A stretch of 64,000 nucleotides of DNA from Planotetraspora mira (GTDB lineage Bacteria; Actinomycetota; Actinomycetes; Streptosporangiales; Streptosporangiaceae), in NCBI RefSeq assembly GCF_016863275.1, contig NZ_BOOO01000013.1, forward strand, positions 62,001 through 126,000, written 5' to 3'. Shown here one piece after another: positions 1 through 64,000 of the stretch; positions within the stretch are counted from its first letter, which is position 1; each line of letters opens with the position of its first letter. A model generated the notes under the pieces. It did no database searches and was not told the origin of the DNA. It worked only from the letters and a program-made list of their open reading frames with translations. Both the position numbers and the translations under genes were made by a program.

Positions 1-520
1 TCAGGTCGGCGACGACCTCCCCGGTGCGCATCAGGTGGGCGCCGGTGAGCAGCGTCCTGAAGGTGTAAAGCAGAGGCTTGAGCTCACCGGACTTCTCGAA
101 CAGCCGCCACTGCGTCCGGGCGAAGCCCAGGTAGTGGTGCGCGTGGTGGCGGGTGACGCACGCGGGGGCGGCCGCGACGAGTTCCTCGTGGACCGGCGAC
201 GTGGCGACGACGAGCGGTGAGAGCAGTTGCTCCAGGACGTAGCCGTTGCGGCCCAGCAACATGCGGCAGAACTTGGCCAGGTCATGCGTGACGAGGTCGA
301 CCTCCACGCCGTCCCGGTCCCACATGCGGGTGACGGTCTCCTCGCCGTGGCGGAGCCCGACGACCTCCTCGACCGGCAGCACGTGGACGCCGCGCAGGTC
401 GAGGTCGGAGTCGTCGGAGGGGAAGCCGTACAGGTGGGCCCCGCTGACGGTGGCGAAGGCCAGTGGGTGGGTCTGCTCGCGCGGAATCTCGGCGAGCCAC
501 GACGGCAGAGTGGCGGTCAT
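1..520 (-). CDS. RlaP-type nucleotidyltransferase (C-terminus beyond window)
   Basis: The first 173 residues are present; the gene runs off the left edge. The N-terminus has a polymerase-beta-type nucleotidyltransferase signature: GAHLYGF at residues 27-33, the two metal-binding Asp in DSDLD (37-41), and a third Asp candidate at D75 (VEVDLV). This layout matches the family called RNA repair pathway DNA polymerase beta family (RlaP, PF10127). Enzymes of this fold transfer nucleotides to an acceptor; the acceptor here is unknown. The ATG start is preceded by a GAGG motif about 5 bases away. No RNA ligase or other repair gene lies on the visible side, so a repair role is family inference only. 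Confidence 0.8.
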   Translation of the reverse strand, partial: MTATLPSWLAEIPREQTHPLAFATVSGAHLYGFPSDDSDLDLRGVHVLPVEEVVGLRHGEETVTRMWDRDGVEVDLVTHDLAKFCRMLLGRNGYVLEQLLSPLVVATSPVHEELVAAAPACVTRHHAHHYLGFARTQWRLFEKSGELKPLLYTFRTLLTGAHLMRTGEVVADL

Positions 521-551
521 CGTGCCTCGGAGACGCGTGCGGGGAGGGGGG

Positions 552-1202
552 TCACAGAGCGCCGCTCTCGATCGCTTCCTTGAGGCCTTCCTGGGTCTCC
601 TCGTGGGAGGAGACGCCGTTCGTCACCGTGAAGTCGATGAGCAGGACGCTCGCCTCGAAGGTGAGGTGCTCGGTGACGCGGGTCCCGCCGTCGCCGAGGT
701 CCTCGAAGACGATCTTCTGGTGGGTGACCACGTTGGGCAGCGACCAGCTGTCGGTCTCGTAGAAGAAGCCGTCGGGGTGGATCCGCTGTTGTGCGTGGGT
801 CTTGCTCGTGACCGGGATCCCGGCGACGACGGGGATGTCCTCGATGGCCGTGAAGTCGATGTAGTGCGTGCCGGCCTCGGTCCAGTCCTTGTGGGTGACC
901 ACGCGCTTCAGGAACGAGTGCAGGCCGAGGTGATTGTTGACGTTCGAGTACGCCGCGAAGACGTGCTCGATGGGCGCGTCGATGTCGATGGAGATGTCAC
1001 GTTTCACCTGGCTCCGCCCCGTCAACGGCAGGGGTGCGGTCGCGCACTCGTAGAACTTGTAGAAGTCCCACGCGGCCTGCCATTCGGCGGCGAGCTGGGC
1101 GTCGGTCTCGAAGGTCTCGGCGTGGACGGGATTCGAGAACGCGCCGAGCGCGACTGCGGCCGTGAACAGCTGGATCACGAGAAGTCGAAGGAGCTTCTTC
1201 AC
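552..1202 (-). CDS. Secreted SRPBCC (START-like) protein
   Basis: 216 residues with a classical signal peptide (KK at 2-3, hydrophobic core 4-22, VHA cleavage site at 26-28). The mature part from about residue 68 has the pattern of polyketide cyclase/START-like SRPBCC proteins: a strand-rich start (ISIDIDAPIEHVFAAYS), a middle with DFTAIEDIPVVAG, and a C-terminal helix. Such folds bind hydrophobic ligands. An exported member is less common than cytosolic ones. The GTG start has GAGG 5 bases upstream. The ligand is unknown, and the neighbouring genes give no pathway clue. It may be co-transcribed with the downstream nucleotidyltransferase, since the gap is only 31 bp. Confidence 0.75.
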   Translation of the reverse strand: MKKLLRLLVIQLFTAAVALGAFSNPVHAETFETDAQLAAEWQAAWDFYKFYECATAPLPLTGRSQVKRDISIDIDAPIEHVFAAYSNVNNHLGLHSFLKRVVTHKDWTEAGTHYIDFTAIEDIPVVAGIPVTSKTHAQQRIHPDGFFYETDSWSLPNVVTHQKIVFEDLGDGGTRVTEHLTFEASVLLIDFTVTNGVSSHEETQEGLKEAIESGAL

Positions 1203-1351
1203 GGAACCTCACCGAGTTATGACGAAAGTGGCGAATGCCCTTATATCGCACTTGATCAACGTTTATGAAGATGTTTTCGGTGGAGCGCCGTGAGACGCAC
1301 ACTGTTCGGCTCAGTTCTGAGGGAGTTAGGCAACAGAATCGAAACGATAGG

Positions 1352-1399
1352 TTCACATGCCGGAATCCGTGCCATATCGTAGAGGTGGGAGCGCTCCCA
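1352..1399 (+). promoter_or_regulatory. Promoter with a perfect CebR-type operator
   Basis: A -35-like TTCACA (1352-1357) and a -10-like TATCGT (1375-1380) are separated by 17 bp. A perfect 14-bp palindrome TGGGAGCGCTCCCA lies at 1386-1399, where transcription should begin. This is the exact published CebR box of Streptomyces, a LacI-family site released by cello-oligosaccharides. The position predicts steric repression of the downstream ATPase gene. That the cognate repressor is CebR itself is inference, since other LacI-family proteins bind related sites. Confidence 0.75.
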
Positions 1400-1416
1400 T
1401 AGATTGGAGTGAAGCC

Positions 1417-1863
1417 GTGACCCCCCACCCGCGCACCGCCGAGTGCCTGTTGCCCGCCGTCGGCGCGAGCGTGTCCCAGGCCCGCGCGCTGGTGCGCCGG
1501 GAGCTGGACCGCTGGGGGATCCCGTCCCTGATCGACGACTGCACGCTCATCGTCAGCGAGCTCGTGACCAATGCCGTACGGCACGGCGGCAGCGCCCTCG
1601 CCCTCAGGCTCGTCGGTGGCCGCGGCTGGGTGTACGGCGAGATATACGACCCAGGCGACGGCGTGCCCCGCCCGCGCGAGGCGGGCGCCGACGCCACGGA
1701 CGGCCGGGGACTGCTGATCGTGGCGACGCTGGCCGGTGACTGGGGGGTCGCTCACCCCTCGCGCGGCGGCAAGACCGTCTGGTTCGTGGCCGGAGAGGGA
1801 GCCCCTGCCTGCCGGGCGTCCACGGCGCCCGTCGGGGCCGATTCCCTCACCTCGGTGTGCTGA
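1417..1863 (+). CDS. Anti-sigma-like ATP-binding protein (HATPase_c_2)
   Basis: 148 residues of GHKL/RsbW-type ATPase fold: N-box SELVTNAVRHGG at about 47-58, G1-box YDPGDG near 77-82, and the G2-like DGRGLL near 95-100. Proteins of this class act as anti-sigma factors or as small regulators that bind anti-sigma antagonists. GTG 1417 is chosen because GGAG lies 7 bases before it. A longer reading from ATG 1357 would put the CebR-type operator and the predicted transcription start inside the coding region. No partner sigma or antagonist gene is adjacent. The operator suggests that its level follows cellulose or oligosaccharide supply. Confidence 0.8.
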   Translation: MTPHPRTAECLLPAVGASVSQARALVRRELDRWGIPSLIDDCTLIVSELVTNAVRHGGSALALRLVGGRGWVYGEIYDPGDGVPRPREAGADATDGRGLLIVATLAGDWGVAHPSRGGKTVWFVAGEGAPACRASTAPVGADSLTSVC

Positions 1864-1952
1864 CTCACGGGTCAGGTCGAGCGGACATGCGTGGAATGTG
1901 ACGGTTTGATCACCCACTGCCGCGAAGGTGTGATTCTTGAGATCATCGCCGG

Positions 1953-2483
1953 ATGATCCCCTTATCGATCGCGGTGGCGACCGAGCCGCATCCTTACCCG
2001 CTGATCCGCGGAGGCGGCCTTTTCCTGATCTTCGTGGGGCTCGGGTTCCTGCTCGGATGGACCTTCCCGAAGGTGTGGATTCCCTTCGCCATCGGCGGCG
2101 GGGCCGTCGGACTCACCGCCAGCGGCCTGAGCGCGCTGCTGCCCTCGCTCGGAACGCCGTCGTTCATCCAGATCGCCGCCCTCGTCTTCTCCTTCCTCGT
2201 CGAACTGGGGCTGATCGCCCTCGTCCTCAACAGGTACAAGAACGCCGACCAGCGGACGCAGATCCTCATGATCCTGCTCGTGGTGGGCCTGCATTTCATC
2301 ATCATGGGCGTCGCCCACGGCCCGCTGATGGCGCTCCTGGGAGTCGTGAGCGTCGCCAACGCCCTGCTGGGCCTGCGGACCAGGGCGTTGCCGATCTGGA
2401 CCTTCGGCGTGGCGGACGGCCTGCTCAAGTTCGGCTTCGGACTGGTGATGCTGCTCCTGTATCCGGCCCTCACCTACACCTGA
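1953..2483 (+). CDS. Polytopic membrane protein of unknown function
   Basis: 176 residues with about five hydrophobic helices (roughly 20-35, 43-62, 70-92, 104-128, 150-172) separated by short polar loops. There is no catalytic or transport signature, and I do not recognise the family with certainty. The start ATG 1953 lacks a clear ribosome-binding site, so a start a few codons away is possible. It is alone in its orientation between the ATPase gene and the oxidoreductase gene. Confidence 0.6.
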   Translation: MIPLSIAVATEPHPYPLIRGGGLFLIFVGLGFLLGWTFPKVWIPFAIGGGAVGLTASGLSALLPSLGTPSFIQIAALVFSFLVELGLIALVLNRYKNADQRTQILMILLVVGLHFIIMGVAHGPLMALLGVVSVANALLGLRTRALPIWTFGVADGLLKFGFGLVMLLLYPALTYT

Positions 2484-2589
2484 CCGGGACCGGGGCCGCG
2501 GGGATCTCGGCTCCGGGTGGCGGGAACCCGCCAGGCTAAGGTCGGAGACAGCGAAGAACACGACCGGCAGGCACCTGGGGGGAGCGCCG

Positions 2590-3528
2590 ATGGCGACGAT
2601 GAAGGCGATTCGGCAGCATGAGTTCGGCGGGCCCGAGGTCCTCCGGTATGAGGACGTGCCCCGTCCCGAACCCATCGGCACCGAGATCCGCGTGAGAGTC
2701 CAGGCCACCAGCGTGAATCCGGTGGACTTCAAGACCAGGTCAGGGAAGGGCCCGCTGCGCACTCCGCCGTTCACGGTCGGCTGGGACGTGGCCGGCGTCG
2801 TCGACGCGCTCGGCGGCGGCGTCACGCGGTTCGCCGTGGGCGACGAGGTGCTGGGCATGCCGTGGTTCCCACGCGAGGCCGCCGCCTACGCCGAGTACGT
2901 CACCGCGCCGTCCCGCCAGTTCGTGCGCAAGCCGGCCTCGATGAGCGTCGCCGAGGCCGCGGCGCTGCCGTTGGCCGGGCTCACCGCCTGGCAGGCGCTC
3001 GTCGACACCGCCGGTCTCGAAGACGGGCAGCGGGTTCTGATCCACGCGGCGGCCGGCGGCGTGGGACACCTCGCCGTGCAGATCGCCAAGGCGCGCGGCG
3101 CCCACGTCATCGGAACCGCGAGCCCGCGCAACCACGAGACCCTCACGGAGTTGGGCGCCGACGAGCTCATCGACTACCGCACGACCCGTTTCGAGGACGC
3201 CGTGAGCGACGTGGACGTCGTCTTCGACCTGATCGGCGGTGAGACCGGGCTCAGGTCGCTGGGAGTGCTGAGGCCGGGCGGGCTGCTCATCGAGGTGCCC
3301 TCCGGTGCGAGCGCCGAGGTGCTGGCCGCCGCGGAGAAGGACGGCGTCCGTGCCACCGGCTTCCTCGTCGAACCCGACCCGGCCGGCCTCGCGGGTCTCG
3401 TCGGGCTCTACGAAAGCGGCCGGTTGAAGGTGCTCGTCAGCAAGCGGTTCCCGCTTTCCGAGGCCGCCGCCGCGCATGAGGCCGCCGAGCACGACCACTC
3501 GATGGGCAAGATCGTCATCACCGTCTGA
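2590..3528 (+). CDS. NADP-dependent zinc-free quinone oxidoreductase-like protein (MDR family)
   Basis: 312 residues, the usual length for zinc-free medium-chain reductases. The N-terminal GroES-like domain carries SVNPVDFKTR (41-50) and GWDVAGVV (64-71). The Rossmann part has AAAGGVGHLA (153-162) for the NADP pyrophosphate, followed by GTASPRNHE near the 2'-phosphate site. The catalytic zinc Cys/His ligands of alcohol dehydrogenases are absent, so a quinone or enone reductase is more likely. A strong GGGGGGAGC ribosome-binding site lies 5 bases before ATG 2590. The real substrate cannot be read from the sequence. Confidence 0.88.
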   Translation: MATMKAIRQHEFGGPEVLRYEDVPRPEPIGTEIRVRVQATSVNPVDFKTRSGKGPLRTPPFTVGWDVAGVVDALGGGVTRFAVGDEVLGMPWFPREAAAYAEYVTAPSRQFVRKPASMSVAEAAALPLAGLTAWQALVDTAGLEDGQRVLIHAAAGGVGHLAVQIAKARGAHVIGTASPRNHETLTELGADELIDYRTTRFEDAVSDVDVVFDLIGGETGLRSLGVLRPGGLLIEVPSGASAEVLAAAEKDGVRATGFLVEPDPAGLAGLVGLYESGRLKVLVSKRFPLSEAAAAHEAAEHDHSMGKIVITV

Positions 3529-3546
3529 CGTATCCGCGGCAGAGAG

Positions 3547-3580
3547 AGGGCCCGCCCCCCAGACAGGGGAGGCGGGCCCT
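3547..3580. terminator. Bidirectional terminator
   Basis: A perfect 10-bp stem, AGGGCCCGCC (3547-3556) and GGCGGGCCCT (3571-3580), is extended by CCCC/GGGG inside it. It lies between the convergent oxidoreductase and lipoprotein genes. Confidence 0.75.
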
Positions 3581-3595
3581 TCCGTTCGTCGCCGG

Positions 3596-4384
3596 TCAGC
3601 CGCCCATCTTGCTGATGTCGAACACCTTGCCGATCGGCGGTGCCTTCAGCGTGGCCTTCTTGTCGTAGTCGAGGAAGTCGAGGTGCTGCGAGTCGTCGGT
3701 GGGGCTGCTGATGCGGAGGAGGTAGGGCTCGCCCTCCGTCGCCACGTAGGCCTTGCTCCCGTCAGCACCCTGCAGGGTGATGGCCGGGATGCCGTTGATC
3801 TCCGTGGGAACGGTCACCGTGGTGTTGGATGTGTCCGAGAAGATCGCATCGAACATCTTGTCGAACTGCACCAGTCCGACGAGATCGTCGAAGCCCTTTT
3901 GTGCTGCGGACATCTTGAGGTAGTTCCCGCCCAGCATCTTCGCGGCGTCCTTGCCCACCGTCGACGTGTAGAACGCCTTGTCGCCCTTGACATAGGCGGC
4001 CTTGCCGATCACCGTCAGATCTATGCTCTGGCCGCCGAAGGCGATGTGGCCGGTGCCACCCTTCCCGCGCACCATGGTGGTGTCGAGCTCCATGGCGTCG
4101 CCGTCTTCGGTGAAGGTGCCGCGGAGGTGGACGGAGTCGGCGGAGACCGACGCCTCGCGCGCCTGCTTGAAGATCTCGGCGGCGGAAAGCGCCGCCAGGC
4201 CGGTGCTCGACGGGGAGGGGGCCGGGGTCGCGCCGGTCGCCGGGCTCGTGCTGACCGCGGCCGGAGTCGTGCTGGTGGCGGAAGCCGCTGAGTCGGCTTC
4301 CTGACATCCGGAGAGCAGGCCGATGGCCAGCACACCGGAGGCCGCCGCCAGGAGAGAGTGGCGACGGGGGCGCGTCCTGCTCAT
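3596..4384 (-). CDS. Lipoprotein of LppX/LprG-like fold
   Basis: 262 residues. A lipoprotein signal ends in LLSG-C with the lipidated Cys at 27. A Ser/Thr/Ala/Pro-rich linker (to about 75) leads to a domain that begins AAEIFKQAREAS and continues with alternating strands (VHLRGTF, ELDTTMVRG, GHIAFGG, IDLTVIGKAAYVKG). This is the half-barrel pattern of LolA/LppX_LprAFG lipoproteins, which hold lipids on the outer face of the membrane. ATG 4384 was chosen because it gives a clean signal peptide. An upstream in-frame ATG at 4423 would add 13 non-signal residues. Confidence 0.8.
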   Translation of the reverse strand: MSRTRPRRHSLLAAASGVLAIGLLSGCQEADSAASATSTTPAAVSTSPATGATPAPSPSSTGLAALSAAEIFKQAREASVSADSVHLRGTFTEDGDAMELDTTMVRGKGGTGHIAFGGQSIDLTVIGKAAYVKGDKAFYTSTVGKDAAKMLGGNYLKMSAAQKGFDDLVGLVQFDKMFDAIFSDTSNTTVTVPTEINGIPAITLQGADGSKAYVATEGEPYLLRISSPTDDSQHLDFLDYDKKATLKAPPIGKVFDISKMGG

Positions 4385-4708
4385 CGGGTCATGAGAGAAC
4401 GCGCGATATAGATCTATAGCCATGTCCACTTTGACGTCTATGTGCGTTTCTGGTTGGCCGCCTGTATGAGACCGTGTCAAAAGCGTCATCATTCTGTGAA
4501 AACCTCATTGAGCAGCCCTGATTCGTTCGCCCTCCGCAGGGAGGATCTTCATCTGGTGTTCAGGTGCGGGACGGATGAGATGGATGAGGCGGTCGCGGTC
4601 GGCACCACCGGCGCCCTCGTGACGGGCGGGAACACCGGCCACACCTGGGGCGGCTCGGAGCGCGGGCCGCGGCCGGAGGTACGGCGGGGCCGGCGCTATG
4701 CTCGCCGC
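4385..4708. promoter_or_regulatory. Divergent intergenic region with a 12-bp palindrome
   Basis: This 324-bp gap separates the lipoprotein gene from tenA. It holds a perfect palindrome TATAGATCTATA at 4407-4418, 22 bp before the lipoprotein start, which may be an operator or -10 sequence. On the other side TATGCT (4697-4702) lies 6 bases before GTG 4709, as expected for a leaderless tenA transcript. I see no convincing gene between these points. Confidence 0.4.
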
Positions 4709-5443
4709 GTGGAGCTCCAGGACGGCGCGGTGGACGCGCAGGCGAACGATCCGCACGACCCGCCCGCGCCGGAGTACGAGGTGTGGCGGACCACCGCCGC
4801 CGACCCCGCCTTCAGCGAATGGCTGCGCTCGGCGAGCGAGCCGGACTGGACCGCCGTGGTCACCCACCCGTTCGCGGCCGCGATCATCAGGGGCGAGGCG
4901 GACATGCGCCGCTACCTCGTCCAGGACTTCCAGTTCGTCGACGCCTTCACGGCGTTGCTCGGCGCCGCGGTCGCCGGTGCCGACCGCTTCGAGTCGCGGG
5001 TGCCGTTCGGCCGGTTCCTCGGGCAGATCGTCACCGACACCGAGAGAAGCTACTTCCACCGCGCGCTGGCAGCCCTCGGCGTCGACGCGGACGATGTCAC
5101 CTCGCCGGAGCTGGAGCCGGTCACCGTGCGTTTCCGGGCGCTCATGGACGAGGCCCGGGTGAGCCAGGAGTACCCGGTGGTCCTCGCCGTGTTGTGCCTG
5201 GCGGAGTGGATCTATCTCGGCTGGGCGAGCCGAGCGGCCGAGCCGTTGCCGGAGGAGTTCCTCTACCGCGAGTGGATCGATCTCCACAGCGGGCCGGACT
5301 TCGAGGCATGGGTGGGGTTCCTCCGCGGAGAGCTCGACCGGCTCGGCCCCTCCCTCGGGGAGGAAGGCCAGGCCCGGGTGCTCGGGTTCTTCCGGGAGGC
5401 GGCCAGGTTGGAGCGGGGCTTCTTCGACATGGCCCAGGGCTGA
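4709..5443 (+). CDS. TenA family protein (thiaminase II / thiamin salvage type)
   Basis: 244 residues, all-helical TenA/THI-4 pattern: HPFAAAIIRGE, YLVQDFQFVDAF, TDTERSYFHRAL, CLAEWIYLGWAS and YREWIDLHSG in the expected order. TenA proteins hydrolyse aminopyrimidine derivatives from degraded thiamin so the pyrimidine can be reused. No thi gene is adjacent, so substrate assignment is by family only. GTG 4709 gives a normal family length. A TATGCT -10 element 6 bases upstream and the lack of a ribosome-binding site suggest leaderless translation. Longer in-frame starts would add about 90 residues unlike TenA. Confidence 0.82.
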   Translation: MELQDGAVDAQANDPHDPPAPEYEVWRTTAADPAFSEWLRSASEPDWTAVVTHPFAAAIIRGEADMRRYLVQDFQFVDAFTALLGAAVAGADRFESRVPFGRFLGQIVTDTERSYFHRALAALGVDADDVTSPELEPVTVRFRALMDEARVSQEYPVVLAVLCLAEWIYLGWASRAAEPLPEEFLYREWIDLHSGPDFEAWVGFLRGELDRLGPSLGEEGQARVLGFFREAARLERGFFDMAQG

Positions 5444-5444
5444 G

Positions 5445-5525
5445 AGCCCGCGTCAGGCCGGCGCAGAGCTCGGCCAGGCGGCGCTGAGCCCGCGTCAGGC
5501 GGCGCTGAGCTCGGCCAGGCGGCGC
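5445..5525. repeat. Tandem duplication of about 42 bp
   Basis: Two near-identical copies (from 5445 and from 5487, offset 42 bp) share AGCCCGCGTCAGGC and GAGCTCGGCCAGGCGGCGC. The second copy holds the last codons and stop of the following minus-strand SRPBCC gene; the first is a spare copy just beyond that stop. Confidence 0.75.
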
Positions 5526-5932
5526 AACGACCGCTTGAGGAAGACGGCGCCGACCGGTTTGGCGAGGTTCCAGCCGAACCGTCCCGCCGAGCCGAAGGGC
5601 AACTCCAGGTCCTCCTCCCAGAGGATCGTGCTGCCCCCGCCCAGACGGGGCAGGACGCGGAAGAACCCCGTGCCCCGCAGCGGCCAGCCGGTGTGGCGGA
5701 CCGAGACCCCGTGGGGCGGATCCCAGTCGGTGATCTCCATCGTGTCCAGGAAGCCGATCGGCCCGACTCCGGTGAAGGCGGCCAGGGCGCTGCCCGCGCT
5801 GTGACCGTCGCCGGCGACGACCCGCGCGCTGGTCAGCGACATCCACTCGTGGTGGCGGTCCCAGTCGGTCAACACGTTGAAGACCCGCTCGGGGCTCGCC
5901 TCCGCGTCGACGGTCACCGCAAGATGCGCCAT
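5495..5932 (-). CDS. SRPBCC family protein (cytosolic, polyketide cyclase-like)
   Basis: 145 residues. It starts MAHLAVTVDAEASPERVFNV and has the START-like sequence WDRHHEWMSL, a central strand set, and a C-terminal helix (FLKRSLRRLAELSAA). There is no signal peptide, unlike the SRPBCC protein at 552-1202. ATG 5932 has AGGGA about 5 bases upstream and starts at the first family strand; longer readings add low-complexity sequence. The last codons lie in a tandem duplication. It is divergent from the phospholipase gene with 136 bp between starts. Ligand and role are unknown. Confidence 0.8.
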   Translation of the reverse strand: MAHLAVTVDAEASPERVFNVLTDWDRHHEWMSLTSARVVAGDGHSAGSALAAFTGVGPIGFLDTMEITDWDPPHGVSVRHTGWPLRGTGFFRVLPRLGGGSTILWEEDLELPFGSAGRFGWNLAKPVGAVFLKRSLRRLAELSAA

Positions 5933-6068
5933 GTCTGTCCCTTCGTGCCGCCTGCCCGGTCCGGATGCCGCGGCCGCGTTTCCGGTGGACGCGGACGCCG
6001 TCGCCGGGAGGGCCGCTGTTAGCGTTGGCAGCCGTCGCACCGAAACGTCTCCGGAGGGACGCAGCACG

Positions 6069-8099
6069 ATGTCGGCCGGTTCCACTCTTCCTTCTTCCCT
6101 GTCCCGCGTGCTGTCGCGGCCCGTCGCCCCCGGCGATCTGTCCGGCATCAGGCACGTGGTGTTCGTCATGCAGGAGAACAGGTCGTTCGACCACTACTTC
6201 GGGCACCTGCGCGGCGTGCGCGGGTACGGCGACCGCAACGCGGTGCCGGGCCGGACGCTGAGGCCGGTCTTCGAGCAGGACGGGGTGCTGCCCTTCTCCG
6301 TCCGTGAGGCGGCCAGGCTCGCGGGAGCCGACCCCATGCTGCTCGACTCCCACGACCACAGTTGGCTCGGCACCCACAACGCGTGGGCGATGGGCTGGAA
6401 CGACGCGTGGACGCCCAACAAGGGGCCCTCGTCCCTGTCCTATTACGACCGCGGCGATCTGCCCTTCTATTACGAGCTCGCGGACACCTTCACGATCTGT
6501 GACGCCTACCACAGCTCGGCGCTGACCTCCACGACGCCCAACCGCAACTACCACGTCTCGGGCCACACCGGCTTCGAGCCCGGCACGGGGCAGCGGGCTG
6601 TCGACAACGACGCGTGCGAGGAGGACGGGCACGCCGGATACTCGTGGATCACCGTGCCCGAACTGCTGACCCAGGCCGGGCACTCCTGGCAGGTCTACCA
6701 GGAGTGGGACAACTACCAGTGCAACAACCTGGAGTTCTTCGCCACGTTCAAGACCGTGATGGCCAAGCTCGGCCAGACCAGCATGCACTCCTTCTACCAG
6801 GCGGTCCGCGCGGCCGGCGATCCCACGCCGCTGCTCGCCGAGTTGGAGGAGCGGGTGGCCGGGCTCGACCCCGCCGACCGGGAGCTGTACGACCGGGCGC
6901 TGCGCCGTACCCGGACGGGCGGGCTGGGGGAGTGGTTCTCCGCCGACGTGGCCGCCGGGCGCCTTCCCGCCGTTTCCTACGTGGTGACCTCCCTCGCCGA
7001 CTCCGAACATCCGGAAGGGTCGTCGGCCGTCGAGAGCGGCAAGGTCATCTACCAGGTCCTGGACGCGCTCGCCTCGCATCCCGACGTGTGGGCGAGCACG
7101 GCGGTCTTCATCACCTACGACGAGAACGACGGCTTCTTCGACCACGTCCCGCCGCCCGTGCCGCCTGACGGAACGCCGGGGGAGTTCGTCAACGGACGGC
7201 CCATCGGCCTCGGCATGCGGGTCCCGATGATCGTGGTGTCGCCCTGGAGCGTGGGCGGTCACGTCTGCTCCGAGACGTTCGACCACAGCTCGACCGTGCG
7301 ATTCCTGGAGACCTGGCTGGGCATCAAGGCGCCCGACATCAGCCCGTGGCGCCGCCAGGTCGTGGGTGACCTGACCTCGGCCTTCGACTTCGCCGCCCCT
7401 TCCGTGCCGGTCGTCGCCTCCGGCACGTCGCCGAGCCTCGCCCCCGGTACGTCGCCGAGCCTCGGCGGCGGCACCGCGCCGGCTCGGGAGGAGACCGCCG
7501 CCGGCCGGTGGTACCCCGTGGCGCCCGCCGAGCAGCGGATGCCCGTCCAGGAACCCGGGACCAAGCCCGCGCGGGCCCTGCCGTACCAGCCGGACGCCCA
7601 CGCCAGGGCACGCGGGCGCGCCGTGGAGATCACCATGGCCAACCGCGGTGTGGCGAGCGCCCACCTCGCGCTCTACGGCTACATGGGCGAGCTCGTCCGG
7701 CCGCAGCACTTCGACGTCGTCGACGACCTGCGGGAGGCGGTCTACTTCCCGACCGACTCCTACGACCTCCTCCTGACCGGCCCGAACGGCTTCCGCAGGC
7801 ACTTCCGCGGCGGGCTGGGCGACCGGGTCGAGGTCACGACGGAGATCGATCCCGCCTCGCGGAGCGTGCTCATCGACGTCGTCAACACCGCCGGCTCTCC
7901 CGCCGACGTCAGCGTCACCCCCCTCGCCTACGGCGGGGAGCCGCGGGTCCTGCGCCTGCCCTCCGGAGGCGCGGTCCAAGTCGAGTGGCCGGCCGCGACC
8001 GGGTGGTACGACCTCGCGGTGACCGTCGAGGGAGACGCCGGCTGGCTGCGCCGTCTCATGGGCCACATCGAGAACGGCAGGCCCAGCGTCACCGGCTGA
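6069..8099 (+). CDS. Phospholipase C, phosphocholine-specific type (no visible export signal)
   Basis: 676 residues. The phosphoesterase domain opens with HVVFVMQENRSFDHYFG (29-45), the hallmark of the bacterial PLC/acid phosphatase superfamily. It continues with TPNRNYHVSGHTG, EWDNYQCNN, YVVTSLADSEHPEGSS and FITYDENDGFFDHV. Two bacterial PLC C-terminal beta domains follow from about 500, after an Ala/Pro/Ser-rich linker with two TSPSLAPG-like repeats. The family cleaves phosphatidylcholine or sphingomyelin, usually after Tat export. Here the N-terminus (MSAGSTLPSS...) has neither twin Arg nor a hydrophobic core. ATG 6069 is supported by GGAGGG 10 bases upstream, and no in-frame extension supplies a leader. 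Confidence 0.88.
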   Translation: MSAGSTLPSSLSRVLSRPVAPGDLSGIRHVVFVMQENRSFDHYFGHLRGVRGYGDRNAVPGRTLRPVFEQDGVLPFSVREAARLAGADPMLLDSHDHSWLGTHNAWAMGWNDAWTPNKGPSSLSYYDRGDLPFYYELADTFTICDAYHSSALTSTTPNRNYHVSGHTGFEPGTGQRAVDNDACEEDGHAGYSWITVPELLTQAGHSWQVYQEWDNYQCNNLEFFATFKTVMAKLGQTSMHSFYQAVRAAGDPTPLLAELEERVAGLDPADRELYDRALRRTRTGGLGEWFSADVAAGRLPAVSYVVTSLADSEHPEGSSAVESGKVIYQVLDALASHPDVWASTAVFITYDENDGFFDHVPPPVPPDGTPGEFVNGRPIGLGMRVPMIVVSPWSVGGHVCSETFDHSSTVRFLETWLGIKAPDISPWRRQVVGDLTSAFDFAAPSVPVVASGTSPSLAPGTSPSLGGGTAPAREETAAGRWYPVAPAEQRMPVQEPGTKPARALPYQPDAHARARGRAVEITMANRGVASAHLALYGYMGELVRPQHFDVVDDLREAVYFPTDSYDLLLTGPNGFRRHFRGGLGDRVEVTTEIDPASRSVLIDVVNTAGSPADVSVTPLAYGGEPRVLRLPSGGAVQVEWPAATGWYDLAVTVEGDAGWLRRLMGHIENGRPSVTG

Positions 8100-8151
8100 G
8101 CCGCGAGGCCGGTTCACCGGGAGGACACCGGGTAGGGGGCCCGGTAGGCAG

Positions 8152-9144
8152 GTGACCGCGATGCCGGCGACTCTCGCGCTGGCGGGGGACACGATGCTCG
8201 GGCGCGGCGTGGCCGAACGCGTCGCCCAGTCGGTGGATCCCGCTCATTTCTTCTCGGCGGATCTCCTCGAGGTGCTCGGGGAGGCGGACTTCCTCCTGCT
8301 CAACCTCGAGTGTTGCGTCTCCGGCCGGGGCCGGAGGTGGGACGCCCCGGGCAAGCCGTTCCACTTCCGCGCGCCTCCCCAGGCCGCCGAACTGCTCGCC
8401 CGGCTGGGCGTGGGATGTGTGACGCTGGCCAACAACCACGCGCTCGACTACGGCGAGGACGCGCTGCTCGACACGCGTGAATGGCTGAGCCGGTCCGGAA
8501 TCCGCTGTGTGGGGGCGGGAGCAGACCAGGAGGAGGCCAGGCGGCCGGAGGTCGTCACGGTGGGCGGCCTTCGGGTCGGGGTGCTCGGCGTGAGCGACCA
8601 CCCGGCCGACTTCGCGGCCACGGCCGTACGGCCGGGCGTCTCCTACGCCGACCTGATGACCGGCGTGCCGCCGTGGCTGGTCGCGGACGTCCAGGAGTTA
8701 CGTGCGCGAACCGACGTCGTGGTCGTGACGCCGCACTGGGGGCCGAACATGACCGGCCAGCCGAGGGCGTACGTCCGTTCAGCCGCCCGGACCCTCGTCT
8801 CGTCGGGGGCGGGGCTCGTCGCCGGGCACTCGGCGCACGTGTTCCACGGCGTCGACCCGCCCGTCCTCTACGACCTCGGCGACTTCATCGACGACTACAT
8901 CGTGGACGCCCGGCTCCGCAACGACCTGGGCCTGATCTTCCTCGTCACGATGGACGAACACGGGCCCCTCCGGCTGTACGGCGTCCCGATCGAGTTGCGG
9001 CACTGCCGTACGCGGCTCGCGCACGACGACGAATGGCGGTGGATCCGCGACCGGTTCACCGCGGCCTGCGCCGGGCTCGGCGCCCCCGGTCCCGGCAGCC
9101 CTGTCACCGAGGAGGACGGCCGGCTCGTGGTCGAGATGAGATGA
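8152..9144 (+). CDS. CapA family protein (poly-gamma-glutamate biosynthesis-like phosphoesterase)
   Basis: 330 residues of PGA_cap fold: LALAGDTMLGRGV near the start, LLNLECCVSG, a CVTLANNHALDYG block, and late HWGPNM and GHSAHVFHG. This is a calcineurin-like metallophosphoesterase relative found in capsule and many non-capsule loci. There is no export signal. No other capsule gene is present, so the CapA name describes the domain only. The start is GTG 8152 or ATG 8161; AGGTG (8149-8153) would favour ATG 8161. Confidence 0.85.
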   Translation: MTAMPATLALAGDTMLGRGVAERVAQSVDPAHFFSADLLEVLGEADFLLLNLECCVSGRGRRWDAPGKPFHFRAPPQAAELLARLGVGCVTLANNHALDYGEDALLDTREWLSRSGIRCVGAGADQEEARRPEVVTVGGLRVGVLGVSDHPADFAATAVRPGVSYADLMTGVPPWLVADVQELRARTDVVVVTPHWGPNMTGQPRAYVRSAARTLVSSGAGLVAGHSAHVFHGVDPPVLYDLGDFIDDYIVDARLRNDLGLIFLVTMDEHGPLRLYGVPIELRHCRTRLAHDDEWRWIRDRFTAACAGLGAPGPGSPVTEEDGRLVVEMR

Positions 9145-9176
9145 GCCGCACCGCCGCCCCCGGAACAGGCGCGTGA

Positions 9177-9767
9177 TCAGGCGTGGATGAGCGGGGTGTC
9201 GACGAGATGCTCGGCCAGGAACCAGGCCTGCAGCTCACCTGTACGGATGACATCGGAGACCAGCAGGTCGTTGGTCCCGTCGTCGCCCTTCTGGTCAGCG
9301 GTCGCTGCGGCGTCGTGCGCGGCGACGAGGATCATCTCGTGCGCCTCCAGCAGGCGCGACAACATGGCCGGAACCTCTTCCACGCCGTCCGGCGGCCGCT
9401 TGATCACGGTGATCTCCGCGACGTGCCGGGGGTCGCCCACGGCGACGCCTCCGAGGGTCTGGACCCGCTCGGCGAGCTTGTCGACCAGTTCGAGCTGTTC
9501 CTCGGCGTGTTTGTCGAGGAGCAGGTGGAGTTGGTAGAAGGTCGGGCCGCGCATCAGCCAGTGGCACTTCTTGTAGAGGCTGTAGAGGATCTGGGTGTCG
9601 GCCAGGATCTGGTTGAGCCGCTGGCACGAGTGCATCCGGGTCTCCATGGCGAGACCGACGGGGAACTGCCGCACGGTCCCGAACTCCTGGATCTCCATAC
9701 CCTTCTGATGCAGCCAGGGCTGGCTGCCGCCACCGGAACGGGCTTTGGCGGAAGGTTTGACACTCAA
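9177..9767 (-). CDS. Dps family ferritin-like protein
   Basis: 196 residues. Ferroxidase ligands of the Dps dimer interface appear as KCHWLMRGPTFYQLH...DKHAEE (H69, H81, D85 and E89 region), followed by the expected long helices. Dps dodecamers oxidise and store iron and protect DNA from peroxide. A 30-residue N-terminal extension rich in Lys, Ser and Gly precedes the fold and may contact DNA. The start is TTG 9767, supported by a strong GGGAGGAG sequence 8 bases upstream; no in-frame ATG is better placed. It is divergent from the next lipoprotein gene. Confidence 0.9.
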   Translation of the reverse strand: MSVKPSAKARSGGGSQPWLHQKGMEIQEFGTVRQFPVGLAMETRMHSCQRLNQILADTQILYSLYKKCHWLMRGPTFYQLHLLLDKHAEEQLELVDKLAERVQTLGGVAVGDPRHVAEITVIKRPPDGVEEVPAMLSRLLEAHEMILVAAHDAAATADQKGDDGTNDLLVSDVIRTGELQAWFLAEHLVDTPLIHA

Positions 9768-9914
9768 GGTCGTTCTCCTCCCTTTCAGGGCTTCTTTTCA
9801 AAGTGTTCCGGCTGTCACGTATGAGGAGTCTCGTGCGATATCCCGAAATTTCCTCTTATTGGGTAAAGACGTGGCGGTGAACCGGGACCGCGGATCCCGC
9901 GTACCTCGAAGGTG

Positions 9915-10343
9915 ATGAGAATTTCACGCCCAAGGGCGCGCGCCGTCCGACGCGCCACCCCCGCCCTGCTGATCGTCCCCGCCCTGCTGCTGGCCGTCGC
10001 CTGTACGGCGGAGCAGGCCCCCCCGGCCGCGGAGCAGGCGCCTCCGCCCACGGTGGAGTTGCTCGCCGCCGAGGCCGGATGCACCCCGAAGATCCAGATC
10101 GACGCCAAGGAGTTGCGCCAGGGTTACTGCACGACCTCCATCGGCCAGTTCTTCATCACGACGTTCGCGACCCAGAAGGGGAAGGACGACTGGATGGACC
10201 AGGCCCCCGAGTACAGCCCCCACCTGGTCGGGAACCTGTGGACCGCGCTGGCCCCCCGGCCCGTGCTCGACAAACTTCGGCAGCAGATCGGCGGGGACCT
10301 CCACCTGATGGACCACCGGAAGAGTCCCACTCCGGCGGGGTGA
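9915..10343 (+). CDS. Small lipoprotein of unknown function
   Basis: 142 residues with an Arg-rich n-region, hydrophobic core and lipobox LLAVAC (Cys 30), then a short Ala/Pro/Glu linker and a domain of about 90 residues. That domain has two Cys (GCTPKI and YCTTS) that could form a disulfide. The domain pattern (TFATQKGKDDWMDQA, LVGNLWTAL) resembles small secreted domains of actinomycetes, but I do not recognise a named family. GTG 9912 is an alternative start one codon earlier. It stands alone between dps and the modA relic. Confidence 0.65.
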   Translation: MRISRPRARAVRRATPALLIVPALLLAVACTAEQAPPAAEQAPPPTVELLAAEAGCTPKIQIDAKELRQGYCTTSIGQFFITTFATQKGKDDWMDQAPEYSPHLVGNLWTALAPRPVLDKLRQQIGGDLHLMDHRKSPTPAG

Positions 10344-10400
10344 CGACCGGGTACGCTCGACATCCCCGAGACCGGCGGAGCCGCGGCGAGGAGGTCGAAC

Positions 10401-10871
10401 GTGGGACACAGGTCAGGACACGGAGCCGGACGCCCGTCCAGGGTCGCGTGCGTGTTCGCGGCGGCCGTCGCCCTCGTCCTCGTCGCCTCGGGATGCGGCG
10501 GGCAGGAGAAGCAGACGCTGACGGTGTTCGCGGCGGCGTCGCTGAGCGGTCCCTTCACCACGCTCGGCCGTGCCTTCGAGGCCTCACATCCCGGGGAGTC
10601 CGTGCGGTTCGGCTTCGGGGACAGCCAGGCGCTGGCCCAGCGGATCGCCCAGGGCACGACCGCAGACGTGTTCGCGGCCTCGGGCGAGCCGGCGATGCGA
10701 CGGTCGGGAGCACCGACATCGAGGGTGTTCGCCCGCGACGGGTCCGGCGACTACCTGATCGGGGCGGCGCCCGAGACCGCACACCTGGTCCTCGCGCGCG
10801 AGTTCATCGATCTCGTCCTGTCCGACGAGGGCCGCCGTGCCCTGGCGGGTGCGGGCCTCACGCCTGTCTAG
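10401..10871 (+). pseudogene. modA: Molybdate-binding protein ModA with internal deletion
   Basis: The 156-residue reading starts like a ModA lipoprotein: lipobox VASGC (Cys about 32), TLTVFAAASLSGPF, FGDSQALAQRIAQGTTADVFAASGE. It ends like one too: REFIDLVLSDEGRRALAGAGLTPV. ModA proteins are about 250 residues; roughly 100 are missing after the VFAR segment (near residue 110), so most of lobe 2 and half the oxyanion pocket are gone. The frame is kept, GGAGG still precedes GTG 10401, but binding seems impossible. No modB or modC follows. The 3' end overlaps the convergent MarR gene by 14 bp. Confidence 0.75.
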
Positions 10872-11334
10872 ACCCCGCGGGGATCCGAGACGCCGACCCG
10901 CCGGGCCCGTCCTCGCCGGCCCGCCGGATCTCCGCCACGATCCGGTCGAGAGCGGCCAGGTCGCCCGGTTCGAGCGACAGCAGGGGAGCCGGCGGCTCGC
11001 CGAGGATCCGTTCGGCCAGCGCGGCGGCCTCCGCACCCGCGGCGGTGATCGTCACGATCTTCGCCCGCCGGTCGCCGGGATGCGTCGTCCGTTCCACCAT
11101 CCCGCGCCGCTCCAGGTCGGCGACCACCACACTGGTGTACGGGGCGTCGGTGGCCAGTCGCTCGGCCAGGTCGCGCAGGGTCAGCGGGCCGGTGAGGAGG
11201 CGGCGCAGCGCCTTGGCCCGGATGAAGCTCATGCCGAGGGCCTCGCAGACCTCCTTGCGCCGGTCGTGAGCGTCCAGGACCAGCGATCGGATGCCCTGCC
11301 AGGCTCTCGCCGCCGTCTCCTCGTGCCCGTTCAT
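10858..11334 (-). CDS. MarR family transcriptional regulator
   Basis: 158 residues with the MarR winged helix: FIRAKALRRLLTGPLTLRDLAERL, recognition helix region APYTSVVVADLERRGMVERT, and wing HPGDRRAKIVTIT. The ATG start overlaps the stop of the upstream MFS gene (ATGA), so it is the second gene of an efflux operon. It is probably the autorepressor acting at the palindrome upstream of the MFS gene. The ligand is probably a substrate of the pump. Its 3' end overlaps the convergent modA relic. Confidence 0.9.
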   Translation of the reverse strand: MNGHEETAARAWQGIRSLVLDAHDRRKEVCEALGMSFIRAKALRRLLTGPLTLRDLAERLATDAPYTSVVVADLERRGMVERTTHPGDRRAKIVTITAAGAEAAALAERILGEPPAPLLSLEPGDLAALDRIVAEIRRAGEDGPGGSASRIPAGSRQA

Positions 11335-12749
11335 GAGATGGTCACCGCCTCCATGGTCTTGAGACGCTCAGCCGTACGGGCCGCTGTGCCTCTCGCCCAG
11401 CGGCCGGTGGTCAGGAGGGCGAAGCCCAGGATGAGCGCGCCGTACCCCGCAATGATCCACCAACCCAGGTGGGCGGCCGGCATGAAACCCGCGCCCTGGC
11501 CGGCCGTGGCCACGACGGATCCGGCGATCGCCACGCCCAGGGACTGACCGACCTGACGGCTGGTCGAGGCGACGGCGGCGGCCACCCCGGCCTGCTCGAG
11601 AGGCATCCCCGACACGGCGGTGTTGGTGATCGGCGGGTTCAGCATGCCGAACCCGAGGCCGAACACCGCGTAGACGGCCAGCAGCAGGGGCAGCGGCGTG
11701 TCGAGCGCGACCTGCGCGAGCAGGAGTCCCGTCGCGGTGATGAAGACGCCGGAGATCAGGAGGGACGGTCTCGGCCCGCGGGTTCCCACGAGCCGGCCGG
11801 ACAGGGGCCCGAAGACCATCGCCATCAGGGCGATCGGCAGCGTGCAGAGCCCCGCGTCGAGGGCGGAGAGCCCGCGATGGCTCTGCAGGTAGAGCGTGTT
11901 GAGGAACAGGAAGGAGCCGAGGCCGGCGAAGCCGCACACCGCGATGGCCGCCGCACCGGAGAAGGGTGCGCTCCGGAAGAACCGCACGTCGATGAGTGGT
12001 TCCTCCCTGCGGTACTCGTAGACGATCAGGCTCACGAGGGCGGCGACGGTGACGGCGAAGCAGCCGAGGATCAGCGGGGAGGTCCAGCCCGCACCCGGGC
12101 CTTCGATGATCCCGTAGGTCAGCGAGGCCAGCAGCGCGATCACGAGCACCTGCCCGACGGGGTCGATCCTGCGTGCCTTCTTCGCCTTGGACTCGGGGAC
12201 GAACTTCCACGTCAGCAGCACCGCGACGACGCCGATCGGCACGTTGATCCAGAAAATGGCCCGCCAGCCGACGGTGTCGGTGAGCAGGCCGCCGATGACG
12301 GGCCCGAGCGCCATGCTGATCCCGACCACGCCGCCCCACACGCCGATCGCCTGCGCCCGCTCACGGCGGTCGGTGAAGGTGTTGGTGATGATCGACATCG
12401 CGACGGGGTTGAGCATCGAGCCGCCCACCGCCTGGACGACGCGGAAGGCGACGAGCCAGGTGAGGCTTGGCGCGATGCTGCACAACAACGACCCGACGGT
12501 GAAGGCGACCAGGCCGGCCTGGAACGTCCGCCGGCGGCCGATCCTGTCCGCCGTCGATCCCGACAACATGAGAAGGCTCGCGAGCGTCAGCGTGTACGCG
12601 TCGATCGTCCACTGCAGACCGGAGACGGGGGCGCGTAACTCATGGCCGAGCGACGGCAGCGCCACGTTCACGATCGTGTTGTCGAGAGCGACGATGAGCA
12701 GGCTCATGCAGCAGATCAGCAGGACGAGAATCCGCCTTCGGCGGGACAT
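11331..12749 (-). CDS. MFS drug transporter, DHA2 (EmrB/QacA) type
   Basis: 472 residues with about 14 hydrophobic helices. Motif C for antiporters is GVVGISMALGPVIGGLLTD, motif A-like is GSTADRIGRRR, and motif D1 is LDNTIVNVALPSLG in helix 1. This is the 14-helix drug:proton antiporter class of the cytoplasmic membrane. ATG 12749 follows AAAGG 7 bases upstream. It is the first gene of a two-gene operon with the MarR regulator. The palindrome TTAGTTGTACTAA lies 15 bp before the start. Substrate unknown. Confidence 0.9.
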   Translation of the reverse strand: MSRRRRILVLLICCMSLLIVALDNTIVNVALPSLGHELRAPVSGLQWTIDAYTLTLASLLMLSGSTADRIGRRRTFQAGLVAFTVGSLLCSIAPSLTWLVAFRVVQAVGGSMLNPVAMSIITNTFTDRRERAQAIGVWGGVVGISMALGPVIGGLLTDTVGWRAIFWINVPIGVVAVLLTWKFVPESKAKKARRIDPVGQVLVIALLASLTYGIIEGPGAGWTSPLILGCFAVTVAALVSLIVYEYRREEPLIDVRFFRSAPFSGAAAIAVCGFAGLGSFLFLNTLYLQSHRGLSALDAGLCTLPIALMAMVFGPLSGRLVGTRGPRPSLLISGVFITATGLLLAQVALDTPLPLLLAVYAVFGLGFGMLNPPITNTAVSGMPLEQAGVAAAVASTSRQVGQSLGVAIAGSVVATAGQGAGFMPAAHLGWWIIAGYGALILGFALLTTGRWARGTAARTAERLKTMEAVTIS

Positions 12750-12763
12750 TCGGTGACCTTTCA

Positions 12764-12776
12764 TTAGTTGTACTAA
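12764..12776 (-). promoter_or_regulatory. Candidate MarR operator
   Basis: Inverted repeat TTAGT-TGT-ACTAA, 15 bp upstream of the MFS start. Its size and place fit autorepression by the MarR protein of the same operon. Confidence 0.55.
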
Positions 12777-12840
12777 CACAACATTACAGGCCGCTCCGAT
12801 GTGCTTGCCGGAGGGGTGAACAGAATGGAATTCTGCTCGC

Positions 12841-13698
12841 ATGCATGCGACGGCTAACGGGATCGAGATCTGCTACGAGACCTTCGGCGAGCCCGGAGGG
12901 AGGCCACTGCTCCTGGTCATGGGGCTCGGGATGCAGATGATCGGCTGGGATGAGGACTTCATCGGTCTGCTGGTCGACAACGGCCATCACGTCGTCAGGT
13001 TCGACAACCGCGACGTGGGCCTGTCGTCGCACATGCCGGAGGCGCCCGATCTCATGGCGGCACTCGGCGGAGACACCTCAGGCGCAGGTTATCTGCTGGC
13101 GGACATGGCCGATGACGCGGCCGGGCTGCTGGACGTCCTCGGCTGGGCGAGTGCGCACGTGGTCGGCGCCTCCATGGGCGGCATGATCGCCCAGTCCCTC
13201 GCCATTCGGCACCCGGGCCGCGTCCGGACGCTGACGTCCATCATGTCGACGACCGGCCCGGGAGTCGGGCAGCCGACCGAGGCGGCCATGGCGGCGCTCC
13301 TGACGCCGCCGTCCCCCAACCGTGAGGCCGCCGCGGAACGCGCCCTCGCGTCCTGGCGCGTGATCGGCTCACCGGGATACGCGATGGACACCGAGCGCGT
13401 CGCCCGGGTGGCGCGGGAGAGCTACGACCGGGCGTACGACCCCCAGGGCGTGGCCCGCCAGCTCACGGCGATCCTCGCCTCCCCCGACCGGGCCGAAGGC
13501 CTGCGCGGCCTCACGATCCCCGCGCTGGTGATCCACGGCGAGGACGATCCGCTGGTGACGCCGCCCGGCGGAGCCGCCACCGCCGACGCGATCCCGGGCG
13601 CCAAGCTGCTGACCTTCCCGGGGATGGGCCACGACATGCCGCGGGAGTTGTGGCCGGTGTTCGTCGAGGCCATCACCGAGCTGACGGGCAGGTCGTGA
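12841..13698 (+). CDS. Alpha/beta-fold hydrolase
   Basis: 285 residues. The nucleophile elbow GASMGG places the catalytic Ser at 111, the acid is in HGEDDPLV (D235 or D236) and the catalytic His is H264 in GMGHDMP. The oxyanion strand LLVMGLGMQ and the RFDNRDVGLSSH segment resemble the aclacinomycin methylesterase/TAP-like group of small hydrolases. The substrate is unknown. It is divergent from the efflux operon, with 91 bp between starts. A CAGAAT-GGA-ATTCTG inverted repeat (12821-12835) lies just before the ATG. No clear ribosome-binding site is visible. Confidence 0.87.
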   Translation: MHATANGIEICYETFGEPGGRPLLLVMGLGMQMIGWDEDFIGLLVDNGHHVVRFDNRDVGLSSHMPEAPDLMAALGGDTSGAGYLLADMADDAAGLLDVLGWASAHVVGASMGGMIAQSLAIRHPGRVRTLTSIMSTTGPGVGQPTEAAMAALLTPPSPNREAAAERALASWRVIGSPGYAMDTERVARVARESYDRAYDPQGVARQLTAILASPDRAEGLRGLTIPALVIHGEDDPLVTPPGGAATADAIPGAKLLTFPGMGHDMPRELWPVFVEAITELTGRS

Positions 13699-13731
13699 CG
13701 GGCGGATCGTGACGGGCGGATCGTGACGGGC
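13694..13731. repeat. Short tandem repeat, 14-bp unit, about 2.7 copies
   Basis: CGTGACGGGCGGAT is repeated head to tail from 13694, 13708 and 13722. The first copy contains the hydrolase stop codon, which suggests slippage growth of its 3' end. Confidence 0.8.
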
Positions 13732-13775
13732 GGGGAGGCCGTCGGGTGACGGCCTCCCGGGGATTGCGCCCGCGT

Positions 13776-14147
13776 TCACACTTCGAGCTTGTCCTCGATC
13801 GTGCGGAGCTGGTGCCGGGCCATCGCGAGGTTGGCTCGGCTGCGGTCCAGGGCCAGGTAGAGGAACAGGCCCTTGCCGCCGCGGCCCGCGAGCGGGCGGA
13901 TGATGTGGTACTGACCGCCCAGTGTGATGAGGATGTCCTCGATGGTGTCCTGGAGCTGGAGGGCGTCCATGGCCCGCAGTTTCGCCTTGACGACCTCGGT
14001 GTTGGCCGCCGCCGCGACCTGGAGGTCGAGGTCCTTGGAACCGCCGAGGGTGCCGAGCGCCATGCCGCTCCCGTAGTCGACGACCGCCGCGCCGACCGCT
14101 CCGTCGACGGCCATCATCTCTTTGAGTGAAATGTCCATGTTCGCCAT
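13776..14147 (-). CDS. Roadblock/LC7-like small protein (paralogue C of operon)
   Basis: 123 residues of the short roadblock/LC7-type pattern: start MDISLKEMMAVDGAVGAAVVDYGSG, middle EDILITLGGQYHIIRPL, C-terminal helix RANLAMARHQLRTIEDKL. The same ordered segments occur in the 123-residue protein at 15410-15781, so the two are paralogues. Roadblock proteins usually dimerise and regulate small Ras-like GTPases or serve as scaffolds. Here it is the last gene of a four-gene minus-strand operon, 42 bp after the preceding gene, and no GTPase gene is present. Function unknown. Confidence 0.75.
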   Translation of the reverse strand: MANMDISLKEMMAVDGAVGAAVVDYGSGMALGTLGGSKDLDLQVAAAANTEVVKAKLRAMDALQLQDTIEDILITLGGQYHIIRPLAGRGGKGLFLYLALDRSRANLAMARHQLRTIEDKLEV

Positions 14148-14189
14148 GCGCTTTTTCTCCTGTTCGGATTATTCGGGTAATTCGTGGAT

Positions 14190-14603
14190 TCATTCGCGTT
14201 CGACGATGGCGGCGAGTTTTTCCGCCGTTTTACGGCCCTCCCTCCGGAGCAGGCCGAGATTGGCCCCCGGGCCCGTGAGAACGGTGAGGACGAGCTTGGC
14301 TCCCGCGGCGTAGCACGCGGCGTGCCCCTCCGTGCCGGACACCAGGGTCTCTTCGAGCCGCCCGACCTTGGCGAGCTCGGTCATCCGGCGGCTGAGTGAC
14401 AGCAGCGCCGACGTGAGCGCCGCCGTCTGCTCGGTCTCCGTGGGCAGGTCCGTCGTCACGAGCATGCCGTCCACGGTGCAGGTGAGCGCTCCGGTGATCT
14501 CCGGCGCGCGACTCCTGAGCAGGACGATCTCCTCGTGTATGTCGCGGCGCAGATCCATCGGGACACCCTTTCCGGCCCGCTTGAGCCACGAGCGCGTGAT
14601 CAC
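14190..14603 (-). CDS. Roadblock/LC7 domain protein
   Basis: Up to 137 residues. The core EITGALTCTVDGMLVTTDLP, then SLSRRMTELAKVGRLEETLV and KLVLTVLTGPGANLGLLRRE, is a typical bacterial Roadblock/LC7 domain of the type in actinomycete conservons. GTG 14603 overlaps the TAG of the upstream gene by one base and has GGAGG upstream. ATG 14558, 15 codons later with AAAGGG 7 bases upstream, is an equally good start and begins closer to the domain. Role inferred: regulator or scaffold of a signalling complex with its operon partners. Confidence 0.8.
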   Translation of the reverse strand: MITRSWLKRAGKGVPMDLRRDIHEEIVLLRSRAPEITGALTCTVDGMLVTTDLPTETEQTAALTSALLSLSRRMTELAKVGRLEETLVSGTEGHAACYAAGAKLVLTVLTGPGANLGLLRREGRKTAEKLAAIVERE

Positions 14604-15406
14604 TACAGCGCCTCCAGGGCGTCACGCAGTCTGATGAGCAGGTTCACATCGGTCGCGTCCGCCTCCGGTGGGCGCGGCAGGGACGGCGCGTTCCCGGCGG
14701 ACTTGGCGGGGGTCCGCTTCGGCAGGGCCGGCTCGGTCGTCTCCGCCTGTGTGGCGAGAAGCCCCGCCGCGGCGAGTTCCCGTACGGCGAGCAGGGTCGA
14801 GTAGGCCGGACGCCCGAGACGGCGGGCCAGGTCGGCCGCGGTGGCCGTGGCGTCCGCGGCGAGCACCAGCTCCCACTGCGGCGCGGTGAGGAGCACATGC
14901 CCGCCGTTGAGGCGCCCCACGGGGACGACGGGCCGGCCGTCGAGCTCGTCGGACGGCCAGGCCCGCTCGAGCCGGGCCCTCCTCCGGTCGCACTCGCGGA
15001 ACAGGCCGGAGACGTCGAAATACCAGTGCGGGCCGAGCCAGTGGGTGTCCCCCTCCTTGAACCTGGACCTGGACGTCCCCGACCTGAGCAGGAAGAACGA
15101 CGCGTCCAGGGTCGCTCCCAGGACGCAGAACTCCAGCTCGCCGCGACTGACCACGCCCTTGCGGACCAGGAGGTCGCCGCCGTCGGCCTCGGGGCCCGAG
15201 GCCTGCCGTACACCGCGCACCCCGCCGGCGCTGATGCGGCCGGAGGCGGTGAGCAGTTCCTCGACTCCCGGCGTGGCCGCGCACTCGACGTACGACACAC
15301 GCCCGCGGGTGAGGTAGACGGTGCCGTCCTTGCCCACGCGGAGGGAGCCGGTGGCCTTGTCGTCCGCGAGGCCGGTCAGGACGGCGTCAAGAGTGGGAGG
15401 GGCCAT
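14603..15406 (-). CDS. PATAN/DUF4388-like protein with winged-helix segment
   Basis: 267 residues. The first 110 residues (TLDAVLTGLADDKATGSLRV, GTVYLTRGRVSYVEC, VEELLTASGRIS, DLLVRKGVVSRGELEF) follow the DUF4388/PATAN pattern seen in gliding and two-component systems. A later region (QWELVLAADATATAADLARRLG, YSTLLAVRELAAAGLL) reads as a winged helix. A Pro-rich stretch then leads to a short C-terminal helix. The gene is second in the roadblock operon, 3 bp after the first gene and overlapping the third by one base. The products are therefore likely made in fixed ratio. The function of this combination is not known to me. Confidence 0.65.
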   Translation of the reverse strand: MAPPTLDAVLTGLADDKATGSLRVGKDGTVYLTRGRVSYVECAATPGVEELLTASGRISAGGVRGVRQASGPEADGGDLLVRKGVVSRGELEFCVLGATLDASFFLLRSGTSRSRFKEGDTHWLGPHWYFDVSGLFRECDRRRARLERAWPSDELDGRPVVPVGRLNGGHVLLTAPQWELVLAADATATAADLARRLGRPAYSTLLAVRELAAAGLLATQAETTEPALPKRTPAKSAGNAPSLPRPPEADATDVNLLIRLRDALEAL

Positions 15407-15409
15407 GAC

Positions 15410-15781
15410 TCACTTGGCCATCAGCTGGTCCGCGATGGTGCCCAGCCGCCGCCGCGCGAGGGCGAGGTTCGAGCGCTCGAGATCCAGCCGGAGGCAGATC
15501 AGGAGCGGGCCGTCGAACACCATCTCTATCGGCCTGATGAGATGGTGGCTCGTCTCCGTGGTGATGATCATGTCGCCTATCCGCACGGTGCCCTCCGGAG
15601 AGGCCAGCGCGATCCCCTCGAGGGCCGCCCGGAAGGTCTCGGTCAGCCCGGCCGCCGATCTCGCGGAGTCGGGCAGTCCTTCCGCGAGGATCGCCATGCC
15701 GCTGATGGGTTCCACCAGGATCGCGTCGAGTGCGCCGGGAATCGACATCACCTCCGAAAGGCAGTCCTCGATCCCGATCAC
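15410..15781 (-). CDS. Roadblock/LC7-like small protein (paralogue A of operon)
   Basis: 123 residues from GTG 15781, exactly the length of its paralogue at 13776-14147. The segments SIPGALDAILVEPISGMAIL, GDMIITTETSHHLIRPIE and RSNLALARRRLGTIADQL align in order with that protein. GTG 15781 is chosen because GAGGAG precedes it by 5 bases. An in-frame ATG at 15823 has no ribosome-binding site and would add 14 residues lacking in the paralogue. It is the first gene of the operon. Confidence 0.75.
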   Translation of the reverse strand: MIGIEDCLSEVMSIPGALDAILVEPISGMAILAEGLPDSARSAAGLTETFRAALEGIALASPEGTVRIGDMIITTETSHHLIRPIEMVFDGPLLICLRLDLERSNLALARRRLGTIADQLMAK

Positions 15782-16086
15782 GTCGACTCCTCGCCGTGTA
15801 GCCCGATGCAGCGCGGCCCACATTAGAGAAGCCGGCGGGCGTCACTCCGGTGCCGTGGGGGAGTCATAAAGAGATGAGATAAACGATTAGTCACCAGGAA
15901 TAAGGATTGTCCTCCTAGGTGAGAAACATAGATTTTTCGTGAGGTTTATTCATTTTCCGGGTTTGCGACATCAGGGGAATGCCCTGACAAATCGCCGGGT
16001 TCCATGGTCGATGGTTCCGGGCCCCTGTCGCCGTCCTCGTCAGGCGCGGAGGCGTCAGCGGGTGCGCCCGGCCTTCCGGTGTCCGG

Positions 16087-17583
16087 TCATGTACGGCCGT
16101 GCCCCGCGGCCGACGGGGTCCTGCTGAGTCCGAGGGCGAGGGCGGGACACATCTCGGCGGCCCGTAGAGCGTCCCGCAGGTGCCCCGGGGGAACGGCGGC
16201 ATCGGTGAGCACCGGATAACCGAAGAGGTCCAACTGGACGAGGTCGGGGACGATGTGACCGCAAAGGCCGTGGCCCGCGCAGCGAGACCAGTCGACGGTC
16301 AGCCGCAGGCCCGTTTCCTGGACCTCCTCGCCGGGCACCGGCAGCAGTCCGCGGACGGGCCGCCCGCACCCGCGTCCCGCCACATGTGCTGTGACGTCGT
16401 CGGAGAAGACCTCGAGAGCCGAGAGCAGGAACCTGGTCGCGCCGTCTGGATGGTGGCAGGCCCCTCTTCCGCGGACGACGGCGCTGGCCTGTTCGACCGC
16501 CGAGAGCGCGTCGGCCCCCTGTCTGCCCGCCGCCAGTGAGGAGAAGGAACGGGCGATGGCCGGCAGTCCGAGCCTGCAGGGCCCGCACTGGCCCGCGGAT
16601 TCGGCTCCGAGATAGTCGGCGACCCGGGCGACCTCGCCCAGCGGGCACGTCCCCTCCTCCAACGGCACGATGATGCCGGCGCCCAGCGCGGCGCCGGCCG
16701 CGGTCATGGACGCCCGTGACACCGTGACCGTGCCGGCCGCGCCCGGGGAGAGCCACGCGCCGTGGTAGCCGCCGACCATCACGCCCTGGCCCGCGGAGAC
16801 GCCGCACCGGCGGAGGACCTCCGAAAGCGGCACGCCGGTCGGGGTCTCCACCACGACCCGCCCATGGCCCGGGGAGGTCACCGTGAGCAGGACGGTGCCC
16901 GGCTCGTCTCCGGTTCCGGCCGTTCGGTAGCCCTCAGGCCCGAGTTCGGACAGAACGGCCAACTGGGCGAAGGTCTCCGCATTGGACAACAATGTCGGCA
17001 GGCCGTCCACGCCGCTTTCCGCGGCCCGGACCTTACGGCCGGGCGGGATGGGCGTCTCGCCGTTCACCCCGCGGACCAGGGCCCCGCCCTCTCCGGTGAT
17101 GAACCGCTCCGGGAGACGGACGACCCTGACCGAACCGGACAGGTTCGCCTCCTTGATCGCGGTTCGGAGGGAGCGTTCGGGGACTCCGCCGTCCGTGACA
17201 CCTACGACGATCTCGCGCGCGCTCAAGGCGCGTGCCGTGAGCACGGCCCCGTCCAGGACGAGGTGCGGTACCCGGGCGATGAGCGCCTTGTCCTTGGCGC
17301 TGGCCGGTTCACCCTCCGTCGCGTTGACGAGCACGACGGGCCGGGTTCCCCGGCGCTCGGCCGCCTGGCCGACCGCTGTGAGCTTGCGCGCGAAGGGGAA
17401 GGCTGCGCCGCCGCGGCCGCGCAGGTCCACCTCCCCGGCCAGCGCGACGAGGTCACGCAGGGAGAGCCGGGACGGCGGCCTGTGGATGCGGCGGTGTGCG
17501 GCCAGGTCCAGTCGCTGCAGGCGGTCGAGGCCGTGGAACAGCCGGGCCGCGCCGATGGTGAGGAAATCCGGGGCGCGGCTCAT
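16087..17583 (-). CDS. NuoF-like flavoprotein fused to a C-terminal ferredoxin
   Basis: 498 residues. The FMN-binding signature is GRGGAAFPFARK (56-67), followed by NATEGEPASAKDK, the NuoF-type block around ITGEGGALVRGV, and a cluster site GQCGPCRLGLP (C333, C336). NuoF proteins have Cys-x2-Cys-x2-Cys here; the first Cys is Ala (ESAG-QC), so one [4Fe-4S] ligand is missing. A ferredoxin domain follows (C435, C441 and C479 in CAGHGLC...MCP), in the pattern of 3Fe-4S ferredoxins. The start ATG 17583 overlaps the stop of the upstream membrane-protein gene (ATGA). Likely role: transfer of electrons between a soluble donor and the di-heme membrane partner. NAD(P)H use is inference. Confidence 0.8.
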   Translation of the reverse strand: MSRAPDFLTIGAARLFHGLDRLQRLDLAAHRRIHRPPSRLSLRDLVALAGEVDLRGRGGAAFPFARKLTAVGQAAERRGTRPVVLVNATEGEPASAKDKALIARVPHLVLDGAVLTARALSAREIVVGVTDGGVPERSLRTAIKEANLSGSVRVVRLPERFITGEGGALVRGVNGETPIPPGRKVRAAESGVDGLPTLLSNAETFAQLAVLSELGPEGYRTAGTGDEPGTVLLTVTSPGHGRVVVETPTGVPLSEVLRRCGVSAGQGVMVGGYHGAWLSPGAAGTVTVSRASMTAAGAALGAGIIVPLEEGTCPLGEVARVADYLGAESAGQCGPCRLGLPAIARSFSSLAAGRQGADALSAVEQASAVVRGRGACHHPDGATRFLLSALEVFSDDVTAHVAGRGCGRPVRGLLPVPGEEVQETGLRLTVDWSRCAGHGLCGHIVPDLVQLDLFGYPVLTDAAVPPGHLRDALRAAEMCPALALGLSRTPSAAGHGRT

Positions 17584-18386
17584 TTGCGGCCACCCGTCCA
17601 CGACGCCGCCTCGGCCTTGAGTTCGGCCCAGAACTGCTCGTCGGGAATGCTCTGAGTCTCGGTGCCCGCAGGCCGGTCGCCCCCGCGGCCCGGTGCCTGT
17701 GGTCGCCGGCGTGTAGTCCTGCGCCGTTGCGCCCAGGACATGAACCTCGCGAGGGCCGCGACGGCGACCAGCCCCAAACAGGCCGCATAGCTGAGCGTCA
17801 CCCAGTCCTTCGCCGCCCTGCCGGCGTTCAGCCCGTGCAGGATGGCGATCGGCCAGCAGAGATACGCGGTGATGTGGATGACCCGCCATGTCCAGGGGCG
17901 GCCCTTGCCGATGAATCTGCCGCGTGCCACTCCGGTGGCGAAAACGAAGATCATCATGTCGCTCGCGATCGTACCGAGTCCGATCCAGACGGCGCGTGCC
18001 TGCCCGCCGCCGAACGGCACGGCGACGTCCAGTGCCGACGCGTGGCCCTGAAGAATCTTGAGAAGCACGTGCGCGACCAGGAAACTCACCGACATCACGG
18101 CCGTGGCCCGGTGTGCTGCCTGGGCGAGGACGCGGAGCCGGATCGGCACGAAGCGCTCGGAGGCCGCCAGCCCCGCCACCACCGCCGCGCTGAGGGCGAC
18201 CAGTGCGAAGACGCCGGAATAGAACTCGAGGAACGCGCGCATGCGGATCACGAAGGCGGCGCCGCGCTCAGTGGATCCGGCGGCCACGACTGCGCCCAGC
18301 GCGGCGCAGAGCAGCAAGACGCGCAATGTCTTCCCGCCGCGCCGTGTGCGGGTGATCTGCCTGGCCAGTTCGCGATGTTGCGCCAT
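17580..18386 (-). CDS. Di-heme-type membrane protein (ferric reductase-like transmembrane domain)
   Basis: 268 residues, six hydrophobic helices. Four His form two pairs with the spacing of ferric reductase/NADPH oxidase membrane domains: H92-x13-H106 and H171-x12-H184 (RVIHITAYLCWPIAILHG). Two b-type hemes across the membrane are therefore expected. The C-terminal 55 residues are cytosolic and charged, perhaps docking the NuoF-ferredoxin protein whose gene overlaps this one by 4 bp. The flavin domain usual for ferric reductases is absent and is presumably supplied by that partner. The start lies 8 bp after the stop of the M23-like gene, so the three form one operon. Confidence 0.8.
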   Translation of the reverse strand: MAQHRELARQITRTRRGGKTLRVLLLCAALGAVVAAGSTERGAAFVIRMRAFLEFYSGVFALVALSAAVVAGLAASERFVPIRLRVLAQAAHRATAVMSVSFLVAHVLLKILQGHASALDVAVPFGGGQARAVWIGLGTIASDMMIFVFATGVARGRFIGKGRPWTWRVIHITAYLCWPIAILHGLNAGRAAKDWVTLSYAACLGLVAVAALARFMSWAQRRRTTRRRPQAPGRGGDRPAGTETQSIPDEQFWAELKAEAASWTGGRK

Positions 18387-18394
18387 GTACGTCC

Positions 18395-19534
18395 TCAGTG
18401 CGTATCAGTCGACCGGGGGGACGGCGAGGCGGAAGGCGTCCTCGAGGCCGGTGAAGGGGAGACGCGGGGGATCCCGAAGTTGAGCAGGGGATTGCCCACG
18501 CTCACCTGAAGGCCGGAACGATCGGCCCAGACGCGGTCCCCCGCGGCGTGCAGGGTCCACCCGCCGATCTGGATGCCCTCCAGCGGCAGTGGGCCGGCGC
18601 CGTCGAAGAGCGCGAAGTCCACCGCCGGAGGGCCGGACGCCGGCACGGAATCGCCGCAGGGCCGGTCGGTGCCCGTACGCCCCAGATAGGAGCCCTCCTG
18701 CACGAGGGCGCCCTCAGCGACGCCGGCGACGTCGGCCATCTGGTAGTACTCGGAGGCCAGACCACTGGCGTGGATCAGCAGCAGCATGCTCTGCCCCTCC
18801 GTCCGTGTGCAGAAGCGGTACACGCGGCCCGCGGCGGGAGCGAGGACGCGGCCGTCGCCACCGCTGAACTGGAGTGTGTCGACTCCGGTGGCCGGCCGCA
18901 TCGTCCACGACTGACCCGTGCCCCAGGGAAGCGTCATCCCGGTGGCCACTCCATGCCCGGCCGACGCGGCCTGGGAGTATCGCTCCAGGAAAGGCCGCTC
19001 GTCCGCCGGTATCACCGTTGCGGGCGCCTGCCGTACCAAGGCGACGAAGCCCTCCGCGCCGGCCAGTGCGACCCGCCAGGTCGCCCCGGATCTCCGGGCG
19101 AGGAACAACGACGGCTCGGGCGCGGCGGCCATGCCCGCGGGCGGGGGGATGGCCGAGGTTCCGAACGCCCAGCCCTTGGCGTCGTCGATCCGGGTGAAGT
19201 GCACATCGGGCTGGGGGAGGTCCCGGACGCCGAAGGCCCTGCGCGCCGCCTCGCCTTGCTCCTTCAACACGGTCGCCCGCACCTGGGCGAGGGGCGTCGT
19301 CGCCGTCGTGTCCGTCCGGGTGGCCTTCGCAGTGGGCCGCGGCGTGGGGTGGCTCGCCGCCTTGCTCGCACTCGGCACCTTCGGCACGCGGTGCTGCGCC
19401 GTCCTGGCGATGATCTCCTGCTGGAGGATCGCGCACAGCGCCAGAGCGACCACCACGGCGGTGAGACCGCCGATCCCTGCGATTCGGTTGGCCGTCGGCA
19501 GAATCGAACGGTATCCGGATGAGGATTTCCGCAT
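18395..19534 (-). CDS. Membrane-anchored, degenerate LasA-like M23 protein
   Basis: 379 residues: an N-terminal membrane anchor (about 20-38), a Pro/Ala/Thr linker, then a C-terminal domain with the LasA/M23 layout (LPWGTGQSW, DTLQFSGGDGRVLAPAAG, LLLIHASGLASEYYQM, GALVQEGSYLGRTG). In active LasA-type enzymes zinc is held by His at the start, an Asp, and His of an HxH motif near the end. Here those sites read GVDTLQ and PAVDF, so the ligand His are lost and peptidase activity is unlikely. It is first in the operon with the heme protein and NuoF-ferredoxin protein, so a wall-binding or sensory role is possible. ATG 19534 is used; TTG 19537 also reads. Confidence 0.6.
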   Translation of the reverse strand: MRKSSSGYRSILPTANRIAGIGGLTAVVVALALCAILQQEIIARTAQHRVPKVPSASKAASHPTPRPTAKATRTDTTATTPLAQVRATVLKEQGEAARRAFGVRDLPQPDVHFTRIDDAKGWAFGTSAIPPPAGMAAAPEPSLFLARRSGATWRVALAGAEGFVALVRQAPATVIPADERPFLERYSQAASAGHGVATGMTLPWGTGQSWTMRPATGVDTLQFSGGDGRVLAPAAGRVYRFCTRTEGQSMLLLIHASGLASEYYQMADVAGVAEGALVQEGSYLGRTGTDRPCGDSVPASGPPAVDFALFDGAGPLPLEGIQIGGWTLHAAGDRVWADRSGLQVSVGNPLLNFGIPRVSPSPASRTPSASPSPRSTDTH

Positions 19535-19817
19535 CAACGCGCCTGGCCGCCACAGACTCGCGTGGTGAGGGTCTCCATCGGGAGGAGCACCGTTGCCACA
19601 TGCCGCGTCACCGTTCGTGATCGCGCACGCGCTGCATTCGGGAGTGACGACGTCTCACGTACATGACCAGTCACTGTCGAGGTCCTGCTTATGGCGATAA
19701 AGGGGATATTGATCAGGTCAGAGTACGCCAATCCATCGCGGCGGCAGGGTGAAAGCAGGGTCGTCCGATCGACGGGCGGGGTCGAGGTGGCGGTGCGGCT
19801 TGTACAGAATGGGGGGC

Positions 19818-20333
19818 ATGGAGCGGATCCTGGTCAGCGCGTGCCTGCTCGGCAGCCGGGTGCGGTTCGACGGCGGCGCGAAGACCAGCGACGACGAACT
19901 GCTCGCCGCCTGGAGGGCGGAGGGGCGGCTCGTGCCGTTCTGCCCGGAGGTCGAGGGCGGGCTGCCCGTTCCCCGACCGCCCGCCGAGATCGAGGGCGGC
20001 GTGGGCGGCGCCGCCGTGCTGGCCGGGGCGGCCCGGATCCTGACACCGGGCGGCGACGACGTGACGAACGCCTTCCTGTCCGGCGCGCAGCAGGCACTGG
20101 CGGTCGCGCAGTCGTTCGGCGTCCGCATGGCGATCCTCAAGGAGGGCAGCCCGTCGTGCGGCCCCCTCCGGATCCACGACGGCACCTTCCGCGGAAGGGT
20201 GACCCCGGGCCAGGGTGTGACCGCGGCGCTCCTGGAGCTGAACGGCATCCGCGTCTTCGGCGAGGACCGCCTCCCCGACGCCGCCCTCCACCTGGCCGAT
20301 CTGCTCAGGGAGACAGCGGATCGGGAGCGGTGA
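19818..20333 (+). CDS. DUF523 domain protein
   Basis: 171 residues. It starts MERILVSACLLG (conserved Cys 9), followed by VRFDGGAK, PFCPEVEGGLPVPRPPAEI and KEGSPSCGP. This order of Cys and Gly-Pro motifs is that of DUF523 proteins, in some bacteria linked to sulfur-containing-base metabolism; no biochemical role is firmly established that I can apply here. GGGGGG lies 1-6 bases before ATG 19818. An ATG 23 codons upstream gives a tail unlike the family. Its 3' end overlaps the convergent DUF4032 gene by 29 bp. Confidence 0.85.
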   Translation: MERILVSACLLGSRVRFDGGAKTSDDELLAAWRAEGRLVPFCPEVEGGLPVPRPPAEIEGGVGGAAVLAGAARILTPGGDDVTNAFLSGAQQALAVAQSFGVRMAILKEGSPSCGPLRIHDGTFRGRVTPGQGVTAALLELNGIRVFGEDRLPDAALHLADLLRETADRER

Positions 20334-21549
20334 GCAGGTCGGAAGGCGTGATGATGGCCTTCTCGTCGGGCTTGAACACCAGGACGTTGTCGACGTAGGA
20401 CCGCACCGCGGCGTCGAGTCCCACGTCCTTGCCCGCGGCCTCGGACATGTACCAGCGGTGGTCGAGCACCTCGTGGAAGAGCTGGGCGGGCTCCAGCTTG
20501 CGCCGCAGTTCGGCGGGGATGGCACCGACCACGGGCTGGAAGACCTCGGCCAGCCACCGATGGGCGACGATGGCCTCGTCCTCGTGCCGCAGGCCGTTCG
20601 AGACACGGAACGAGTCGAGATCGTTGAGCAGCCTTCTGGCCTGGTTCTCCTCGACGTCCAGGCCGGTCAGCCTGAGCAGGCGCCGCTGGTGGTGCCCGGC
20701 GTCCACGACCTTGGGCCGCACGATCAGCCGCGACGTGCCGGCCTTGCGACGGATCATCATCTCGGCGACGTCGAAGCCGAGCGAGTTGAGCCGGCGGATC
20801 CGCTGGTCGACGCGGTGCCAGTCGACCTCCTCGATGATCTCGTCCTGGGTCAGCTCGTTCCAGAGCCGCTCGTAGCGCTCGACGAGCTGCTCGGAGAACG
20901 CCAGCGGATCGATCGTGGGATGCAGGAGCCCGCCGGCCTCCAGGTCGAGCATCTCGCCGAAGATGTTGACGTGCGCGACCTCGATGTCGTGCGACCGCTG
21001 GCCCTCGGTGAGCGTGGGGTGGAGCTCGCCGGTCTCGGCGTCGACCAGATAGGCGGCGAACGCCCCCGCGTCCCTCCGGAACAGGGCGTTGGACAGCGAG
21101 CAGTCCCCCCAGTAGAACCCGTTCAGGTGGAGCCGTACGAGCAGGACGGCGAGCGCGTCGAGCAGGCGGGTCAGCGTGTCCGGCCGGATCGAGCCCGACA
21201 ACACGGCCCGGTAGGGGAGCGAGAACTGCAGGTGCCGGGTGACCAGGGCGGAGTCGAGCTCGGAGCCGTCCTGCGCGGTCCTGCCCGTCACCACGGCGAC
21301 GGGCTCGACCGCGGGGGTGTCGAGACGGGCCAGGTCCCACAGCAGCTTGTACTCCCGCTTGGCGTACCGGGCGCTGATCTCCTTGATCGCGTAGACCCGG
21401 CCGGCGAGCCGCGCGAAGCGGACGACGTGGCGGGAGATGCCGCGCGGCAGCGACACCAGATGGTGGGCCGGCCAGTCTTCGAGTGGGAGGTCCCACGGCA
21501 GCCGGATCAGCTCGGGATCGCTGGGCGCGCCGATCATCTGGAGGGGCAC
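20305..21549 (-). CDS. DUF4032 domain protein (kinase-like fold)
   Basis: 414 residues. A kinase-like N-lobe (VVRFARLAGRVYAIKEISARYAKREY), a catalytic-loop-like LHLNGFYWGDCSLSNALFR, and a DFG-like LVDAETGELH segment show a Rio/LPS-kinase-type fold. The C-terminal half (from VDQRIRRLNSLGFDVAEMM) is the DUF4032 region. D in WGDCSLSN and D in VDAETG keep the places of catalytic residues, so phosphotransfer is possible, but no substrate is known. GTG 21549 is chosen from AAAGGAG 5 bases upstream. It is divergent from the DUF885 gene. Confidence 0.85.
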   Translation of the reverse strand: MPLQMIGAPSDPELIRLPWDLPLEDWPAHHLVSLPRGISRHVVRFARLAGRVYAIKEISARYAKREYKLLWDLARLDTPAVEPVAVVTGRTAQDGSELDSALVTRHLQFSLPYRAVLSGSIRPDTLTRLLDALAVLLVRLHLNGFYWGDCSLSNALFRRDAGAFAAYLVDAETGELHPTLTEGQRSHDIEVAHVNIFGEMLDLEAGGLLHPTIDPLAFSEQLVERYERLWNELTQDEIIEEVDWHRVDQRIRRLNSLGFDVAEMMIRRKAGTSRLIVRPKVVDAGHHQRRLLRLTGLDVEENQARRLLNDLDSFRVSNGLRHEDEAIVAHRWLAEVFQPVVGAIPAELRRKLEPAQLFHEVLDHRWYMSEAAGKDVGLDAAVRSYVDNVLVFKPDEKAIITPSDLLTAPDPLSP

Positions 21550-21604
21550 TACTGCTCCTTTTTCGGGGTCTTCATCACCAGTGTCCCGGATAGAGTCGGG
21601 CGGT

Positions 21605-23182
21605 ATGACACTGCTGGACGACTTTCTCGACTGGTACCTGGCCGAGCATCCGATCAGCGCGACGCTTCTCGGCGCAGACGGCCACGACCGCACTCTGGGC
21701 GACTTCACCGAGGCGGGGTTCACGGCCAGGGAGCGCGCCGAGGAGGGCTGGCTCCGGCGGCTGGCGGACTACGCCCCCTCCTCCCTCGACGACGAGATCG
21801 ACCGTGACCTCGTGCTCTCGCACCTGCGCGGCGTCGTCGCGGAGGCCCGCTGGCCGGAGTGGCGGCGCGATCCGGCGCCGTACCTCGGGGCGATCTTCGG
21901 TTCGATGTTCGCGCCGTTCCAGCAGCGGCTCAAGCCGGAGGCCGACCTCGTCGACGCGGCCGTAGCGCGGCTCGCCGACGTCCCCGCCGTCCTGGCCGCC
22001 TGCCGGGAGAACCTCGATCCCGGCCTCGCGTCCGAGCTGCTCGTCCGGCGTGGTCTAGATCAGGCTCGTACGGCACGGCCGTTCCTGACCTCGACCCTTC
22101 CGGCGGGGGTGGCGGACGAGGGCCTGCGGGCCCGGCTGATCCGGGCCGCCGAGCCCGCGGCCGAGGCGTTCGACGAGCTCGTCACGTTCCTGGAGGGCTT
22201 CAAGGCCGGCGGGACCTGGCGGATGGGCGAGGAGCTGTACTCGACCCTGCTGCGGGAGCGGGAACTGCTCGGGTACGGCGCCTCGGAGTTGCACGAGAAG
22301 GGCCTCAAGGCCTGGGACGAGCTGGACGTGCGGATGCGCGAGGTCGCCAGGCGGCTGGGCGCCACCGAGTGGCGGGCCGCCATGGAGTCGCTCATGGACG
22401 ACCACCCGCCGACGCTGGAGGCGATGCGCGCCGAGTACGAGGCCGAGACGTTCCGCGCACGCGACTTCGCCCGCGACCGCGGCCTGGTCACCTTCCCGGA
22501 GGGCGAGGACTGCCGGGTCCTGCCGTCCCCGGAGTTCCAGCGCCCCCTGATCGCGGTGGCCAACTACCTCGCCCCGCCGCCGCTCTCGACGTCGCGGGCA
22601 GGCGTCTTCTTCGTTCCGTTCACGCCGGACGGCTACACCGACGAGCAGGTACGGCAGCGCCTCAGGACCAACTCCCGGGCCCAGATGCCGTCGATCGCCG
22701 TCCACGAGGCGTATCCCGGTCACCACTGGCACCTCGCGTGGATGGCCGGCAGCCCGAGGAAGGCGCGCAAGATCTTCCGCACGCCGTACTTCGTGGAGGG
22801 CTGGGCGCTCTACGTCGAGAAGGTGATGCACGAGCAGGGGTACTTCGACACGCCCCAGACCGAGCTCGCGCACCTGGACTGCCGGATCTTCCGCGCCGCG
22901 CGGATCGTCGTGGACACGGCCCTGCACTGCGGCGACATGACGATCCCGCAGGCCGAGGAGTTCATGGCCACCAAGGCGTCGCTCTCGCCCGGCACGGCGG
23001 CGGCGGAGGTCGGCCGGTACTGCGCGTGGCCGACCCAGGCTCCCTCGTACCTGACGGGCGCTCTGGAGATCGAGCGGATCAGGGACGACTACCGGGGCGA
23101 CCTGCGGTCGTTCCACGACGCGATCGCGGGGTCGGGCGGTCTTCCGCTCGGGCTGGCCAGGAAGGCGGTCATCCCGGCGTAG
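21605..23182 (+). CDS. DUF885 family metalloprotease-like protein
   Basis: 525 residues. Zinc-site motif HEAYPGHH at 367-374, an HExxxGHH variant typical for DUF885, with downstream YFVEGWALYVE as the probable third ligand region. The rest is helical, as in M3/DUF885 folds. There is no signal peptide, so it should act in the cytoplasm, perhaps on peptides. ATG 21605 lacks a good ribosome-binding site; GATAGAGT about 9 bases upstream could be the -10 element of a leaderless transcript. The stop codon is followed at once by the first 53-bp repeat array. Confidence 0.88.
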   Translation: MTLLDDFLDWYLAEHPISATLLGADGHDRTLGDFTEAGFTARERAEEGWLRRLADYAPSSLDDEIDRDLVLSHLRGVVAEARWPEWRRDPAPYLGAIFGSMFAPFQQRLKPEADLVDAAVARLADVPAVLAACRENLDPGLASELLVRRGLDQARTARPFLTSTLPAGVADEGLRARLIRAAEPAAEAFDELVTFLEGFKAGGTWRMGEELYSTLLRERELLGYGASELHEKGLKAWDELDVRMREVARRLGATEWRAAMESLMDDHPPTLEAMRAEYEAETFRARDFARDRGLVTFPEGEDCRVLPSPEFQRPLIAVANYLAPPPLSTSRAGVFFVPFTPDGYTDEQVRQRLRTNSRAQMPSIAVHEAYPGHHWHLAWMAGSPRKARKIFRTPYFVEGWALYVEKVMHEQGYFDTPQTELAHLDCRIFRAARIVVDTALHCGDMTIPQAEEFMATKASLSPGTAAAEVGRYCAWPTQAPSYLTGALEIERIRDDYRGDLRSFHDAIAGSGGLPLGLARKAVIPA

Positions 23183-23190
23183 CGGCCGCG

Positions 23191-23359
23191 CATGATCACG
23201 GGCGGTGTCGGCGCAGGTAGGGCGCGGTTTCGCCGAACCTGTGCATGATCACGGCTTGCGTTCGCGCAGGTCGGGCGAGGTTTCACCGAACCTGTGCATG
23301 ATCACGGCCGACGTCCGCGCAGGTCGGGTGTGGTCTCACCGAACCTGTGCATGATCACG
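23191..23359. repeat. 53-bp tandem repeat array, locus A
   Basis: The decamer CATGATCACG occurs at 23191, 23244, 23297 and 23350, spaced exactly 53 bp. Each unit holds a GCGCAGGT(C/A)GGG centre and ends TCACCGAACCTGTG or close to it. Ten to fifteen positions per unit vary. The array fills the space between convergent genes; its last unit supplies the stop codon of the aldolase gene (TCA at 23355-23357 on this strand). Related units make up locus B at 49681-50027. Confidence 0.92.
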
Positions 23360-23993
23360 GCGAAGGGGGGGTGGGGGGTGGGGTGAAGGCTCGGATGATG
23401 ACGTCGGCGAGTTGTTCCTCGGTCAGGACGGTGGGCGTGCCGATGCCGAGGGCGCGGACGTACACCTCGCAGAGCCACTCGAGCAGGCGTGTGGCCTCGA
23501 AGGCCTTCTCCAGGCCGGCTCCGATCGTGACGCCGCCGTGGTTGGCCATCAGCGCCGCCTGCTTGCCCGTGAGCGCCTCCTGGACCTTCGCGGCGAGTTC
23601 GGGCGTGCCGTACGTCGCGTACTCGGCCACGCGGACGCTGCCGCCCAGCAGCAGGGAGTTGTAGTGGATCGGGGGCAACTCCGTCATGGTGGTCGCCACC
23701 ACGGCACCGAAGACCGAATGGGTGTGCACGACCGCGGTCGTCCCCGTCGCGGCGTAGACGGCCAGGTGCATGGGGGTCTCCGAGGACGGAGGCAGGTCGC
23801 CCTCCACCACGGTGCCGTCGAGCCGGATGATCGGGCAGTCCTCGGGGCGCAGACGGTCGAGCGCGACGCCGGAGGGCGTGACCGTCACGAGGTCGCCGTC
23901 CCTGGCGCTGAGGTTGCCCGATGTGCCGATGACCAGGCCGAGCTCCGCGGCCCGCCTGCCGTAGTCGCACAGCTGACGACGAAGCTCCTCCAT
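23355..23993 (-). CDS. Class II aldolase/adducin family protein (fuculose-phosphate aldolase type)
   Basis: 212 residues. Zinc ligands are in place: E72 (SSETPMH), H90 and H92 (VVHTHS) and H152 (MANHGG). GTSGNLSAR (23-31) binds the phosphate. The family cleaves sugar 1-phosphates such as L-fuculose-1-phosphate or L-ribulose-5-phosphate. The C-terminus is a Pro/Thr run whose stop codon comes from the repeat array, so the end may have been reshaped by it. The gene is divergent from ngcE and shares its control region, including a DasR-like site 39 bp from its start. Confidence 0.88.
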   Translation of the reverse strand: MEELRRQLCDYGRRAAELGLVIGTSGNLSARDGDLVTVTPSGVALDRLRPEDCPIIRLDGTVVEGDLPPSSETPMHLAVYAATGTTAVVHTHSVFGAVVATTMTELPPIHYNSLLLGGSVRVAEYATYGTPELAAKVQEALTGKQAALMANHGGVTIGAGLEKAFEATRLLEWLCEVYVRALGIGTPTVLTEEQLADVIIRAFTPPPTPPSP

Positions 23994-24031
23994 GCCGGCG
24001 AATCTAGACGATCGCCCGAAATAACGGCAAC

Positions 24032-24045
24032 CTGGTCTATACCAG
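24032..24045. promoter_or_regulatory. DasR-like (dre) site 1
   Basis: CTGGTCTATACCAG differs from a perfect palindrome by its centre and matches the GntR/HutC-type dre core TGGTCTAGACCA with one change. It sits 39 bp upstream of the aldolase start and about 235 bp upstream of ngcE. Confidence 0.5.
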
Positions 24046-24098
24046 TCCGCTACCAGGGCATCTGTCGTTACCTACTCTTATTGGGTCATAGGACCTTT

Positions 24099-24137
24099 GT
24101 TTAACTTCTGTTTAACCTGCACAAACGGCTATATAGT
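24099..24137 (+). promoter_or_regulatory. PHO-box-like direct repeat and -10 element
   Basis: GTTTAAC at 24099-24105 and again at 24110-24116 gives two direct repeats of 11 bp, the period of Streptomyces PhoP boxes (consensus GTTCACC). A TATAGT -10 element lies at 24132-24137, so the second repeat overlaps the -35 position, as in PhoP-activated promoters. Similarity to the consensus is 5 of 7 per repeat. Confidence 0.4.
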
Positions 24138-24179
24138 CTGTGAATGTCGGCGCGGATTCATCCCAGTCGGGTTACGGGT

Positions 24180-24190
24180 TGGTCTAGACC
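24180..24190. promoter_or_regulatory. DasR-like (dre) site 2
   Basis: TGGTCTAGACC, with the perfect palindrome GGTCTAGACC, matches 11 bases of the Streptomyces dre consensus for the GlcNAc regulator DasR. It lies 13 bp before the -35 box of the ngcE-proximal promoter. Confidence 0.6.
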
Positions 24191-24202
24191 GACGACAACA
24201 TC

Positions 24203-24259
24203 TTGACGCTGCCGTGGGCTGGCCGTACGTTCCAGCAAACGTTTAGGAAACTTTCCTAA
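24203..24259 (+). promoter_or_regulatory. ngcE-proximal promoter with 17-bp palindromic operator
   Basis: TTGACG (24203-24208), 17 bp, then TACGTT (24226-24231). Transcription should start near 24238. Just after it lies the perfect palindrome TTAGGAAA-C-TTTCCTAA (24243-24259), a shape used by ROK-family sugar repressors in actinomycetes. Its position suggests repression by blocking. Confidence 0.55.
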
Positions 24260-24282
24260 TTGACCCCGCCACGGGAGAGTTG

Positions 24283-25725
24283 ATGACTAGTACCCCCCGC
24301 GAGATCACGCGCCGGCAGATGATGCGGCGCGTGGGCCTCACCGCCCTCGTCGCCGTTCCCGCCGCCGGCCTGCTCAGCTCCTGCGCCACCTCCGGCGAAA
24401 CGGCCGCCCCGTCCACGGCTCCGAGTGCCGCCGCGACATCGGCCACCAACCCGTTCGGCGTCAAGGCCGACGCGCCCCTCGAGGTCGTGATCTTCAAGGG
24501 TGGTTACAGCGACGAGTACGCGACCCAGTCGCACGAGCCGCTGTACAAGGCCGAGTTCCCGAAGGCGACGATCAAGCACCAGGGCATCCAGACGATCAGC
24601 CAGACCCTGACCCCGCGTTTCGCGAGCGGCGACGTCCCCGACGTCGTGAACAACTCCGGCACGGACAACCTGGACGCCGGTGCGCTGATCGGTGCGGGCC
24701 AGTTGCTCGACCTCACCCCGCTGTTCGAGGCGCCGTCGATCGACGACCCGAGCAAGAAGGTCAAGGACACCCTCGTCCCCGGCACCATCGAGTCGGGCTT
24801 CGGCGGCGACCCGGCCAAGCCGTACACGCTGAACTACGTCTACACCGCCTACGGCCTGTGGTACGACGCGAAGCTGTTCGAGAAGAACGGCTGGACCGCG
24901 CCGAAGACGTTCGAGGAGTTCAAGGCCTTCGCCGAGGCCGCCAAGGCCAAGAACATCGTCCCGTTCGCGTACGCCGGCAAGAACGCCTCGTACTACGCGT
25001 ACTGGATGATCCTGATCTCGGCCGCCAAGATCGGCGGCAACGAGGTCCTGGTCAACATCGACAACCTCGCCGACAACGCCTGGAACCACGACGCGGTCAA
25101 GCAGGCCGCCGCCGCGTGGGCCGAGATCGGCAAGTACATGGACAAGTCCTACGAGGGCCTGATCCACACCGAGGTCCAGACCCAGCAGAACCAGGGCAAG
25201 ATCGCCCTCTACCCGTCGGGCTCCTGGCTGGAGTCGGAGCAGTCCAAGGACACCCCCGCCGGCTTCGAGTACGCCATCGCGCCGACCCCGTCGGTGACGG
25301 CGGCCGACCAGCTGCCCTACGAGGCGATCCGCGCCGCCGCCGGTGAGGGCTACGTCGTGCCGTCCAAGGGCAAGAACGCGACCGGTGGTCTCGAGTACCT
25401 GCGTGTGATGTTGTCCAAGCCGGCGGCCAAGGCCTTCACCGAGAAGACCAAGAGCCTCACGGTCGTCGTCGGCGCCACCGAGGGCCTCACGCTCTCGCCC
25501 GGCCTCACGAGCGTCGTCGCCGCCCAGAACGCGGCCGGCCAGAACGTGGTCACCTACTCGCTGTTCGAGACCTGGTACAAGGAGCTCGAGACCGAGCTCC
25601 GCAAGCAGACGAACGCGCTCATGTTCGGCCGGATCAGCGCCGACGAGTTCGCCTCCAAGATGCAGGCGGCCGCGGACAAGACCAAGGCCGACTCCTCCAT
25701 CTCCAAGCAGTCCCGGAGCGTGTGA
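24283..25725 (+). CDS. ngcE: N-acetylglucosamine/chitobiose-binding lipoprotein NgcE
   Basis: 480 residues. The N-terminus has paired Arg (TRRQMMRR) and a lipobox LLSSC (Cys 34), consistent with Tat-linked lipoprotein export. The mature start NPFGVKADAPLEVVIFKGGY is the recognisable opening of NgcE proteins. The rest (PDVVNNSGTDNLD, SGSWLESEQ, GLEYLRVMLSKPAAKAF) fits the extracellular solute-binding family 1. NgcE delivers GlcNAc and chitobiose to NgcF-NgcG. ATG 24283 follows GGGAG by 5 bases. DasR-like sites upstream agree with an amino-sugar substrate. Confidence 0.85.
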   Translation: MTSTPREITRRQMMRRVGLTALVAVPAAGLLSSCATSGETAAPSTAPSAAATSATNPFGVKADAPLEVVIFKGGYSDEYATQSHEPLYKAEFPKATIKHQGIQTISQTLTPRFASGDVPDVVNNSGTDNLDAGALIGAGQLLDLTPLFEAPSIDDPSKKVKDTLVPGTIESGFGGDPAKPYTLNYVYTAYGLWYDAKLFEKNGWTAPKTFEEFKAFAEAAKAKNIVPFAYAGKNASYYAYWMILISAAKIGGNEVLVNIDNLADNAWNHDAVKQAAAAWAEIGKYMDKSYEGLIHTEVQTQQNQGKIALYPSGSWLESEQSKDTPAGFEYAIAPTPSVTAADQLPYEAIRAAAGEGYVVPSKGKNATGGLEYLRVMLSKPAAKAFTEKTKSLTVVVGATEGLTLSPGLTSVVAAQNAAGQNVVTYSLFETWYKELETELRKQTNALMFGRISADEFASKMQAAADKTKADSSISKQSRSV

Positions 25726-25729
25726 TCCG

Positions 25730-26665
25730 ATGCGGCATGGCAAGTTGTCACCGGTCCTGCTGCGGAAGTACGGCTTCATCGCCTCCTTCCTCGCGGTGCC
25801 GTTGATCCTCTACGTGGTCTTCGTGATCTGGCAGTACATCCAGGCGTTCCAGATCTCGTTCACGAACTCCAGAGGAATCTCGCCCAACTTCGACTACGTC
25901 GGCTTCGACAACTTCACCCGGTTGTTCGACGACGAGGTCTTCTGGGCGGCTGTGCGGCACCATGTGGTGCTCCTGCTTGCCATGCCGCTGATCACCGTCG
26001 CGATAGCCCTGTTCTTCTCCTTCATGCTCAACCTGGGCGGCGGGCAGAAGAACGGGAAGATGACCGGCGTCCCCGGCTCGGCCTTCTACAAGATCGTGTT
26101 CTTCTTCCCGCAGGTCCTGGCGGTCGCCATCGTCGGCGTGTTGTTCCAGGCGATCCTGCGGCCGGACAAGTCCGGCGTCATCAACAGCGCCCTCCATGCC
26201 GTCGGAGTCGATCCGGTCGGATGGCTGATCAGTCCCAGCCTGGCGCTGTGGACGATCATCGGGGTCATGGTCTGGCAGGCCGTCGGCTTCTACGTCGTGC
26301 TCTTCTCGGCCGGCATGTCGTCGATCCCCAGGGACGTCTTCGAGGCGGCCGCGCTGGACGGGGCCGGGCGGTTCGTACTGTTCTTCCGGATCACCCTTCC
26401 GCTGTTGTGGGACACCCTCCAGGTCGGCTGGGTCTATCTCGGCATCGCCGCCTTCGACGGGTTCGCGCTGGTCCAGGTGCTGTCGGTGGACCGTGGCGGC
26501 CCCGACAACGCGACGACCGTGCTGCCCCTCGAGATCTGGCGCACCGCCTTCACCTACTCCAAATACGGCGTCGCGTCCGCCATGGGTGTCGCGCTGTTCT
26601 TCATGACGCTGACGTTCGCGGTGCTCACCCTCCGGGTGACCCGGCGCGAGAGGATCGAGTTCTAG
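25730..26665 (+). CDS. ngcF: ABC sugar permease NgcF
   Basis: 311 residues, six membrane helices of the MalF type. The EAA loop EAAALDGAGRFVLFFRITLP is at about 205-224 and contacts the ATPase. The start lies 4 bp after the ngcE stop, so the two are co-translated or tightly coupled. It forms the membrane channel with NgcG. No ATPase gene is in the operon; actinomycete sugar transporters of this type share MsiK, encoded elsewhere. Confidence 0.88.
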   Translation: MRHGKLSPVLLRKYGFIASFLAVPLILYVVFVIWQYIQAFQISFTNSRGISPNFDYVGFDNFTRLFDDEVFWAAVRHHVVLLLAMPLITVAIALFFSFMLNLGGGQKNGKMTGVPGSAFYKIVFFFPQVLAVAIVGVLFQAILRPDKSGVINSALHAVGVDPVGWLISPSLALWTIIGVMVWQAVGFYVVLFSAGMSSIPRDVFEAAALDGAGRFVLFFRITLPLLWDTLQVGWVYLGIAAFDGFALVQVLSVDRGGPDNATTVLPLEIWRTAFTYSKYGVASAMGVALFFMTLTFAVLTLRVTRRERIEF

Positions 26666-26666
26666 C

Positions 26667-27569
26667 GTGGCGACCGATGTGATGCCCGTGGCCTCCGCCG
26701 AGGCCTCGACCAGCCGCAAGCAGGGGCGTGGGCGCTCGGTCAACGTCTTCGGCGGGCTCTCCCATGTGGCCCTGCTGATCTGGGCGATCCTGGTGATCTT
26801 CCCGATCGTGTGGACCTTCCTCGCGTCCTTCAAGACCAACACCGAACTCTTCGGCGACACCCCGCTGGCGTTGCCCCACCAGTTCCACTGGGACGCCTGG
26901 GGCCGTGCGTGGGCGAAGGCCCACATCGGGCTCTACCTGGTGAACACCATCAAGGTCGTGGCGATCTCCACGTTCCTCACGATGTTGTTCGGCTCGATGG
27001 CGGCCTACGTGCTCGCCCGGTACACCTTCTTCGGCAACAAGGCCATCTACCTGCTGTTCGTCTCCGGCCTTTCGTTCCCGGTGTTCCTCGCTCTCGCCCC
27101 GCTGTGGCTGACGATGAAGAACCTCGGGTTGCTCGGCACGCACACCGGCGTGGTCCTCGTGTACGTGGCCTACTCGCTGCCGTTCACGGTGTTCTTCCTC
27201 ACGGCCTTCTTCAGAACCCTGCCGACCTCGGTCGGGGAGGCGGCGATGATGGACGGCTGCTCGCACACCCGCACGTTCTTCCAGATCATGATGCCGATGG
27301 CCAAGCCCGGCCTGGTCAGCATCACGATCTTCAACGTGATCGGGCAGTGGAACCAGTACCTGCTGCCGATCGTCCTGCTGCCGGGCGACGCCCAGGACAA
27401 GTGGCTGATCACCCAGGGAATCGCCAACATCTCGACCAACGCGGGGTACGAGGCCGACTGGGCCGGGCTGTTCGCCGCGCTGAGCATGGCGATCATCCCC
27501 GTCCTGATCGTCTACATCATCTTCCAGCGTCAGATCCAGTCGGGCCTGACCACGGGAGCGCTCAAGTAG
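26667..27569 (+). CDS. ngcG: ABC sugar permease NgcG
   Basis: 300 residues, MalG-type permease with a 25-residue polar N-tail and six helices. The EAA loop is EAAMMDGCSHTRTFFQIMMP near 192-211. GTG 26667 lies one base after the ngcF stop. It completes the GlcNAc/chitobiose transporter with NgcE and NgcF. No chitobiase or GlcNAc kinase follows; the operon ends here, as the next gene is an unrelated pterin enzyme. Confidence 0.88.
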   Translation: MATDVMPVASAEASTSRKQGRGRSVNVFGGLSHVALLIWAILVIFPIVWTFLASFKTNTELFGDTPLALPHQFHWDAWGRAWAKAHIGLYLVNTIKVVAISTFLTMLFGSMAAYVLARYTFFGNKAIYLLFVSGLSFPVFLALAPLWLTMKNLGLLGTHTGVVLVYVAYSLPFTVFFLTAFFRTLPTSVGEAAMMDGCSHTRTFFQIMMPMAKPGLVSITIFNVIGQWNQYLLPIVLLPGDAQDKWLITQGIANISTNAGYEADWAGLFAALSMAIIPVLIVYIIFQRQIQSGLTTGALK

Positions 27570-27621
27570 CCCCCGGTGTGGCGTGGTTCCGCCTTCTGGT
27601 GATTCGTGATGTCCTGGGGGC

Positions 27622-27879
27622 ATGTACGAGGCTTCCGAATGGGCCCGCAACGGGGACACCATCCACCGCACCGTGGTCGCACCCGACTTCCGTACGGCCA
27701 TCGCGATCGTGAACGACATCGCCGAGCAGGCCGAGGCCCTGAACCACCATCCCGACATCGACATCCGCTGGCGGACCCTGCATCTGGCCCTCACCACGCA
27801 CGACGCGGGCGGCCTCACCGACCTCGACTACAAGCTGGCGGCCCGGATCGACGGCATCGTCGCCGACCACCAGGCCTAG
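27622..27879 (+). CDS. 4a-hydroxytetrahydrobiopterin dehydratase (PCD/DCoH)
   Basis: 85 residues, a complete short PCD. The active-site block HHPDIDIRWRTLHLALTTHD contains the two catalytic His (HHP) and the conserved W-x-L. It is followed by GGLTDLDYKLAARID. The enzyme dehydrates 4a-hydroxy-tetrahydropterin made by aromatic amino acid hydroxylases. It is slightly short at the N-terminus compared with the common 95-100 residues. GGGGG lies 2-6 bases before ATG 27622. No hydroxylase gene is nearby. Confidence 0.88.
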   Translation: MYEASEWARNGDTIHRTVVAPDFRTAIAIVNDIAEQAEALNHHPDIDIRWRTLHLALTTHDAGGLTDLDYKLAARIDGIVADHQA

Positions 27880-27896
27880 GCGGGCCCGCCCCGTTG

Positions 27897-28769
27897 TCAG
27901 CCGAAGACCGCCGGGGGCGGGACCGGCGCGAGGACCGCGTCGCCGTCGTGGATGGGACGAGCCCCCGCGACGAACTTCGACAGGTCCTCGCCCCACATGC
28001 ACCGGGCCTGGGTGAGGCCGCCTGCCGTCCTCCTCGTCAGGGGGCCGACCGGCAACTCCGCGGTGGAGGCGGCGATCACCAGGTTGCCGAAGCGCCGGCC
28101 CCGCAGGATGCCCGGCTCGCCGAGCAGCGCGACATGCCGGAAGACCCCGGCGACCGTGGAGACCACCCGCTTGGCGAAGGCCAGTCCGCTCCCGTCGGCC
28201 ACGTTGATCACCAGCGTTCCGGCAGGCCGCAGGATCCGGGAGACCTCCGCCATGTACTCGGTCGTGGCGAGCTCCACCGGCATCGTCGCGCCCGAGAACG
28301 CGTCGAGCACGAACAGGTCCGCGGAGCCGTCGGAAAGCCCTGTGACGGCCGTACGGCCGTCGAGCATCCGGACCTTCAGCCGGGGCACGGACTTCAGCCT
28401 GAGCTGGTCACGGACCAGCTGGACGAGCTTCTCGTCGGGCTCCACCACGATGTGCCGCGAGCCCGGCCGGGACGCGGAGACGTAGCGGGGGAAGGTGCAG
28501 GCGCCGCCGCCGACGTGGACGGCGTCGACCGGCCCGTCCGGCAGGCAGTCGACGACCGTGGCCATCAGTTGGACGTAGGAGAACTCGAGATAGGAAGGGT
28601 CGCTGAGATCGACGTAGGATTGGGGCACCCCGCCGACGCTGAGCATCCATCCGTCCGGGCGGTCGAGATCGCGTAAGAGCTCCACCTCGCCGAAGGTCAC
28701 CGGATACCGGCCCGGAAGCGGCTGCTTCTCCCTCGCCACCTCGATCTCCTTCAGCGTGATGTAAGGCAC
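27897..28769 (-). CDS. Class I SAM-dependent methyltransferase, spermidine synthase-like
   Basis: 290 residues from GTG 28769. SAM-binding motif I is VDAVHVGGGACTFPRYV and motif II HIVVEPDEKLVQLVRDQL. DLFVLDAFSGATMP is at the place where spermidine synthases have their catalytic Asp. Such spermidine synthase-like proteins without polyamine context are common in actinomycetes, and their acceptor is unknown. GTG 28769 follows GGGGGGA by 4 bases. The in-frame ATG at 28799 overlaps the divergent PBP start and is less likely. Confidence 0.8.
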   Translation of the reverse strand: MPYITLKEIEVAREKQPLPGRYPVTFGEVELLRDLDRPDGWMLSVGGVPQSYVDLSDPSYLEFSYVQLMATVVDCLPDGPVDAVHVGGGACTFPRYVSASRPGSRHIVVEPDEKLVQLVRDQLRLKSVPRLKVRMLDGRTAVTGLSDGSADLFVLDAFSGATMPVELATTEYMAEVSRILRPAGTLVINVADGSGLAFAKRVVSTVAGVFRHVALLGEPGILRGRRFGNLVIAASTAELPVGPLTRRTAGGLTQARCMWGEDLSKFVAGARPIHDGDAVLAPVPPPAVFG

Positions 28770-28797
28770 TCGTCCCCCCGCGAGAGGCCCGGACTGC

Positions 28798-30405
28798 ATG
28801 TCAAACCGTACGCGAACACGAGCGCTGCTCGTTCTCTTCACCATCGCGGGCGCCATCGTGGTCACCGGGGTGCTCGGACTGTTCACGTCCGGCCGACCGG
28901 CGCCGGCCGCAGCGCCGACGACGGCGACGCCGACGGTCACACCGCAGCCGGAGGGTACTCCGGAGCGGACGGCCGCGATCTATCTGCGGGCGTGGGAGGC
29001 GGCGGACTACGGCAGGATGCGGGAGCTGACCGACGACCCGCCCGCCGACTTCGCCACCCAGCACGCACGGTTCGAAGAGGCTCTGGCGGCGGAGTCACTG
29101 CGGCTGACGGCGGGCCAGACCGTCATGACCGGGGAGGACACCGCGGAGGTGCCCATCACCGAGGCCCGCGAGCTCCCGGGCTACGGCCCGTGGTCCTATC
29201 GCTCGACGTTGCGGCTCGGGATCAGGGACCAGACCTGGAAGGTCCTGTGGGCGCCCGCCGTCATGCACCCCGACCTCGCACCGGGGGGCGGGCTCCGCAG
29301 GTCCTCCGACGCCACCGGCGTCACGGCCGGACGGCTCGTCACCCAAGAGGGGCGCGACTTCCCCGCGGACAGCGACGCCGAGGCGTACCTCGAGCGGCTG
29401 ACGACGGCGATCCCCGTACCGCAGGGGGGCACGCCCGTGGGCTGGCGGGTCGAGGTGGACAACCCAGGAGAGCCGGGGGAGCCGCTCGTCGAGTACACGC
29501 CCGAGCCGCCGAAGGGCACCAAGACCACCATCGAGTGGGCGGCGCAGGCGTCGGCCGCCCGTGCGCTCGACGGGGTGCGGAACCCGGCCGCCATCGTGGC
29601 GGTGCGGCCGTCGACGGGCGAGGTCCTCGCGGTCGCCGACCGCCTGGGCGGGCGGAAGGCGTTCGAGCAGAAATACGCCCCCGGCTCCACGTTCAAGACC
29701 GTCACGGCGGCGGCTCTGCTCAACGCGGGGATGTCCACGGAGACCGTCGTCGACTGCCCGGCCGCCTACACGATCCCGGGCGGGCGCTCGATCGACAACT
29801 ACCGGGGAGAGGCGCACGGAACGGTCACGCTGCGCCAGGCGTACGCGCTGTCCTGCAACACCACCTTCGCCCGGCTGGCGGTCGAGCGGCTGACTCCCGA
29901 CACCCTGGTCGAGCAGGCGCGGGCGTTCGGCTTCGGGGTCCCCCTGTCGACCGGGGTCGGCGGGACCTGCGGCAGCCTGCGGCGGCCGGAGAACGATGAC
30001 GCGCTCGCCGAGGACTCCTTCGGCCAGGGGACGGTCGAGGCGAGCCCCCTGTGCATGGCGCTGGTCGCGGCGGCGGTGCAGAGCGGTGAGTGGCGGCCGC
30101 CCCGGCTGATGCCCTCGGCGGACGCCGCCGGCCGGTCGCAGAGCGTGCCGCTGCCCTCCGGAGTGGCCGCGGGGCTTCGCACGCTGATGAACGCGGTGAC
30201 CGCCGACGGCACCGCGGCCGACGCCGGGCTGCCCGACGGCGTGGCAGGCAAGACCGGCACCGCCGAGGACTGGCAGGGCGGCGCGGACCACGCCTGGTTC
30301 ATCGGATACTGGGGCGATCTGGCGTTCGCCGTGTTCGTCGAGCACGGAGGCACGGGCCGCGACGCGGCCGTCCCGATCGCCGCCCGTTTTCTCAAGGCTT
30401 TGTAA
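28798..30405 (+). CDS. Penicillin-binding protein (transpeptidase domain, MecA-N-like region)
   Basis: 535 residues: membrane anchor at about 8-30, an NTF2-like MecA_N-type domain (about 55-150), a linker domain, then a transpeptidase domain. The active-site motifs are complete: S297-T-F-K300, S352-C-N354 and K485-T-G487. It is a class B-like D,D-transpeptidase acting outside the membrane in cross-linking or sporulation wall synthesis; the exact role is unknown. It is shorter than typical class B PBPs because the dimerisation domain is reduced. The stop is followed directly by the long palindrome at 30410-30458. Confidence 0.88.
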   Translation: MSNRTRTRALLVLFTIAGAIVVTGVLGLFTSGRPAPAAAPTTATPTVTPQPEGTPERTAAIYLRAWEAADYGRMRELTDDPPADFATQHARFEEALAAESLRLTAGQTVMTGEDTAEVPITEARELPGYGPWSYRSTLRLGIRDQTWKVLWAPAVMHPDLAPGGGLRRSSDATGVTAGRLVTQEGRDFPADSDAEAYLERLTTAIPVPQGGTPVGWRVEVDNPGEPGEPLVEYTPEPPKGTKTTIEWAAQASAARALDGVRNPAAIVAVRPSTGEVLAVADRLGGRKAFEQKYAPGSTFKTVTAAALLNAGMSTETVVDCPAAYTIPGGRSIDNYRGEAHGTVTLRQAYALSCNTTFARLAVERLTPDTLVEQARAFGFGVPLSTGVGGTCGSLRRPENDDALAEDSFGQGTVEASPLCMALVAAAVQSGEWRPPRLMPSADAAGRSQSVPLPSGVAAGLRTLMNAVTADGTAADAGLPDGVAGKTGTAEDWQGGADHAWFIGYWGDLAFAVFVEHGGTGRDAAVPIAARFLKAL

Positions 30406-30409
30406 CGTA

Positions 30410-30458
30410 CGTCACAACCTACGGTAGCGTAACTTACGCTAACGTAGGTTACGTGACG
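30410..30458. promoter_or_regulatory. 49-bp hyphenated palindrome (operator or hairpin)
   Basis: AACCTACGGTAGCGTAA (30416-30432), one base, then TTACGCTAACGTAGGTT (30434-30450) pair at 16 of 17 positions. Outer arms CGTCAC (30410-30415) and GTGACG (30453-30458) extend it. It starts 5 bp after the PBP stop and reaches into the hemolysin III start, so it can be a terminator hairpin, a multi-site TetR-type operator, or both. Confidence 0.7.
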
Positions 30459-31112
30459 ACGATCTCTATGGAGCGGGTGGGCAAGCCGAAGCTCCGCGGC
30501 TGGCTGCACGCGGGCGCCGTGCCCGCGACGCTGGTGGGCGGGTTCGTGCTGGTGGCCCTCGGGCCCACGTTGCAGGCCAGGCTGGCCGCGGTGATCTACG
30601 CGATCACATCCGGCCTGCTGTTCGGCGTCTCCGCGACCTATCACCGGGGCAGGCTCTCCCCGGGTGTCACGGAGGTGCTGCGCCGGTTCGACCACGCCAA
30701 CATCTATCTCGTGATCGCGGGCACCTACACCCCCTTCGCGGTGCTGGCCCTGGACGGGATCGCCCGGGTGGCCGTGTTGTCGGTCATCTGGGTGGGCGCG
30801 ACCGTCGGAGTGCTGTTCCGCGTGTTGTGGCTGCGGGCCCCCCGCTGGCTCTACACGGCGCTCTACATCGGGCTGGGCTGGACGGCGATGTTCGTCATGC
30901 CGCAGTTGTTCGCGGGGGCGGGTGTCGCCGCGGGGATCCTGGTCCTCGCCGGCGGCCTCCTCTACTCGGCGGGGGCGGTCGTGTACGGCCTGCGCCGCCC
31001 CGACCCCTCGCCCCGGTGGTTCGGCTTCCACGAGGTCTTCCACGCCTTCACGATCGCCGCCTACGTCGTCCAGTACGTGGCGGTCTCCCTGGTCGTGTAC
31101 GCCGCCGTCTGA
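30453..31112 (+). CDS. Hemolysin III family membrane protein
   Basis: 219 residues with seven predicted helices. HlyIII/PAQR markers are ATYHRGRL in helix 2, FDHANIYLVIAGTYTPF (the His/Asp region) and FHEVFHAFTIAAY with two His near the C-terminus. These His probably bind zinc. The family includes bacterial channel-like proteins and PAQR receptors; the name hemolysin is historical. The start is GTG 30453 or ATG 30468; neither has a strong ribosome-binding site. The GTG lies in the right arm of the long palindrome, so a bound repressor would block both transcription and initiation. Confidence 0.87.
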   Translation: MTTISMERVGKPKLRGWLHAGAVPATLVGGFVLVALGPTLQARLAAVIYAITSGLLFGVSATYHRGRLSPGVTEVLRRFDHANIYLVIAGTYTPFAVLALDGIARVAVLSVIWVGATVGVLFRVLWLRAPRWLYTALYIGLGWTAMFVMPQLFAGAGVAAGILVLAGGLLYSAGAVVYGLRRPDPSPRWFGFHEVFHAFTIAAYVVQYVAVSLVVYAAV

Positions 31113-31120
31113 TCTGCGCC

Positions 31121-31191
31121 CCGTGATCTACGCCCCCGTGATCCACGCCCCGTGATCTACGCCCCGTGATCCATGCCGCCTGATCACGGGG
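31121..31191. repeat. Short tandem repeat ending in a perfect hairpin
   Basis: CGTGATC starts at 31122, 31137, 31151 and 31165, with units of 14-15 bp (CCCCGTGATCTACG type). The last unit pairs with GATCACGGGG: CCCCGTGATC (31162-31171), a 10-base loop, GATCACGGGG (31182-31191). This should act as a terminator after the hemolysin III gene. Confidence 0.8.
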
Positions 31192-31319
31192 CAGGTCTTG
31201 CCTCGGACGCGCCTGCTGGCGAAAAATGTTCTCCTAAGGGGATAGTTTTGTGGAAACTGTTCACAGCTACCACCCGGTATGAGGGAATTGTGTTGGTCCC
31301 GACGTAATGCGGAGGCGGC

Positions 31320-32606
31320 ATGGATCCCAGCGCTGTACACGACGGCCTCGCCCGGCACCTGCTCGTCGACGGTTACCGGCTGGTGCTCGACCTCGACAGG
31401 AGTGCGGGGTCGTGGCTGGTCGACGTCCGTGACGGCAGAAGGTATCTGGACTTCTACACGTTCTTCGCGTCGTCCCCCCTGGGGATGAACCCCTTCGCCG
31501 CCGACCCCGAGTTCCTGGCGCTGCTCGGACGTGTGGCCGCCAACAAGCCGGCCAACTCCGACCTCTACACCGTCCATCTCGCCGAGTTCGTGGAGACCTT
31601 CCAGCGGGTGCTGGGCGATCCCGAGTTGCCCCACCTGTTCTTCGTCGAGGGCGGCGCGCTGGCCGTGGAGAACGCCCTCAAGTGCGCCTTCGACTGGAAG
31701 AGCCGGTGGAACGAGGCCAACGGCCGCCACCCCGGTCTGGGCACCAAGGTCCTCCACCTGACCCGTGCCTTCCACGGGCGCAGCGGCTACACGCTCTCGC
31801 TGACCAACACCGACCCGGTGAAGACCGACCGGTTCCCCAAGTTCGGCTGGCCCAGGATCGACGTGCCCGCGATCCATTTCGGCGACGTCGAGAACGCCGA
31901 GGAACGGGCCCTGTCCCAGGCGCGTGAGGCGTTCGACCGGTTCCGCCACGACATCGCCTGCTTCATCGCCGAGCCGATCCAGGGCGAGGGCGGGGACAAC
32001 CACATGCGTCCCGAGTTCCTGCAGGCGATGCAGGCGCTGTGCCACGAGAACGAGGCGCTCTTCGTCCTCGACGAGGTGCAGACCGGTGTCGGTCTCACCG
32101 GCACTCCGTGGGCCTACCAGCAGCTCGGCCTGGCCCCGGACATCGTGGCGTTCGCGAAGAAGGTCCAGGTGGGCGGCATCATGGCCGGCCGCAGGGTCGA
32201 TCTCGTCCCCGACAACGTCTTCGCGGTGAGCGGGAGGATCAACTCGACGTGGGGCGGCGGGCTCGTGGACATGGTCCGCTCACGCGGGATGCTGGAGATC
32301 ATCGAACGCGACGGGCTGATCCCGCGGGCGGCGATCCTGGGGGAGAAACTACTCGGCGCGCTGCGCGGGCTCGAGGCCGAGGGGCTCGTGACGAACGCCC
32401 GGGGACGCGGTCTGATGTGCGCGTTCGACATCCCCGACCCCGGCGGGCTGGTCGACCGGCTCCGGGAGGACGAGGCGATCCTCGTGTTGTCCTGTGGGGA
32501 CAGTTCCGTCCGGCTGCGCCCTGCCCTGTCCGTCCAGCCCGAGGAGCTGGAGTACGGGCTGGCGGGCCTGCGCAACGCCCTGACCCGCGTCTCAGTCGCT
32601 CCCTGA
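31320..32606 (+). CDS. lat: L-lysine 6-transaminase
   Basis: 428 residues, class III PLP aminotransferase with lysine 6-transaminase features: the opening YRLVLDLDRSAGSWLVDVRD, TFFASSPLGMNP, FFVEGGALAVENALK, AEPIQGEGGDNH, DEVQTGVGLTG and the PLP-lysine region FAKKVQVGG (K280/K281). It converts lysine to alpha-aminoadipate semialdehyde, for lysine catabolism or for aminoadipate used in beta-lactams. GGAGG precedes ATG 31320. No semialdehyde dehydrogenase, lrp or beta-lactam gene is next to it, so catabolism or starvation metabolism is more likely. Confidence 0.88.
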   Translation: MDPSAVHDGLARHLLVDGYRLVLDLDRSAGSWLVDVRDGRRYLDFYTFFASSPLGMNPFAADPEFLALLGRVAANKPANSDLYTVHLAEFVETFQRVLGDPELPHLFFVEGGALAVENALKCAFDWKSRWNEANGRHPGLGTKVLHLTRAFHGRSGYTLSLTNTDPVKTDRFPKFGWPRIDVPAIHFGDVENAEERALSQAREAFDRFRHDIACFIAEPIQGEGGDNHMRPEFLQAMQALCHENEALFVLDEVQTGVGLTGTPWAYQQLGLAPDIVAFAKKVQVGGIMAGRRVDLVPDNVFAVSGRINSTWGGGLVDMVRSRGMLEIIERDGLIPRAAILGEKLLGALRGLEAEGLVTNARGRGLMCAFDIPDPGGLVDRLREDEAILVLSCGDSSVRLRPALSVQPEELEYGLAGLRNALTRVSVAP

Positions 32607-32650
32607 CCCCGGTGCGGTGACCACCGGGACGAGGGGGTGACGGGGGGCTC

Positions 32651-32872
32651 TCATGCCCCAGGGTCGGTTCCGCCGAGCCAGCGCCCGATCGCCGTGACGC
32701 GCGATGCGACGCCGAGCTTGGCGTAGATGCGGTTGACGTGGTTCTTGACGGTCTTTTCGCTGAGGAACAGGCGCTGGGCGATCTCGCCGTTGGAATGACC
32801 GGTGGCGATCAGGTCCATGACCTCGGTCTCCCGTTTGCTCAGTCCCATTCCCGTGCGGTCGTCGACTCTCAT
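32651..32872 (-). CDS. Stand-alone LuxR-type DNA-binding protein
   Basis: 73 residues, almost nothing but a LuxR helix-turn-helix: [23 protein letters not shown], then [18 protein letters not shown]. There is no receiver or ligand domain. Such mini-regulators exist in actinomycetes (WhiE/GerE-like size), and GerE is of this length. It may bind DNA as a dimer and answer only to its own level. The neighbouring tRNA and lat genes give no clue to targets. Confidence 0.82.
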
Positions 32873-33019
32873 CCGGCCTCCGAGTCAAAGATCGCCGAGG
32901 CCCCCCGCCCATCCGGCGTTGCGGTCGTCAGGTGAGCATAACTCGCAATATCTACCTTTGGGGGCAATGTTCGCTGACTTGCTCGCGTCAGCCGCATGAT
33001 CTGCCGCAAGCGCGCAAAA

Positions 33020-33055
33020 CGGGAACGGCCGGTCCCTGAGGACCGGCCGTTCCCG
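33020..33055 (-). terminator. Terminator after tRNA-His
   Basis: A perfect 16-bp stem closed by a CTGA tetraloop: CGGGAACGGCCGGTCC (33020-33035) and its complement at 33040-33055. It begins 3 bases after the tRNA CCA end on the minus strand. Confidence 0.9.
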
Positions 33056-33058
33056 TAC

Positions 33059-33135
33059 TGGGGTGAGTGATGGGACTTGAACCCACGACATCCAGGACCA
33101 CAACCTGGCGCTCTGCCAGCTGAGCTACACCCACC
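33059..33135 (-). tRNA. tRNA-His (anticodon GTG)
   Basis: The minus strand folds into a full cloverleaf. The acceptor stem is GTGGGTG with CACTCAC (one G-T pair), the anticodon arm CCAGG-TTGTGGT-CCTGG gives GTG, and the T arm is GTGGGTTCAAGTCCCAT. The histidine-specific extra G-1 is encoded at 33135 opposite C73 (33062), and the 3' CCA is encoded (33061-33059). It lies downstream of orn on the same strand, an arrangement also seen in other actinomycetes. Confidence 0.95.
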
Positions 33136-33213
33136 ATGTCCGCCGTCACGGCGTACGAGAAAAGTGTAGCGGTATTCGGGAGCGTCGCGCTCCATCCCGC
33201 GATCAGGTCGTGG

Positions 33214-33810
33214 TCACGTCGCGGAGATCGCCTCGGCCACCTCGCGCGCGGTCGCCGAGTCGGGGCCGGGCTGCGGCACGAACACGGCGGCGCGGTAGTA
33301 GCGCAGCTCACGGATGCTCTCGACGATGTCCGCCAGCGCCCGGTGCCCGCCTTGCTTCTCAGGCGAGGCGAAGTAGACCCGGGGGTACCACCGCCGGGCC
33401 AGTTCCTTGATCGAGGAGACGTCGATCATCCGGTAGTGGAGGAAGGAGTCCACGCCCGGCATGTCCCGCGCGATGAACGAACGGTCCGTCGCGATGGAGT
33501 TGCCGCACAGCGGCGCCTTCTTGGGGTCGGCGATGTGGCCGCGAATGTAGTCGAGCACGATCGACTCGGCCTCGGCGAGCGTCACGCCGCCGGCGAGCGC
33601 CTGGAGGAGCCCCGAGGCGGTGTGCATCTCCCGGACGACGTCCGACATCTGCCCCAGCGACTCCGGCGGGGGCTTGATGACGACATCGACACCCTCGTCC
33701 AGCTGGTTCAGCTCGCCGTCGGTCACCACACAGGCCACCTCGACGAGCGCGTCACGGCCGAGGTCGAGCCCGGTCATCTCACAGTCGATCCAGACCAGCA
33801 GGTCAGTCAT
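33214..33810 (-). CDS. orn: Oligoribonuclease
   Basis: 198 residues, DEDDh exonuclease. Exo I is WIDCEMTG with D9 and E11; [12 protein letters not shown] is the Exo II region; [11 protein letters not shown] holds the Exo III His and Asp. Orn degrades 2-5-nt RNAs and pGpG, the breakdown product of c-di-GMP, and is usually essential or required for normal sporulation in actinomycetes. It is followed on the same strand by tRNA-His, so they may share a transcript. The ATG start has only a weak ribosome-binding site. Confidence 0.95.
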
Positions 33811-33831
33811 GGAACCAGCGTAGTAGTGCGG

Positions 33832-34830
33832 TCACCGGGCTTCGAGCGAGTCCAGCACCCGGTTGAGCACCGATTGGTCGAGATTGTCCGGGACGGACAT
33901 GTAGAGCATGGACGGACGCCGGCCCTGACCCCGGTCCACCAGCACGAACGCGCCCTTCTCCGTCTTCCACTTCCAGCCGTTGGCCGCGGACTCCTTCGAG
34001 AAGTCCATTTCGAACTCGGTCACCCAGGCCTTGTGCCCGCTGACCTCCAGGGCCTCGTCGCGGAGGATCTTCCGCTCGTGCTGGGGCGCGTAGAACAGGG
34101 GCTCATAGCCCACGACCATCGCGGTGACCGTGGTGCGAAGATCCTTAGGCCCGCCGTACGGAAGGACCTGCGGCAGTTGTGCCGCGTAGATCGAGCCGAC
34201 CCAGTCGCCGCCGCTGCCGTCGTAGTTCTGCTGGGACAGGGCGCTGTAGCCGCTCGTCCAGAGCGGGACCTGCGGATTCTCCGGGTTGTTGATCTCGGCG
34301 GACTTGGGCACGCTCCACGGTTCGCCGGGGAAGGCGTAGGACAGCCCCGTCGTCGGGTCGCTGATCCGGTCTCCCGACGGCTGGGGGAGTTCCGTGAGGG
34401 GCGCCGCCGGGGACGGGCTCGGGGGGACGATCGAGTCGAGCGGCGCGCTCGGGACCACCTCGTCGGGCCGGGACGCCGTGATGCCGGAGCGGTTGTTCAC
34501 GAAGATCACCACCGCGCTGATCGCGACGACGACCGCCACCAGGGCGGCGATTCCCCCGACGATCCACGGCCAGACCGGCGCGGGCTTCGGCTGCCGCCCG
34601 AAGGCGGGCGCGGGAAGGGGAGGCTGCCCCAGGTGCCCCCATGCCGGTTGCTCCGTACGCAGCGGCGCTCTCAGCGGCGCGGTCTGGGCCGGCTGGTCAG
34701 GAGGCGGCGCGGCCTCCTGCGTGTAGGTGTCCCGAGGATGCGTCGCATCCGTCCACTGGGAGCCGTCCCACCAACGCAGTTGGGGAGATCCGTATGGGTC
34801 GGGATACCAACCGGCGGGGGTCGTCGTCAT
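33832..34830 (-). CDS. DUF2510 membrane-anchored extracellular protein
   Basis: 332 residues. The N-terminal DUF2510 motif is AGWYPDPYGSPQLRWWDGSQWTD (5-27), followed by a Pro-rich cytosolic stretch, one transmembrane helix (about 85-110) and an extracellular domain of about 200 residues (YAFPGEPWSVPKSAE..., ending VPDNLDQSVLNRVLDSLEAR). DUF2510 modules are thought to bind partners at the membrane. The outer domain is of unknown function. It sits 9 bp after the stop of the pseudokinase gene on the same strand, so the two are likely co-expressed. Confidence 0.85.
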   Translation of the reverse strand: MTTTPAGWYPDPYGSPQLRWWDGSQWTDATHPRDTYTQEAAPPPDQPAQTAPLRAPLRTEQPAWGHLGQPPLPAPAFGRQPKPAPVWPWIVGGIAALVAVVVAISAVVIFVNNRSGITASRPDEVVPSAPLDSIVPPSPSPAAPLTELPQPSGDRISDPTTGLSYAFPGEPWSVPKSAEINNPENPQVPLWTSGYSALSQQNYDGSGGDWVGSIYAAQLPQVLPYGGPKDLRTTVTAMVVGYEPLFYAPQHERKILRDEALEVSGHKAWVTEFEMDFSKESAANGWKWKTEKGAFVLVDRGQGRRPSMLYMSVPDNLDQSVLNRVLDSLEAR

Positions 34831-34839
34831 ATGGCCACA

Positions 34840-36243
34840 CTAGTGAACTTGGCATTTGTACAGAAAACTGGCTTTACCCTGTAGGGCCTTCCCCGAGGCG
34901 GTGGGGGACAGGACACGGAGGGTGGCGGTGCCCTTGAAGTTCGACGACTCCCCGCTGACCTTCCAGTGCAGGGGGAGCTCGACCGAGGTGGAGCCGGAGA
35001 GCACGCGCAGCTGCTGCTCGGCCAGCTTCTGCCCGTCGCTGCGGAGCCAGACGTAACGGATCGAGCCCTCGCCGCCGTTGGTGGTCACCACACCCACGAT
35101 GTTGGCCGTGCCGTCGCACGACAGGGCCTTCTTCGGGCCGCGGACGTCCACCTTCTCGACCGCGACGGCCAGTCCCGGCGACTGGCGCAGCCACAGGATG
35201 CCGGCCGCGATGAGGACCGCGAGCAGGATCGTCCCCGCCCACGCCGTCGCCCGCCGCCGGCCGCGCGGCGTCCTGCGTGATCCCTTCTGCCCGTGCAGCG
35301 TGGCCAGCTGATCCTGTCCGGAGCGCCAGATCCGCTCCGCCGTGTTCCCCGGGTTCTCCGGGTCCTCCGTGGGAACCCCCGGCCCGAAGCGCATCATCAC
35401 GTCGCTCTCCGGCGCGGGCCGCGCCGGCGGTGCCGTACGGGCGGTGCCGGCGCGGTCGGCGTGCAGCAGCGTGACGATCTGGCCGGGATCGGGCGCGGGG
35501 GGCGCGGGAGAGGTCGGGACGTCGGCCGCGGACCACCGGTGCAAGGTCTCCACGAGCCGGTCGCGTGTCGTGAAACCCGGCGGCAGGACGTCGCGGCCGG
35601 CCAGGAGGGTGTCGCGCGCGGAGGCCAGCCCGCCCGCCGAGGCCGCCGCGGCGGCCCGGTCGAAGAGCCGTGCCGCGTCGCCGCCCGCCCAGCTCGCCGA
35701 CAGCGTGCGGGCGAGCGCCGCCCAGGCGGCGATGTCACGCTCCACAGGTGGCGACTCTCCGCGCACCGCCGCCAGCAGGCCGCGCTCCGCGAGCATCGCC
35801 GAGCCGTCCTCGGCGATCACCACCGTGCCGGGGTGCAGGGCGCCGTGGGTGAGTCCCGCGGCGTGCAGGGACAGCAGGGCCTGGGCGATCTCGACGAGGA
35901 TCGTTCCCGCGCTGCCGGAGTCCGGCCCCCCGCCGCCGGCGAGGAGGTCGGCGACCGTCGGCATCGCTCTGCGGGAGGTGATCAGCCAGACCTCGCCCCG
36001 CGCGGTGACGAGATCGGCGACGGGAAGGAGCGAGGACAGGCCGCTCCGCAGGAGCCGCCGGTCGGCGCTCACCGCGGAGACGAGCCGCTCTCTGGCGTCC
36101 GGCGCGGCCACCGCCCGGGGGTCGAGCCTCAGGACCCCGGACGGCACGCCGTCAGGTGAGATCGCGTCGTTCCAGGTGCCGAGCTCGCTGATCCGCGTCC
36201 GGCCGGTGAGCCGGTACCCCGAGATGGTCGCGCCGTCGTGCAT
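34840..36243 (-). CDS. Membrane-anchored Ser/Thr pseudokinase
   Basis: 467 residues. The first 250 residues follow a protein-kinase outline (N-lobe, DLVTARGEVWLITSRR hinge, LLSLHAAGLTHGALHPGTVVI at the catalytic loop), but the HRD Asp is missing (HGA), as are the loop Lys and Asn and a DFG motif. It cannot transfer phosphate in the normal way. A Pro-rich linker, one transmembrane helix (about 330-350) and an extracellular beta-rich domain of about 110 residues with Cys near both ends (LSCDG and LYKCQVH) follow. It lies between the DUF2510 gene and the active kinase gene on the same strand, so it may be a decoy, scaffold or receptor for that kinase. Confidence 0.75.
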   Translation of the reverse strand: MHDGATISGYRLTGRTRISELGTWNDAISPDGVPSGVLRLDPRAVAAPDARERLVSAVSADRRLLRSGLSSLLPVADLVTARGEVWLITSRRAMPTVADLLAGGGGPDSGSAGTILVEIAQALLSLHAAGLTHGALHPGTVVIAEDGSAMLAERGLLAAVRGESPPVERDIAAWAALARTLSASWAGGDAARLFDRAAAAASAGGLASARDTLLAGRDVLPPGFTTRDRLVETLHRWSAADVPTSPAPPAPDPGQIVTLLHADRAGTARTAPPARPAPESDVMMRFGPGVPTEDPENPGNTAERIWRSGQDQLATLHGQKGSRRTPRGRRRATAWAGTILLAVLIAAGILWLRQSPGLAVAVEKVDVRGPKKALSCDGTANIVGVVTTNGGEGSIRYVWLRSDGQKLAEQQLRVLSGSTSVELPLHWKVSGESSNFKGTATLRVLSPTASGKALQGKASFLYKCQVH

Positions 36244-36284
36244 TTACCGCCGCCTCCGATGCCTTCCGGCAATCCCCTTCGCCG

Positions 36285-38075
36285 TCAGTGTGACGGAAAC
36301 AGGCCGATTCTGATCAGGACTGCCGTGAGAACGCCTGTCGGCACATCGCGCGGATCCTGCGAAGGCGGCTCGTCGTTCCCCGGCGACTCTCCGGTCCTGG
36401 GCGGAGCCTCGGTGCCGGGCGTCTGCGGGATGCCTCCCGTCGTGTCCGTCGGCTTCGTGGGCTCGTCGGTTGTGGGCTTGGTGGGCTCCCCGGACGGCTC
36501 GTTCGTGCCTGGGCTTTCCGTGCCTGGGCTTTCCGTACCGGGGCTCTCCGTGCCGGGATCCGTGCCGGGATCCGTGCCGGGATCCGTGCCGGGATCTGTG
36601 CCTGGGTCCGTGCCTGGGTCCGTGCCTGGGTCCGTGCCTGGGTCCGTGCCCGGGTCTGTGCCTGGGTCCGTGCCCGGATCTGTGCCCGGGTCGGCAGGGG
36701 GATTGCCGGGGTTGCCACCCGGCGGGTTCACGGGTGGGTCACCCGGGTCGGCGGGTGGGTTGCCGGGGTTGCCACCCGGTGGGTTCGCAGGCGGGTTCGC
36801 GGGCGGGTTCGCCGGGTTCCCCGGCGGGTCGGCGGGGGGATTGCCCGGCGGGTTCGCGGGTGGGTTGACGCCCGGGTTGCCGGGAGGCTGCGGCACCACT
36901 CCGGGATCGGGGCTCGGCGTCTCCTCGGGCTCGTCTGTGACCGTCTCCTCGGGCGTGACGGGTTCGTCAGTGGTCTCGGTGCCGGCTCCGGGAGCGGCGG
37001 GCGACTCGGCCACCGCGCCCGCCTGAAGTTTCGTCCCGTTGGTGATGGATCCGACCAGCACCGCGCCGCCCGTGGCGACGACGACCGCGCCCGCCAGTGA
37101 CAGGCCGACCTTCATGCCCGTCTTGCTCAGCAGGCTCTTGCCCCTGCCCAGCCTGGTCTCGGCGAGTGACGTGCCGACCTCGGGCGCCGCGTCGGTCAGC
37201 GGGAAGAACGGAAGCAGCAGCCCGGCGAGGACGGCCAGGCGCCGCCGGCCCTTCTCCTCCCATTCCGGGCCGTACGCGTCGTGCGCGACGAACTCGAGCT
37301 CGTTGACGAACGCCTCGGCGTTCTGGGGACGGTCGGCCGCGTGCTTGGCCATGCCGCGCTCGATGAGCCCGCGCAGCGGGGCCGGCACCTCCTCCACCGG
37401 GGGAGGCGTGATCCGGTGCTGACGGGCGAGGGCGGCCATGTTCTGCGCCCGGAAGGGGCGGGTGCCGGTGAGGCACTCGAAGAAGACGACGGTGGCGGCG
37501 TAGACGTCCGTCGCCGGGCTCGCCGGCGCGCCCGACCACTGCTCGGGCGCCATGTACGGAGGCGTGCCGCTCGTGGTCGTGCCCTCTCCGGCGCGTGCCG
37601 CGATGCCGAAGTCGACCAGCTTGCTCGTGCCGTCGGCCTCGATCATGATGTTCTCGGGCTTGTAGTCCCGGTGGACCATGTCGGCGGCGTGTACGGCGGC
37701 CAGCCCGAACAGGGAGCCCTTCAGGACGGCCAGTGCCGCCTCCGGGCCGGTGGGGCCCTGCGACCGGAGCATGACGCGCAGCGAGACGCCGTCGATCAGC
37801 TCCATGACGATGGCGGCGCCCTGTGGCGTCTCCAGGTACTCGTAGAAGCGGGCGGCGTGCGGGCTGGGCGGCATCGTCGCGAGCAGGCGCGCCTCGTGCC
37901 GGAACCTCGCGACGAAGTCGAGGTCGGTCAGGAGCGTGTCGGACAGGTACTTGATCGCTACTAGGATGTCGTTGGCATCGTGTCGTGCGAGCACGACTCG
38001 TCCGGTGGCCCCAGTGCCGAGCTCTCGCATCTCGGTGTAGCCGGGGACGAACCAGGTGCCCGTGTGGCCGTACAT
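36285..38075 (-). CDS. Receptor-like Ser/Thr protein kinase with Pro-Gly-Thr-Asp extracellular tail
   Basis: 596 residues. Kinase motifs are complete: VAIK (K42), HRDYKPEN (H135-N142), DFG (155-157), GTPPYMAPEQ. A transmembrane helix lies near 310-332. The outside part is made of low-complexity repeats: PPANPPG-type, then about a dozen PGTD units and three SPGTE units. There is no PASTA domain. Such tails may cross the wall or carry glycans. It is flanked by a pseudokinase on each side, one (38215-39141) clearly paralogous over the kinase domain. Ligand unknown. Confidence 0.9.
   Translation of the reverse strand: MYGHTGTWFVPGYTEMRELGTGATGRVVLARHDANDILVAIKYLSDTLLTDLDFVARFRHEARLLATMPPSPHAARFYEYLETPQGAAIVMELIDGVSLRVMLRSQGPTGPEAALAVLKGSLFGLAAVHAADMVHRDYKPENIMIEADGTSKLVDFGIAARAGEGTTTSGTPPYMAPEQWSGAPASPATDVYAATVVFFECLTGTRPFRAQNMAALARQHRITPPPVEEVPAPLRGLIERGMAKHAADRPQNAEAFVNELEFVAHDAYGPEWEEKGRRRLAVLAGLLLPFFPLTDAAPEVGTSLAETRLGRGKSLLSKTGMKVGLSLAGAVVVATGGAVLVGSITNGTKLQAGAVAESPAAPGAGTETTDEPVTPEETVTDEPEETPSPDPGVVPQPPGNPGVNPPANPPGNPPADPPGNPANPPANPPANPPGGNPGNPPADPGDPPVNPPGGNPGNPPADPGTDPGTDPGTDPGTDPGTDPGTDPGTDPGTDPGTDPGTDPGTDPGTESPGTESPGTESPGTNEPSGEPTKPTTDEPTKPTDTTGGIPQTPGTEAPPRTGESPGNDEPPSQDPRDVPTGVLTAVLIRIGLFPSH
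36507..36690 (-). repeat. Coding microsatellite: 12- and 15-bp units
   Basis: The DNA for PGTD repeats (12-bp units such as GGGTCCGTGCCT and GGGATCCGTGCC) and for SPGTE repeats (15-bp units) runs head to tail. Copy number probably changes by slippage, altering the length of the kinase outer stalk. Confidence 0.85.
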
Positions 38076-38117
38076 ACGGTCTCCTCATCGCCCGGGCCCC
38101 CGCCGGAACCGAGCTTA

Positions 38118-38131
38118 ATGACGGCCGTCAT
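38118..38131. promoter_or_regulatory. Palindrome upstream of the kinase gene
   Basis: ATGACGGCCGTCAT is a perfect 14-bp palindrome, 43 bp before the active kinase start. It may be an operator; no regulator is identified. Confidence 0.4.
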
Positions 38132-38180
38132 CAGTGATACGAAAAGTCATGAAACAGTCGTGGATGGCTGTCAAATAGTC

Positions 38181-38217
38181 TGAACGTTGCGTAACCGACT
38201 AATTACGCAACTGTTCA
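38181..38217 (-). terminator. Hairpin overlapping the pseudokinase stop codon
   Basis: TGAAC-GTTGCGTAA (38181-38194) pairs with TTACGCAAC-T-GTTCA (38203-38217), giving 14 pairs with one bulge and an 8-base loop. It includes the stop codon of the upstream pseudokinase gene and probably ends its transcript. An operator role for the kinase promoter is also possible. Confidence 0.6.
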
Positions 38218-39141
38218 GTCGGTTCGAGAGTGCCGCGCGGGCGCCTTCCCGAAGCGGTTCCGCCTGACGGCCGCCGCCATGGTGCGCAGGACCCCCGGCG
38301 GCCGGTCGAGGGGCGGCCGGTTGAGCGGGAAGGTGGGGGCCAGCGGCGCGGCCAGGTCGGCCACCGCCCGCCTGCCCCGCTGCTCCCACGCCGCGCCGCA
38401 CGCCGCGGACGCGACCTCGTCGAGTTCCGCGACGAACATCGCGGCGCTCGGGGGGCGCAGCTCGGGATCCCCGGCCAGCCCCCGCTCGACCAGATCGCGC
38501 AGCGGTACCGGGACCTGCCTGGACGCCGCGTGCGAACGCCGTCCGCCAGGGAGGCGGCCGGTGAGGCATTCGCGGAGCACGGCGGTCGCGGCATACATGT
38601 CGGAGGCGGCCGACGCCGGCTTTCCCGCCCGCACCTCGGGAGCGAGATAGGCGGGCGTCCCGGTGCGTACGGCCAGGCCGAAGCCGACGAGCTTGCTCGC
38701 CCCGTCGCCCTGGACGAGCACGTGCTCGGGCTTGTGGTCGCCGTGGACGACGCCCGCCTCGTGGGCCGCCGCGAGGCCGAGCAGCGAGTCCTTGAACAGC
38801 ACCAGGGCGGCGCGCGGCGCGATCGGGGACTCCTCGCGGAGCACCGCCCGGAGCGAGGCCCCGTTGACCGGCTCCATGACGACCGCCGCGCCGTGCGGCC
38901 CGTCGGCGTACTCGTGCACCCGGGCCACGTGGGGGTCGTCGAGATCCGCCAGGAGCCGGAAGTCCGCGCGGAACCGTTCGGCGAAGCCGGGTTCCGTGCG
39001 CGTCTCCTCCGGCAGGTACCGGATGGCGACGTGGGAGCCCGACGTCTCCTCGACGGCCAGGACGACGCGGCCGTCATCCCCCGATCCGAGCGCGCGCACC
39101 TCGGCGTATCCGGGTACCCGCCACTCGCCGGGGACGGTCAT
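38215..39141 (-). CDS. Ser/Thr pseudokinase, paralogue of the adjacent kinase
   Basis: 308 residues, colinear with the kinase domain of the gene at 36285-38075 (same GY.E.R.LG.G..GRVVLA opening, same spacing). Four key places differ: VAIK has Arg (R41), HRD is H133-G134-D135, the catalytic-loop Asn is His (H140), and DFG is G153-F-G. ATP-metal binding is therefore unlikely. No membrane helix is obvious; the C-terminus is basic. ATG 39141 follows AGGAG by 6 bases; longer readings lack kinase similarity. It probably arose by duplication and may control or titrate the active paralogue. Confidence 0.85.
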   Translation of the reverse strand: MTVPGEWRVPGYAEVRALGSGDDGRVVLAVEETSGSHVAIRYLPEETRTEPGFAERFRADFRLLADLDDPHVARVHEYADGPHGAAVVMEPVNGASLRAVLREESPIAPRAALVLFKDSLLGLAAAHEAGVVHGDHKPEHVLVQGDGASKLVGFGLAVRTGTPAYLAPEVRAGKPASAASDMYAATAVLRECLTGRLPGGRRSHAASRQVPVPLRDLVERGLAGDPELRPPSAAMFVAELDEVASAACGAAWEQRGRRAVADLAAPLAPTFPLNRPPLDRPPGVLRTMAAAVRRNRFGKAPARHSRTD

Positions 39142-39233
39142 GCGCACTCCTGCGGTGAGCGGGGCCGCCCATGGGGCGAGGCCCATCCGATCAAACGGGA
39201 CGCCCAAAGTGTGACGAATTAGGGGGATCCCCG

Positions 39234-39872
39234 CTATCCCCTCTTCCAGATATGCCGCGGAACAGTCACGCCGGGAGTCAGGCGGGGGTCGGGCAGCGGC
39301 TCGCCCCAGGAGACGTTCAGCGGTAGCACGCCCGCCCATACCGGCAGGTCGTAGTCCTCCTCGTCGTCCACCGGCGGGCCCTGCCGCACCTTCACGGAGG
39401 CCTCCTCCAGAGACAGGGCGAGGACGGCGGTCGCCGCGAGTTCCTTCCTGGTGGGGAGGCGGACGACGTCCCACTGGCCGGGGGCGAGTTGCTCGGTGAC
39501 GGCACGGAGGCCGTCGAGATGCTCGTCCGGGTCGTCCACGCGGCGGGGCCGGCCGTAGATCATCGCGGAGCGGTAGTTCACCGAATGGTGGAAGGCGGAA
39601 CGGGCCAGCACGATGCCGTCGAGATGGGTGACGGTGACGCACACCGGCTCGGTGGTCCCCGCCCTGAGCGACGAGGCGCCGGTTGAGCCGTGCAGGTAGA
39701 GCGTGTCGCCGATCCGCCCGTAGCCGGTGGGGATCACCATCGGCGTCCCGTCGACGATCACGCCGAGATGGCAGATCAACCCGGCGTCGAGCACGGCGTA
39801 CAGGTCGGCGCGGTCGGTCCGGGCGCGTTCCTTGCCCCGGTTCAGGGTCGTGCGGGCGGTGGTGGAGAGCAT
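39234..39872 (-). CDS. Pyridoxamine 5'-phosphate oxidase-like flavin-binding protein
   Basis: 212 residues with the split-barrel FMN pattern of the PNPOx-like/NimA group: LICHLGVIVDGTPMVIPTGY, DTLYLHGSTGASSL, VCVTVTHLDGIVLARSAFHHSVNYRSAMIYG. NimA-like members reduce nitro compounds or bind heme or FMN; true PNPOx motifs for PLP synthesis are not visible. It is divergent from a MocR-type regulator with 68 bp between starts, the usual layout for a target gene under MocR control. Confidence 0.85.
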   Translation of the reverse strand: MLSTTARTTLNRGKERARTDRADLYAVLDAGLICHLGVIVDGTPMVIPTGYGRIGDTLYLHGSTGASSLRAGTTEPVCVTVTHLDGIVLARSAFHHSVNYRSAMIYGRPRRVDDPDEHLDGLRAVTEQLAPGQWDVVRLPTRKELAATAVLALSLEEASVKVRQGPPVDDEEDYDLPVWAGVLPLNVSWGEPLPDPRLTPGVTVPRHIWKRG

Positions 39873-39890
39873 GCCCGTTAAGTTAGATGA

Positions 39891-39917
39891 AAGTGGACTG
39901 GTGAAACACATCCACTT
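39891..39917. promoter_or_regulatory. Inverted repeat for the MocR-type regulator
   Basis: AAGTGGA (39891-39897) and TCCACTT (39911-39917), 13 bp apart, lie between the divergent PNPOx-like and MocR genes. This is the expected site for the regulator encoded at 39941. Confidence 0.6.
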
Positions 39918-39940
39918 CGAGCGACTTATGGGAGACCACT

Positions 39941-41353
39941 TTGCGCACCGACATCGACCTTCCGCTGGTCGTGGACCGGACCGCACCGGTGCCGCTCGTC
40001 GTGCAGATCGGCGATCAGTTGCGGGAGGCGATGCGGAGCGGGGCGCTGAAGTCGGGAGAGCGGCTGCCGTCGAGCCGCGCGCTCGCCGGCCTGCTCGGCG
40101 TGAGCCGTACCGTGGTCACCGACGCCTTCCAGCAGCTTTACGCGGAGGGCTGGCTCGACGGGCGGCACGGGTCGGGCACCTACGTGGCCGCTTCCGGGGA
40201 CGGCTCTGCCATGGGACGAGAAGCCGCGGTCCAGGGGTGGACCGGGGGAGAGCGCGCACGGACGGAGGACGACCCGGTCGCGCGCGAACCCGTGCCCGAT
40301 CGCGACGCGGCGGGGGTCGTGGATCTGCGGCCGGGACGACCGTGGGTCTTCGGATACGACCCGGCGGCGTGGCGGCGTGCCTGGCGCAGTGCGGGAGAGC
40401 TCGCGCCCACCGACAGGCCCGACCCCTACGGGCACGCCGAGCTGCGCGAACTGCTGGCCGAGCACCTCCGCCGGGCGAGGGCCGTGCCCACGGGCCCCAG
40501 GAACGTCATGGTCACCAGGGGGACGGGCAACGGGCTCGACCTCATCGCGGCCACGCTCGTCCGGCCGGGCGCAAGAGCGGGCGTGGAGGAGCCCGGTTAC
40601 CGGGTCGCCCGCAACGTGTTCGCCGCGAGGGGAGCGGAGATCGTGCCGTGCCCGGTCGACGGCCAGGGGGTGGTCGTCGAGGCGCTGCCCGACGACCTGG
40701 AGGTGCTCTATACGACGCCCGCGCACCAGTATCCGGTGGGCGGCAGGCTGTCCATCCCGCGCAGAGAGCGGCTGCTCACATGGGCCCGCCGTACGGGGGC
40801 GATCGTCGTCGAGGACGACTACGACGCCGAGTTCCGCTACGACGTCGCCCCGTTGCCCGCGCTCCACGGCATGGACCCCGAGCGCGTCGTGCTCCTCGGA
40901 ACGCTCTCGAAGTCGCTCAGTCCCGACGTCGGGCTCGGGTGGCTGGTCGCGTCCGAAGCGCTGCTGGCCGCCGTCGCCCGCCGCAGGGACGAGTTGGCCG
41001 ACAGGACGCCCGGGCCCGTGCAGAAGGCCGTCGCGACCCTGCTGGAGCGGGGCGACCTCGACAGGCACCTGCGCAGGATGCGGCTCGAGTACGCCCGGCG
41101 CCGCGCGGCCATCGTCGAGGCGCTCGGCCCGCTCGTCCAGGGGGACACCGCGGGCCTGCACGTGATGATCGAGCTGCCGGAGGCGGTCGTGCCCGACCTC
41201 GTCAAGAGGGCGGAGGAGCGCGGCGTCCTCCTGGACACGACCGAACGGCATCACCACGGGCCGCCGCGGGTCCACGGCCTCGTTCTCGGGTACGGCTACG
41301 CGTCCCTCGCCGACGTGAAGCGCGGCTGTGCCGTGATCAGAGACCTGCTCTAG
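39941..41353 (+). CDS. MocR-type GntR regulator with PLP aminotransferase domain
   Basis: 470 residues. The N-terminal GntR helix-turn-helix (VQIGDQLREAMRSGALKSGERLPSSRALAGLLGVSRTVV..) covers about 20-85. A linker leads to a fold-type I aminotransferase domain with DDYDAEFRYD and the PLP lysine K324 in LGTLSKSLSP. Proteins of this class (PdxR, TauR, GabR) sense PLP or PLP-amino acid adducts. The start TTG 39941 follows GGGAG by 7 bases; no in-frame ATG is near. The divergent PNPOx-like gene suggests a B6-linked or amine-linked response. Confidence 0.9.
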   Translation: MRTDIDLPLVVDRTAPVPLVVQIGDQLREAMRSGALKSGERLPSSRALAGLLGVSRTVVTDAFQQLYAEGWLDGRHGSGTYVAASGDGSAMGREAAVQGWTGGERARTEDDPVAREPVPDRDAAGVVDLRPGRPWVFGYDPAAWRRAWRSAGELAPTDRPDPYGHAELRELLAEHLRRARAVPTGPRNVMVTRGTGNGLDLIAATLVRPGARAGVEEPGYRVARNVFAARGAEIVPCPVDGQGVVVEALPDDLEVLYTTPAHQYPVGGRLSIPRRERLLTWARRTGAIVVEDDYDAEFRYDVAPLPALHGMDPERVVLLGTLSKSLSPDVGLGWLVASEALLAAVARRRDELADRTPGPVQKAVATLLERGDLDRHLRRMRLEYARRRAAIVEALGPLVQGDTAGLHVMIELPEAVVPDLVKRAEERGVLLDTTERHHHGPPRVHGLVLGYGYASLADVKRGCAVIRDLL

Positions 41354-41952
41354 ATCACGCGCTCCAGCACCCGGAAATCCTCGCGTGGGCGGGGAACCGA
41401 GAAATCGGGAGACTCGTCCCCGATGATCCGGGAGATGTCGATCGAGCCCGGGTCTCCCTCACTTGTCCCCGGCACCTGGGAGTGGCCGAAGTGTCCGCCG
41501 CGCGCCCAGATACGGCCGCTGCGGGCACTCACGAGTGACTGCGGGAACGCCTGGGGCGGGCCCGCAGGCCAGCGACGGGGGATGTCCCACGAGTCGAGCC
41601 ACGCCAGGATCTCGTCGAGACCGTCCAGCTTCGTGTCGGTGAACGGCTCGTGCGCCGAGCCGATCACCCGGATCTGCACGCAGACCCGTCCGTTGCGTCC
41701 ACGGTCGCCCGCCAGTCCACAGGCCGCCCTCGTGATCGGCAGGAGTTGCGCCGTCTCTCCTGTCACCGGGTTCCATACCAGGTGAGGGGGCCGTTTGAGC
41801 TGGATGAGCCGCTGGGCGACCGACCGTGCGGAGACCCCGTGAGGGTCGGCGGGCCAGATGAACCAGACAGCCCGGGGAGCTCCGCCGATCATCGGTCCGG
41901 AGTCCTCGGAGGAGGGATTCAGGCTGGCGCCAGGAAGCCATGCTTGGGCCAC
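41350..41952 (-). CDS. Hypothetical protein with amidase/PGRP-like traces
   Basis: 200 residues, no signal peptide. WFIWPADPHGVSARSVAQRL and ARGGHFGHSQVPGTSEGDPGSIDIS recall the N-acetylmuramoyl-L-alanine amidase (PGRP) fold, where GHSQ and the following Pro/Gly block lie in the active site. Full zinc ligands are not evident. GTG 41952 follows GGGGG by 4-5 bases. The gene is convergent with the MocR gene and overlaps it by 4 bases at their stop codons (CTAG). It may be a phage-type or cargo-protein relic, but nothing else supports that. Confidence 0.6.
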   Translation of the reverse strand: MAQAWLPGASLNPSSEDSGPMIGGAPRAVWFIWPADPHGVSARSVAQRLIQLKRPPHLVWNPVTGETAQLLPITRAACGLAGDRGRNGRVCVQIRVIGSAHEPFTDTKLDGLDEILAWLDSWDIPRRWPAGPPQAFPQSLVSARSGRIWARGGHFGHSQVPGTSEGDPGSIDISRIIGDESPDFSVPRPREDFRVLERVI

Positions 41953-42040
41953 AATGCCCCCTAAGATCCTCGGTCGCGTGTTTCCTCCCCTTTCGCGCTC
42001 CGGCTGACACCTCGTGAATCGTGATTGTTACCGGCGGGGA

Positions 42041-42066
42041 GCCTTTGGCCGGATCCGGCCAAAGGC
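42041..42066. terminator. Perfect 26-bp palindrome, probable terminator
   Basis: GCCTTTGGCCGGA and its exact complement TCCGGCCAAAGGC join without a spacer. It lies 70 bp after the sigma factor stop on the minus strand. As RNA it would form a hairpin with a small forced loop; as DNA it could be an operator for the gene at 41350-41952. Confidence 0.6.
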
Positions 42067-42135
42067 TGGCGTTATCCCTGGTGGTGATGGGTTTCGTGAG
42101 GCTTCAGATGAGCGCCGCGGAGGGCGGGGACGGGC

Positions 42136-43695
42136 TCACAGGGCGGAGGGATCGGGTGAGGGACTGGCCGGTGGTTCGGGCGGGGGACTGTCGGCCGTCC
42201 CGCTCCAGGAGACGCGACAGGTGGGGTTGCCGGCCGCAGAGCGGAAGGCGACGATGCCGCTGCCCGCCGAACCGGGGTCGACGATCGTCAGAGTGATCCG
42301 GACCGAGGCTTCCGCCTTGAGCCGGCCCTGTTCCGGGGTGATGGTCACACCCGGGGGAGCGGTCGCCGTCCAGTCGACGGCCGCGTTACGGGCCGCCAGG
42401 GTGATCGCGCCGCCCGTGGCCGCGCCGAGATCGCCGGGGCAGCCCATCTCCAGGACGGCAGGAGGAGGCTGCCGCGTCGTGGAGCGAGTGGGAGCCGGGG
42501 TCGGCCGTGCGGCGGGCGGCCGCGGCGCAGTGGTCACACGCGCCCGCGGGGAGGCGGAGGGTGTGGGTGACGGGGACGTGGGGGCCGGGCTGGTCTCCTC
42601 CGGTTCGTCCGTCTCGAGCAGATCCTCCTCCGGGGTCGGGACGGGCGCGTCGGGCGGCGCCGGTGCCGGGTTCATCGCCTCCAGACGGCGCTCGGGAGCC
42701 TGGCCGTAGATCAGGGTCGCGGCGCCGGCCGTGCCGAACACGAAGACCGCGGCCAGCAGGATGAAGGTCGTCCGGCTGCTGCGCCGGTCACGCGACCCCC
42801 GTCGCCGGCGGCTCCGCCTCCTGCCGGAGTGCCCCGCGGGCGCTAGGGGGAACCCCCTCTTGTCGAAGCGGTCCCCCTGCTCGAGGATCGCCGCTCTGTC
42901 CTCCTCACGCTCGGGGGCGACGCACGTGTCGATCACGTGACGGCGCAGCGACAGGGGCGGGAACGCGATGGGGATCGTGGTCAGCAGGGGATCGGCTGAC
43001 ACGTGCCGCTCGCGCCCCTCCACACAGACCTTGCAGCCGCTGATGTGCCGGCTCAGCCGCTTGCGGAGCGCCGTGCTCAGCGGTCCGTCCCGCCATGAGG
43101 CGCCCACGCCGGAGTCGACGAGCGCGGACAGGTCGGGGCAGTGGGCCCGTCCCGTGCGGGCGAGCACGATGGCGGCGGCCGAGTTCTCCACGTGGCCGCG
43201 CGCTTTGGAGAGGTGTCCCGCCGCCTGCCGGGAGGTGACGCCCAGCACCGCTCCGATCTCCGCGGTGGACAGCTCATGCCGTACGGACAGGTCGAGGGCC
43301 TGGCGCTCGTGCCCTCCGAGCTCGCCGAGCGCCTCGTGGACGACGGCCGCGAGTTGCGGGTCGGCCGGCTCGTCCATGACGGCGGGCGAGGCCGCGCCGT
43401 GCGGCGGCGTCCTGCCGCCGGTGCGGGCAGCGCTCCGCGTGCGGGCCAGCGCGTACAGCCAGGCCCGCAGCCGGGCCGGCTCGGTCAGCCGGTCAACACA
43501 CTCGTGGGCGATCACCAGGCTGTCGTGTACGGCTTCCGCGGCGAGGTCCTGGTCGTGGAGTAGGGAATGGGCGTAGTCGTTGAGTCGGTCGGCGTACGCG
43601 TCATAGAGACTGGCGGGCGCGTGCGCGTCCCCGCGCCGGAGCGCCTCCAGCAGTCGATGATCGTCGGTACGGCCGACGTCCGGCCATCCGGGCAA
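42136..43695 (-). CDS. ECF sigma factor fused to zinc anti-sigma motif, membrane helix and extracellular domain
   Basis: 519 residues. Region 2 (about 14-80: LLEALRRGDAHAPASLYDAY...) and region 4 (about 125-170: ALGELGGHERQALDLSVRHELSTAEIGAVLGVTSRQAAGHL) form an ECF sigma factor. Then comes H217-x3-C221-x2-C224, the core of a zinc-binding anti-sigma domain, a basic stretch, one transmembrane helix (about 308-330), a Pro/Thr/Ser linker and an outer Ig-like domain with two Cys (MGCPG, PTCRVSW). The layout matches the ECF52-type fused sigma factors of actinomycetes. Control is probably within the molecule, for example by proteolysis. TTG 43695 follows GGAGG by 8 bases. Confidence 0.85.
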   Translation of the reverse strand: MPGWPDVGRTDDHRLLEALRRGDAHAPASLYDAYADRLNDYAHSLLHDQDLAAEAVHDSLVIAHECVDRLTEPARLRAWLYALARTRSAARTGGRTPPHGAASPAVMDEPADPQLAAVVHEALGELGGHERQALDLSVRHELSTAEIGAVLGVTSRQAAGHLSKARGHVENSAAAIVLARTGRAHCPDLSALVDSGVGASWRDGPLSTALRKRLSRHISGCKVCVEGRERHVSADPLLTTIPIAFPPLSLRRHVIDTCVAPEREEDRAAILEQGDRFDKRGFPLAPAGHSGRRRSRRRRGSRDRRSSRTTFILLAAVFVFGTAGAATLIYGQAPERRLEAMNPAPAPPDAPVPTPEEDLLETDEPEETSPAPTSPSPTPSASPRARVTTAPRPPAARPTPAPTRSTTRQPPPAVLEMGCPGDLGAATGGAITLAARNAAVDWTATAPPGVTITPEQGRLKAEASVRITLTIVDPGSAGSGIVAFRSAAGNPTCRVSWSGTADSPPPEPPASPSPDPSAL

Positions 43696-43847
43696 CAGAT
43701 GTTCCTCCCCGCGTGACGGAAACCAGAAGAGCCAGTCCCCACACGAGAAAGACGCCGCCGGAGCGGCCCTCGTTTACTGATCCGTAAGTCATGCCCAGCG
43801 GGCATGACCTGCGAAAACTGTGTTCAGAGCGAGCCTTGCGGCAAGAG

Positions 43848-43880
43848 TGAACGCCGGGTCCCAATGGGGCCCGGCGTTCA
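43848..43880 (-). terminator. Terminator after the VWA gene
   Basis: TGAACGCCGGG (43848-43858) pairs perfectly with CCCGGCGTTCA (43870-43880); inner TCCC/GGGG pairs extend it to about 15 bp with a 3-base loop. It begins 42 bp after the stop at 43922 on the minus strand. Confidence 0.8.
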
Positions 43881-43921
43881 GGGAAGGAGCCGCCTGCGCG
43901 CTCCTTGTGAGCTCCTGCGCG

Positions 43922-45715
43922 CTACTTCCCGGTGTCTCCACAGTTCGGCGCGCAGAGGCGGCGGGCGATGCCCTTCAGGAAGATGTTGCGGATCTCCAGG
44001 ACCGTCTGCGGGAAGTACGCCGTTCCGCCGGTGGCCTTCGCGATCGAGTTCATCTGCTTGCGGTTCTCGTCCTTCGTGGTGTTGAACGAGATGATCAGGA
44101 TGCTGACCGGCTTCTTCGGGTCATAGGCCTGCTTGAGCTTCTGCAGGATCTCGGGGTTGGAGATGCCGCCGTTCGGGTCGTCGTTCCCGACGCCGTCGGT
44201 GAACAGGATGATCGTGTTGACCTTGTCCGGCTCGTAGTCCTTCGACATCTTCTGGTAGGCCGCCCACAGGGTGTCGTTGAGGCCGGTGTTGCCGGTCGGG
44301 ATCGCCTGGGACGCCTGCAGGGCCTGCTCGATGAGGGTGCGCCGGGTGACCCCGTTGCTCTGCTGGGCGAGCGGGCCGATCGGCACGATCTGCTTCCAGT
44401 CGACGCCCTTGCCGCGGAGGTTGTCGGAGAAGGCCCAGATGCCGAGCTCGGCCTTGTCGGGGAAGAGCTTCAGCCCCTCGATTCCGACGCCCGAGATGGC
44501 CTGCATGCGGGTGGTGCCGGACTTGTCGGCCGGCAGGGCCATGGTGCCGGAGATGTCGATCAGAGCGAGGATCTTGGTCCCGAGCTTGATCTGCTGCCAT
44601 GCCTGCGCGAGCTGGGTGATGGTCGCGGCGTTGGGAAGGGGCAGCTCGGCAGGCTTCTTCGCGTTCACGCCGTGCTCGGTCGTGAGCAGGCTGCCGCCCT
44701 TGCCGTCGGGCGTGCGGAAGCCGTATTCCTGCACGGTCTTGCGGCCCGCCGCGGAGGTGACCTGCGCGGAGAAGGCCTCGGCGGCCTTGCGCAGCCCGGC
44801 GTCCTTGGTCGTGATGATGATCGGGTAGTCCAGGCTGACCGTGCCCTCCGTCGGGTAGAGCGCGACGGCGGGGTTGCTCGGGGTCTTGTTGGTGTTGAAC
44901 GCCCAGACCGCCTGCTCGGAGGCGATGCCGACGGGAACGCGGGCCGACGCCTTCGTCAGCGTGGCGAACATGCTGTCGGACGACGGCACCGTGGACTCCG
45001 ACAACTGCCGGAGCACGCCGACGAGGACGTCCTCGCCGCCGCCCGCGGACTTCAGCACGTTCGCGCCGGCGAGCAGCGCGCCGAGGCCCGCCGCGTTCTG
45101 CGTCGGGTCGAGCGCGAGCACGCGGACCTTCTTGGCGAGACCGTCGGGGTTCGCGGCGTTGGCCGCGCTCAGCAGGCCCGTCCAGCTCGCCGGGCTGAAG
45201 GCCGACTTGAGCTTCGAGGCCCCGGCTTTCGACGCCGTCAGCACGACGGGGGAGTCCGCGGCGTTGCCGGACGGCTTCACCGCGGGGCCGCCCGACTTGG
45301 CGAGCCCGGCGAGCCACAGGCTGGAGTCGGGGATCCACACGGCGGGGTTCAGCTTGGCGCTGGTCGGGCCGGTGCCCGACATCGCGTTGGCGACGTCGGC
45401 CGAACTCGCCGCCGTCACGGTGACGGCCACGCATTGCCCGTCGACCGACGGCGGGGAGGTCTTCGCGATCTTCTCGACCGCCGGCTGGATGTCGGGGGAC
45501 GCCACGACCGACAGGGCGATCTTGTCCCCGCCGCTGGTGCAGCCGGGACTCTTGTTCAGGAGTACGTACGCGGCCACGCCGCAGAGGACGGCCAACGCGA
45601 CCGCGCCTGCCAGGGGGACGAACACCCTGCCCCGGCTGGCACGCCGGCGTGGTGGCGGATCGTTGTACGCGTCGAAGCCGCCATCGAGTTCGTCATTGCG
45701 GTGACGTCCGCCCAT
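43922..45715 (-). CDS. Membrane-anchored binding-protein-like domain fused to a VWA domain
   Basis: 597 residues. A short cytosolic start, a transmembrane helix (about 31-53), then an extracellular periplasmic-binding-protein-like region (about 60-340: SVVASPDIQPAVEKIAKTSP, NPAVWIPDSSLWLAGL, GLLSAANAANPDGLAKKVRVLALDP, GTVSLDYPIIITTKDAGLRKAAEAF) and a VWA domain from about 380. The metal-ion site is intact: D387-I-S-G-T391, and TDG in ILFTDGVGNDD. VWA domains bind protein partners through the metal. ATG 45715 follows GAGGG by 5 bases. It may sense or scaffold on the cell surface; the ligand is unknown. The gene is alone and ends at a strong terminator. Confidence 0.85.
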   Translation of the reverse strand: MGGRHRNDELDGGFDAYNDPPPRRRASRGRVFVPLAGAVALAVLCGVAAYVLLNKSPGCTSGGDKIALSVVASPDIQPAVEKIAKTSPPSVDGQCVAVTVTAASSADVANAMSGTGPTSAKLNPAVWIPDSSLWLAGLAKSGGPAVKPSGNAADSPVVLTASKAGASKLKSAFSPASWTGLLSAANAANPDGLAKKVRVLALDPTQNAAGLGALLAGANVLKSAGGGEDVLVGVLRQLSESTVPSSDSMFATLTKASARVPVGIASEQAVWAFNTNKTPSNPAVALYPTEGTVSLDYPIIITTKDAGLRKAAEAFSAQVTSAAGRKTVQEYGFRTPDGKGGSLLTTEHGVNAKKPAELPLPNAATITQLAQAWQQIKLGTKILALIDISGTMALPADKSGTTRMQAISGVGIEGLKLFPDKAELGIWAFSDNLRGKGVDWKQIVPIGPLAQQSNGVTRRTLIEQALQASQAIPTGNTGLNDTLWAAYQKMSKDYEPDKVNTIILFTDGVGNDDPNGGISNPEILQKLKQAYDPKKPVSILIISFNTTKDENRKQMNSIAKATGGTAYFPQTVLEIRNIFLKGIARRLCAPNCGDTGK

Positions 45716-45892
45716 GGTGCCCTCTTTGGAGTCGATTGGCTCCCGACGGTACGCGTCTCTGCGGCACCATTTAGGGAGATTCACCTGAATGCTTACGGAA
45801 CGATACTGGTTAGGCCAAGTCTGGCAAAACGCCAGTCTTGGTGCGGCGATTACGAAAAGTCATGGTAAAGACTCACCATGTAAAGTAACTTG

Positions 45893-45928
45893 CGATACAT
45901 CTTGACCTGGGGCAAACGCGATGTATCG
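45893..45928. promoter_or_regulatory. Inverted repeat of PadR-operator type
   Basis: CGATACATC (45893-45901) and GATGTATCG (45920-45928) are perfect complements with an 18-bp spacer that begins TTGACC. Halves of this type (ATACATC/GATGTAT) are typical of PadR-family sites. It can control the plus-strand gene at 45956, the VWA gene, or both. Confidence 0.5.
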
Positions 45929-45955
45929 TGAGGCGCAGAGGGCTAGGGGGCGCAG

Positions 45956-46393
45956 GTGGCGGCGGTCATGGACGGCGAGGTCGGCGAAACGGTGAGCGCG
46001 GCGGCCCTCGCGCCGTCCCGCGAGTGGCCCGGAGACCTCGTTCTCATCGAGTTCGCCGAACCGGGTTGCCCCGCCGAAGTCAGGCGGCGACTGCGCGAGC
46101 TCACCTGCCTGCGGGGGATCGTGATGACGGGCCGGACCGGCCGGGCGTGGACCGATCCCGGCGGTGGACCGGCCCTGGCGCGGGCGTTCCGCTCTCTCGG
46201 GTTCGACCTCGCGGTCGTCACCCTCCAGTGGAGGCAGGACCGGCCGTTCCAGGCCGTCCGGCCCTCATGTACGGCCACCGCGGACAGCCCGGCCACGATC
46301 GTGTGCTCGGCCGGCACCGGAACCGGGATGCTGACCAAGATGATCGTCATGACGGCGGACCCCGGCGCGTCGGGCGCGGCTCGGCAGTCCTGA
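45956..46393 (+). CDS. Small hypothetical protein
   Basis: 145 residues, no known domain that I can recognise. GELVLIEF-like start (PGDLVLIEFAEPGCPAEV), a GMLTKMIVMTADPG end and no membrane helix or signal peptide. The base composition is coding-like and GGGGG precedes GTG 45956 by 5 bases. The PadR-type inverted repeat lies just upstream, so the gene may be inducible. The opposite strand also has a long open frame, but it has no promoter or ribosome-binding site. Confidence that it is expressed is moderate. Confidence 0.45.
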   Translation: MAAVMDGEVGETVSAAALAPSREWPGDLVLIEFAEPGCPAEVRRRLRELTCLRGIVMTGRTGRAWTDPGGGPALARAFRSLGFDLAVVTLQWRQDRPFQAVRPSCTATADSPATIVCSAGTGTGMLTKMIVMTADPGASGAARQS

Positions 46394-46540
46394 TCCACCC
46401 ACGTCGTGGGCCGCCGGCGGTGGAGAGCACGGCGGGTTCGGGCGGAAGCCGGCCGGTGGCGGAGGGCGCGGGTGGAGGCCGGCCGTCGGGGATCGCCCGC
46501 GGAGGGCGGGGACGTGTCGCGCACGCCGTACCCTTGGCGC

Positions 46541-47395
46541 GTGGTCATCCCGGTCGAAGACGCCGCCGATCCCCGTCTGGCGGACTACACGCGGCTACGC
46601 GACGTCGACCTGCGCAAGAGCCTTGAGGGCGCGCGGGGGCTGTTCCTCGCCGAGGGGGAGAAGGTCATCAGACGGGCGGTGGCCGCCGGGCATCCGGTGC
46701 GCTCGGTGCTGACCACCGCCAAGTGGCTCGGCCACCTCGCGGACGTGATCGAGGGCGTCACCGTCTACCTGGTCTCCGACGAGGTCATGGAGGGCGTCAC
46801 CGGCTTCCAGGTCCATCGGGGCGCGCTCGCGTCGATGGAGCGCCTCACCCCGCCGTCGGTCGCCGATGTCATCTCCGGCCGCGGGCCTCGCGCCGTCGCC
46901 GGTGGGACGGAGCCGGAAGGCCCGGGCGGGACGCCCCGCCGGATCGTCGTGCTGGAGGACCTGGTCGACCACGGGAACGTCGGGGCCATCTTCCGCTGCG
47001 CCGCGGCCCTGGGGGTGGACGCCGTGGTCCTGTCGCCCCGCTGCGCCGACCCGCTCTACCGGAGGTCGGTGAAGGTGTCGATGGGCGCGGTGTTCGCCAT
47101 CCCGTACGCCCGGATGGCCGACTGGCACGACGGGCTCGCCGAGATCCGCGCGGAGGGGTTCCAACTGCTGGCCCTGACGCCCGACCGGGCGGCCGTGCCG
47201 ATGGACGACGTGCCGCTCGGCGACCGCGTAGCCCTCATGCTCGGCTCGGAGGGCGACGGCCTGTCCTCCCATTGGCTGCACGAGGCCGACCACCCCGTCC
47301 GCATCCCGATGAGCGAGACGGCGATGGACCTCGGGGTCGACTCGCTGAACGTCGTGGCCGCCGCCGCCATCGCCTGTCACAGCCTGGTGCGCTGA
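46541..47395 (+). CDS. TrmH/SpoU family RNA 2'-O-methyltransferase
   Basis: 284 residues. The N-terminal substrate-binding domain (LAEGEKVIRRAVAAGHPVRSVL) precedes a SPOUT knot domain with motif 1 LVDHGNVGAIFRCAAALGVDAV, motif 2 ALMLGSEGDGLS and motif 3 IPMSETAMDLGVDSLNVVAAAAI. The enzyme adds 2'-O-methyl groups to rRNA or tRNA; the site is unknown. GTG 46541 begins at the family start; TACCCT 7 bases upstream looks like the -10 of a leaderless transcript. GTG 46514, with GGAGGG upstream, is an alternative adding nine residues. Confidence 0.9.
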   Translation: MVIPVEDAADPRLADYTRLRDVDLRKSLEGARGLFLAEGEKVIRRAVAAGHPVRSVLTTAKWLGHLADVIEGVTVYLVSDEVMEGVTGFQVHRGALASMERLTPPSVADVISGRGPRAVAGGTEPEGPGGTPRRIVVLEDLVDHGNVGAIFRCAAALGVDAVVLSPRCADPLYRRSVKVSMGAVFAIPYARMADWHDGLAEIRAEGFQLLALTPDRAAVPMDDVPLGDRVALMLGSEGDGLSSHWLHEADHPVRIPMSETAMDLGVDSLNVVAAAAIACHSLVR

Positions 47396-47410
47396 CACAC
47401 GGCTGACACA

Positions 47411-47449
47411 CGACTGCCCGGGGAACGTTCCGCGTTCCCCGGGCAGTCG
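47411..47449. terminator. Bidirectional terminator
   Basis: A perfect 17-bp stem, CGACTGCCCGGGGAACG (47411-47427) and its complement (47433-47449), with a 5-base loop. It lies between the convergent TrmH and carboxypeptidase genes. Confidence 0.9.
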
Positions 47450-47467
47450 CCGTGGAGGCCTGCGGGC

Positions 47468-48403
47468 CTATGCCTTCTTGGCCGCCGCCACCTGTGCGCC
47501 GGCCCATTGGAGGAGCTTGCGGGCGGAGGTGAAGCGGGCCGCGTCGGACTTGTCGCCGAGGACGGCGCCGACGATCGTGTGGCCACTCTTCACCTGCGCG
47601 AACGCGAGGCAGTAGCCGGCCTTCGCCGTGTAGCCGGTCTTCAGGCCGATCGCGCCGTCGCTGAGCAGCTTGTTCGTGTTGGTCCACGTGTGCTTGCGGT
47701 GGACCTTCGTCGCCGGAGTCGTGTACTTCTTTACCTTGATGATCGTCGACAGGATCGGCGTCTTCAGAATGGTCTGCGCCAGCTTCGTCTGGTCGCGCGC
47801 CGTCGAGTACGACTTGGTCGACGTGAGGCCGTCCGCGTTGGCATAGCGGGTGTCCTTCAGCCCGAGCGCCTTGGCGGCGTCGTTCATCCTGGCGACGAAC
47901 TTCGTCTTGCCCGGGCCGTACTTCACGGCCAGTGCGTTCGCCGCGTCGGCCGCAGAGGGGAGCATCAGGGCATAGAGCAGATCCCGGACGTACAGCCGCT
48001 CACCCGCCTTGAAGCCGCCTCCGGTCGCGCCGTGGGACGAGGCCCACTGGATGTCGGTCTTGGTGATCGTGACGATGTCGTTCAGCTTGGCCCGCTTCAG
48101 CACGACGTAGGCGGTCATGAGCTTGGTCACGCTGGCGATCTGCACGCGGGTGGCCGATGACTTGGAGACCAGGGCTTTGCCGGTGGTCGCGTCGATCACG
48201 TACGCCCGGAGGGCGGTGATCGAGGGAGGCGCCGCGACCGCGGCGGCTGCCGTCGCGGGAACCGCCGTCGCGGGGACTGCTACGGATACGGTCGCCGCGG
48301 TGGTGCTCACGGGCACGGTCGCCGCGGCCGCGGCCGTGCCCACCGATCCTGTGGCAAGAATGGCGGCTGTCAACGCGCCGATGATTCTTATACGCATCCG
48401 CAC
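47468..48403 (-). CDS. D-alanyl-D-alanine carboxypeptidase (PBP5-like)
   Basis: 311 residues. A signal peptide (about 1-27) and a Val/Thr/Ala-rich linker are followed by the peptidase S11 domain. The nucleophile motif is S91-V-T-K94 and the third motif is LKTGYT. The second motif reads S150-A-A-D, with Ala where SxN has Asn, so activity may be altered. The enzyme trims the terminal D-Ala of peptidoglycan stems outside the membrane. The C-terminal beta domain of PBP5 is missing, as in many actinomycete S11 enzymes. Confidence 0.88.
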   Translation of the reverse strand: MRMRIRIIGALTAAILATGSVGTAAAAATVPVSTTAATVSVAVPATAVPATAAAAVAAPPSITALRAYVIDATTGKALVSKSSATRVQIASVTKLMTAYVVLKRAKLNDIVTITKTDIQWASSHGATGGGFKAGERLYVRDLLYALMLPSAADAANALAVKYGPGKTKFVARMNDAAKALGLKDTRYANADGLTSTKSYSTARDQTKLAQTILKTPILSTIIKVKKYTTPATKVHRKHTWTNTNKLLSDGAIGLKTGYTAKAGYCLAFAQVKSGHTIVGAVLGDKSDAARFTSARKLLQWAGAQVAAAKKA

Positions 48404-48463
48404 ATGATCGCATGATTGGCAATCTTGAAAGGTTGCTATTTAAAGACGCTATGGAGTGAATCG

Positions 48464-48961
48464 TCAGGATGCTGTTGACATGTTTTTGCGCCGTCTCCAT
48501 GTGAGAAAGGCCGCTGCGGCCGCGGCGAGGACCACGAGCACCCCGACGGCGAGGACCGGCGACGCGGCGACCAGTCGCACCCATGTCCAGATGAGCGAGT
48601 AGAGCCCGAACGTCGTCACGGGCACCCACGTCAGGCAGCCGAGCGCGCTGGCGACCAGGTACCACCGGTAGTCGACGCGCAGTGCTCCCGCGACCCAGGG
48701 CAGCGTGTGCCGCAGGCCGGGGATCCAGAAGCAGCCGTAGACGGCGAGCGCGCCCCACCTGCGCACGATTCCCTCGACCCGGGCGATCCGCTGCTGTCCG
48801 ATCTTCCGGCCCATGCGTGACCGGTAGAGGGCCTCACCGAGTCTGTGGCCGATCCAGTAATAGGCCTGGAACGCGCCGAACAGGGCGACCGCGCCGATCG
48901 CGACGACGACCCACAGGGGAAGGCCGAGTATCGAGGCCCCCAGGGGGTCGGGGATCCGCAC
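48464..48961 (-). CDS. DedA/VTT family membrane protein
   Basis: 165 residues, four to five helices. The DedA signature region is YYWIGHRLGEALYRSRMGRK, then the segment GCFWIPGLRHTLPWVAGALRVDYRWYLVAS, where Arg and Pro of the family are kept. DedA proteins move lipids such as undecaprenyl phosphate or phosphatidylethanolamine across the membrane. It is shorter than most (about 200), lacking the first helix pair. The start GTG 48961 has no strong ribosome-binding site. A candidate iron box lies 20 bp upstream. Confidence 0.82.
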   Translation of the reverse strand: MRIPDPLGASILGLPLWVVVAIGAVALFGAFQAYYWIGHRLGEALYRSRMGRKIGQQRIARVEGIVRRWGALAVYGCFWIPGLRHTLPWVAGALRVDYRWYLVASALGCLTWVPVTTFGLYSLIWTWVRLVAASPVLAVGVLVVLAAAAAAFLTWRRRKNMSTAS

Positions 48962-48980
48962 CGGCCACCACCGCCCTTTC

Positions 48981-48999
48981 TGAGGTCAGGCTTACCTTA
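48981..48999 (-). promoter_or_regulatory. Candidate iron box (DmdR/IdeR type)
   Basis: The minus-strand 19-mer TAAGGTAAGCCTGACCTCA matches the actinomycete iron-box consensus TTAGGTTAGGCTAACCTAA at 14 of 19 positions. It is placed 20 bp before the DedA start. Confidence 0.45.
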
Positions 49000-49087
49000 C
49001 CGCCGGGATCGGTCGCCCCTGCAAGCCGCCGTCAAGCGCCGGTCAACCGTTCCGCCTGAATGTGGGGGTGGAAGAAAGGGGAGGCCG

Positions 49088-49675
49088 ATGAGTCCGCGAA
49101 GCAGTGTGATGCCGATCGTGGCGAGCGGCACCGTGAACATGGCGAAGCTGCTGATCGCCACCATGGCGGTGGCCGGCGCGTACGTGGGGGCACAGGCGAC
49201 CCAGTCCGAGCCCGGCGGTGTCCCGGTGATCTCGTCCGCGGTGCCCACGGCGCCCGCGAAGTCCACCGGGTCCACGGCCGCGGCGTCGGCGGCGTCCACG
49301 ACAGGGGCCTTCGCGGACCGGCCCACCCGAGTGATGACCCTGACCACTCCTGCCGATGAGACGGACGCGGTCCCCAGGCCCGGCACGGTGGAGGTGACCA
49401 TGACGTCCGGAGGCACGGGATGCGAGCGGACCTACCGGGTGCGGACGGTGATCGGCTCCGCCGGCTCCGACACCTCGTACGGCTGGCAGATCCAGCGCTG
49501 GAACTCCGCGACAGGTGAGTGGCAGCCCTACTTCGCCAGCAGGAGCGGTTTCACGGGCGGCCCGCGGGCCGTCGAGTGGCGTCCGAGGATCGGCGGCAAC
49601 CCCGGTCGCTACCGCGTGCGACTCGACGTCGCCTCACGCTCCTACGAGAGTGCGACGTTCCAGATCACCTGCTGA
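49088..49675 (+). CDS. Secreted or membrane-anchored protein of unknown function
   Basis: 195 residues: a hydrophobic segment near 15-35 (signal peptide or anchor), an Ala/Ser/Thr linker, then a C-terminal domain of about 95 residues. The domain reads as an Ig-like beta sandwich (TVEVTMTSGGTGCERTYRVR, YGWQIQRWNSATGEWQPY, GRYRVRLDVASRSYESATFQITC) with two Cys that may bond. ATG 49088 follows GGGGAGG by 4 bases. The stop lies 5 bp before the second repeat array. Function unknown. Confidence 0.75.
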   Translation: MSPRSSVMPIVASGTVNMAKLLIATMAVAGAYVGAQATQSEPGGVPVISSAVPTAPAKSTGSTAAASAASTTGAFADRPTRVMTLTTPADETDAVPRPGTVEVTMTSGGTGCERTYRVRTVIGSAGSDTSYGWQIQRWNSATGEWQPYFASRSGFTGGPRAVEWRPRIGGNPGRYRVRLDVASRSYESATFQITC

Positions 49676-49680
49676 CCGTG

Positions 49681-50027
49681 TGATCACGCCCCACCCTCCC
49701 GCCATGATCACGCCCAAACCCCCGCCGTGATCATGCACACATTCGGCGAAAGGGTCCTTGACCTGCGGATCCCGATTTCGTGATCATGCGCAGATTCGGG
49801 GAATCACCCCACCACCAGGGCACATTCACCGCGTGATCATGCAATGAGCCCGGCCGCTGCATGATCACGGTCGTCATCGGCCGAGGTCGACGGCCCGATC
49901 TCCGAAAGCGTGCATGATCACGCCCACGTTTGGCCAGGTCACTCGGCAAGAGCCCGAATCTGTGCATGATCACGTTCAGGGTTTGGGCACGTCGACAGGC
50001 CCTTCGCCGAACCTGTGCATGATCACG
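49681..50027. repeat. 53-bp repeat array, locus B, with internal inversion
   Basis: CGTGATCATG (minus orientation) starts at 49726, 49779 and 49832, spaced 53 bp. CATGATCACG (plus orientation) starts at 49860, 49913, 49965 and 50018, spaced 53, 52 and 53 bp; earlier partial copies are at 49681 and 49703. The units share CAGGTC in the middle and CCGAA(C/T)(C/G)TGTG before the decamer, as in locus A. The orientation flips between 49841 and 49860, giving a head-to-head inverted pair. The array fills the space between convergent genes; the SARP-type gene stop (50031) follows at once. Confidence 0.92.
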
Positions 50028-50030
50028 GCC

Positions 50031-53000
50031 TCAGGTGCTCAGCGACCGTCGTGCTTCGTCGATCCAGCGGGGCACGCCGACCCGCTCCGCCACCCCGAGC
50101 GCCGTCTCGTAGTGCTCACGGGCGGGCAGGCCGAGCCGTACGGCGAGATCGCCGAGAGTCCTGGCCACCGGCCACAGGGCGACCACGCCGGTTCCCGCCC
50201 CGGCGATGCGGTCGCGGAACGGCACGAGCCTCTCGTAGGCCTCCTTCATCCGGTCGGCGTCGTCGAGCAGCATCCCGGCGAGCGCCCGCCAGATGAGCGC
50301 GAGCTCGTACAGGAAGTCGGTGCGCACCGGCTCCCGTCCGGCCGCGATGACCTGGGCGTCCTTCAGGTGGCCCGCGGACGCGAGCGCCACGGCGTAGGCG
50401 TCGAGCGTCCACTTGGCTCCGCGGTGATGCGCCTCGGCGAGCGGCTCGGCCATCTCCGCGGCGCGTCCGTCGACGAGGTGCAGGCAGAAGGTCGCGATCA
50501 GCGGCAGGTCCTGGCGGCCCTCCAGCATGCCCGCCCGGGCCGTCAGCCTGGCCGCGTTGCGGTAGGCCCGCTCGGCTTCCGCGTAGTCGCCGGTGATCAT
50601 CAGGCGCTGCCCGGCGTACCAGGCGCCGACGGCGGCCGGGGCCGGCAGGTCGTACTGGCGTCCGAGTGACTCGGCCTCCGCCAGGTGTCCGTCGGCCTCG
50701 GCGAAGTCGCCGCGCGCCGCCGCGCATTCGAGCAGCACGAGGTGGGCCAGCGCCCGGACGGCGATCTGTCCTGATTCCGCGCCGACCCTGAGCAGTTCGC
50801 GGCCGATGGTCTCCCGCTCGTCGACCTGCGTCATCGTGTAGGACTGGCGCAGCCTGCCGCTGAGCGCCACCGCCAGCAGGGCCGGGTCGCCGCTCGAGCG
50901 GGCCAGCTCCTCCGCCTCCAGCGACGCCTGGTATCCCCGCTGGGTGGCGGAGCCCTCCAGTTCGAGCGCCAGCGTGGCCAGCAGGCTCGCCCGCAGCGAC
51001 TGCTCGCCCGGAGGCAACTCGACCAGGGCCTTCTCGGTGACGTCGACGATCTCCCAGGCGGTCCTGGTGAAGTCGCGGGCGATCCCCTTGTGCGGGACCG
51101 CGAGGGCCGCCGCGATCCGCGCCGTCAACTCCATGTCGCCGAGCGGAAGGGCGACGTTCATGGCCTCTCGCCGCAGGCCGCGCGCGGCGGTCATGTCACC
51201 GCCCAGGGCCAGCGCCCTGATGTGCCTGAGCTGAAGCTCCAGCCGCTCCCTGACGGGCCCGTGCCCCCCGTGGGCGCGGTCGAGGGCGGTGACGGCCTGC
51301 TGCCACAACGACGCCGCCTCGCGGTGCGCGAAACGACGCTCGGCCTGTTCGGCGGCGAGACCGGCGTACCAGCCGGCCTTCGCCGCGCTGTCCGCGGTGC
51401 CCGCGGCGTCGTAGTGGTGGGCCATCGCCGCCACGTCGCCCGGATTGCGCCGCTCGATCACGGACGCCACGGCCGCGTGCAGCCGGGACCGGCGCAACCG
51501 CGAGGCGTCGGAGTACAGGGTGTCCCTGACCAGGTCGTGGTCGAAGCGGAGCAGGCCGGTGCCCGGCTCGGTGACGAGCCCGGCGAGCAGCGCGGCCTCG
51601 ACGGCGTCCACCACCGCGTCCTCGTCGCCCGAGACGTCGACCAGCACGTCGACGTCGACGTCGCGCCCGATCACCGCCGCCTGGAGCAGCACCTGCTGCG
51701 CCCGCTCGGGCAGCCGCGCGATCCTCCTGCGCAGGACGTCGCGGACCCCGGACGGCACCTCGGAGATGTCGGCCTCGGCCTCGAACAGGCGGACCGTCTC
51801 CTTGACGAAGAAGGGGTTGCCGCCGGCCCGCTCGACGATCGTGGTGACGACCTCGTCGTCCACGTCGTGCACACAGGTCGCCCTGACCAGCTCGGCCACC
51901 GACGCGTCGTCGAGCCCGTCGAGGCCCACCCGCACGGGACCGAGCCTGGCCAGCGCCGCGAGCACGTCCTGCTGCTGGTCGTTCAGCTCGCCGTCACGGC
52001 AGGTCACGACCATTAGCACCCGGCTGGCGGCCAGCAGGCTGGGCAGCGCGCGCAGCAGCGCGAGCGTCTGGTCGTCGGCCCAGTGCAGGTCCTCCAGGAC
52101 GATCAGCAGCGGGGCCTCGCGCGCGACCGCCGACAGGTAGCCGCCGACCGCCCGGTGCAGGCGGAATCCGCCCGACGCCTCGTCGTCTCCCGTGTCCGGC
52201 GCCGCGTCGTCGAGCAGGGGCGCCAGTAGGGCGGCGTACTCGCCCGCACCGCGCCGTGCGACCAGGGCCCGCAGCACCTCGACCCACGCCCAGCCGGGAG
52301 GCGTCGCGCTGCTGTCCGGGCAGCCGCCGCCGGCCGCGATCCAGCCGCCGTCTTCCAGCAGGCCGGACAACTGGCGCACCAGCGTCGTCTTGCCCGCGCC
52401 CGGGTCTCCGTTGACGACGGCGACCGTGAACCGGCCCGCCCCGGCCCGCGGCGCCGCGGCCCGCAACATGTCCAGTTCGCCGTCACGGCCCACGAAGGGC
52501 TCGGGCTCCAACGGAGGCAGATCCACCGCCTCGAACGACCGGGGCGGCCAGGTCGCGCCGATCTCCACGGTCCGGCGGGCCGCCGGGGCGGCGAGGTCGA
52601 GTGCGGGGTCCTGCGACAGGATGCCGGACTCCAGCTTCCGCAACGCCGGGCCCGGGTCGATGCCGAGCTCGTCGGACAGGATCGTGCGGGCCTTGCGGAT
52701 CGCGGCGAGCGCGTCTCCCTGTCGTCCGCACCGGTAGAGCCCGAGCGCGAGCAGCCGCCAGCCCTCCTCGCGCAGGGCGTGCTCGGTGGTCATCGCCTCG
52801 AGGTCGGGCACGGTCTCGGCGTGCAGGCCCATCCGCAGCCCGGCGTCGGCGTGCCGTTCGCGGGCCACGAGCCGGAGCTCGCTCAGCCTGGCCACCTCCG
52901 CCTCGGCCCACGACTGGTCGGCGAAGCCGGAATACGGCGTGCCCTGCCACAGCCCGAGGGCGGACCCGAGCCTGGCCCTGGCCGAGGCGGGGTCGTCCTC

Positions 53001-53363
53001 GAGCCACTCCCCGGCCGAGCGGACGGTCGCCTCGAAGCGCAGCGCGTCGACCTGTTCGGCCGCGGTGCGCAGGGCGTAGCCGGAGGCCACCGTCACCAGC
53101 AGGCGGTTCGGCCCGCCGCGCGGGCGGTTCGGCTCGAGCACGCGGCGCAGCCGCGAGATGTAGACCTGCAGCCCCGACTGCGCTCCCTTGGCGGCGTCGT
53201 CGTCCCACAGGTCGAACAGCAGCGTGTCCACGGGGACGACCTGCCCCCGTGCGACGAGCAGGCGGGCGAGGACGGCACGCTGCCGAAGGCCGCCGAGGTC
53301 GATGAGGCCGGCGTCGCCGTCGGCCTCCACCGGGCCGAGGACCCGGAACGTGATCGGGCTCAT
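50031..53363 (-). CDS. AfsR/SARP-type regulator with BTAD and ATPase domains
   Basis: 1110 residues. The OmpR-type DNA-binding domain (about 1-95: FRVLGPVEADGDAG...LRQRAVLARLLV), the BTAD helices (about 95-245: RFEATVRSAGEWL..., LYRCGRQGDALAAIRKAR) and an AAA/STAND ATPase (Walker A GDPGAGKTT with K325, Walker B LLIVLEDLHWADD) are followed by about 550 residues of helical TPR-like repeats. These proteins activate secondary metabolite or developmental genes and often respond to ATP/ADP and phosphorylation by AfsK-like kinases. The C-terminal repeats should receive the signal. ATG 53363 begins directly at the DNA-binding domain. No biosynthetic cluster is adjacent. Confidence 0.92.
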   Translation of the reverse strand: MSPITFRVLGPVEADGDAGLIDLGGLRQRAVLARLLVARGQVVPVDTLLFDLWDDDAAKGAQSGLQVYISRLRRVLEPNRPRGGPNRLLVTVASGYALRTAAEQVDALRFEATVRSAGEWLEDDPASARARLGSALGLWQGTPYSGFADQSWAEAEVARLSELRLVARERHADAGLRMGLHAETVPDLEAMTTEHALREEGWRLLALGLYRCGRQGDALAAIRKARTILSDELGIDPGPALRKLESGILSQDPALDLAAPAARRTVEIGATWPPRSFEAVDLPPLEPEPFVGRDGELDMLRAAAPRAGAGRFTVAVVNGDPGAGKTTLVRQLSGLLEDGGWIAAGGGCPDSSATPPGWAWVEVLRALVARRGAGEYAALLAPLLDDAAPDTGDDEASGGFRLHRAVGGYLSAVAREAPLLIVLEDLHWADDQTLALLRALPSLLAASRVLMVVTCRDGELNDQQQDVLAALARLGPVRVGLDGLDDASVAELVRATCVHDVDDEVVTTIVERAGGNPFFVKETVRLFEAEADISEVPSGVRDVLRRRIARLPERAQQVLLQAAVIGRDVDVDVLVDVSGDEDAVVDAVEAALLAGLVTEPGTGLLRFDHDLVRDTLYSDASRLRRSRLHAAVASVIERRNPGDVAAMAHHYDAAGTADSAAKAGWYAGLAAEQAERRFAHREAASLWQQAVTALDRAHGGHGPVRERLELQLRHIRALALGGDMTAARGLRREAMNVALPLGDMELTARIAAALAVPHKGIARDFTRTAWEIVDVTEKALVELPPGEQSLRASLLATLALELEGSATQRGYQASLEAEELARSSGDPALLAVALSGRLRQSYTMTQVDERETIGRELLRVGAESGQIAVRALAHLVLLECAAARGDFAEADGHLAEAESLGRQYDLPAPAAVGAWYAGQRLMITGDYAEAERAYRNAARLTARAGMLEGRQDLPLIATFCLHLVDGRAAEMAEPLAEAHHRGAKWTLDAYAVALASAGHLKDAQVIAAGREPVRTDFLYELALIWRALAGMLLDDADRMKEAYERLVPFRDRIAGAGTGVVALWPVARTLGDLAVRLGLPAREHYETALGVAERVGVPRWIDEARRSLST

Positions 53364-53541
53364 CGGGTGGTCGTCCCGCGCCCGGCCGTACGGATGGTCA
53401 GGGGTGCCCGCCCGGGCGATCGCCGTGCGTCGTACGCGTCCGCTGCCACTTGCCCACACATGTCAGCCGTAACGGTATGCGCGCTCGCGAAGGGGGCACA
53501 AGGTCTTTCCGGATCCGGGCATCATCGCTCTCGCGGCACGG

Positions 53542-54615
53542 TCACGTCGTCTGCGCGCGCGCCGGCGTCCGCCGGTCCTCCATCGACCGGCTGTCGCGCC
53601 TGCGGAGCAGCGACCACGCGCCGAGCGCCAGCGCGCCCCACGGGATCTCGATGGTGTAGGTCCAGAAGCCGAACAGGATGGCGGCCGCGGTCGCTCCGCT
53701 CGCGGGCTGCCCGAAGGCGCCGATCAGCAGGGCGGCCACGCCGCCCTCCATGATCCCCGCGCCGCTCGGCGTGATGACGGCAGAGGTCAGCACGCGGCTC
53801 AGCGCGAACACGGCGACCGTCTCCGCGGGGCCGGGATAGGAGTCCGTCGCCACGAGGCAGCAGGCCATGATCGCGCACTGGAGGGCGAGGAAGGCGATCA
53901 TGCCCAGCGAAAGTCCCGCCCACTTCCGGTGGATGATCTCCGTGGTGTCCCGGCGGAGCCGGTCGATCGCCGCGGAGGCGGCGTGCTCGGCGGGCCGGAA
54001 CCGGCGGGGGGCGAGCCGGAGTAGCCCGTCGAGCGCCCGGCTGAGGACCGCCGCGGCACGGTCCCAGTAGAGGGCCGCCGCCACGACGGCGACCAGGCCG
54101 ACGATGGACGCGGCCCCGGCCCACCCGGCGTTCGCGACGGTCGAGTTGGCGGCCTTGCCGGCGATCAGCAGGCCGGCGATGCCGACGGCCGGCAGCAGGA
54201 ACCTGAACAGAGTGTTCCAGATACCCGTGACCAGCGTGTAGACCACGATGGGCCGGTTGGCGAACCCCCAGCCGCGGGTCATCCCGAAGGTGAGGGCGAC
54301 CCCCGCCGCGCCGCCGAACGGGAGCAGGTTGCTGACCGCGCTCCCCGCCCCGTTGAGGGTCAGGGCCTGGAGGTGGCTGAGACCGGGCAGCGCCGAGGTC
54401 ATCACGAAGGTGTACGCCCAGAGACTCGCCAGCCACAACACGGTCATCAGCAGGACCGTGTGCCAGCTCAGCCTGCCGAACTCGCGCCCGATCTCGTGCC
54501 AGCTGACCTTGGCGCCGGTCAGCGTGTGCACGATCCAGGGCAGGTAGACGACGAGCGCGACGGCCAGCGCAAGGGACAGCGCGGACAGCGCGACACGCAG
54601 CCACTTGTTGTTCAC
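53542..54615 (-). CDS. Flippase-like membrane protein (lysylphosphatidylglycerol synthase TM family)
   Basis: 357 residues, about eight helices, UPF0104/LPG_synthase_TM pattern: GAGSAVSNLLPFGGAAGVAL, TPSGAGIMEGGVAALLIG. The soluble aminoacyl-transferase half of MprF is absent, so this is the stand-alone flippase-like form, probably moving a lipid or lipid-linked sugar across the membrane. The start is GTG 54615. It follows on the same strand as the PIG-L gene (85 bp gap), and a glycosyltransferase lies next to that, which fits work on a lipid-linked glycan. Confidence 0.85.
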   Translation of the reverse strand: MNNKWLRVALSALSLALAVALVVYLPWIVHTLTGAKVSWHEIGREFGRLSWHTVLLMTVLWLASLWAYTFVMTSALPGLSHLQALTLNGAGSAVSNLLPFGGAAGVALTFGMTRGWGFANRPIVVYTLVTGIWNTLFRFLLPAVGIAGLLIAGKAANSTVANAGWAGAASIVGLVAVVAAALYWDRAAAVLSRALDGLLRLAPRRFRPAEHAASAAIDRLRRDTTEIIHRKWAGLSLGMIAFLALQCAIMACCLVATDSYPGPAETVAVFALSRVLTSAVITPSGAGIMEGGVAALLIGAFGQPASGATAAAILFGFWTYTIEIPWGALALGAWSLLRRRDSRSMEDRRTPARAQTT

Positions 54616-54700
54616 TCGAGATGCCCCCAGTCGTCCTTGGTCGCCTCAAGTGTGCCGGGAGATCGGTTACGCGGACTCCTCCTGACGGAGGATCGGCCCC

Positions 54701-55498
54701 CTAGGGGTTGCCGAAGGGATGCCTGAGGCGGGTGCCAGGGGGCAGCCCCCGCTGGACGAACCACTCGGTCCCGAACACGTACCGGTAGATCGGCGCCGGG
54801 ATCCTGAGCATGGCGCCGAGCGTCCGGTCCCCGTTTCCGCCGCTGGCCTGGGTGGCGTGCGCGGCCATGGCGGTCCGCTTGGCCCTGGTGTGCCTGCGGA
54901 CGTTCACCCGGTGGGTGATGGTCTCCCCGGCGGAGTAGGCCCTCTCGAAGCTCCTGACGTCGAGCGCCGGATAGAAACGGGCCGCGAGCCGCACTCCCTT
55001 GACGAGCCAGTCCCGGTTCACCGTCGCCTCCAGCACGATCGGCGTTCCGGCGATCTCGGCCGCCCGGCTGCCGACCCGGTACACCTGGACGTGGTCCGGG
55101 TGCCCGTAGCCGCCGGAGGGGTCGTAGATCGTCACCAGGTCGGCCGTCTCCTCCTTGAGGATCGCGGCGAGTCGCTGTGCGGCCTCCTCGATGTCGACGT
55201 CGATGAACGCGTTGTCCGCCCGGTCGTCCGCCACCCCGCCGTCGATCGCCAGGCCCGAATCGCCGTATCCCAGCTGCACGACCCGGGCGCAGCCGAGCGC
55301 CGCCGCCGAGCTGCGCAGCTCGTCCATCCTCGCCTTGCCGAGCTCCTCGCCGTGGGGGAGCTCCGCGAGGCCGCGCTCTCCCGCGGTCGCGACGACGAGC
55401 ACGACCCGATGCCCCTCGTCCGCCAGCATCGCCATGGTCCCCGCGGTCAGCAGGGCCTCGTCATCCGGATGGGCGTGGAAGAACACCGCTGTTTTCAT
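54701..55498 (-). CDS. PIG-L family N-acetyl-sugar deacetylase
   Basis: 265 residues. The zinc motif AHPDDE (9-14) and the second motif YGHPDHVQV give the LmbE/PIG-L fold. Such enzymes remove acetyl groups from GlcNAc-inositol, GlcNAc-malate or glycopeptide sugars. MshB and Mca share the fold, but extra motifs to name them are not visible here. ATG 55498 starts at the family N-terminus. The gene is divergent from a GT4 glycosyltransferase and may act on its product. Confidence 0.88.
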   Translation of the reverse strand: MKTAVFFHAHPDDEALLTAGTMAMLADEGHRVVLVVATAGERGLAELPHGEELGKARMDELRSSAAALGCARVVQLGYGDSGLAIDGGVADDRADNAFIDVDIEEAAQRLAAILKEETADLVTIYDPSGGYGHPDHVQVYRVGSRAAEIAGTPIVLEATVNRDWLVKGVRLAARFYPALDVRSFERAYSAGETITHRVNVRRHTRAKRTAMAAHATQASGGNGDRTLGAMLRIPAPIYRYVFGTEWFVQRGLPPGTRLRHPFGNP

Positions 55499-55648
55499 CC
55501 CGTTACGCCGAACGTTGTCATGGTGCTCCACGAAATGTTGTCCCGGTCCCTGCCCCATGATCCCACGTGGCGGTTCACGCTCACGGTCCACCCTCCCGGG
55601 GCACACCGGCGGTTTGATGGGCGCCGCGCGCTCTGTCACGCTGGCCCG

Positions 55649-56782
55649 GTGAGGATCCTTCACGTCAGTGACTGCTACCTCCCACGGCTCGGGGGAATCG
55701 AGGTGCAGGTCGCCGACCTCGTCAGAGTGCAGCGGGAGGCAGGCCACAACGTCGAGGTGGCCACGGCGACGACGGGGGAGAGCCTGCCCGGCGTGCACCG
55801 CGTGGTGGCCTCCCTGCCCTTCGACCTGCCCGTGCACCCCCGCGGCACCACGCACCTGCTCCGGATGATGACCGCGCGGCGGCCCGACGTCGTCCATGTC
55901 CACGCGGGGGCGGCCTCGCCGTTCGCCTGGATGGGCGTGCGCGCCGCCGTGCGCGCGGGCCTGCCGGTGGTGGTGACCGTCCACAGCATGTGGGATCCCG
56001 TGACGCGGGGCGGTTACCGGGCGTTGCAGAGCGTGTTCCGGTGGCGCCGCTGGGGTCTGGTCGCCACCGCCGTGAGTGAGGCCGCGGCCCGTCCGATCAG
56101 GGCGGTGGCCGGGCCGCACGTGCCCGTCGTCGTCGTGTCGAACGGGCTCGACGTCTCGGCCTGGCGCCCCACCGGTGAGCCGGCGCACGAGGAGACGGTC
56201 CACGTGGTGGCGGTGGGGCGGCTGGCCCCGCGCAAGCAGCCGGTGCGGCTGCTCAAGCTGCTGGAGGCGGCGCGTGGCCGCGTGCCGGATGAGATCGCGA
56301 TGCGGGCGACCATCGTGGGCGACGGGCCCGCACGGGGACGCATGGAGCGGTACCTGCGGGCCCGGGGGATGGACTGGGTGTCGCTTCCCGGGCGGTTCAG
56401 CAGGGAGCAGATCAAGGTGCTGCTCGCCTCGGCCGACGTCTTCGTCGCCCCGGCGCCACGGGAGTCGTTCGGGCTGGCGGCCCTGGAGGCGCGCTCGGCG
56501 GGGATCCCCGTGGTGGCCCGGATGCAGAGCGGTGTGGCCGACTTCGTCCGTCCCGGCAAGGAGGGCCTGCTGGGGCGCACCTTCGACGAGCTGGTCACCT
56601 CGGTGGCGACACTGGCGCGAGACAGCGAGCTGCGCCATGCCATCGCCGGTCACAACCGGGAGACCGAACCGGTCAAGTCCTCCTGGCCCGCGGTTCTGGA
56701 GGGTTTCGGCCGCTGCTACGAACTCGCGGCTGAGACCTCCTCAGCGAGCCGGGGCCTCCCCGGTACGTCCGGACCCTTTTGA
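55649..56782 (+). CDS. Glycosyltransferase family 4
   Basis: 377 residues. GT-B fold with the donor domain motif VAPAPRESFGLAALEARSAGIPVVA (the E-x7-E signature is ESFGLAALE) and the N-terminal opening VRILHVSDCYLPRLGGIEVQV. VAVGRLAPRKQPVRLL marks the domain junction. It is a retaining transferase; sugar and acceptor are unknown. GTG 55649 is the first codon of the family start; a CACGCT about 10 bases upstream may be a -10 box for a leaderless message. The stop codon lies in the bidirectional hairpin at 56774-56806. Confidence 0.88.
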   Translation: MRILHVSDCYLPRLGGIEVQVADLVRVQREAGHNVEVATATTGESLPGVHRVVASLPFDLPVHPRGTTHLLRMMTARRPDVVHVHAGAASPFAWMGVRAAVRAGLPVVVTVHSMWDPVTRGGYRALQSVFRWRRWGLVATAVSEAAARPIRAVAGPHVPVVVVSNGLDVSAWRPTGEPAHEETVHVVAVGRLAPRKQPVRLLKLLEAARGRVPDEIAMRATIVGDGPARGRMERYLRARGMDWVSLPGRFSREQIKVLLASADVFVAPAPRESFGLAALEARSAGIPVVARMQSGVADFVRPGKEGLLGRTFDELVTSVATLARDSELRHAIAGHNRETEPVKSSWPAVLEGFGRCYELAAETSSASRGLPGTSGPF

Positions 56783-56806
56783 GAAGCCGGGGCCTCTCAA
56801 AAAGGG
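56774..56806. terminator. Bidirectional terminator containing two stop codons
   Basis: CCCTTTTGAGA (56774-56784) pairs with TCTCAAAAAGGG (56795-56806), one bulged base, 10-base loop. The left arm contains the glycosyltransferase TGA and the right arm the TGA of the 31-residue minus-strand gene, so both genes end inside the same hairpin. Confidence 0.8.
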
Positions 56807-56892
56807 AGGACCTTGCCCGAAGGGGTGCGCAGGTCGACGGGCTCGGGGTGCTTCGGTGGCCGGGGCCGGGGAATGATCTGCAACTTCTTCAT
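56797..56892 (-). CDS. 31-residue Pro-rich basic mini-protein
   Basis: The peptide begins MKKLQIIPRPRPPKHPEPVD and ends LRTPSGKVLPF. It has 7 Pro and many Lys/Arg, no Cys, and no membrane helix. A strong AGGAGG lies 10 bases before ATG 56892, and the stop is in a terminator, so it has the signs of a real gene despite its size. It lies 134 bp after the transglutaminase gene on the same strand, in a region where no other gene reads. It could be a substrate of the upstream ATP-grasp/alpha-E/transglutaminase set, a regulator, or a leaderless peptide. No homologue is known to me. Confidence 0.55.
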   Translation of the reverse strand: MKKLQIIPRPRPPKHPEPVDLRTPSGKVLPF

Positions 56893-57026
56893 CGGGGGCT
56901 GCCCTCCTCTCAAAACTCTTGGTGTCATGATTCCCACGAAATCATCGGGATTATCCTCGCCAGGCCATTTCCGCTTCACTTCTTGTTCTTGTACTGTGCG
57001 GGCGCCCGCAAACCCCTCGCGGGGCC

Positions 57027-57863
57027 TCATGCCAGCCGGGTCACCTCGACCGTCACCTCCTGGTTCTCGGCGGGCGGCCCCTGGTAGACGCCCTTGAGGG
57101 GTGGTACGTCCGAATAGTCCCTGCCGCGGGCGACGACGACGTGTCCCTCTCCGACCTCCGTCCTGTTGGTGGGGTCGAGGGCGGACCACTCGCCGGTCCA
57201 GTACTCGACCCAGGCGTGGCTCTGACCGACGACGCGGCGGCCGATCTCGGCCTCCCGCTGCGGATGGAGATATCCCGAGACGTATCGGGCCGGGATGCCC
57301 GCCGCGCGCATCAGGGCGACGGTGAGGTGGGACATGTCCTGGCAGACGCCCACGGCCTGGTCCCAGACCTCCTGGGCGCTGGTGAGCACGCCGGTGGCCC
57401 CGGGTGTGTACGCCACCCGGTCGTTCACGCTCCACGCGATCGCCTCGGCCGTCTCGTGCGGGTCGTGTCCCTCGGCGTGCTCCCGGACCGTGGCCGCGAG
57501 CTCCGGGGAGATCGAGCTCTGTGCGGTGGGGCGGAGCATCTCCGCCACCGGCCCGTCGACCGTGCGGAGCTCGCCCCAGCTCAGCGGCTTCCCGCGGGGA
57601 CGGGAGGCGGACGTCTCCACCCTGCTGACCGACTCGATCGTCAGCGACGTGTGGGCCTTCGGCAGGTCGAAGACGCTGACGAGCGTGCCCCAGTGGTCGA
57701 CGTAGGTCCAGATCGGGGTGGCGGGCCGGACGATCAGCCGCCTCTCCAGGGTGTTCTGCCTGCCGTCGTCCAGTGGCGTCATCCTGACCTCGTTGTAGGA
57801 CGCCGAGGCCGTTCCGTCGTACTCGAAGCCGGTGACGTGCCTGATCTTCACACGCCAGCCCAT
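57027..57863 (-). CDS. Transglutaminase-like cysteine protease-fold protein
   Basis: 278 residues. The N-terminal beta region (MGWRVKIRHVTGFEYDGTASASYNEVRMTP) is the bacterial transglutaminase-like N-domain. The catalytic triad is C174 (GVCQDMSH), H216 (SHAWVEYW) and D230 (ALDPTNR). The family cuts or joins amide bonds; members beside ATP-grasp and alpha-E proteins were proposed to process peptide tags. ATG 57863 follows AGGAGG by 6 bases. The start overlaps the alpha-E gene by 16 bp, so translation is coupled. Confidence 0.9.
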   Translation of the reverse strand: MGWRVKIRHVTGFEYDGTASASYNEVRMTPLDDGRQNTLERRLIVRPATPIWTYVDHWGTLVSVFDLPKAHTSLTIESVSRVETSASRPRGKPLSWGELRTVDGPVAEMLRPTAQSSISPELAATVREHAEGHDPHETAEAIAWSVNDRVAYTPGATGVLTSAQEVWDQAVGVCQDMSHLTVALMRAAGIPARYVSGYLHPQREAEIGRRVVGQSHAWVEYWTGEWSALDPTNRTEVGEGHVVVARGRDYSDVPPLKGVYQGPPAENQEVTVEVTRLA

Positions 57864-58822
57864 GAGGAGCCTCCTCTCACCCAGCTCGTCGGGGCGGTCT
57901 GCTGGAAGAAGCGGTCCGTGATCGCCAGGGCGGCGGCCGTCCCCGCCTCCTGCAGCGCGATGAGCAGTTGCGGAAGCTGGTCCTGCAGCGATGTCACGTC
58001 GGCGTACTCCAGCCCCATGCGGACCCGGCCGATCGCGGCCCGCGCCGAGTCGGTCATGCCCGCACGGTCGTGGTGGGGGGCCAGTTCGGCGAGGCACTGC
58101 TCGGCCGTCGCCAGGGCGTGCATGACCGACCGGGGGAACAGCCGGTCCAGCAGGAGGAACTCCAGGACCCTGGCCCTGTCGCCCCGATGGGTCCGGGTGA
58201 ACGACTCGTCCGCTCCGCAGGCCTCGAGCAGCAGCCGCCACGTCGCGGGCTCGGAGGTCGCCGTGGGCGAGCCGGAGACCGCGGAGTGGTGGACGGCGAG
58301 CAGGCGGGAGGTCATGTCGGCCCGTTCGAGGCTGCGCCCGAGCACGATGAACCGCCACCCGTCGTCCCTGCTCATGGTCGCGTCCGCCAGGCCGAAGAAC
58401 AGCGCCGACCGTTCGCGGACGTACCTGAGGTAACTGTGCGGTCCGAGCCGTTCGGCCGCGCCGCGCATGGCGGGCAGCCGGTTCCAGGTGACGTTGAGGC
58501 ACTCCCACGTCTCGCTGGAGATGATCTCCCGGACTCCCCGGGCGTTCTCTCTGGCCGCCCGCACGCACCCGGCGATGGAACTCGGGTCGGCCGAGTCGTA
58601 GGCCAGCCGCCTGACCAGGGTCTCGGTCGTCGGCGGCCCGGCTCCGTCGTGCCGGCCGTCGGCGTGGCCGAGGATCGCGAAGACGGCGGTGCCGTCCTCC
58701 TCGCCGGCGAGGGCCCGGTGGAGCGAGACGTCGAGGATCCGGGCGATGTCGTCGGCGCGCTCGACGTACCGCCCGATCCAGTACAGCGTCTCGGCGATCC
58801 GGCTGAGCAGCTCTCTGGTCAT
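57848..58822 (-). CDS. Alpha-E domain protein
   Basis: 324 residues, all-alpha. The start SRIAETLYWIGRYVERADDIARILDV is the alpha-E (DUF403) hallmark, with a second E-rich helix FIVLGRSLERADMTSRLL. Alpha-E proteins occur next to circularly permuted ATP-grasp enzymes and transglutaminases, and were proposed to take part in making or handling peptide amide bonds. The gene is 13 bp after the ATP-grasp stop and overlaps the transglutaminase start. Exact function unproven. Confidence 0.9.
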   Translation of the reverse strand: MTRELLSRIAETLYWIGRYVERADDIARILDVSLHRALAGEEDGTAVFAILGHADGRHDGAGPPTTETLVRRLAYDSADPSSIAGCVRAARENARGVREIISSETWECLNVTWNRLPAMRGAAERLGPHSYLRYVRERSALFFGLADATMSRDDGWRFIVLGRSLERADMTSRLLAVHHSAVSGSPTATSEPATWRLLLEACGADESFTRTHRGDRARVLEFLLLDRLFPRSVMHALATAEQCLAELAPHHDRAGMTDSARAAIGRVRMGLEYADVTSLQDQLPQLLIALQEAGTAAALAITDRFFQQTAPTSWVRGGSSWAGV

Positions 58823-58835
58823 CCCGTGTCCCCCG

Positions 58836-60353
58836 TCATTGTTGTTCGGCGTCCCAGGCGGCGCTGCGGCTCGGCTCCCACTGCACCGGCGGGGCGGCGC
58901 CGGCCGTGGCGGGAGCCGTACGGGCCGGCTCGCCGGGCAGCACCCAGGTGTCCTTGGAGCCGCCGCCCTGGCTGGAGTTGACCACCAGTTCCCCTTCCGG
59001 GAGGGCGACCCGGGTGAGGCCCCCGGGCAGCAGCCAGACGTCGTCCCCGTCGTTCACCGCGAAGGGACGCAGGTCGATGTGGCGCGGGCGCGGGCGGTCG
59101 CCGATCAGGCTGGGCGCGGTCGACAGGGCCACCGGCCGTTGCGCCACCCACCCCCGCGGATCCGCTCGTACGGCTGTCGCGAGCGTGTCCAGGGCCGCCT
59201 CGGACGCCCTCGGGCCGATGACGATGCCCTTGCCTCCGGCGCCGTCCACCGGCTTGAGCACGAGGGCGGAGAGGTTGCCGAGCGCCCACTCCAGCGTGTC
59301 GGGATCCTCCAGGCGGTAGGACTCCACGTTGGCGATCAGCGGTTCCTCGTTCAGGTAGTACTTCATGAGGTCGGGGACGTAGGTGTAGATCAGCTTGTCG
59401 TCGGCCACGCCGTTGCCCACGGCGTTGGCGATCGTCACGTTCCGGGAACGCGCCGCGTTGACCAGTCCCGGACAGCCGAGGGTGGAGTCCCAGCGGAAGT
59501 GGAGCGGGTCCAGATACTCGTCGTCCACCCGCCGGTAGATCACGTGGACGGGTCGCTTGCCGTGCGTGGTCACCATGTAGACGCGGTTGTTCTCGCAGAC
59601 CAGGTCGCGGCCTTCGACGAGTTCCACGCCCATCAGGCGGGCGAGGAGCGCGTGCTCGAAGTAGGCCGCGTTGTAGACGCCGGGCGTGAGGACCACCACG
59701 GTCGGATCGGCCACGTGCTCGGGGGCGGCCTTGCGGAGCGCGGCGAGCAGGCGGCCCGGATACTCGTCGACCTGCCGCACCCGCTGCTCCGCGAAGAGGG
59801 CGGGCAGCGTGCGGCTCATGGCCAGCCGGTTCTCCAGGACGTAGCTGACCCCGCTCGGCGTGCGGACGTTGTCCTCGAGGACCCGGAAGTCGCCGTACTC
59901 GTCGCGGATGATGTCGATCCCGGCGACGTGCACGCGGACGCGGGCAGGGATCCCGTCGGCCGCCCGGTGAAAGTGCGGGGAGGAGTGCAACAGCCGCCAG
60001 GGCACCACTCCGTAGTGGAACACCTGGCGGCTGCCGTACACGTCGTCGAGGAACGCCTCCAGCGTGCGGACGCGTTGCCGTACGGCCCGGGCGATCAGAT
60101 CCCACTCGGCCGCGTCGAGGACCCGCGGGATCAGGTCGAGCGGGAAGGGGCGTTCCTCTCCGGCATAGTCGAAGGTCACGCCCCGATCGGTGAACACCCG
60201 GGCGAGCTGGTCGGCCCGGAAGCGGAGCTCGTCCGCCCCCAGCGGTTGCAGGGCCGCGAACAGCGCCTGGTACGGCGGGCGGGGGACGCCCGGCCGCTCG
60301 AACATCTCGTCCCATGCATTGGCCAGGGCATATGAGTCGAATATGTCCGCCAT
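58836..60353 (-). CDS. Circularly permuted ATP-grasp type 2 protein
   Basis: 505 residues. DUF404/DUF407-type signatures: GVTFDYAGEERPFPLD, VYGSRQVFHYGVVP, DFRVLEDNVRTPSGVSYVLENR, LKPVDGAGGKGIVIGP (the Lys and Gly loop that binds ATP) and VVNSSQGGGSKDTWVL at the end. ATP-grasp enzymes activate a carboxylate with ATP to form an amide. In the permuted type 2 class with alpha-E and transglutaminase, formation of a peptide or modified amino acid compound has been predicted, not shown. It is first in the operon of three; the mini-protein gene at 56797 is further downstream. Confidence 0.9.
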   Translation of the reverse strand: MADIFDSYALANAWDEMFERPGVPRPPYQALFAALQPLGADELRFRADQLARVFTDRGVTFDYAGEERPFPLDLIPRVLDAAEWDLIARAVRQRVRTLEAFLDDVYGSRQVFHYGVVPWRLLHSSPHFHRAADGIPARVRVHVAGIDIIRDEYGDFRVLEDNVRTPSGVSYVLENRLAMSRTLPALFAEQRVRQVDEYPGRLLAALRKAAPEHVADPTVVVLTPGVYNAAYFEHALLARLMGVELVEGRDLVCENNRVYMVTTHGKRPVHVIYRRVDDEYLDPLHFRWDSTLGCPGLVNAARSRNVTIANAVGNGVADDKLIYTYVPDLMKYYLNEEPLIANVESYRLEDPDTLEWALGNLSALVLKPVDGAGGKGIVIGPRASEAALDTLATAVRADPRGWVAQRPVALSTAPSLIGDRPRPRHIDLRPFAVNDGDDVWLLPGGLTRVALPEGELVVNSSQGGGSKDTWVLPGEPARTAPATAGAAPPVQWEPSRSAAWDAEQQ

Positions 60354-60457
60354 GTCCGGAGCGTAGGAAAGCTATGTTTCGGACAATGTGGGGGAATGTT
60401 TCAAGTCATGTCCCGGTGGCGGATTCGTCCTCGCTCACAGGCCCTCGGCCGCAGGGG

Positions 60458-61042
60458 TCAGGCCACCGACGCGACGATCTTGTCGAAGACCGGGGTCAGC
60501 TTGGTGGCCGTCGCCTTGTCGGCGTTGACCAAGTAGACGTTCACCAGGCGGTTGTCGTCCCCGACCAGCCCCTCTACGACGACCTTGTTCCTCTCGCACA
60601 CGACGCCCTTGCCGGAGTCGCGCAGCTTCCCGCCGAATCCGGAGCACGAGTCGCTGAAGGCCTGGCGGACCCTGGCCACGTCGGCTCCGAGCACGACGTC
60701 GGCGCGCAGGGCCAGCGGGTCCGAGCCCTCCTGGGGCGCCTCCGCGCTGGTGAACAGGCAGACGGTCGCCTTGATGGACTCGGCGGTCTCCAGGGGGTGG
60801 TCGTACAGCTGCTCCTTCAACTCCCAGCCGAGCGAGGTCGCCTGGCCGAGCGACTCCACGCTGAGCGGGCAGCCCACCTTCTTCCCCTGGCCGGTCCCGG
60901 TGCCGCCGGCCGCTCCGGCCGCAGTGGCCTTGGTGGAGGCGCCGGAAGCGCCGGTCTCGCCGGGCGTGGCCGTCGAGCCGCATCCGGCCAGGAACGCGCC
61001 GGCGATCACGAGGGTGACTACCTTGCTCACAGAATGCCGCAT
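60458..61042 (-). CDS. Lipoprotein of unknown function
   Basis: 194 residues. Lipobox FLAGC with lipidated Cys 21, a Gly/Ala/Thr linker, then a domain with four Cys (GCPLSVE, TVCLFT, SCSGF, VVCERNK) likely to form two disulfides, ending VFDKIVASVA. The pattern is like DUF3558 and related actinomycete outer-face lipoproteins. ATG 61042 is used because the signal peptide starts there. It is the last of three lipoprotein genes in a row and is separated by 140 bp from the previous one. Confidence 0.75.
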   Translation of the reverse strand: MRHSVSKVVTLVIAGAFLAGCGSTATPGETGASGASTKATAAGAAGGTGTGQGKKVGCPLSVESLGQATSLGWELKEQLYDHPLETAESIKATVCLFTSAEAPQEGSDPLALRADVVLGADVARVRQAFSDSCSGFGGKLRDSGKGVVCERNKVVVEGLVGDDNRLVNVYLVNADKATATKLTPVFDKIVASVA

Positions 61043-61182
61043 GCCTGCGACACCATCCTTTTCGTCTGATGAAGGCGCCCGAGAGCGCGGTGGGGGGTCC
61101 ACACGGCGAGGTCGCCGTGCTCGATCCGCCGCTCGACGTGGCCGGGAGACGGGGCCTTGCCCGGCACTCGTCCCCGGAGCCG

Positions 61183-61743
61183 TCAGAGTCGGCCGGCGGC
61201 CGTGGCGGCGAGTTCCTCCATCGGTTTCCTGTTCGCCGCCGGGTCGTTGAGGAGAACGAGCCGGATCCCCACCCAGGTGCCCGATTTCAGGAAGAAGACC
61301 ATGTTGTCTTCGTAGTGTGCCTCGTCGCCGACGCCGGGCACCTCGGTGAACTTGTGCTTCAGGCTGCGGTCGATGTCGAGGATCTTCTTCGCTCCGTCAC
61401 CCGCGTACACCTCGACCTGGGCCGTCGGGCCGGTGGGCGGCCCGGTGTATCTGCAGGAGCTGGGGTCGCCTGCGACGCCGTCGCCCAGCGGAGTCCCGGC
61501 CAGTTTCTCCGCCTCCTCGTGCGTCACGAGCTCGCAGGCGACGACGGCTCCCGCGGGAGCGGCGGCCGCGTCCGGTGTCGAGGGGGCGGCGGCCGGCTCC
61601 TCGGTCACGGTGACCGTCACCGTGGCGGTGGGCGCGGGGCTCGCCGCGGACGCGCCGCAGGCCGCGGTGGCCAGGGCACCGGTGGTGAGGGACAGCGCGG
61701 TGGCCCACCGGAACAGGCGGGCACGCACTGATCGGCTGTTCAT
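61183..61743 (-). CDS. DUF3558-like lipoprotein
   Basis: 186 residues. Lipobox LATAAC (Cys 29), a Thr/Val/Pro linker, then VVACELVTHEEAEKLAGTPLG with a second Cys in SSCRYT, the DUF3558 hallmark. The domain is of unknown function but is common in cell-wall lipoproteins of actinomycetes. The start is 10 bp after the upstream lipoprotein stop, so the two genes are co-transcribed. Confidence 0.8.
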   Translation of the reverse strand: MNSRSVRARLFRWATALSLTTGALATAACGASAASPAPTATVTVTVTEEPAAAPSTPDAAAAPAGAVVACELVTHEEAEKLAGTPLGDGVAGDPSSCRYTGPPTGPTAQVEVYAGDGAKKILDIDRSLKHKFTEVPGVGDEAHYEDNMVFFLKSGTWVGIRLVLLNDPAANRKPMEELAATAAGRL

Positions 61744-61753
61744 GAAGTCGACC

Positions 61754-63298
61754 TCAGCTCTTGCAGAGTGGAACGTCGGGTTGGGTGACGGTCCGGTTGA
61801 CGATGTCCTTCTTCTTGATGTCCTTCTCCGTCGGGACCTTGACCTTCAGGGCCTTCTCGATCGCCTTGGAGAGCGGGGCGGAGAGGTTGATGCCCGCCCC
61901 TCCGCGCACCGTGAGCACGAGCGTCGTCCCCTTGCACTTCACGGCGGGCCCGGCGAGAGGCAGGCCGACGCGGCCGGCCGCCGACCCGTTCGTCAGCCCG
62001 AGGGAGGCCACGACGCCCACGTACGGCCCGGCCCCGGCGACGGGAAGGCCGACCATGAGGCCGAAGCGGAACTCCGCGGCCACGACGATGCCCTCGACGC
62101 CGATGGAGACGCCGCGCAGGGAGTCCATGATGCTCTTGCGCACCGAGAACGTGGGCGTCAGGACGGTCCCGCCGTCGAGGCCGAGCGGGCCGCTGAGCCC
62201 CCACTCCCCGCCCGCGGAGATCGTGGCGTTCTTCGCGGAGAACGCCGTCTCCACGAGGAGCTTGAACGTCTGCTTGAGCGTCGCGGGGAACCCGCCGATG
62301 AGGATCGGCTGTTTGAGCTCGACGGGCAGCTCGATGCGCGCCTTCTTGTTGTCGGTGTATCCGCCGCCCGCCCCCGCGTGCACGGAGATGGCGAGGCCCG
62401 TGATCCCGAGCAACCGCAGCTGGGGCTTGACGATGGTGCCGTTGGCGACGGTCATGCTGGACCTGATCCGCAGGTCGTCGAACTTCAGGGTGACGTCCAG
62501 GCCGACCTTCAGGCCCTTCTTGGCGGTCGCGGCGTGGTCGGCGTGGAGGGTGAGCTGGGTCGGGCTCTTGGCCGCCTGGAGCTCCCAGGGGCCCACCTTG
62601 GCCGGCTGCTTCTGCGGTCCCGGGCTCGGGGCGCGCCGGTCGCGGGCGACCAGTTGGAGGGCGGGAGCGGCCACGGCCACCGTGCCGGTCGAGGCCGCCG
62701 GCGCGAGGGCGGACACCACGCGGGGGCCGCTCGCGGGCCGCCCCGGCACGGGGACGGGGGGCGCGGCGATCCCTCCGGACGAGGGGCCGCTCTCCGGGAC
62801 GGAGACCGAGTCGGGGCCGGCCGCGTCGGGATCGACCTCCCCCAGGAGGTCGGGCAGGGTCTGGAAACTCTGTGCCTCGACGTCGAGCGGCTGGTCGATC
62901 GAGAACGTGCCGTTGCGGACGATGTCGGTCAGCTCGACAGGGGCGAGCGTCACCGCGAGGTCGTCGTTCGAACGTTCCACCCGGATGACGCGGCCGGCGG
63001 CCTCGCCCGTGACGAACATGACCTTGCCCGGCCGTAGGTCGCCGGTCCCGTCGGCGTCCCCGTCGATCGTGTAGGTGAGACCGTCCTTGCTGACCGAGCG
63101 GATGATGGAGCCGCCGCCCTTCACGATCACGACGTCCGGCTGGTACTCGACCGAGGAGTCCGGGCGCGGGGCGTACCCGTATTCGAGGTTGTCCGCCGCG
63201 GGGGTGTCCGAGCCTGCGCCGCAGGCGGCGACCAGCACGAGGCACAGGACGGACAGGACGCCGCACGTGCCGCGGCGGATGAGCCCGAGTGATCTCAT
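61754..63298 (-). CDS. Large lipoprotein of unknown function
   Basis: 514 residues. Lipobox LVAAC (Cys 26). Then a region with VVIVKGGGSIIRSVSKDG and LRPGKVMFVTGEAAGRVIRV, followed by a Pro/Ala linker and a C-terminal beta-rich region with many hydrophobic alternations (KVGLDVTLKFDDLRIRSS, GYTDNKKARIELPVELK, GGEWGLSGPLGLDGG). One Cys pair near the end (VKCKG and PLCKS) may bond. No named family is recognised. The gene heads an operon of two or three lipoproteins, and the TetR-type palindrome 134 bp upstream may control it. Confidence 0.7.
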   Translation of the reverse strand: MRSLGLIRRGTCGVLSVLCLVLVAACGAGSDTPAADNLEYGYAPRPDSSVEYQPDVVIVKGGGSIIRSVSKDGLTYTIDGDADGTGDLRPGKVMFVTGEAAGRVIRVERSNDDLAVTLAPVELTDIVRNGTFSIDQPLDVEAQSFQTLPDLLGEVDPDAAGPDSVSVPESGPSSGGIAAPPVPVPGRPASGPRVVSALAPAASTGTVAVAAPALQLVARDRRAPSPGPQKQPAKVGPWELQAAKSPTQLTLHADHAATAKKGLKVGLDVTLKFDDLRIRSSMTVANGTIVKPQLRLLGITGLAISVHAGAGGGYTDNKKARIELPVELKQPILIGGFPATLKQTFKLLVETAFSAKNATISAGGEWGLSGPLGLDGGTVLTPTFSVRKSIMDSLRGVSIGVEGIVVAAEFRFGLMVGLPVAGAGPYVGVVASLGLTNGSAAGRVGLPLAGPAVKCKGTTLVLTVRGGAGINLSAPLSKAIEKALKVKVPTEKDIKKKDIVNRTVTQPDVPLCKS

Positions 63299-63431
63299 GT
63301 GCGGTTCTGCGGTGTGCGGGGGCGGACCTCGATGCCGTCGAGGTCGTTGACGTGACAGAGGCCGCTGAACACGGCCATCGGGCACCTCCGTCAGGGGGCA
63401 GCGTGGCAACCGATGATGTTGAGAGTGAGAC

Positions 63432-63450
63432 TTTAAAGGAGTGCCTTAAA
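63432..63450. promoter_or_regulatory. TetR-type operator-like sequence
   Basis: TTTAAAGGAGTGCCTTAAA is an imperfect palindrome (TTTAA...GG and CC...TTAAA) between the lipoprotein operon and the TetR gene relic. It may have been the site of that TetR protein. Confidence 0.4.
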
Positions 63451-63462
63451 CAAACGGCCGGG

Positions 63463-63520
63463 GTCAAGGGGCGGCGGTCCGAACAGACGAAGAACAGGAT
63501 CGTCGAGGCGGCGCATTCTG
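63463..63520 (+). pseudogene. TetR regulator N-terminal relic
   Basis: About 19 codons read VKGRRSEQTKNRIVEAAHSV, the first helix of many TetR-family proteins. After EAA the expected helix (xLFAExGY) is missing; the frame runs on through a sequence like one 53-bp repeat unit and then overlaps the convergent hydrolase gene. No ATG or GTG fits the reading upstream. A truncated gene fragment explains this best. The length of the match is short, so confidence is limited. Confidence 0.45.
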
Positions 63521-63529
63521 TTCATCGTG

Positions 63530-63546
63530 CATGGTCACGCCCAGGT
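63530..63546. repeat. Possible partial copy of the 53-bp repeat
   Basis: CATGGTCACGCCCAGGT has one mismatch to the decamer CATGATCACG, then CAGGT as in the array centre with about 10 bases deleted. It lies between the TetR relic and the convergent nucleoside hydrolase gene. Confidence 0.35.
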
Positions 63547-63571
63547 CGCTCCGTACGGGTCGCTCGCCGGC

Positions 63572-64000
63572 TCAGGCGATCGTCGCGGCGACCTGCGCGT
63601 AGGTGCCGAGCATGAGATCCCAGAAGCGCCCGGTGTCGATCGAGGTGCCGACGAGCGCGTTGGGAGCCCGGTCACCCAGGTGGAAGTCCACCACGGTCAT
63701 CCCCGAGGTGAAGCGCCCCATGGTCTCGACCTGGACCACGGCCTGCTGGATCTCGATCAGCGTCGGGTCGATGAGGTAGGCGATCGCGCACGCGTCGTGG
63801 ATGGCGGGCCCGTCGCTGGCCGTGACCATCCCGTAGAACTCGGCGCAGGGGACGAGCAGGTCCGAGCCCAGCCGTCCCATCTCCCGCATCCGGTCCACGA
63901 CGGCCATCGTCGCGAGTGCGGTGCGGCTGACGTCGAGGCCGATCATGGTGACCGTCCATCCCGCGGAGAACACGATGGCCGCGGCCTCGGGGTCGGCGGC
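63572..64000 (-). CDS. Nucleoside hydrolase, C-terminal part (start beyond window)
   Basis: 142 C-terminal residues, open at the right edge. The sequence ADPEAAAIVFSAGWTVTMIGLDVS, then FYGMVTASDGPAIHDACAIAYLIDP (the conserved H-D of the IunH active site), VQVETMGRFTSGMTVVDF and a final helix is the C-terminal third of inosine-uridine-type nucleoside hydrolases. They cleave ribonucleosides to base and ribose. The catalytic DTD near the N-terminus lies outside the window. The stop lies near a repeat-like sequence. Confidence 0.88.
   Translation of the reverse strand, partial: AADPEAAAIVFSAGWTVTMIGLDVSRTALATMAVVDRMREMGRLGSDLLVPCAEFYGMVTASDGPAIHDACAIAYLIDPTLIEIQQAVVQVETMGRFTSGMTVVDFHLGDRAPNALVGTSIDTGRFWDLMLGTYAQVAATIA

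Follow-up and report, generated by a model that had tools for sequence, protein, structure and literature searches.

Phased arrays of a 53-bp repeat at gene ends in Planotetraspora: candidate sites of a directional DNA-binding protein

Between two convergent genes of Planotetraspora mira, a short motif is present seven times, in two blocks of opposite orientation, which raises the question of what such an array does at the ends of transcription units. The array lies in a window of 64,000 nt, the whole stretch of DNA that was analysed. A sequence-only reading of this window had described seven decamers spaced by 52-53 bp and had assigned them to the same family as a second array, locus A. By direct reading, all seven were confirmed at 49726-50027, exactly where they had first been described and with the same spacing. 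Locus A, with four more sites at 23189-23359, displays the same core at 53-bp steps and belongs to the same repeat family. The features of the two loci are:

49109..49675, plus strand: left gene (gene call and ORF list), ending 50 bp short of the first full unit
49681..49723, no strand assigned: degenerate TGATCACGCCC pair, 24 bp apart, occupying most of the left gap
49726..49737, plus strand: core site CGTGATCATGCA, left block, outermost
49779..49790, plus strand: core site CGTGATCATGCG, one mismatch, left block
49832..49843, plus strand: core site, left block, innermost
49844..49857, no strand assigned: 14-bp centre separating the opposed blocks, start-to-start distance 26
49858..49869, minus strand: core site, right block, innermost
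49911..49922, minus strand: core site, right block
49963..49974, minus strand: core site, right block, 52-bp step
50016..50027, minus strand: core site, right block, outermost, separated from the right gene's stop by 3 bp
50031..53363 (ORF to 53459), minus strand: right gene converging on the array (gene call and ORF list)
23189..23359, minus strand: locus A, four units in a single orientation between convergent genes

On the plus strand, CGTGATCATGCA is read at 49726, 49779 (with G as final base) and 49832, and TGCATGATCACG, which corresponds to CGTGATCATGCA on the minus strand, at 49858, 49911, 49963 and 50016. The steps along the array are 53 and 53 bp, then 26 bp from block to block, followed by 53, 52 and 53 bp. 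The sites of locus A start at 23189 (one mismatch), 23242, 23295 and 23348, the final one overlapping the stop codon of the right-hand gene (23355-23993). Both arrays had been said to touch stop codons. Closeness was correct, and the right end of the window array is found 3 bp from a stop, but its left end is located 50 bp past the stop of the left gene and makes no contact. In the genomes G004 and G003, an extra outer unit is present near the place of the degenerate TGATCACGCCC pair. An Rfam search of the window yielded a tRNA as the sole match at gathering score, and the arrays matched no Rfam family. Other repeats are also contained in the window. Tandem 14-bp repeats at 31110-31185, TGATCTACGCCCCG and TGATCCACGCCCCG, resemble the degenerate pair and may be a related short-period form of the array family; at 36504-36692, TCCGTGCCTGGG (about 12 copies) and CGTGCCTGGGCTTTC form repeats with a length of 12-15 bases.

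The core is not confined to the window. In the whole genome (G000; 9.03 Mb, 100 contigs), CGTGATCATGCA was detected as an exact match 684 times, 336 on the plus and 348 on the minus strand. About one copy is expected by chance under a first-order Markov model, and a reversed 12-mer used as control had no match in this genome. The array family is therefore real and far above chance. Five genomes of the genus Planotetraspora, which belongs to the actinomycete family Streptosporangiaceae, contain between 242 and 940 exact copies. In 1.57 Mb of G000 that were read, 151 of 157 exact copies are part of 53-bp arrays. For the logo and for cluster, placement, centre, folding and hairpin counts, these 1.57 Mb were pooled with 80 loci of 8 kb, which were selected for holding arrays from at least 103 Planotetraspora stretches, 21 of the 80 coming from Planotetraspora sp. 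A-T 1434.

The pooled set revealed a uniform architecture. Steps within blocks are exactly 53 bp, or about five helical turns, in 502 of 554 cases, and 63, 78 and 44 of the 206 blocks consist of three, four and five units, respectively. The logo of 477 distinct units reads CGTGATCATGCA-CAnnTTCG-n13-YGACCTGC-n4-AC. Outside the outermost core there is a leader with about half C over 20 nt, and inward of the innermost core conservation ends abruptly. The commonest start-to-start distance between opposed blocks is 25 bp, one less than at the window locus. The flip between two blocks described there is present, but not peculiar to that locus: 66 of 135 clusters show a sense block followed by an antisense block, one has the reverse order, and 68 have a single orientation, some of which may be cut by the ends of the 8-kb loci. 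Clusters with both orientations accordingly show the plus-then-minus order, with blocks facing each other, in 66 of 67 cases. Two observations concern individual arrays. Three exact sites at C6:50279-50393 of G000 lie within a called gene at 51-bp steps, so that the reading frame is preserved, unlike with the intergenic 53-bp steps. A second palindrome, around GCCGTACGGC, accompanies the inner part of several arrays, within it or adjacent to it (C1:278949-279535, C13:230049 and C13:23327 of G000, and near position 7052 of locus L146).

Opposed blocks could be significant at the level of RNA, with the transcript folding into a long hairpin by which messages arriving from either side are terminated or stabilised. 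Transcripts of two-block arrays indeed fold far more stably than shuffled sequences (median z -12, 14 sampled), but any inverted repeat would give this. Arrays with one block are mildly structured, with median z values of -2.0 for the sense and -0.9 for the antisense strand (n=56 each). Similarity between mirror-placed units exceeds that between the remaining sense-antisense pairs within a locus, with 0.46, 0.43, 0.44 and 0.38 versus 0.34, 0.34, 0.36 and 0.30 in four sets, the first figure of each series referring to G000; equal-index units at other loci reach 0.37, 0.33, 0.38 and 0.32, below the mirror units. Selection for pairing of mirror units was rejected as the cause of this real similarity, since changes between species do not compensate: 26 of 47 mirror pairs compared with 57 of 105 non-mirror pairs (six loci, P=1.0), or 39 of 69 and 84 of 163 when the locus C1:60116 is included. 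Set beside an intrinsic terminator, defined by a G+C-rich hairpin and a subsequent U run, two-block loci show strong folding and no compensatory change. A stem inside the unit, between CAGGTTCGG and YGACCTG, was dismissed as well; the consensus is complementary, but the observed pairing equals that of shuffled sequences. The central hairpin was given up as a working part, its stem extension being marginal (outward 0.404 versus 0.349+-0.025, inward 0.77 versus 0.40+-0.13, 30 loci). In genus g62 (genome G107), the core makes short, mostly near-perfect hairpins at most 45 bp from a stop in the seven places read, as would suit a function in RNA. On the other side, 68 of 135 clusters, a number including some possibly cut by locus ends, have no opposed block to pair with. 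The sequence-only reading had proposed that opposed units are able to pair; as a working RNA stem this found little support, also because the plus-then-minus order is unnecessary for a hairpin. We regard an RNA-level element as rather improbable. The reverse order was seen once in 67 clusters although a hairpin would tolerate it, and no covariation was detected between pairing positions within the unit among the 477 distinct units. Both observations argue for double-stranded DNA and suggest that the core is a putative directional protein site.

Conservation in the genus is in agreement with a special status of the core. Fifteen clusters of G000 could be aligned with G003, where 14 retain the array and C1:60116 is without any site; 73 of 91 units are in place. 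At the 14 loci where G003 keeps the array (C1:60116 was left out, and so was G004, whose alignments include a match to a paralogous array), core positions differ in 37 of 876 cases (4.2%), the sub-motifs TTCG and YGACCTG in 168 of 849 (20%), and the remaining positions in 730 of 2024 (36%). Where spacers diverge by less than 25%, at five loci, the corresponding numbers are 6 of 204 for the core and 82 of 488 for the rest. The third, weak sub-motif (AC at 45-46, 48) is not conserved relative to G003, differing in 85 of 227 cases in an alignment of 81 units that includes C1:60116. Spacer divergence amounts to 37-47% at nine of the 14 loci, which may reflect neutral change, turnover or copying from other loci. 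By these alignments, core positions resist substitution, and evolution guards the 12-mer.

A different situation was encountered in G002. G004 and G003 both have the window array; in G002 it is missing, and the same two flanking genes stand closer together. G002 contains 165 paired sites, about a quarter of the 661 in G000. At eight loci covered on both sides, 12 sites were counted in G002 versus 44 in G000, while G003 has 79 versus 93 at 15 loci. Units are retained in 13 of 46 cases in G002 and 73 of 91 in G003 (P=5e-9), and both genomes are equidistant from G000 in a flanking gene (93%). As far as the alignments tell, the congener G002 has lost most of the units examined. Replacement of lost arrays by hairpins in G002 was considered and dropped, because the strongest of these hairpins is already present in G000; strong hairpins are found in three of eight such junctions, compared with 13% of random windows and 49% of array-free convergent junctions. 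In P. thailandica, which is more distant, the array is on the same side at three of five flanks examined, and within the genus the position is stable at 10 of 12 flanks.

Relatives of the arrays were searched in 341 genomes of the family with the looser pattern TGATCATGCA-n4-TTC. Among the matches listed, it is frequent only in Planotetraspora and in g73 (549 copies), g64 (107 and 149 in two of three genomes), g62 (38 in one of two genomes), g65 (18) and one g79 genome (10); other family genomes have zero to four copies each. Most lone matches, again among those listed, are a single conserved TGATCATGCAGGACTTC, at about one copy per genome, which is found far beyond the array-bearing genera and is perhaps coding. 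Outside the family, four further genomes contain no copy of the looser pattern, and 16 genomes from other families within the order and class have zero to two copies each of the exact 12-mer. One exact two-unit pattern had no match in viral contigs. Both g73 and, with few copies, g79 share the 53-bp unit, opposed pairs occur in g64 and g62, and in g65 steps are 41-42 bp. Such steps, about four helical turns, were seen together with a near-palindromic centre in G070 (L240, 5388-5492; L241, 7651-7828). Within this comparison, the core is fixed and the flank varies by genus in the manner of dialects. A fixed core with dialect flanks would also be expected of a DNA uptake sequence (DUS) of a competent actinomycete with genus dialects, and passages of PMC3630211 describe inverted DUS pairs at terminators as well. 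That 151 of 157 exact copies are organised in 53-bp arrays, at a copy number low for 9 Mb, speaks against uptake, which appears very improbable to us.

To locate the arrays relative to genes, a simple purpose-made gene caller was applied, on which all junction classes and gene positions rest. The sequence-only reading placed both arrays exactly between convergent genes, which is true of the two window loci, and convergent junctions are enriched in the 1.57 Mb of G000, but they are not the exclusive location. Arrays occupy 12 of the 247 convergent junctions, 20 of the 897 co-directional ones and 3 of the 245 divergent ones (convergent versus all others, P=0.02). A mere 10 of 217 sites are within called genes, so that the observation by which the sequence-only reading would have been refuted, copies equally frequent in genes and divergent promoters, was not made. 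In the pooled set, which is biased to array loci, the numbers are 48 of 357, 56 of 1209 and 15 of 360; here, 119 of 135 clusters could be placed, six overlapped a called gene and ten were without neighbour. Of 117 outer ends facing a stop, 26 use the TGA in the core itself as stop codon, and at most of the remaining ones the stop lies no more than about 40 nt from the start of the array. With a start codon on the leader side, the pooled set usually shows a wider gap, as if promoters were avoided. In single-orientation arrays, the leader is directed toward a stop in 40 of 61 cases versus a background of 40% (P=7e-5). In co-directional junctions, these arrays show no difference between sense (18) and antisense (13) orientation (P=0.47), and a simple rule of a 3' UTR terminator consequently fails. 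Perfect hairpins were counted in 7 of 50 cases beside arrays versus 38 of 179, no significant deficit (P=0.32), and the arrays therefore do not clearly substitute for ordinary terminators.

Enrichment at convergent junctions and helical phasing would also be accounted for by chromosome architecture, the arrays being candidate sites where a nucleoid protein, gyrase or an SMC-loading factor would act to relieve or delimit the supercoils of converging genes. BIMEs are bound by gyrase. A role in supercoiling has been hypothesised for REPs, according to PMC3733652. Strict polarity is unexpected for a gyrase site, though, and about 5% of convergent junctions (12 of 247) carry arrays, few for such a function. 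Sites of this kind appear improbable to us.

The elements themselves appear to have been copied. The element of the window and one at C1:98.6 kb of G000 are 85.5% identical over 304 bp, a match comprising the entire window element and all but the outermost unit, at least three quarters, of the C1 element and halting at the element ends, with the flanks excluded. A further pair shows 74% identity over 507 bp. The C1 element shares 85.2% identity over 304 bp with the G003 counterpart of the window element and is less similar, 76.8% over 177 bp, to the G003 element at its own position, indicating that large parts of elements were copied between places. On the basis of these alignments, at least one element is a copy from another locus, and we infer that arrays may spread or convert between loci.

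Accordingly, a non-autonomous REP/BIME-like element could simply be multiplying, tolerated behind stops as the least harmful place, with the core as target of a putative enzyme. The placement of the arrays matches that of REPs at 3' ends, the end of the element supplying the stop: in PMC3733652, the distance of most conv-REPs to both 3' ends is less than 20 bp, and a stop codon is often provided by a REP terminus. Besides the copied elements, the comparison with g73 is in favour of such an origin, since array positions are not common to g73 and Planotetraspora: none was detected at the counterparts of seven flanking genes with a good match in G000 (7 of 87 flank genes were usable, compared against 1.57 Mb of G000), and the genes flanking one of these g73 junctions are not adjacent in G000. 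Matches to Y1/RAYT (PF01797), on the other hand, are absent from G000, G002, G003, G004, G078, G108, G069, G070 and G163, and RAYT-driven mobility was rejected for G000; the domain is present in G001, G107 and some array-free genomes, six of 18 in total. CGTC REPs are likewise without a dedicated transposase according to PMC3733652. Among 65 two-block loci, target duplications of 2-10 bp exceed expectation by no more than one locus at any length, and the flanks of candidate empty sites are highly diverged, obscuring any insertion point. The leaders were also tested as arms of a terminator invaded by the element and rejected, their complementarity being no better than that of shuffles. Moreover, positions are fairly stable in the genus (14 of 15 loci, 10 of 12 flanks), and cores are conserved in place. 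REP-like spread explains the placement equally well, but neither the 53-bp phase nor the kept positions, and we consider it somewhat unlikely as the explanation.

The reading we prefer, tentatively and at less than an even chance, is that each locus is a phased array of sites for a putative sequence-specific DNA-binding protein at the ends of transcription units, the filled array constituting a polar barrier or insulator. The protein would bind the 53-bp sites in phase, the filled array would halt RNA polymerase arriving from the leader side, and two opposed blocks would shield both genes of a convergent pair. We favour this protein-array reading because of the 684 exact cores compared with none for the control and the 502 of 554 steps of 53 bp; because of the plus-then-minus order in 66 of 67 clusters, the lowest divergence in the core and the missing covariation within units; because the TGA of the core is used as stop at 26 of 117 ends and 40 of 61 single-orientation arrays have a stop on the leader side; and because 73 of 91 units are kept in G003 and the 53-bp unit recurs in g73 and g79. 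The anatomy agrees with a phased, polar protein array where transcription units end; within this reading, the arrays would probably serve as a polar transcription barrier. Several results weigh against a barrier: the parity of sense and antisense arrays in co-directional junctions, the small share of convergent junctions (about 5%) that carry an array, the location of 15 of 119 placed clusters in divergent junctions, hairpins not significantly rarer beside arrays, and an unconserved AC sub-motif. In addition, G002 lives with most units lost, and G003 without one of 15 arrays. The more specific proposal of a class of polar barriers with a dedicated protein, in which opposed pairs would insulate converging genes, units would spread and lodge behind stops, and G002 would represent a natural loss, seems doubtful at present. 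Transcription ending, supercoil relief and nucleoid binding, the shared roles suggested originally for both arrays, are indistinguishable from sequence alone. A spreading element may have been put to use, in which case REP-like spread and function would both be true. For a distinction, a natural comparison is at hand, with one congener that has lost most units, four keeping hundreds, and dialects in other genera.

Among known systems, mycobacterial MIRU repeats are similar to the arrays in being actinobacterial and intergenic with a unit near 53 bp. Their consensus is different, and we know of no opposed blocks in MIRU. No bacterial repeat family combining a near-invariant core, fixed helical phase and fixed polarity at gene ends is known to us, and no earlier description of the 53-bp family was found in titles and abstract openings or in passages of RepRanger (PMC12306157). 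As in the REP/BIME families GTAG and CGTC, there are hundreds of dispersed copies, often opposed, between convergent and co-directional genes and adjoining 3' ends, as far as the passages of PMC3733652 describe them. In contrast to REPs, which are palindromes of 20-40 bp, the unit is a 53-bp direct repeat, its consensus (477 units, inspected by eye) has no fixed GTAG or CGTC tag, and the arrays have a fixed 53-bp phase and block polarity in a genome, G000, without Y1/RAYT. By the tests made, the 53-bp arrays are dispersed bacterial gene-end repeats outside the REP families. With the DUS of Neisseriaceae they share a short conserved core, dialect flanks and inverted pairs at gene ends, but DUS are scattered and commonly intragenic in the passages of PMC3630211, whereas here 53-bp arrays are formed and 10 of 217 sites are in called genes. 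The two opposed arms of short tandem repeats are reminiscent of eukaryotic foldback elements, which consist of such arms, and so is the copying in large pieces, but the arrays lie behind stop codons and are without target duplication or known enzyme. If they are repeats only, actinomycetes would have a family resembling REPs, with no REP transposase in the G000 genome. Repeated polar protein sites behind a transcription unit are realised in the eukaryotic Sal-box/TTF-I terminator arrays of rDNA, a functional analogy with no relation in sequence, by which termination at the 53-bp arrays may be envisaged. If the arrays are polar barriers, they would terminate or insulate transcription in a way that differs from both hairpins and Rho.
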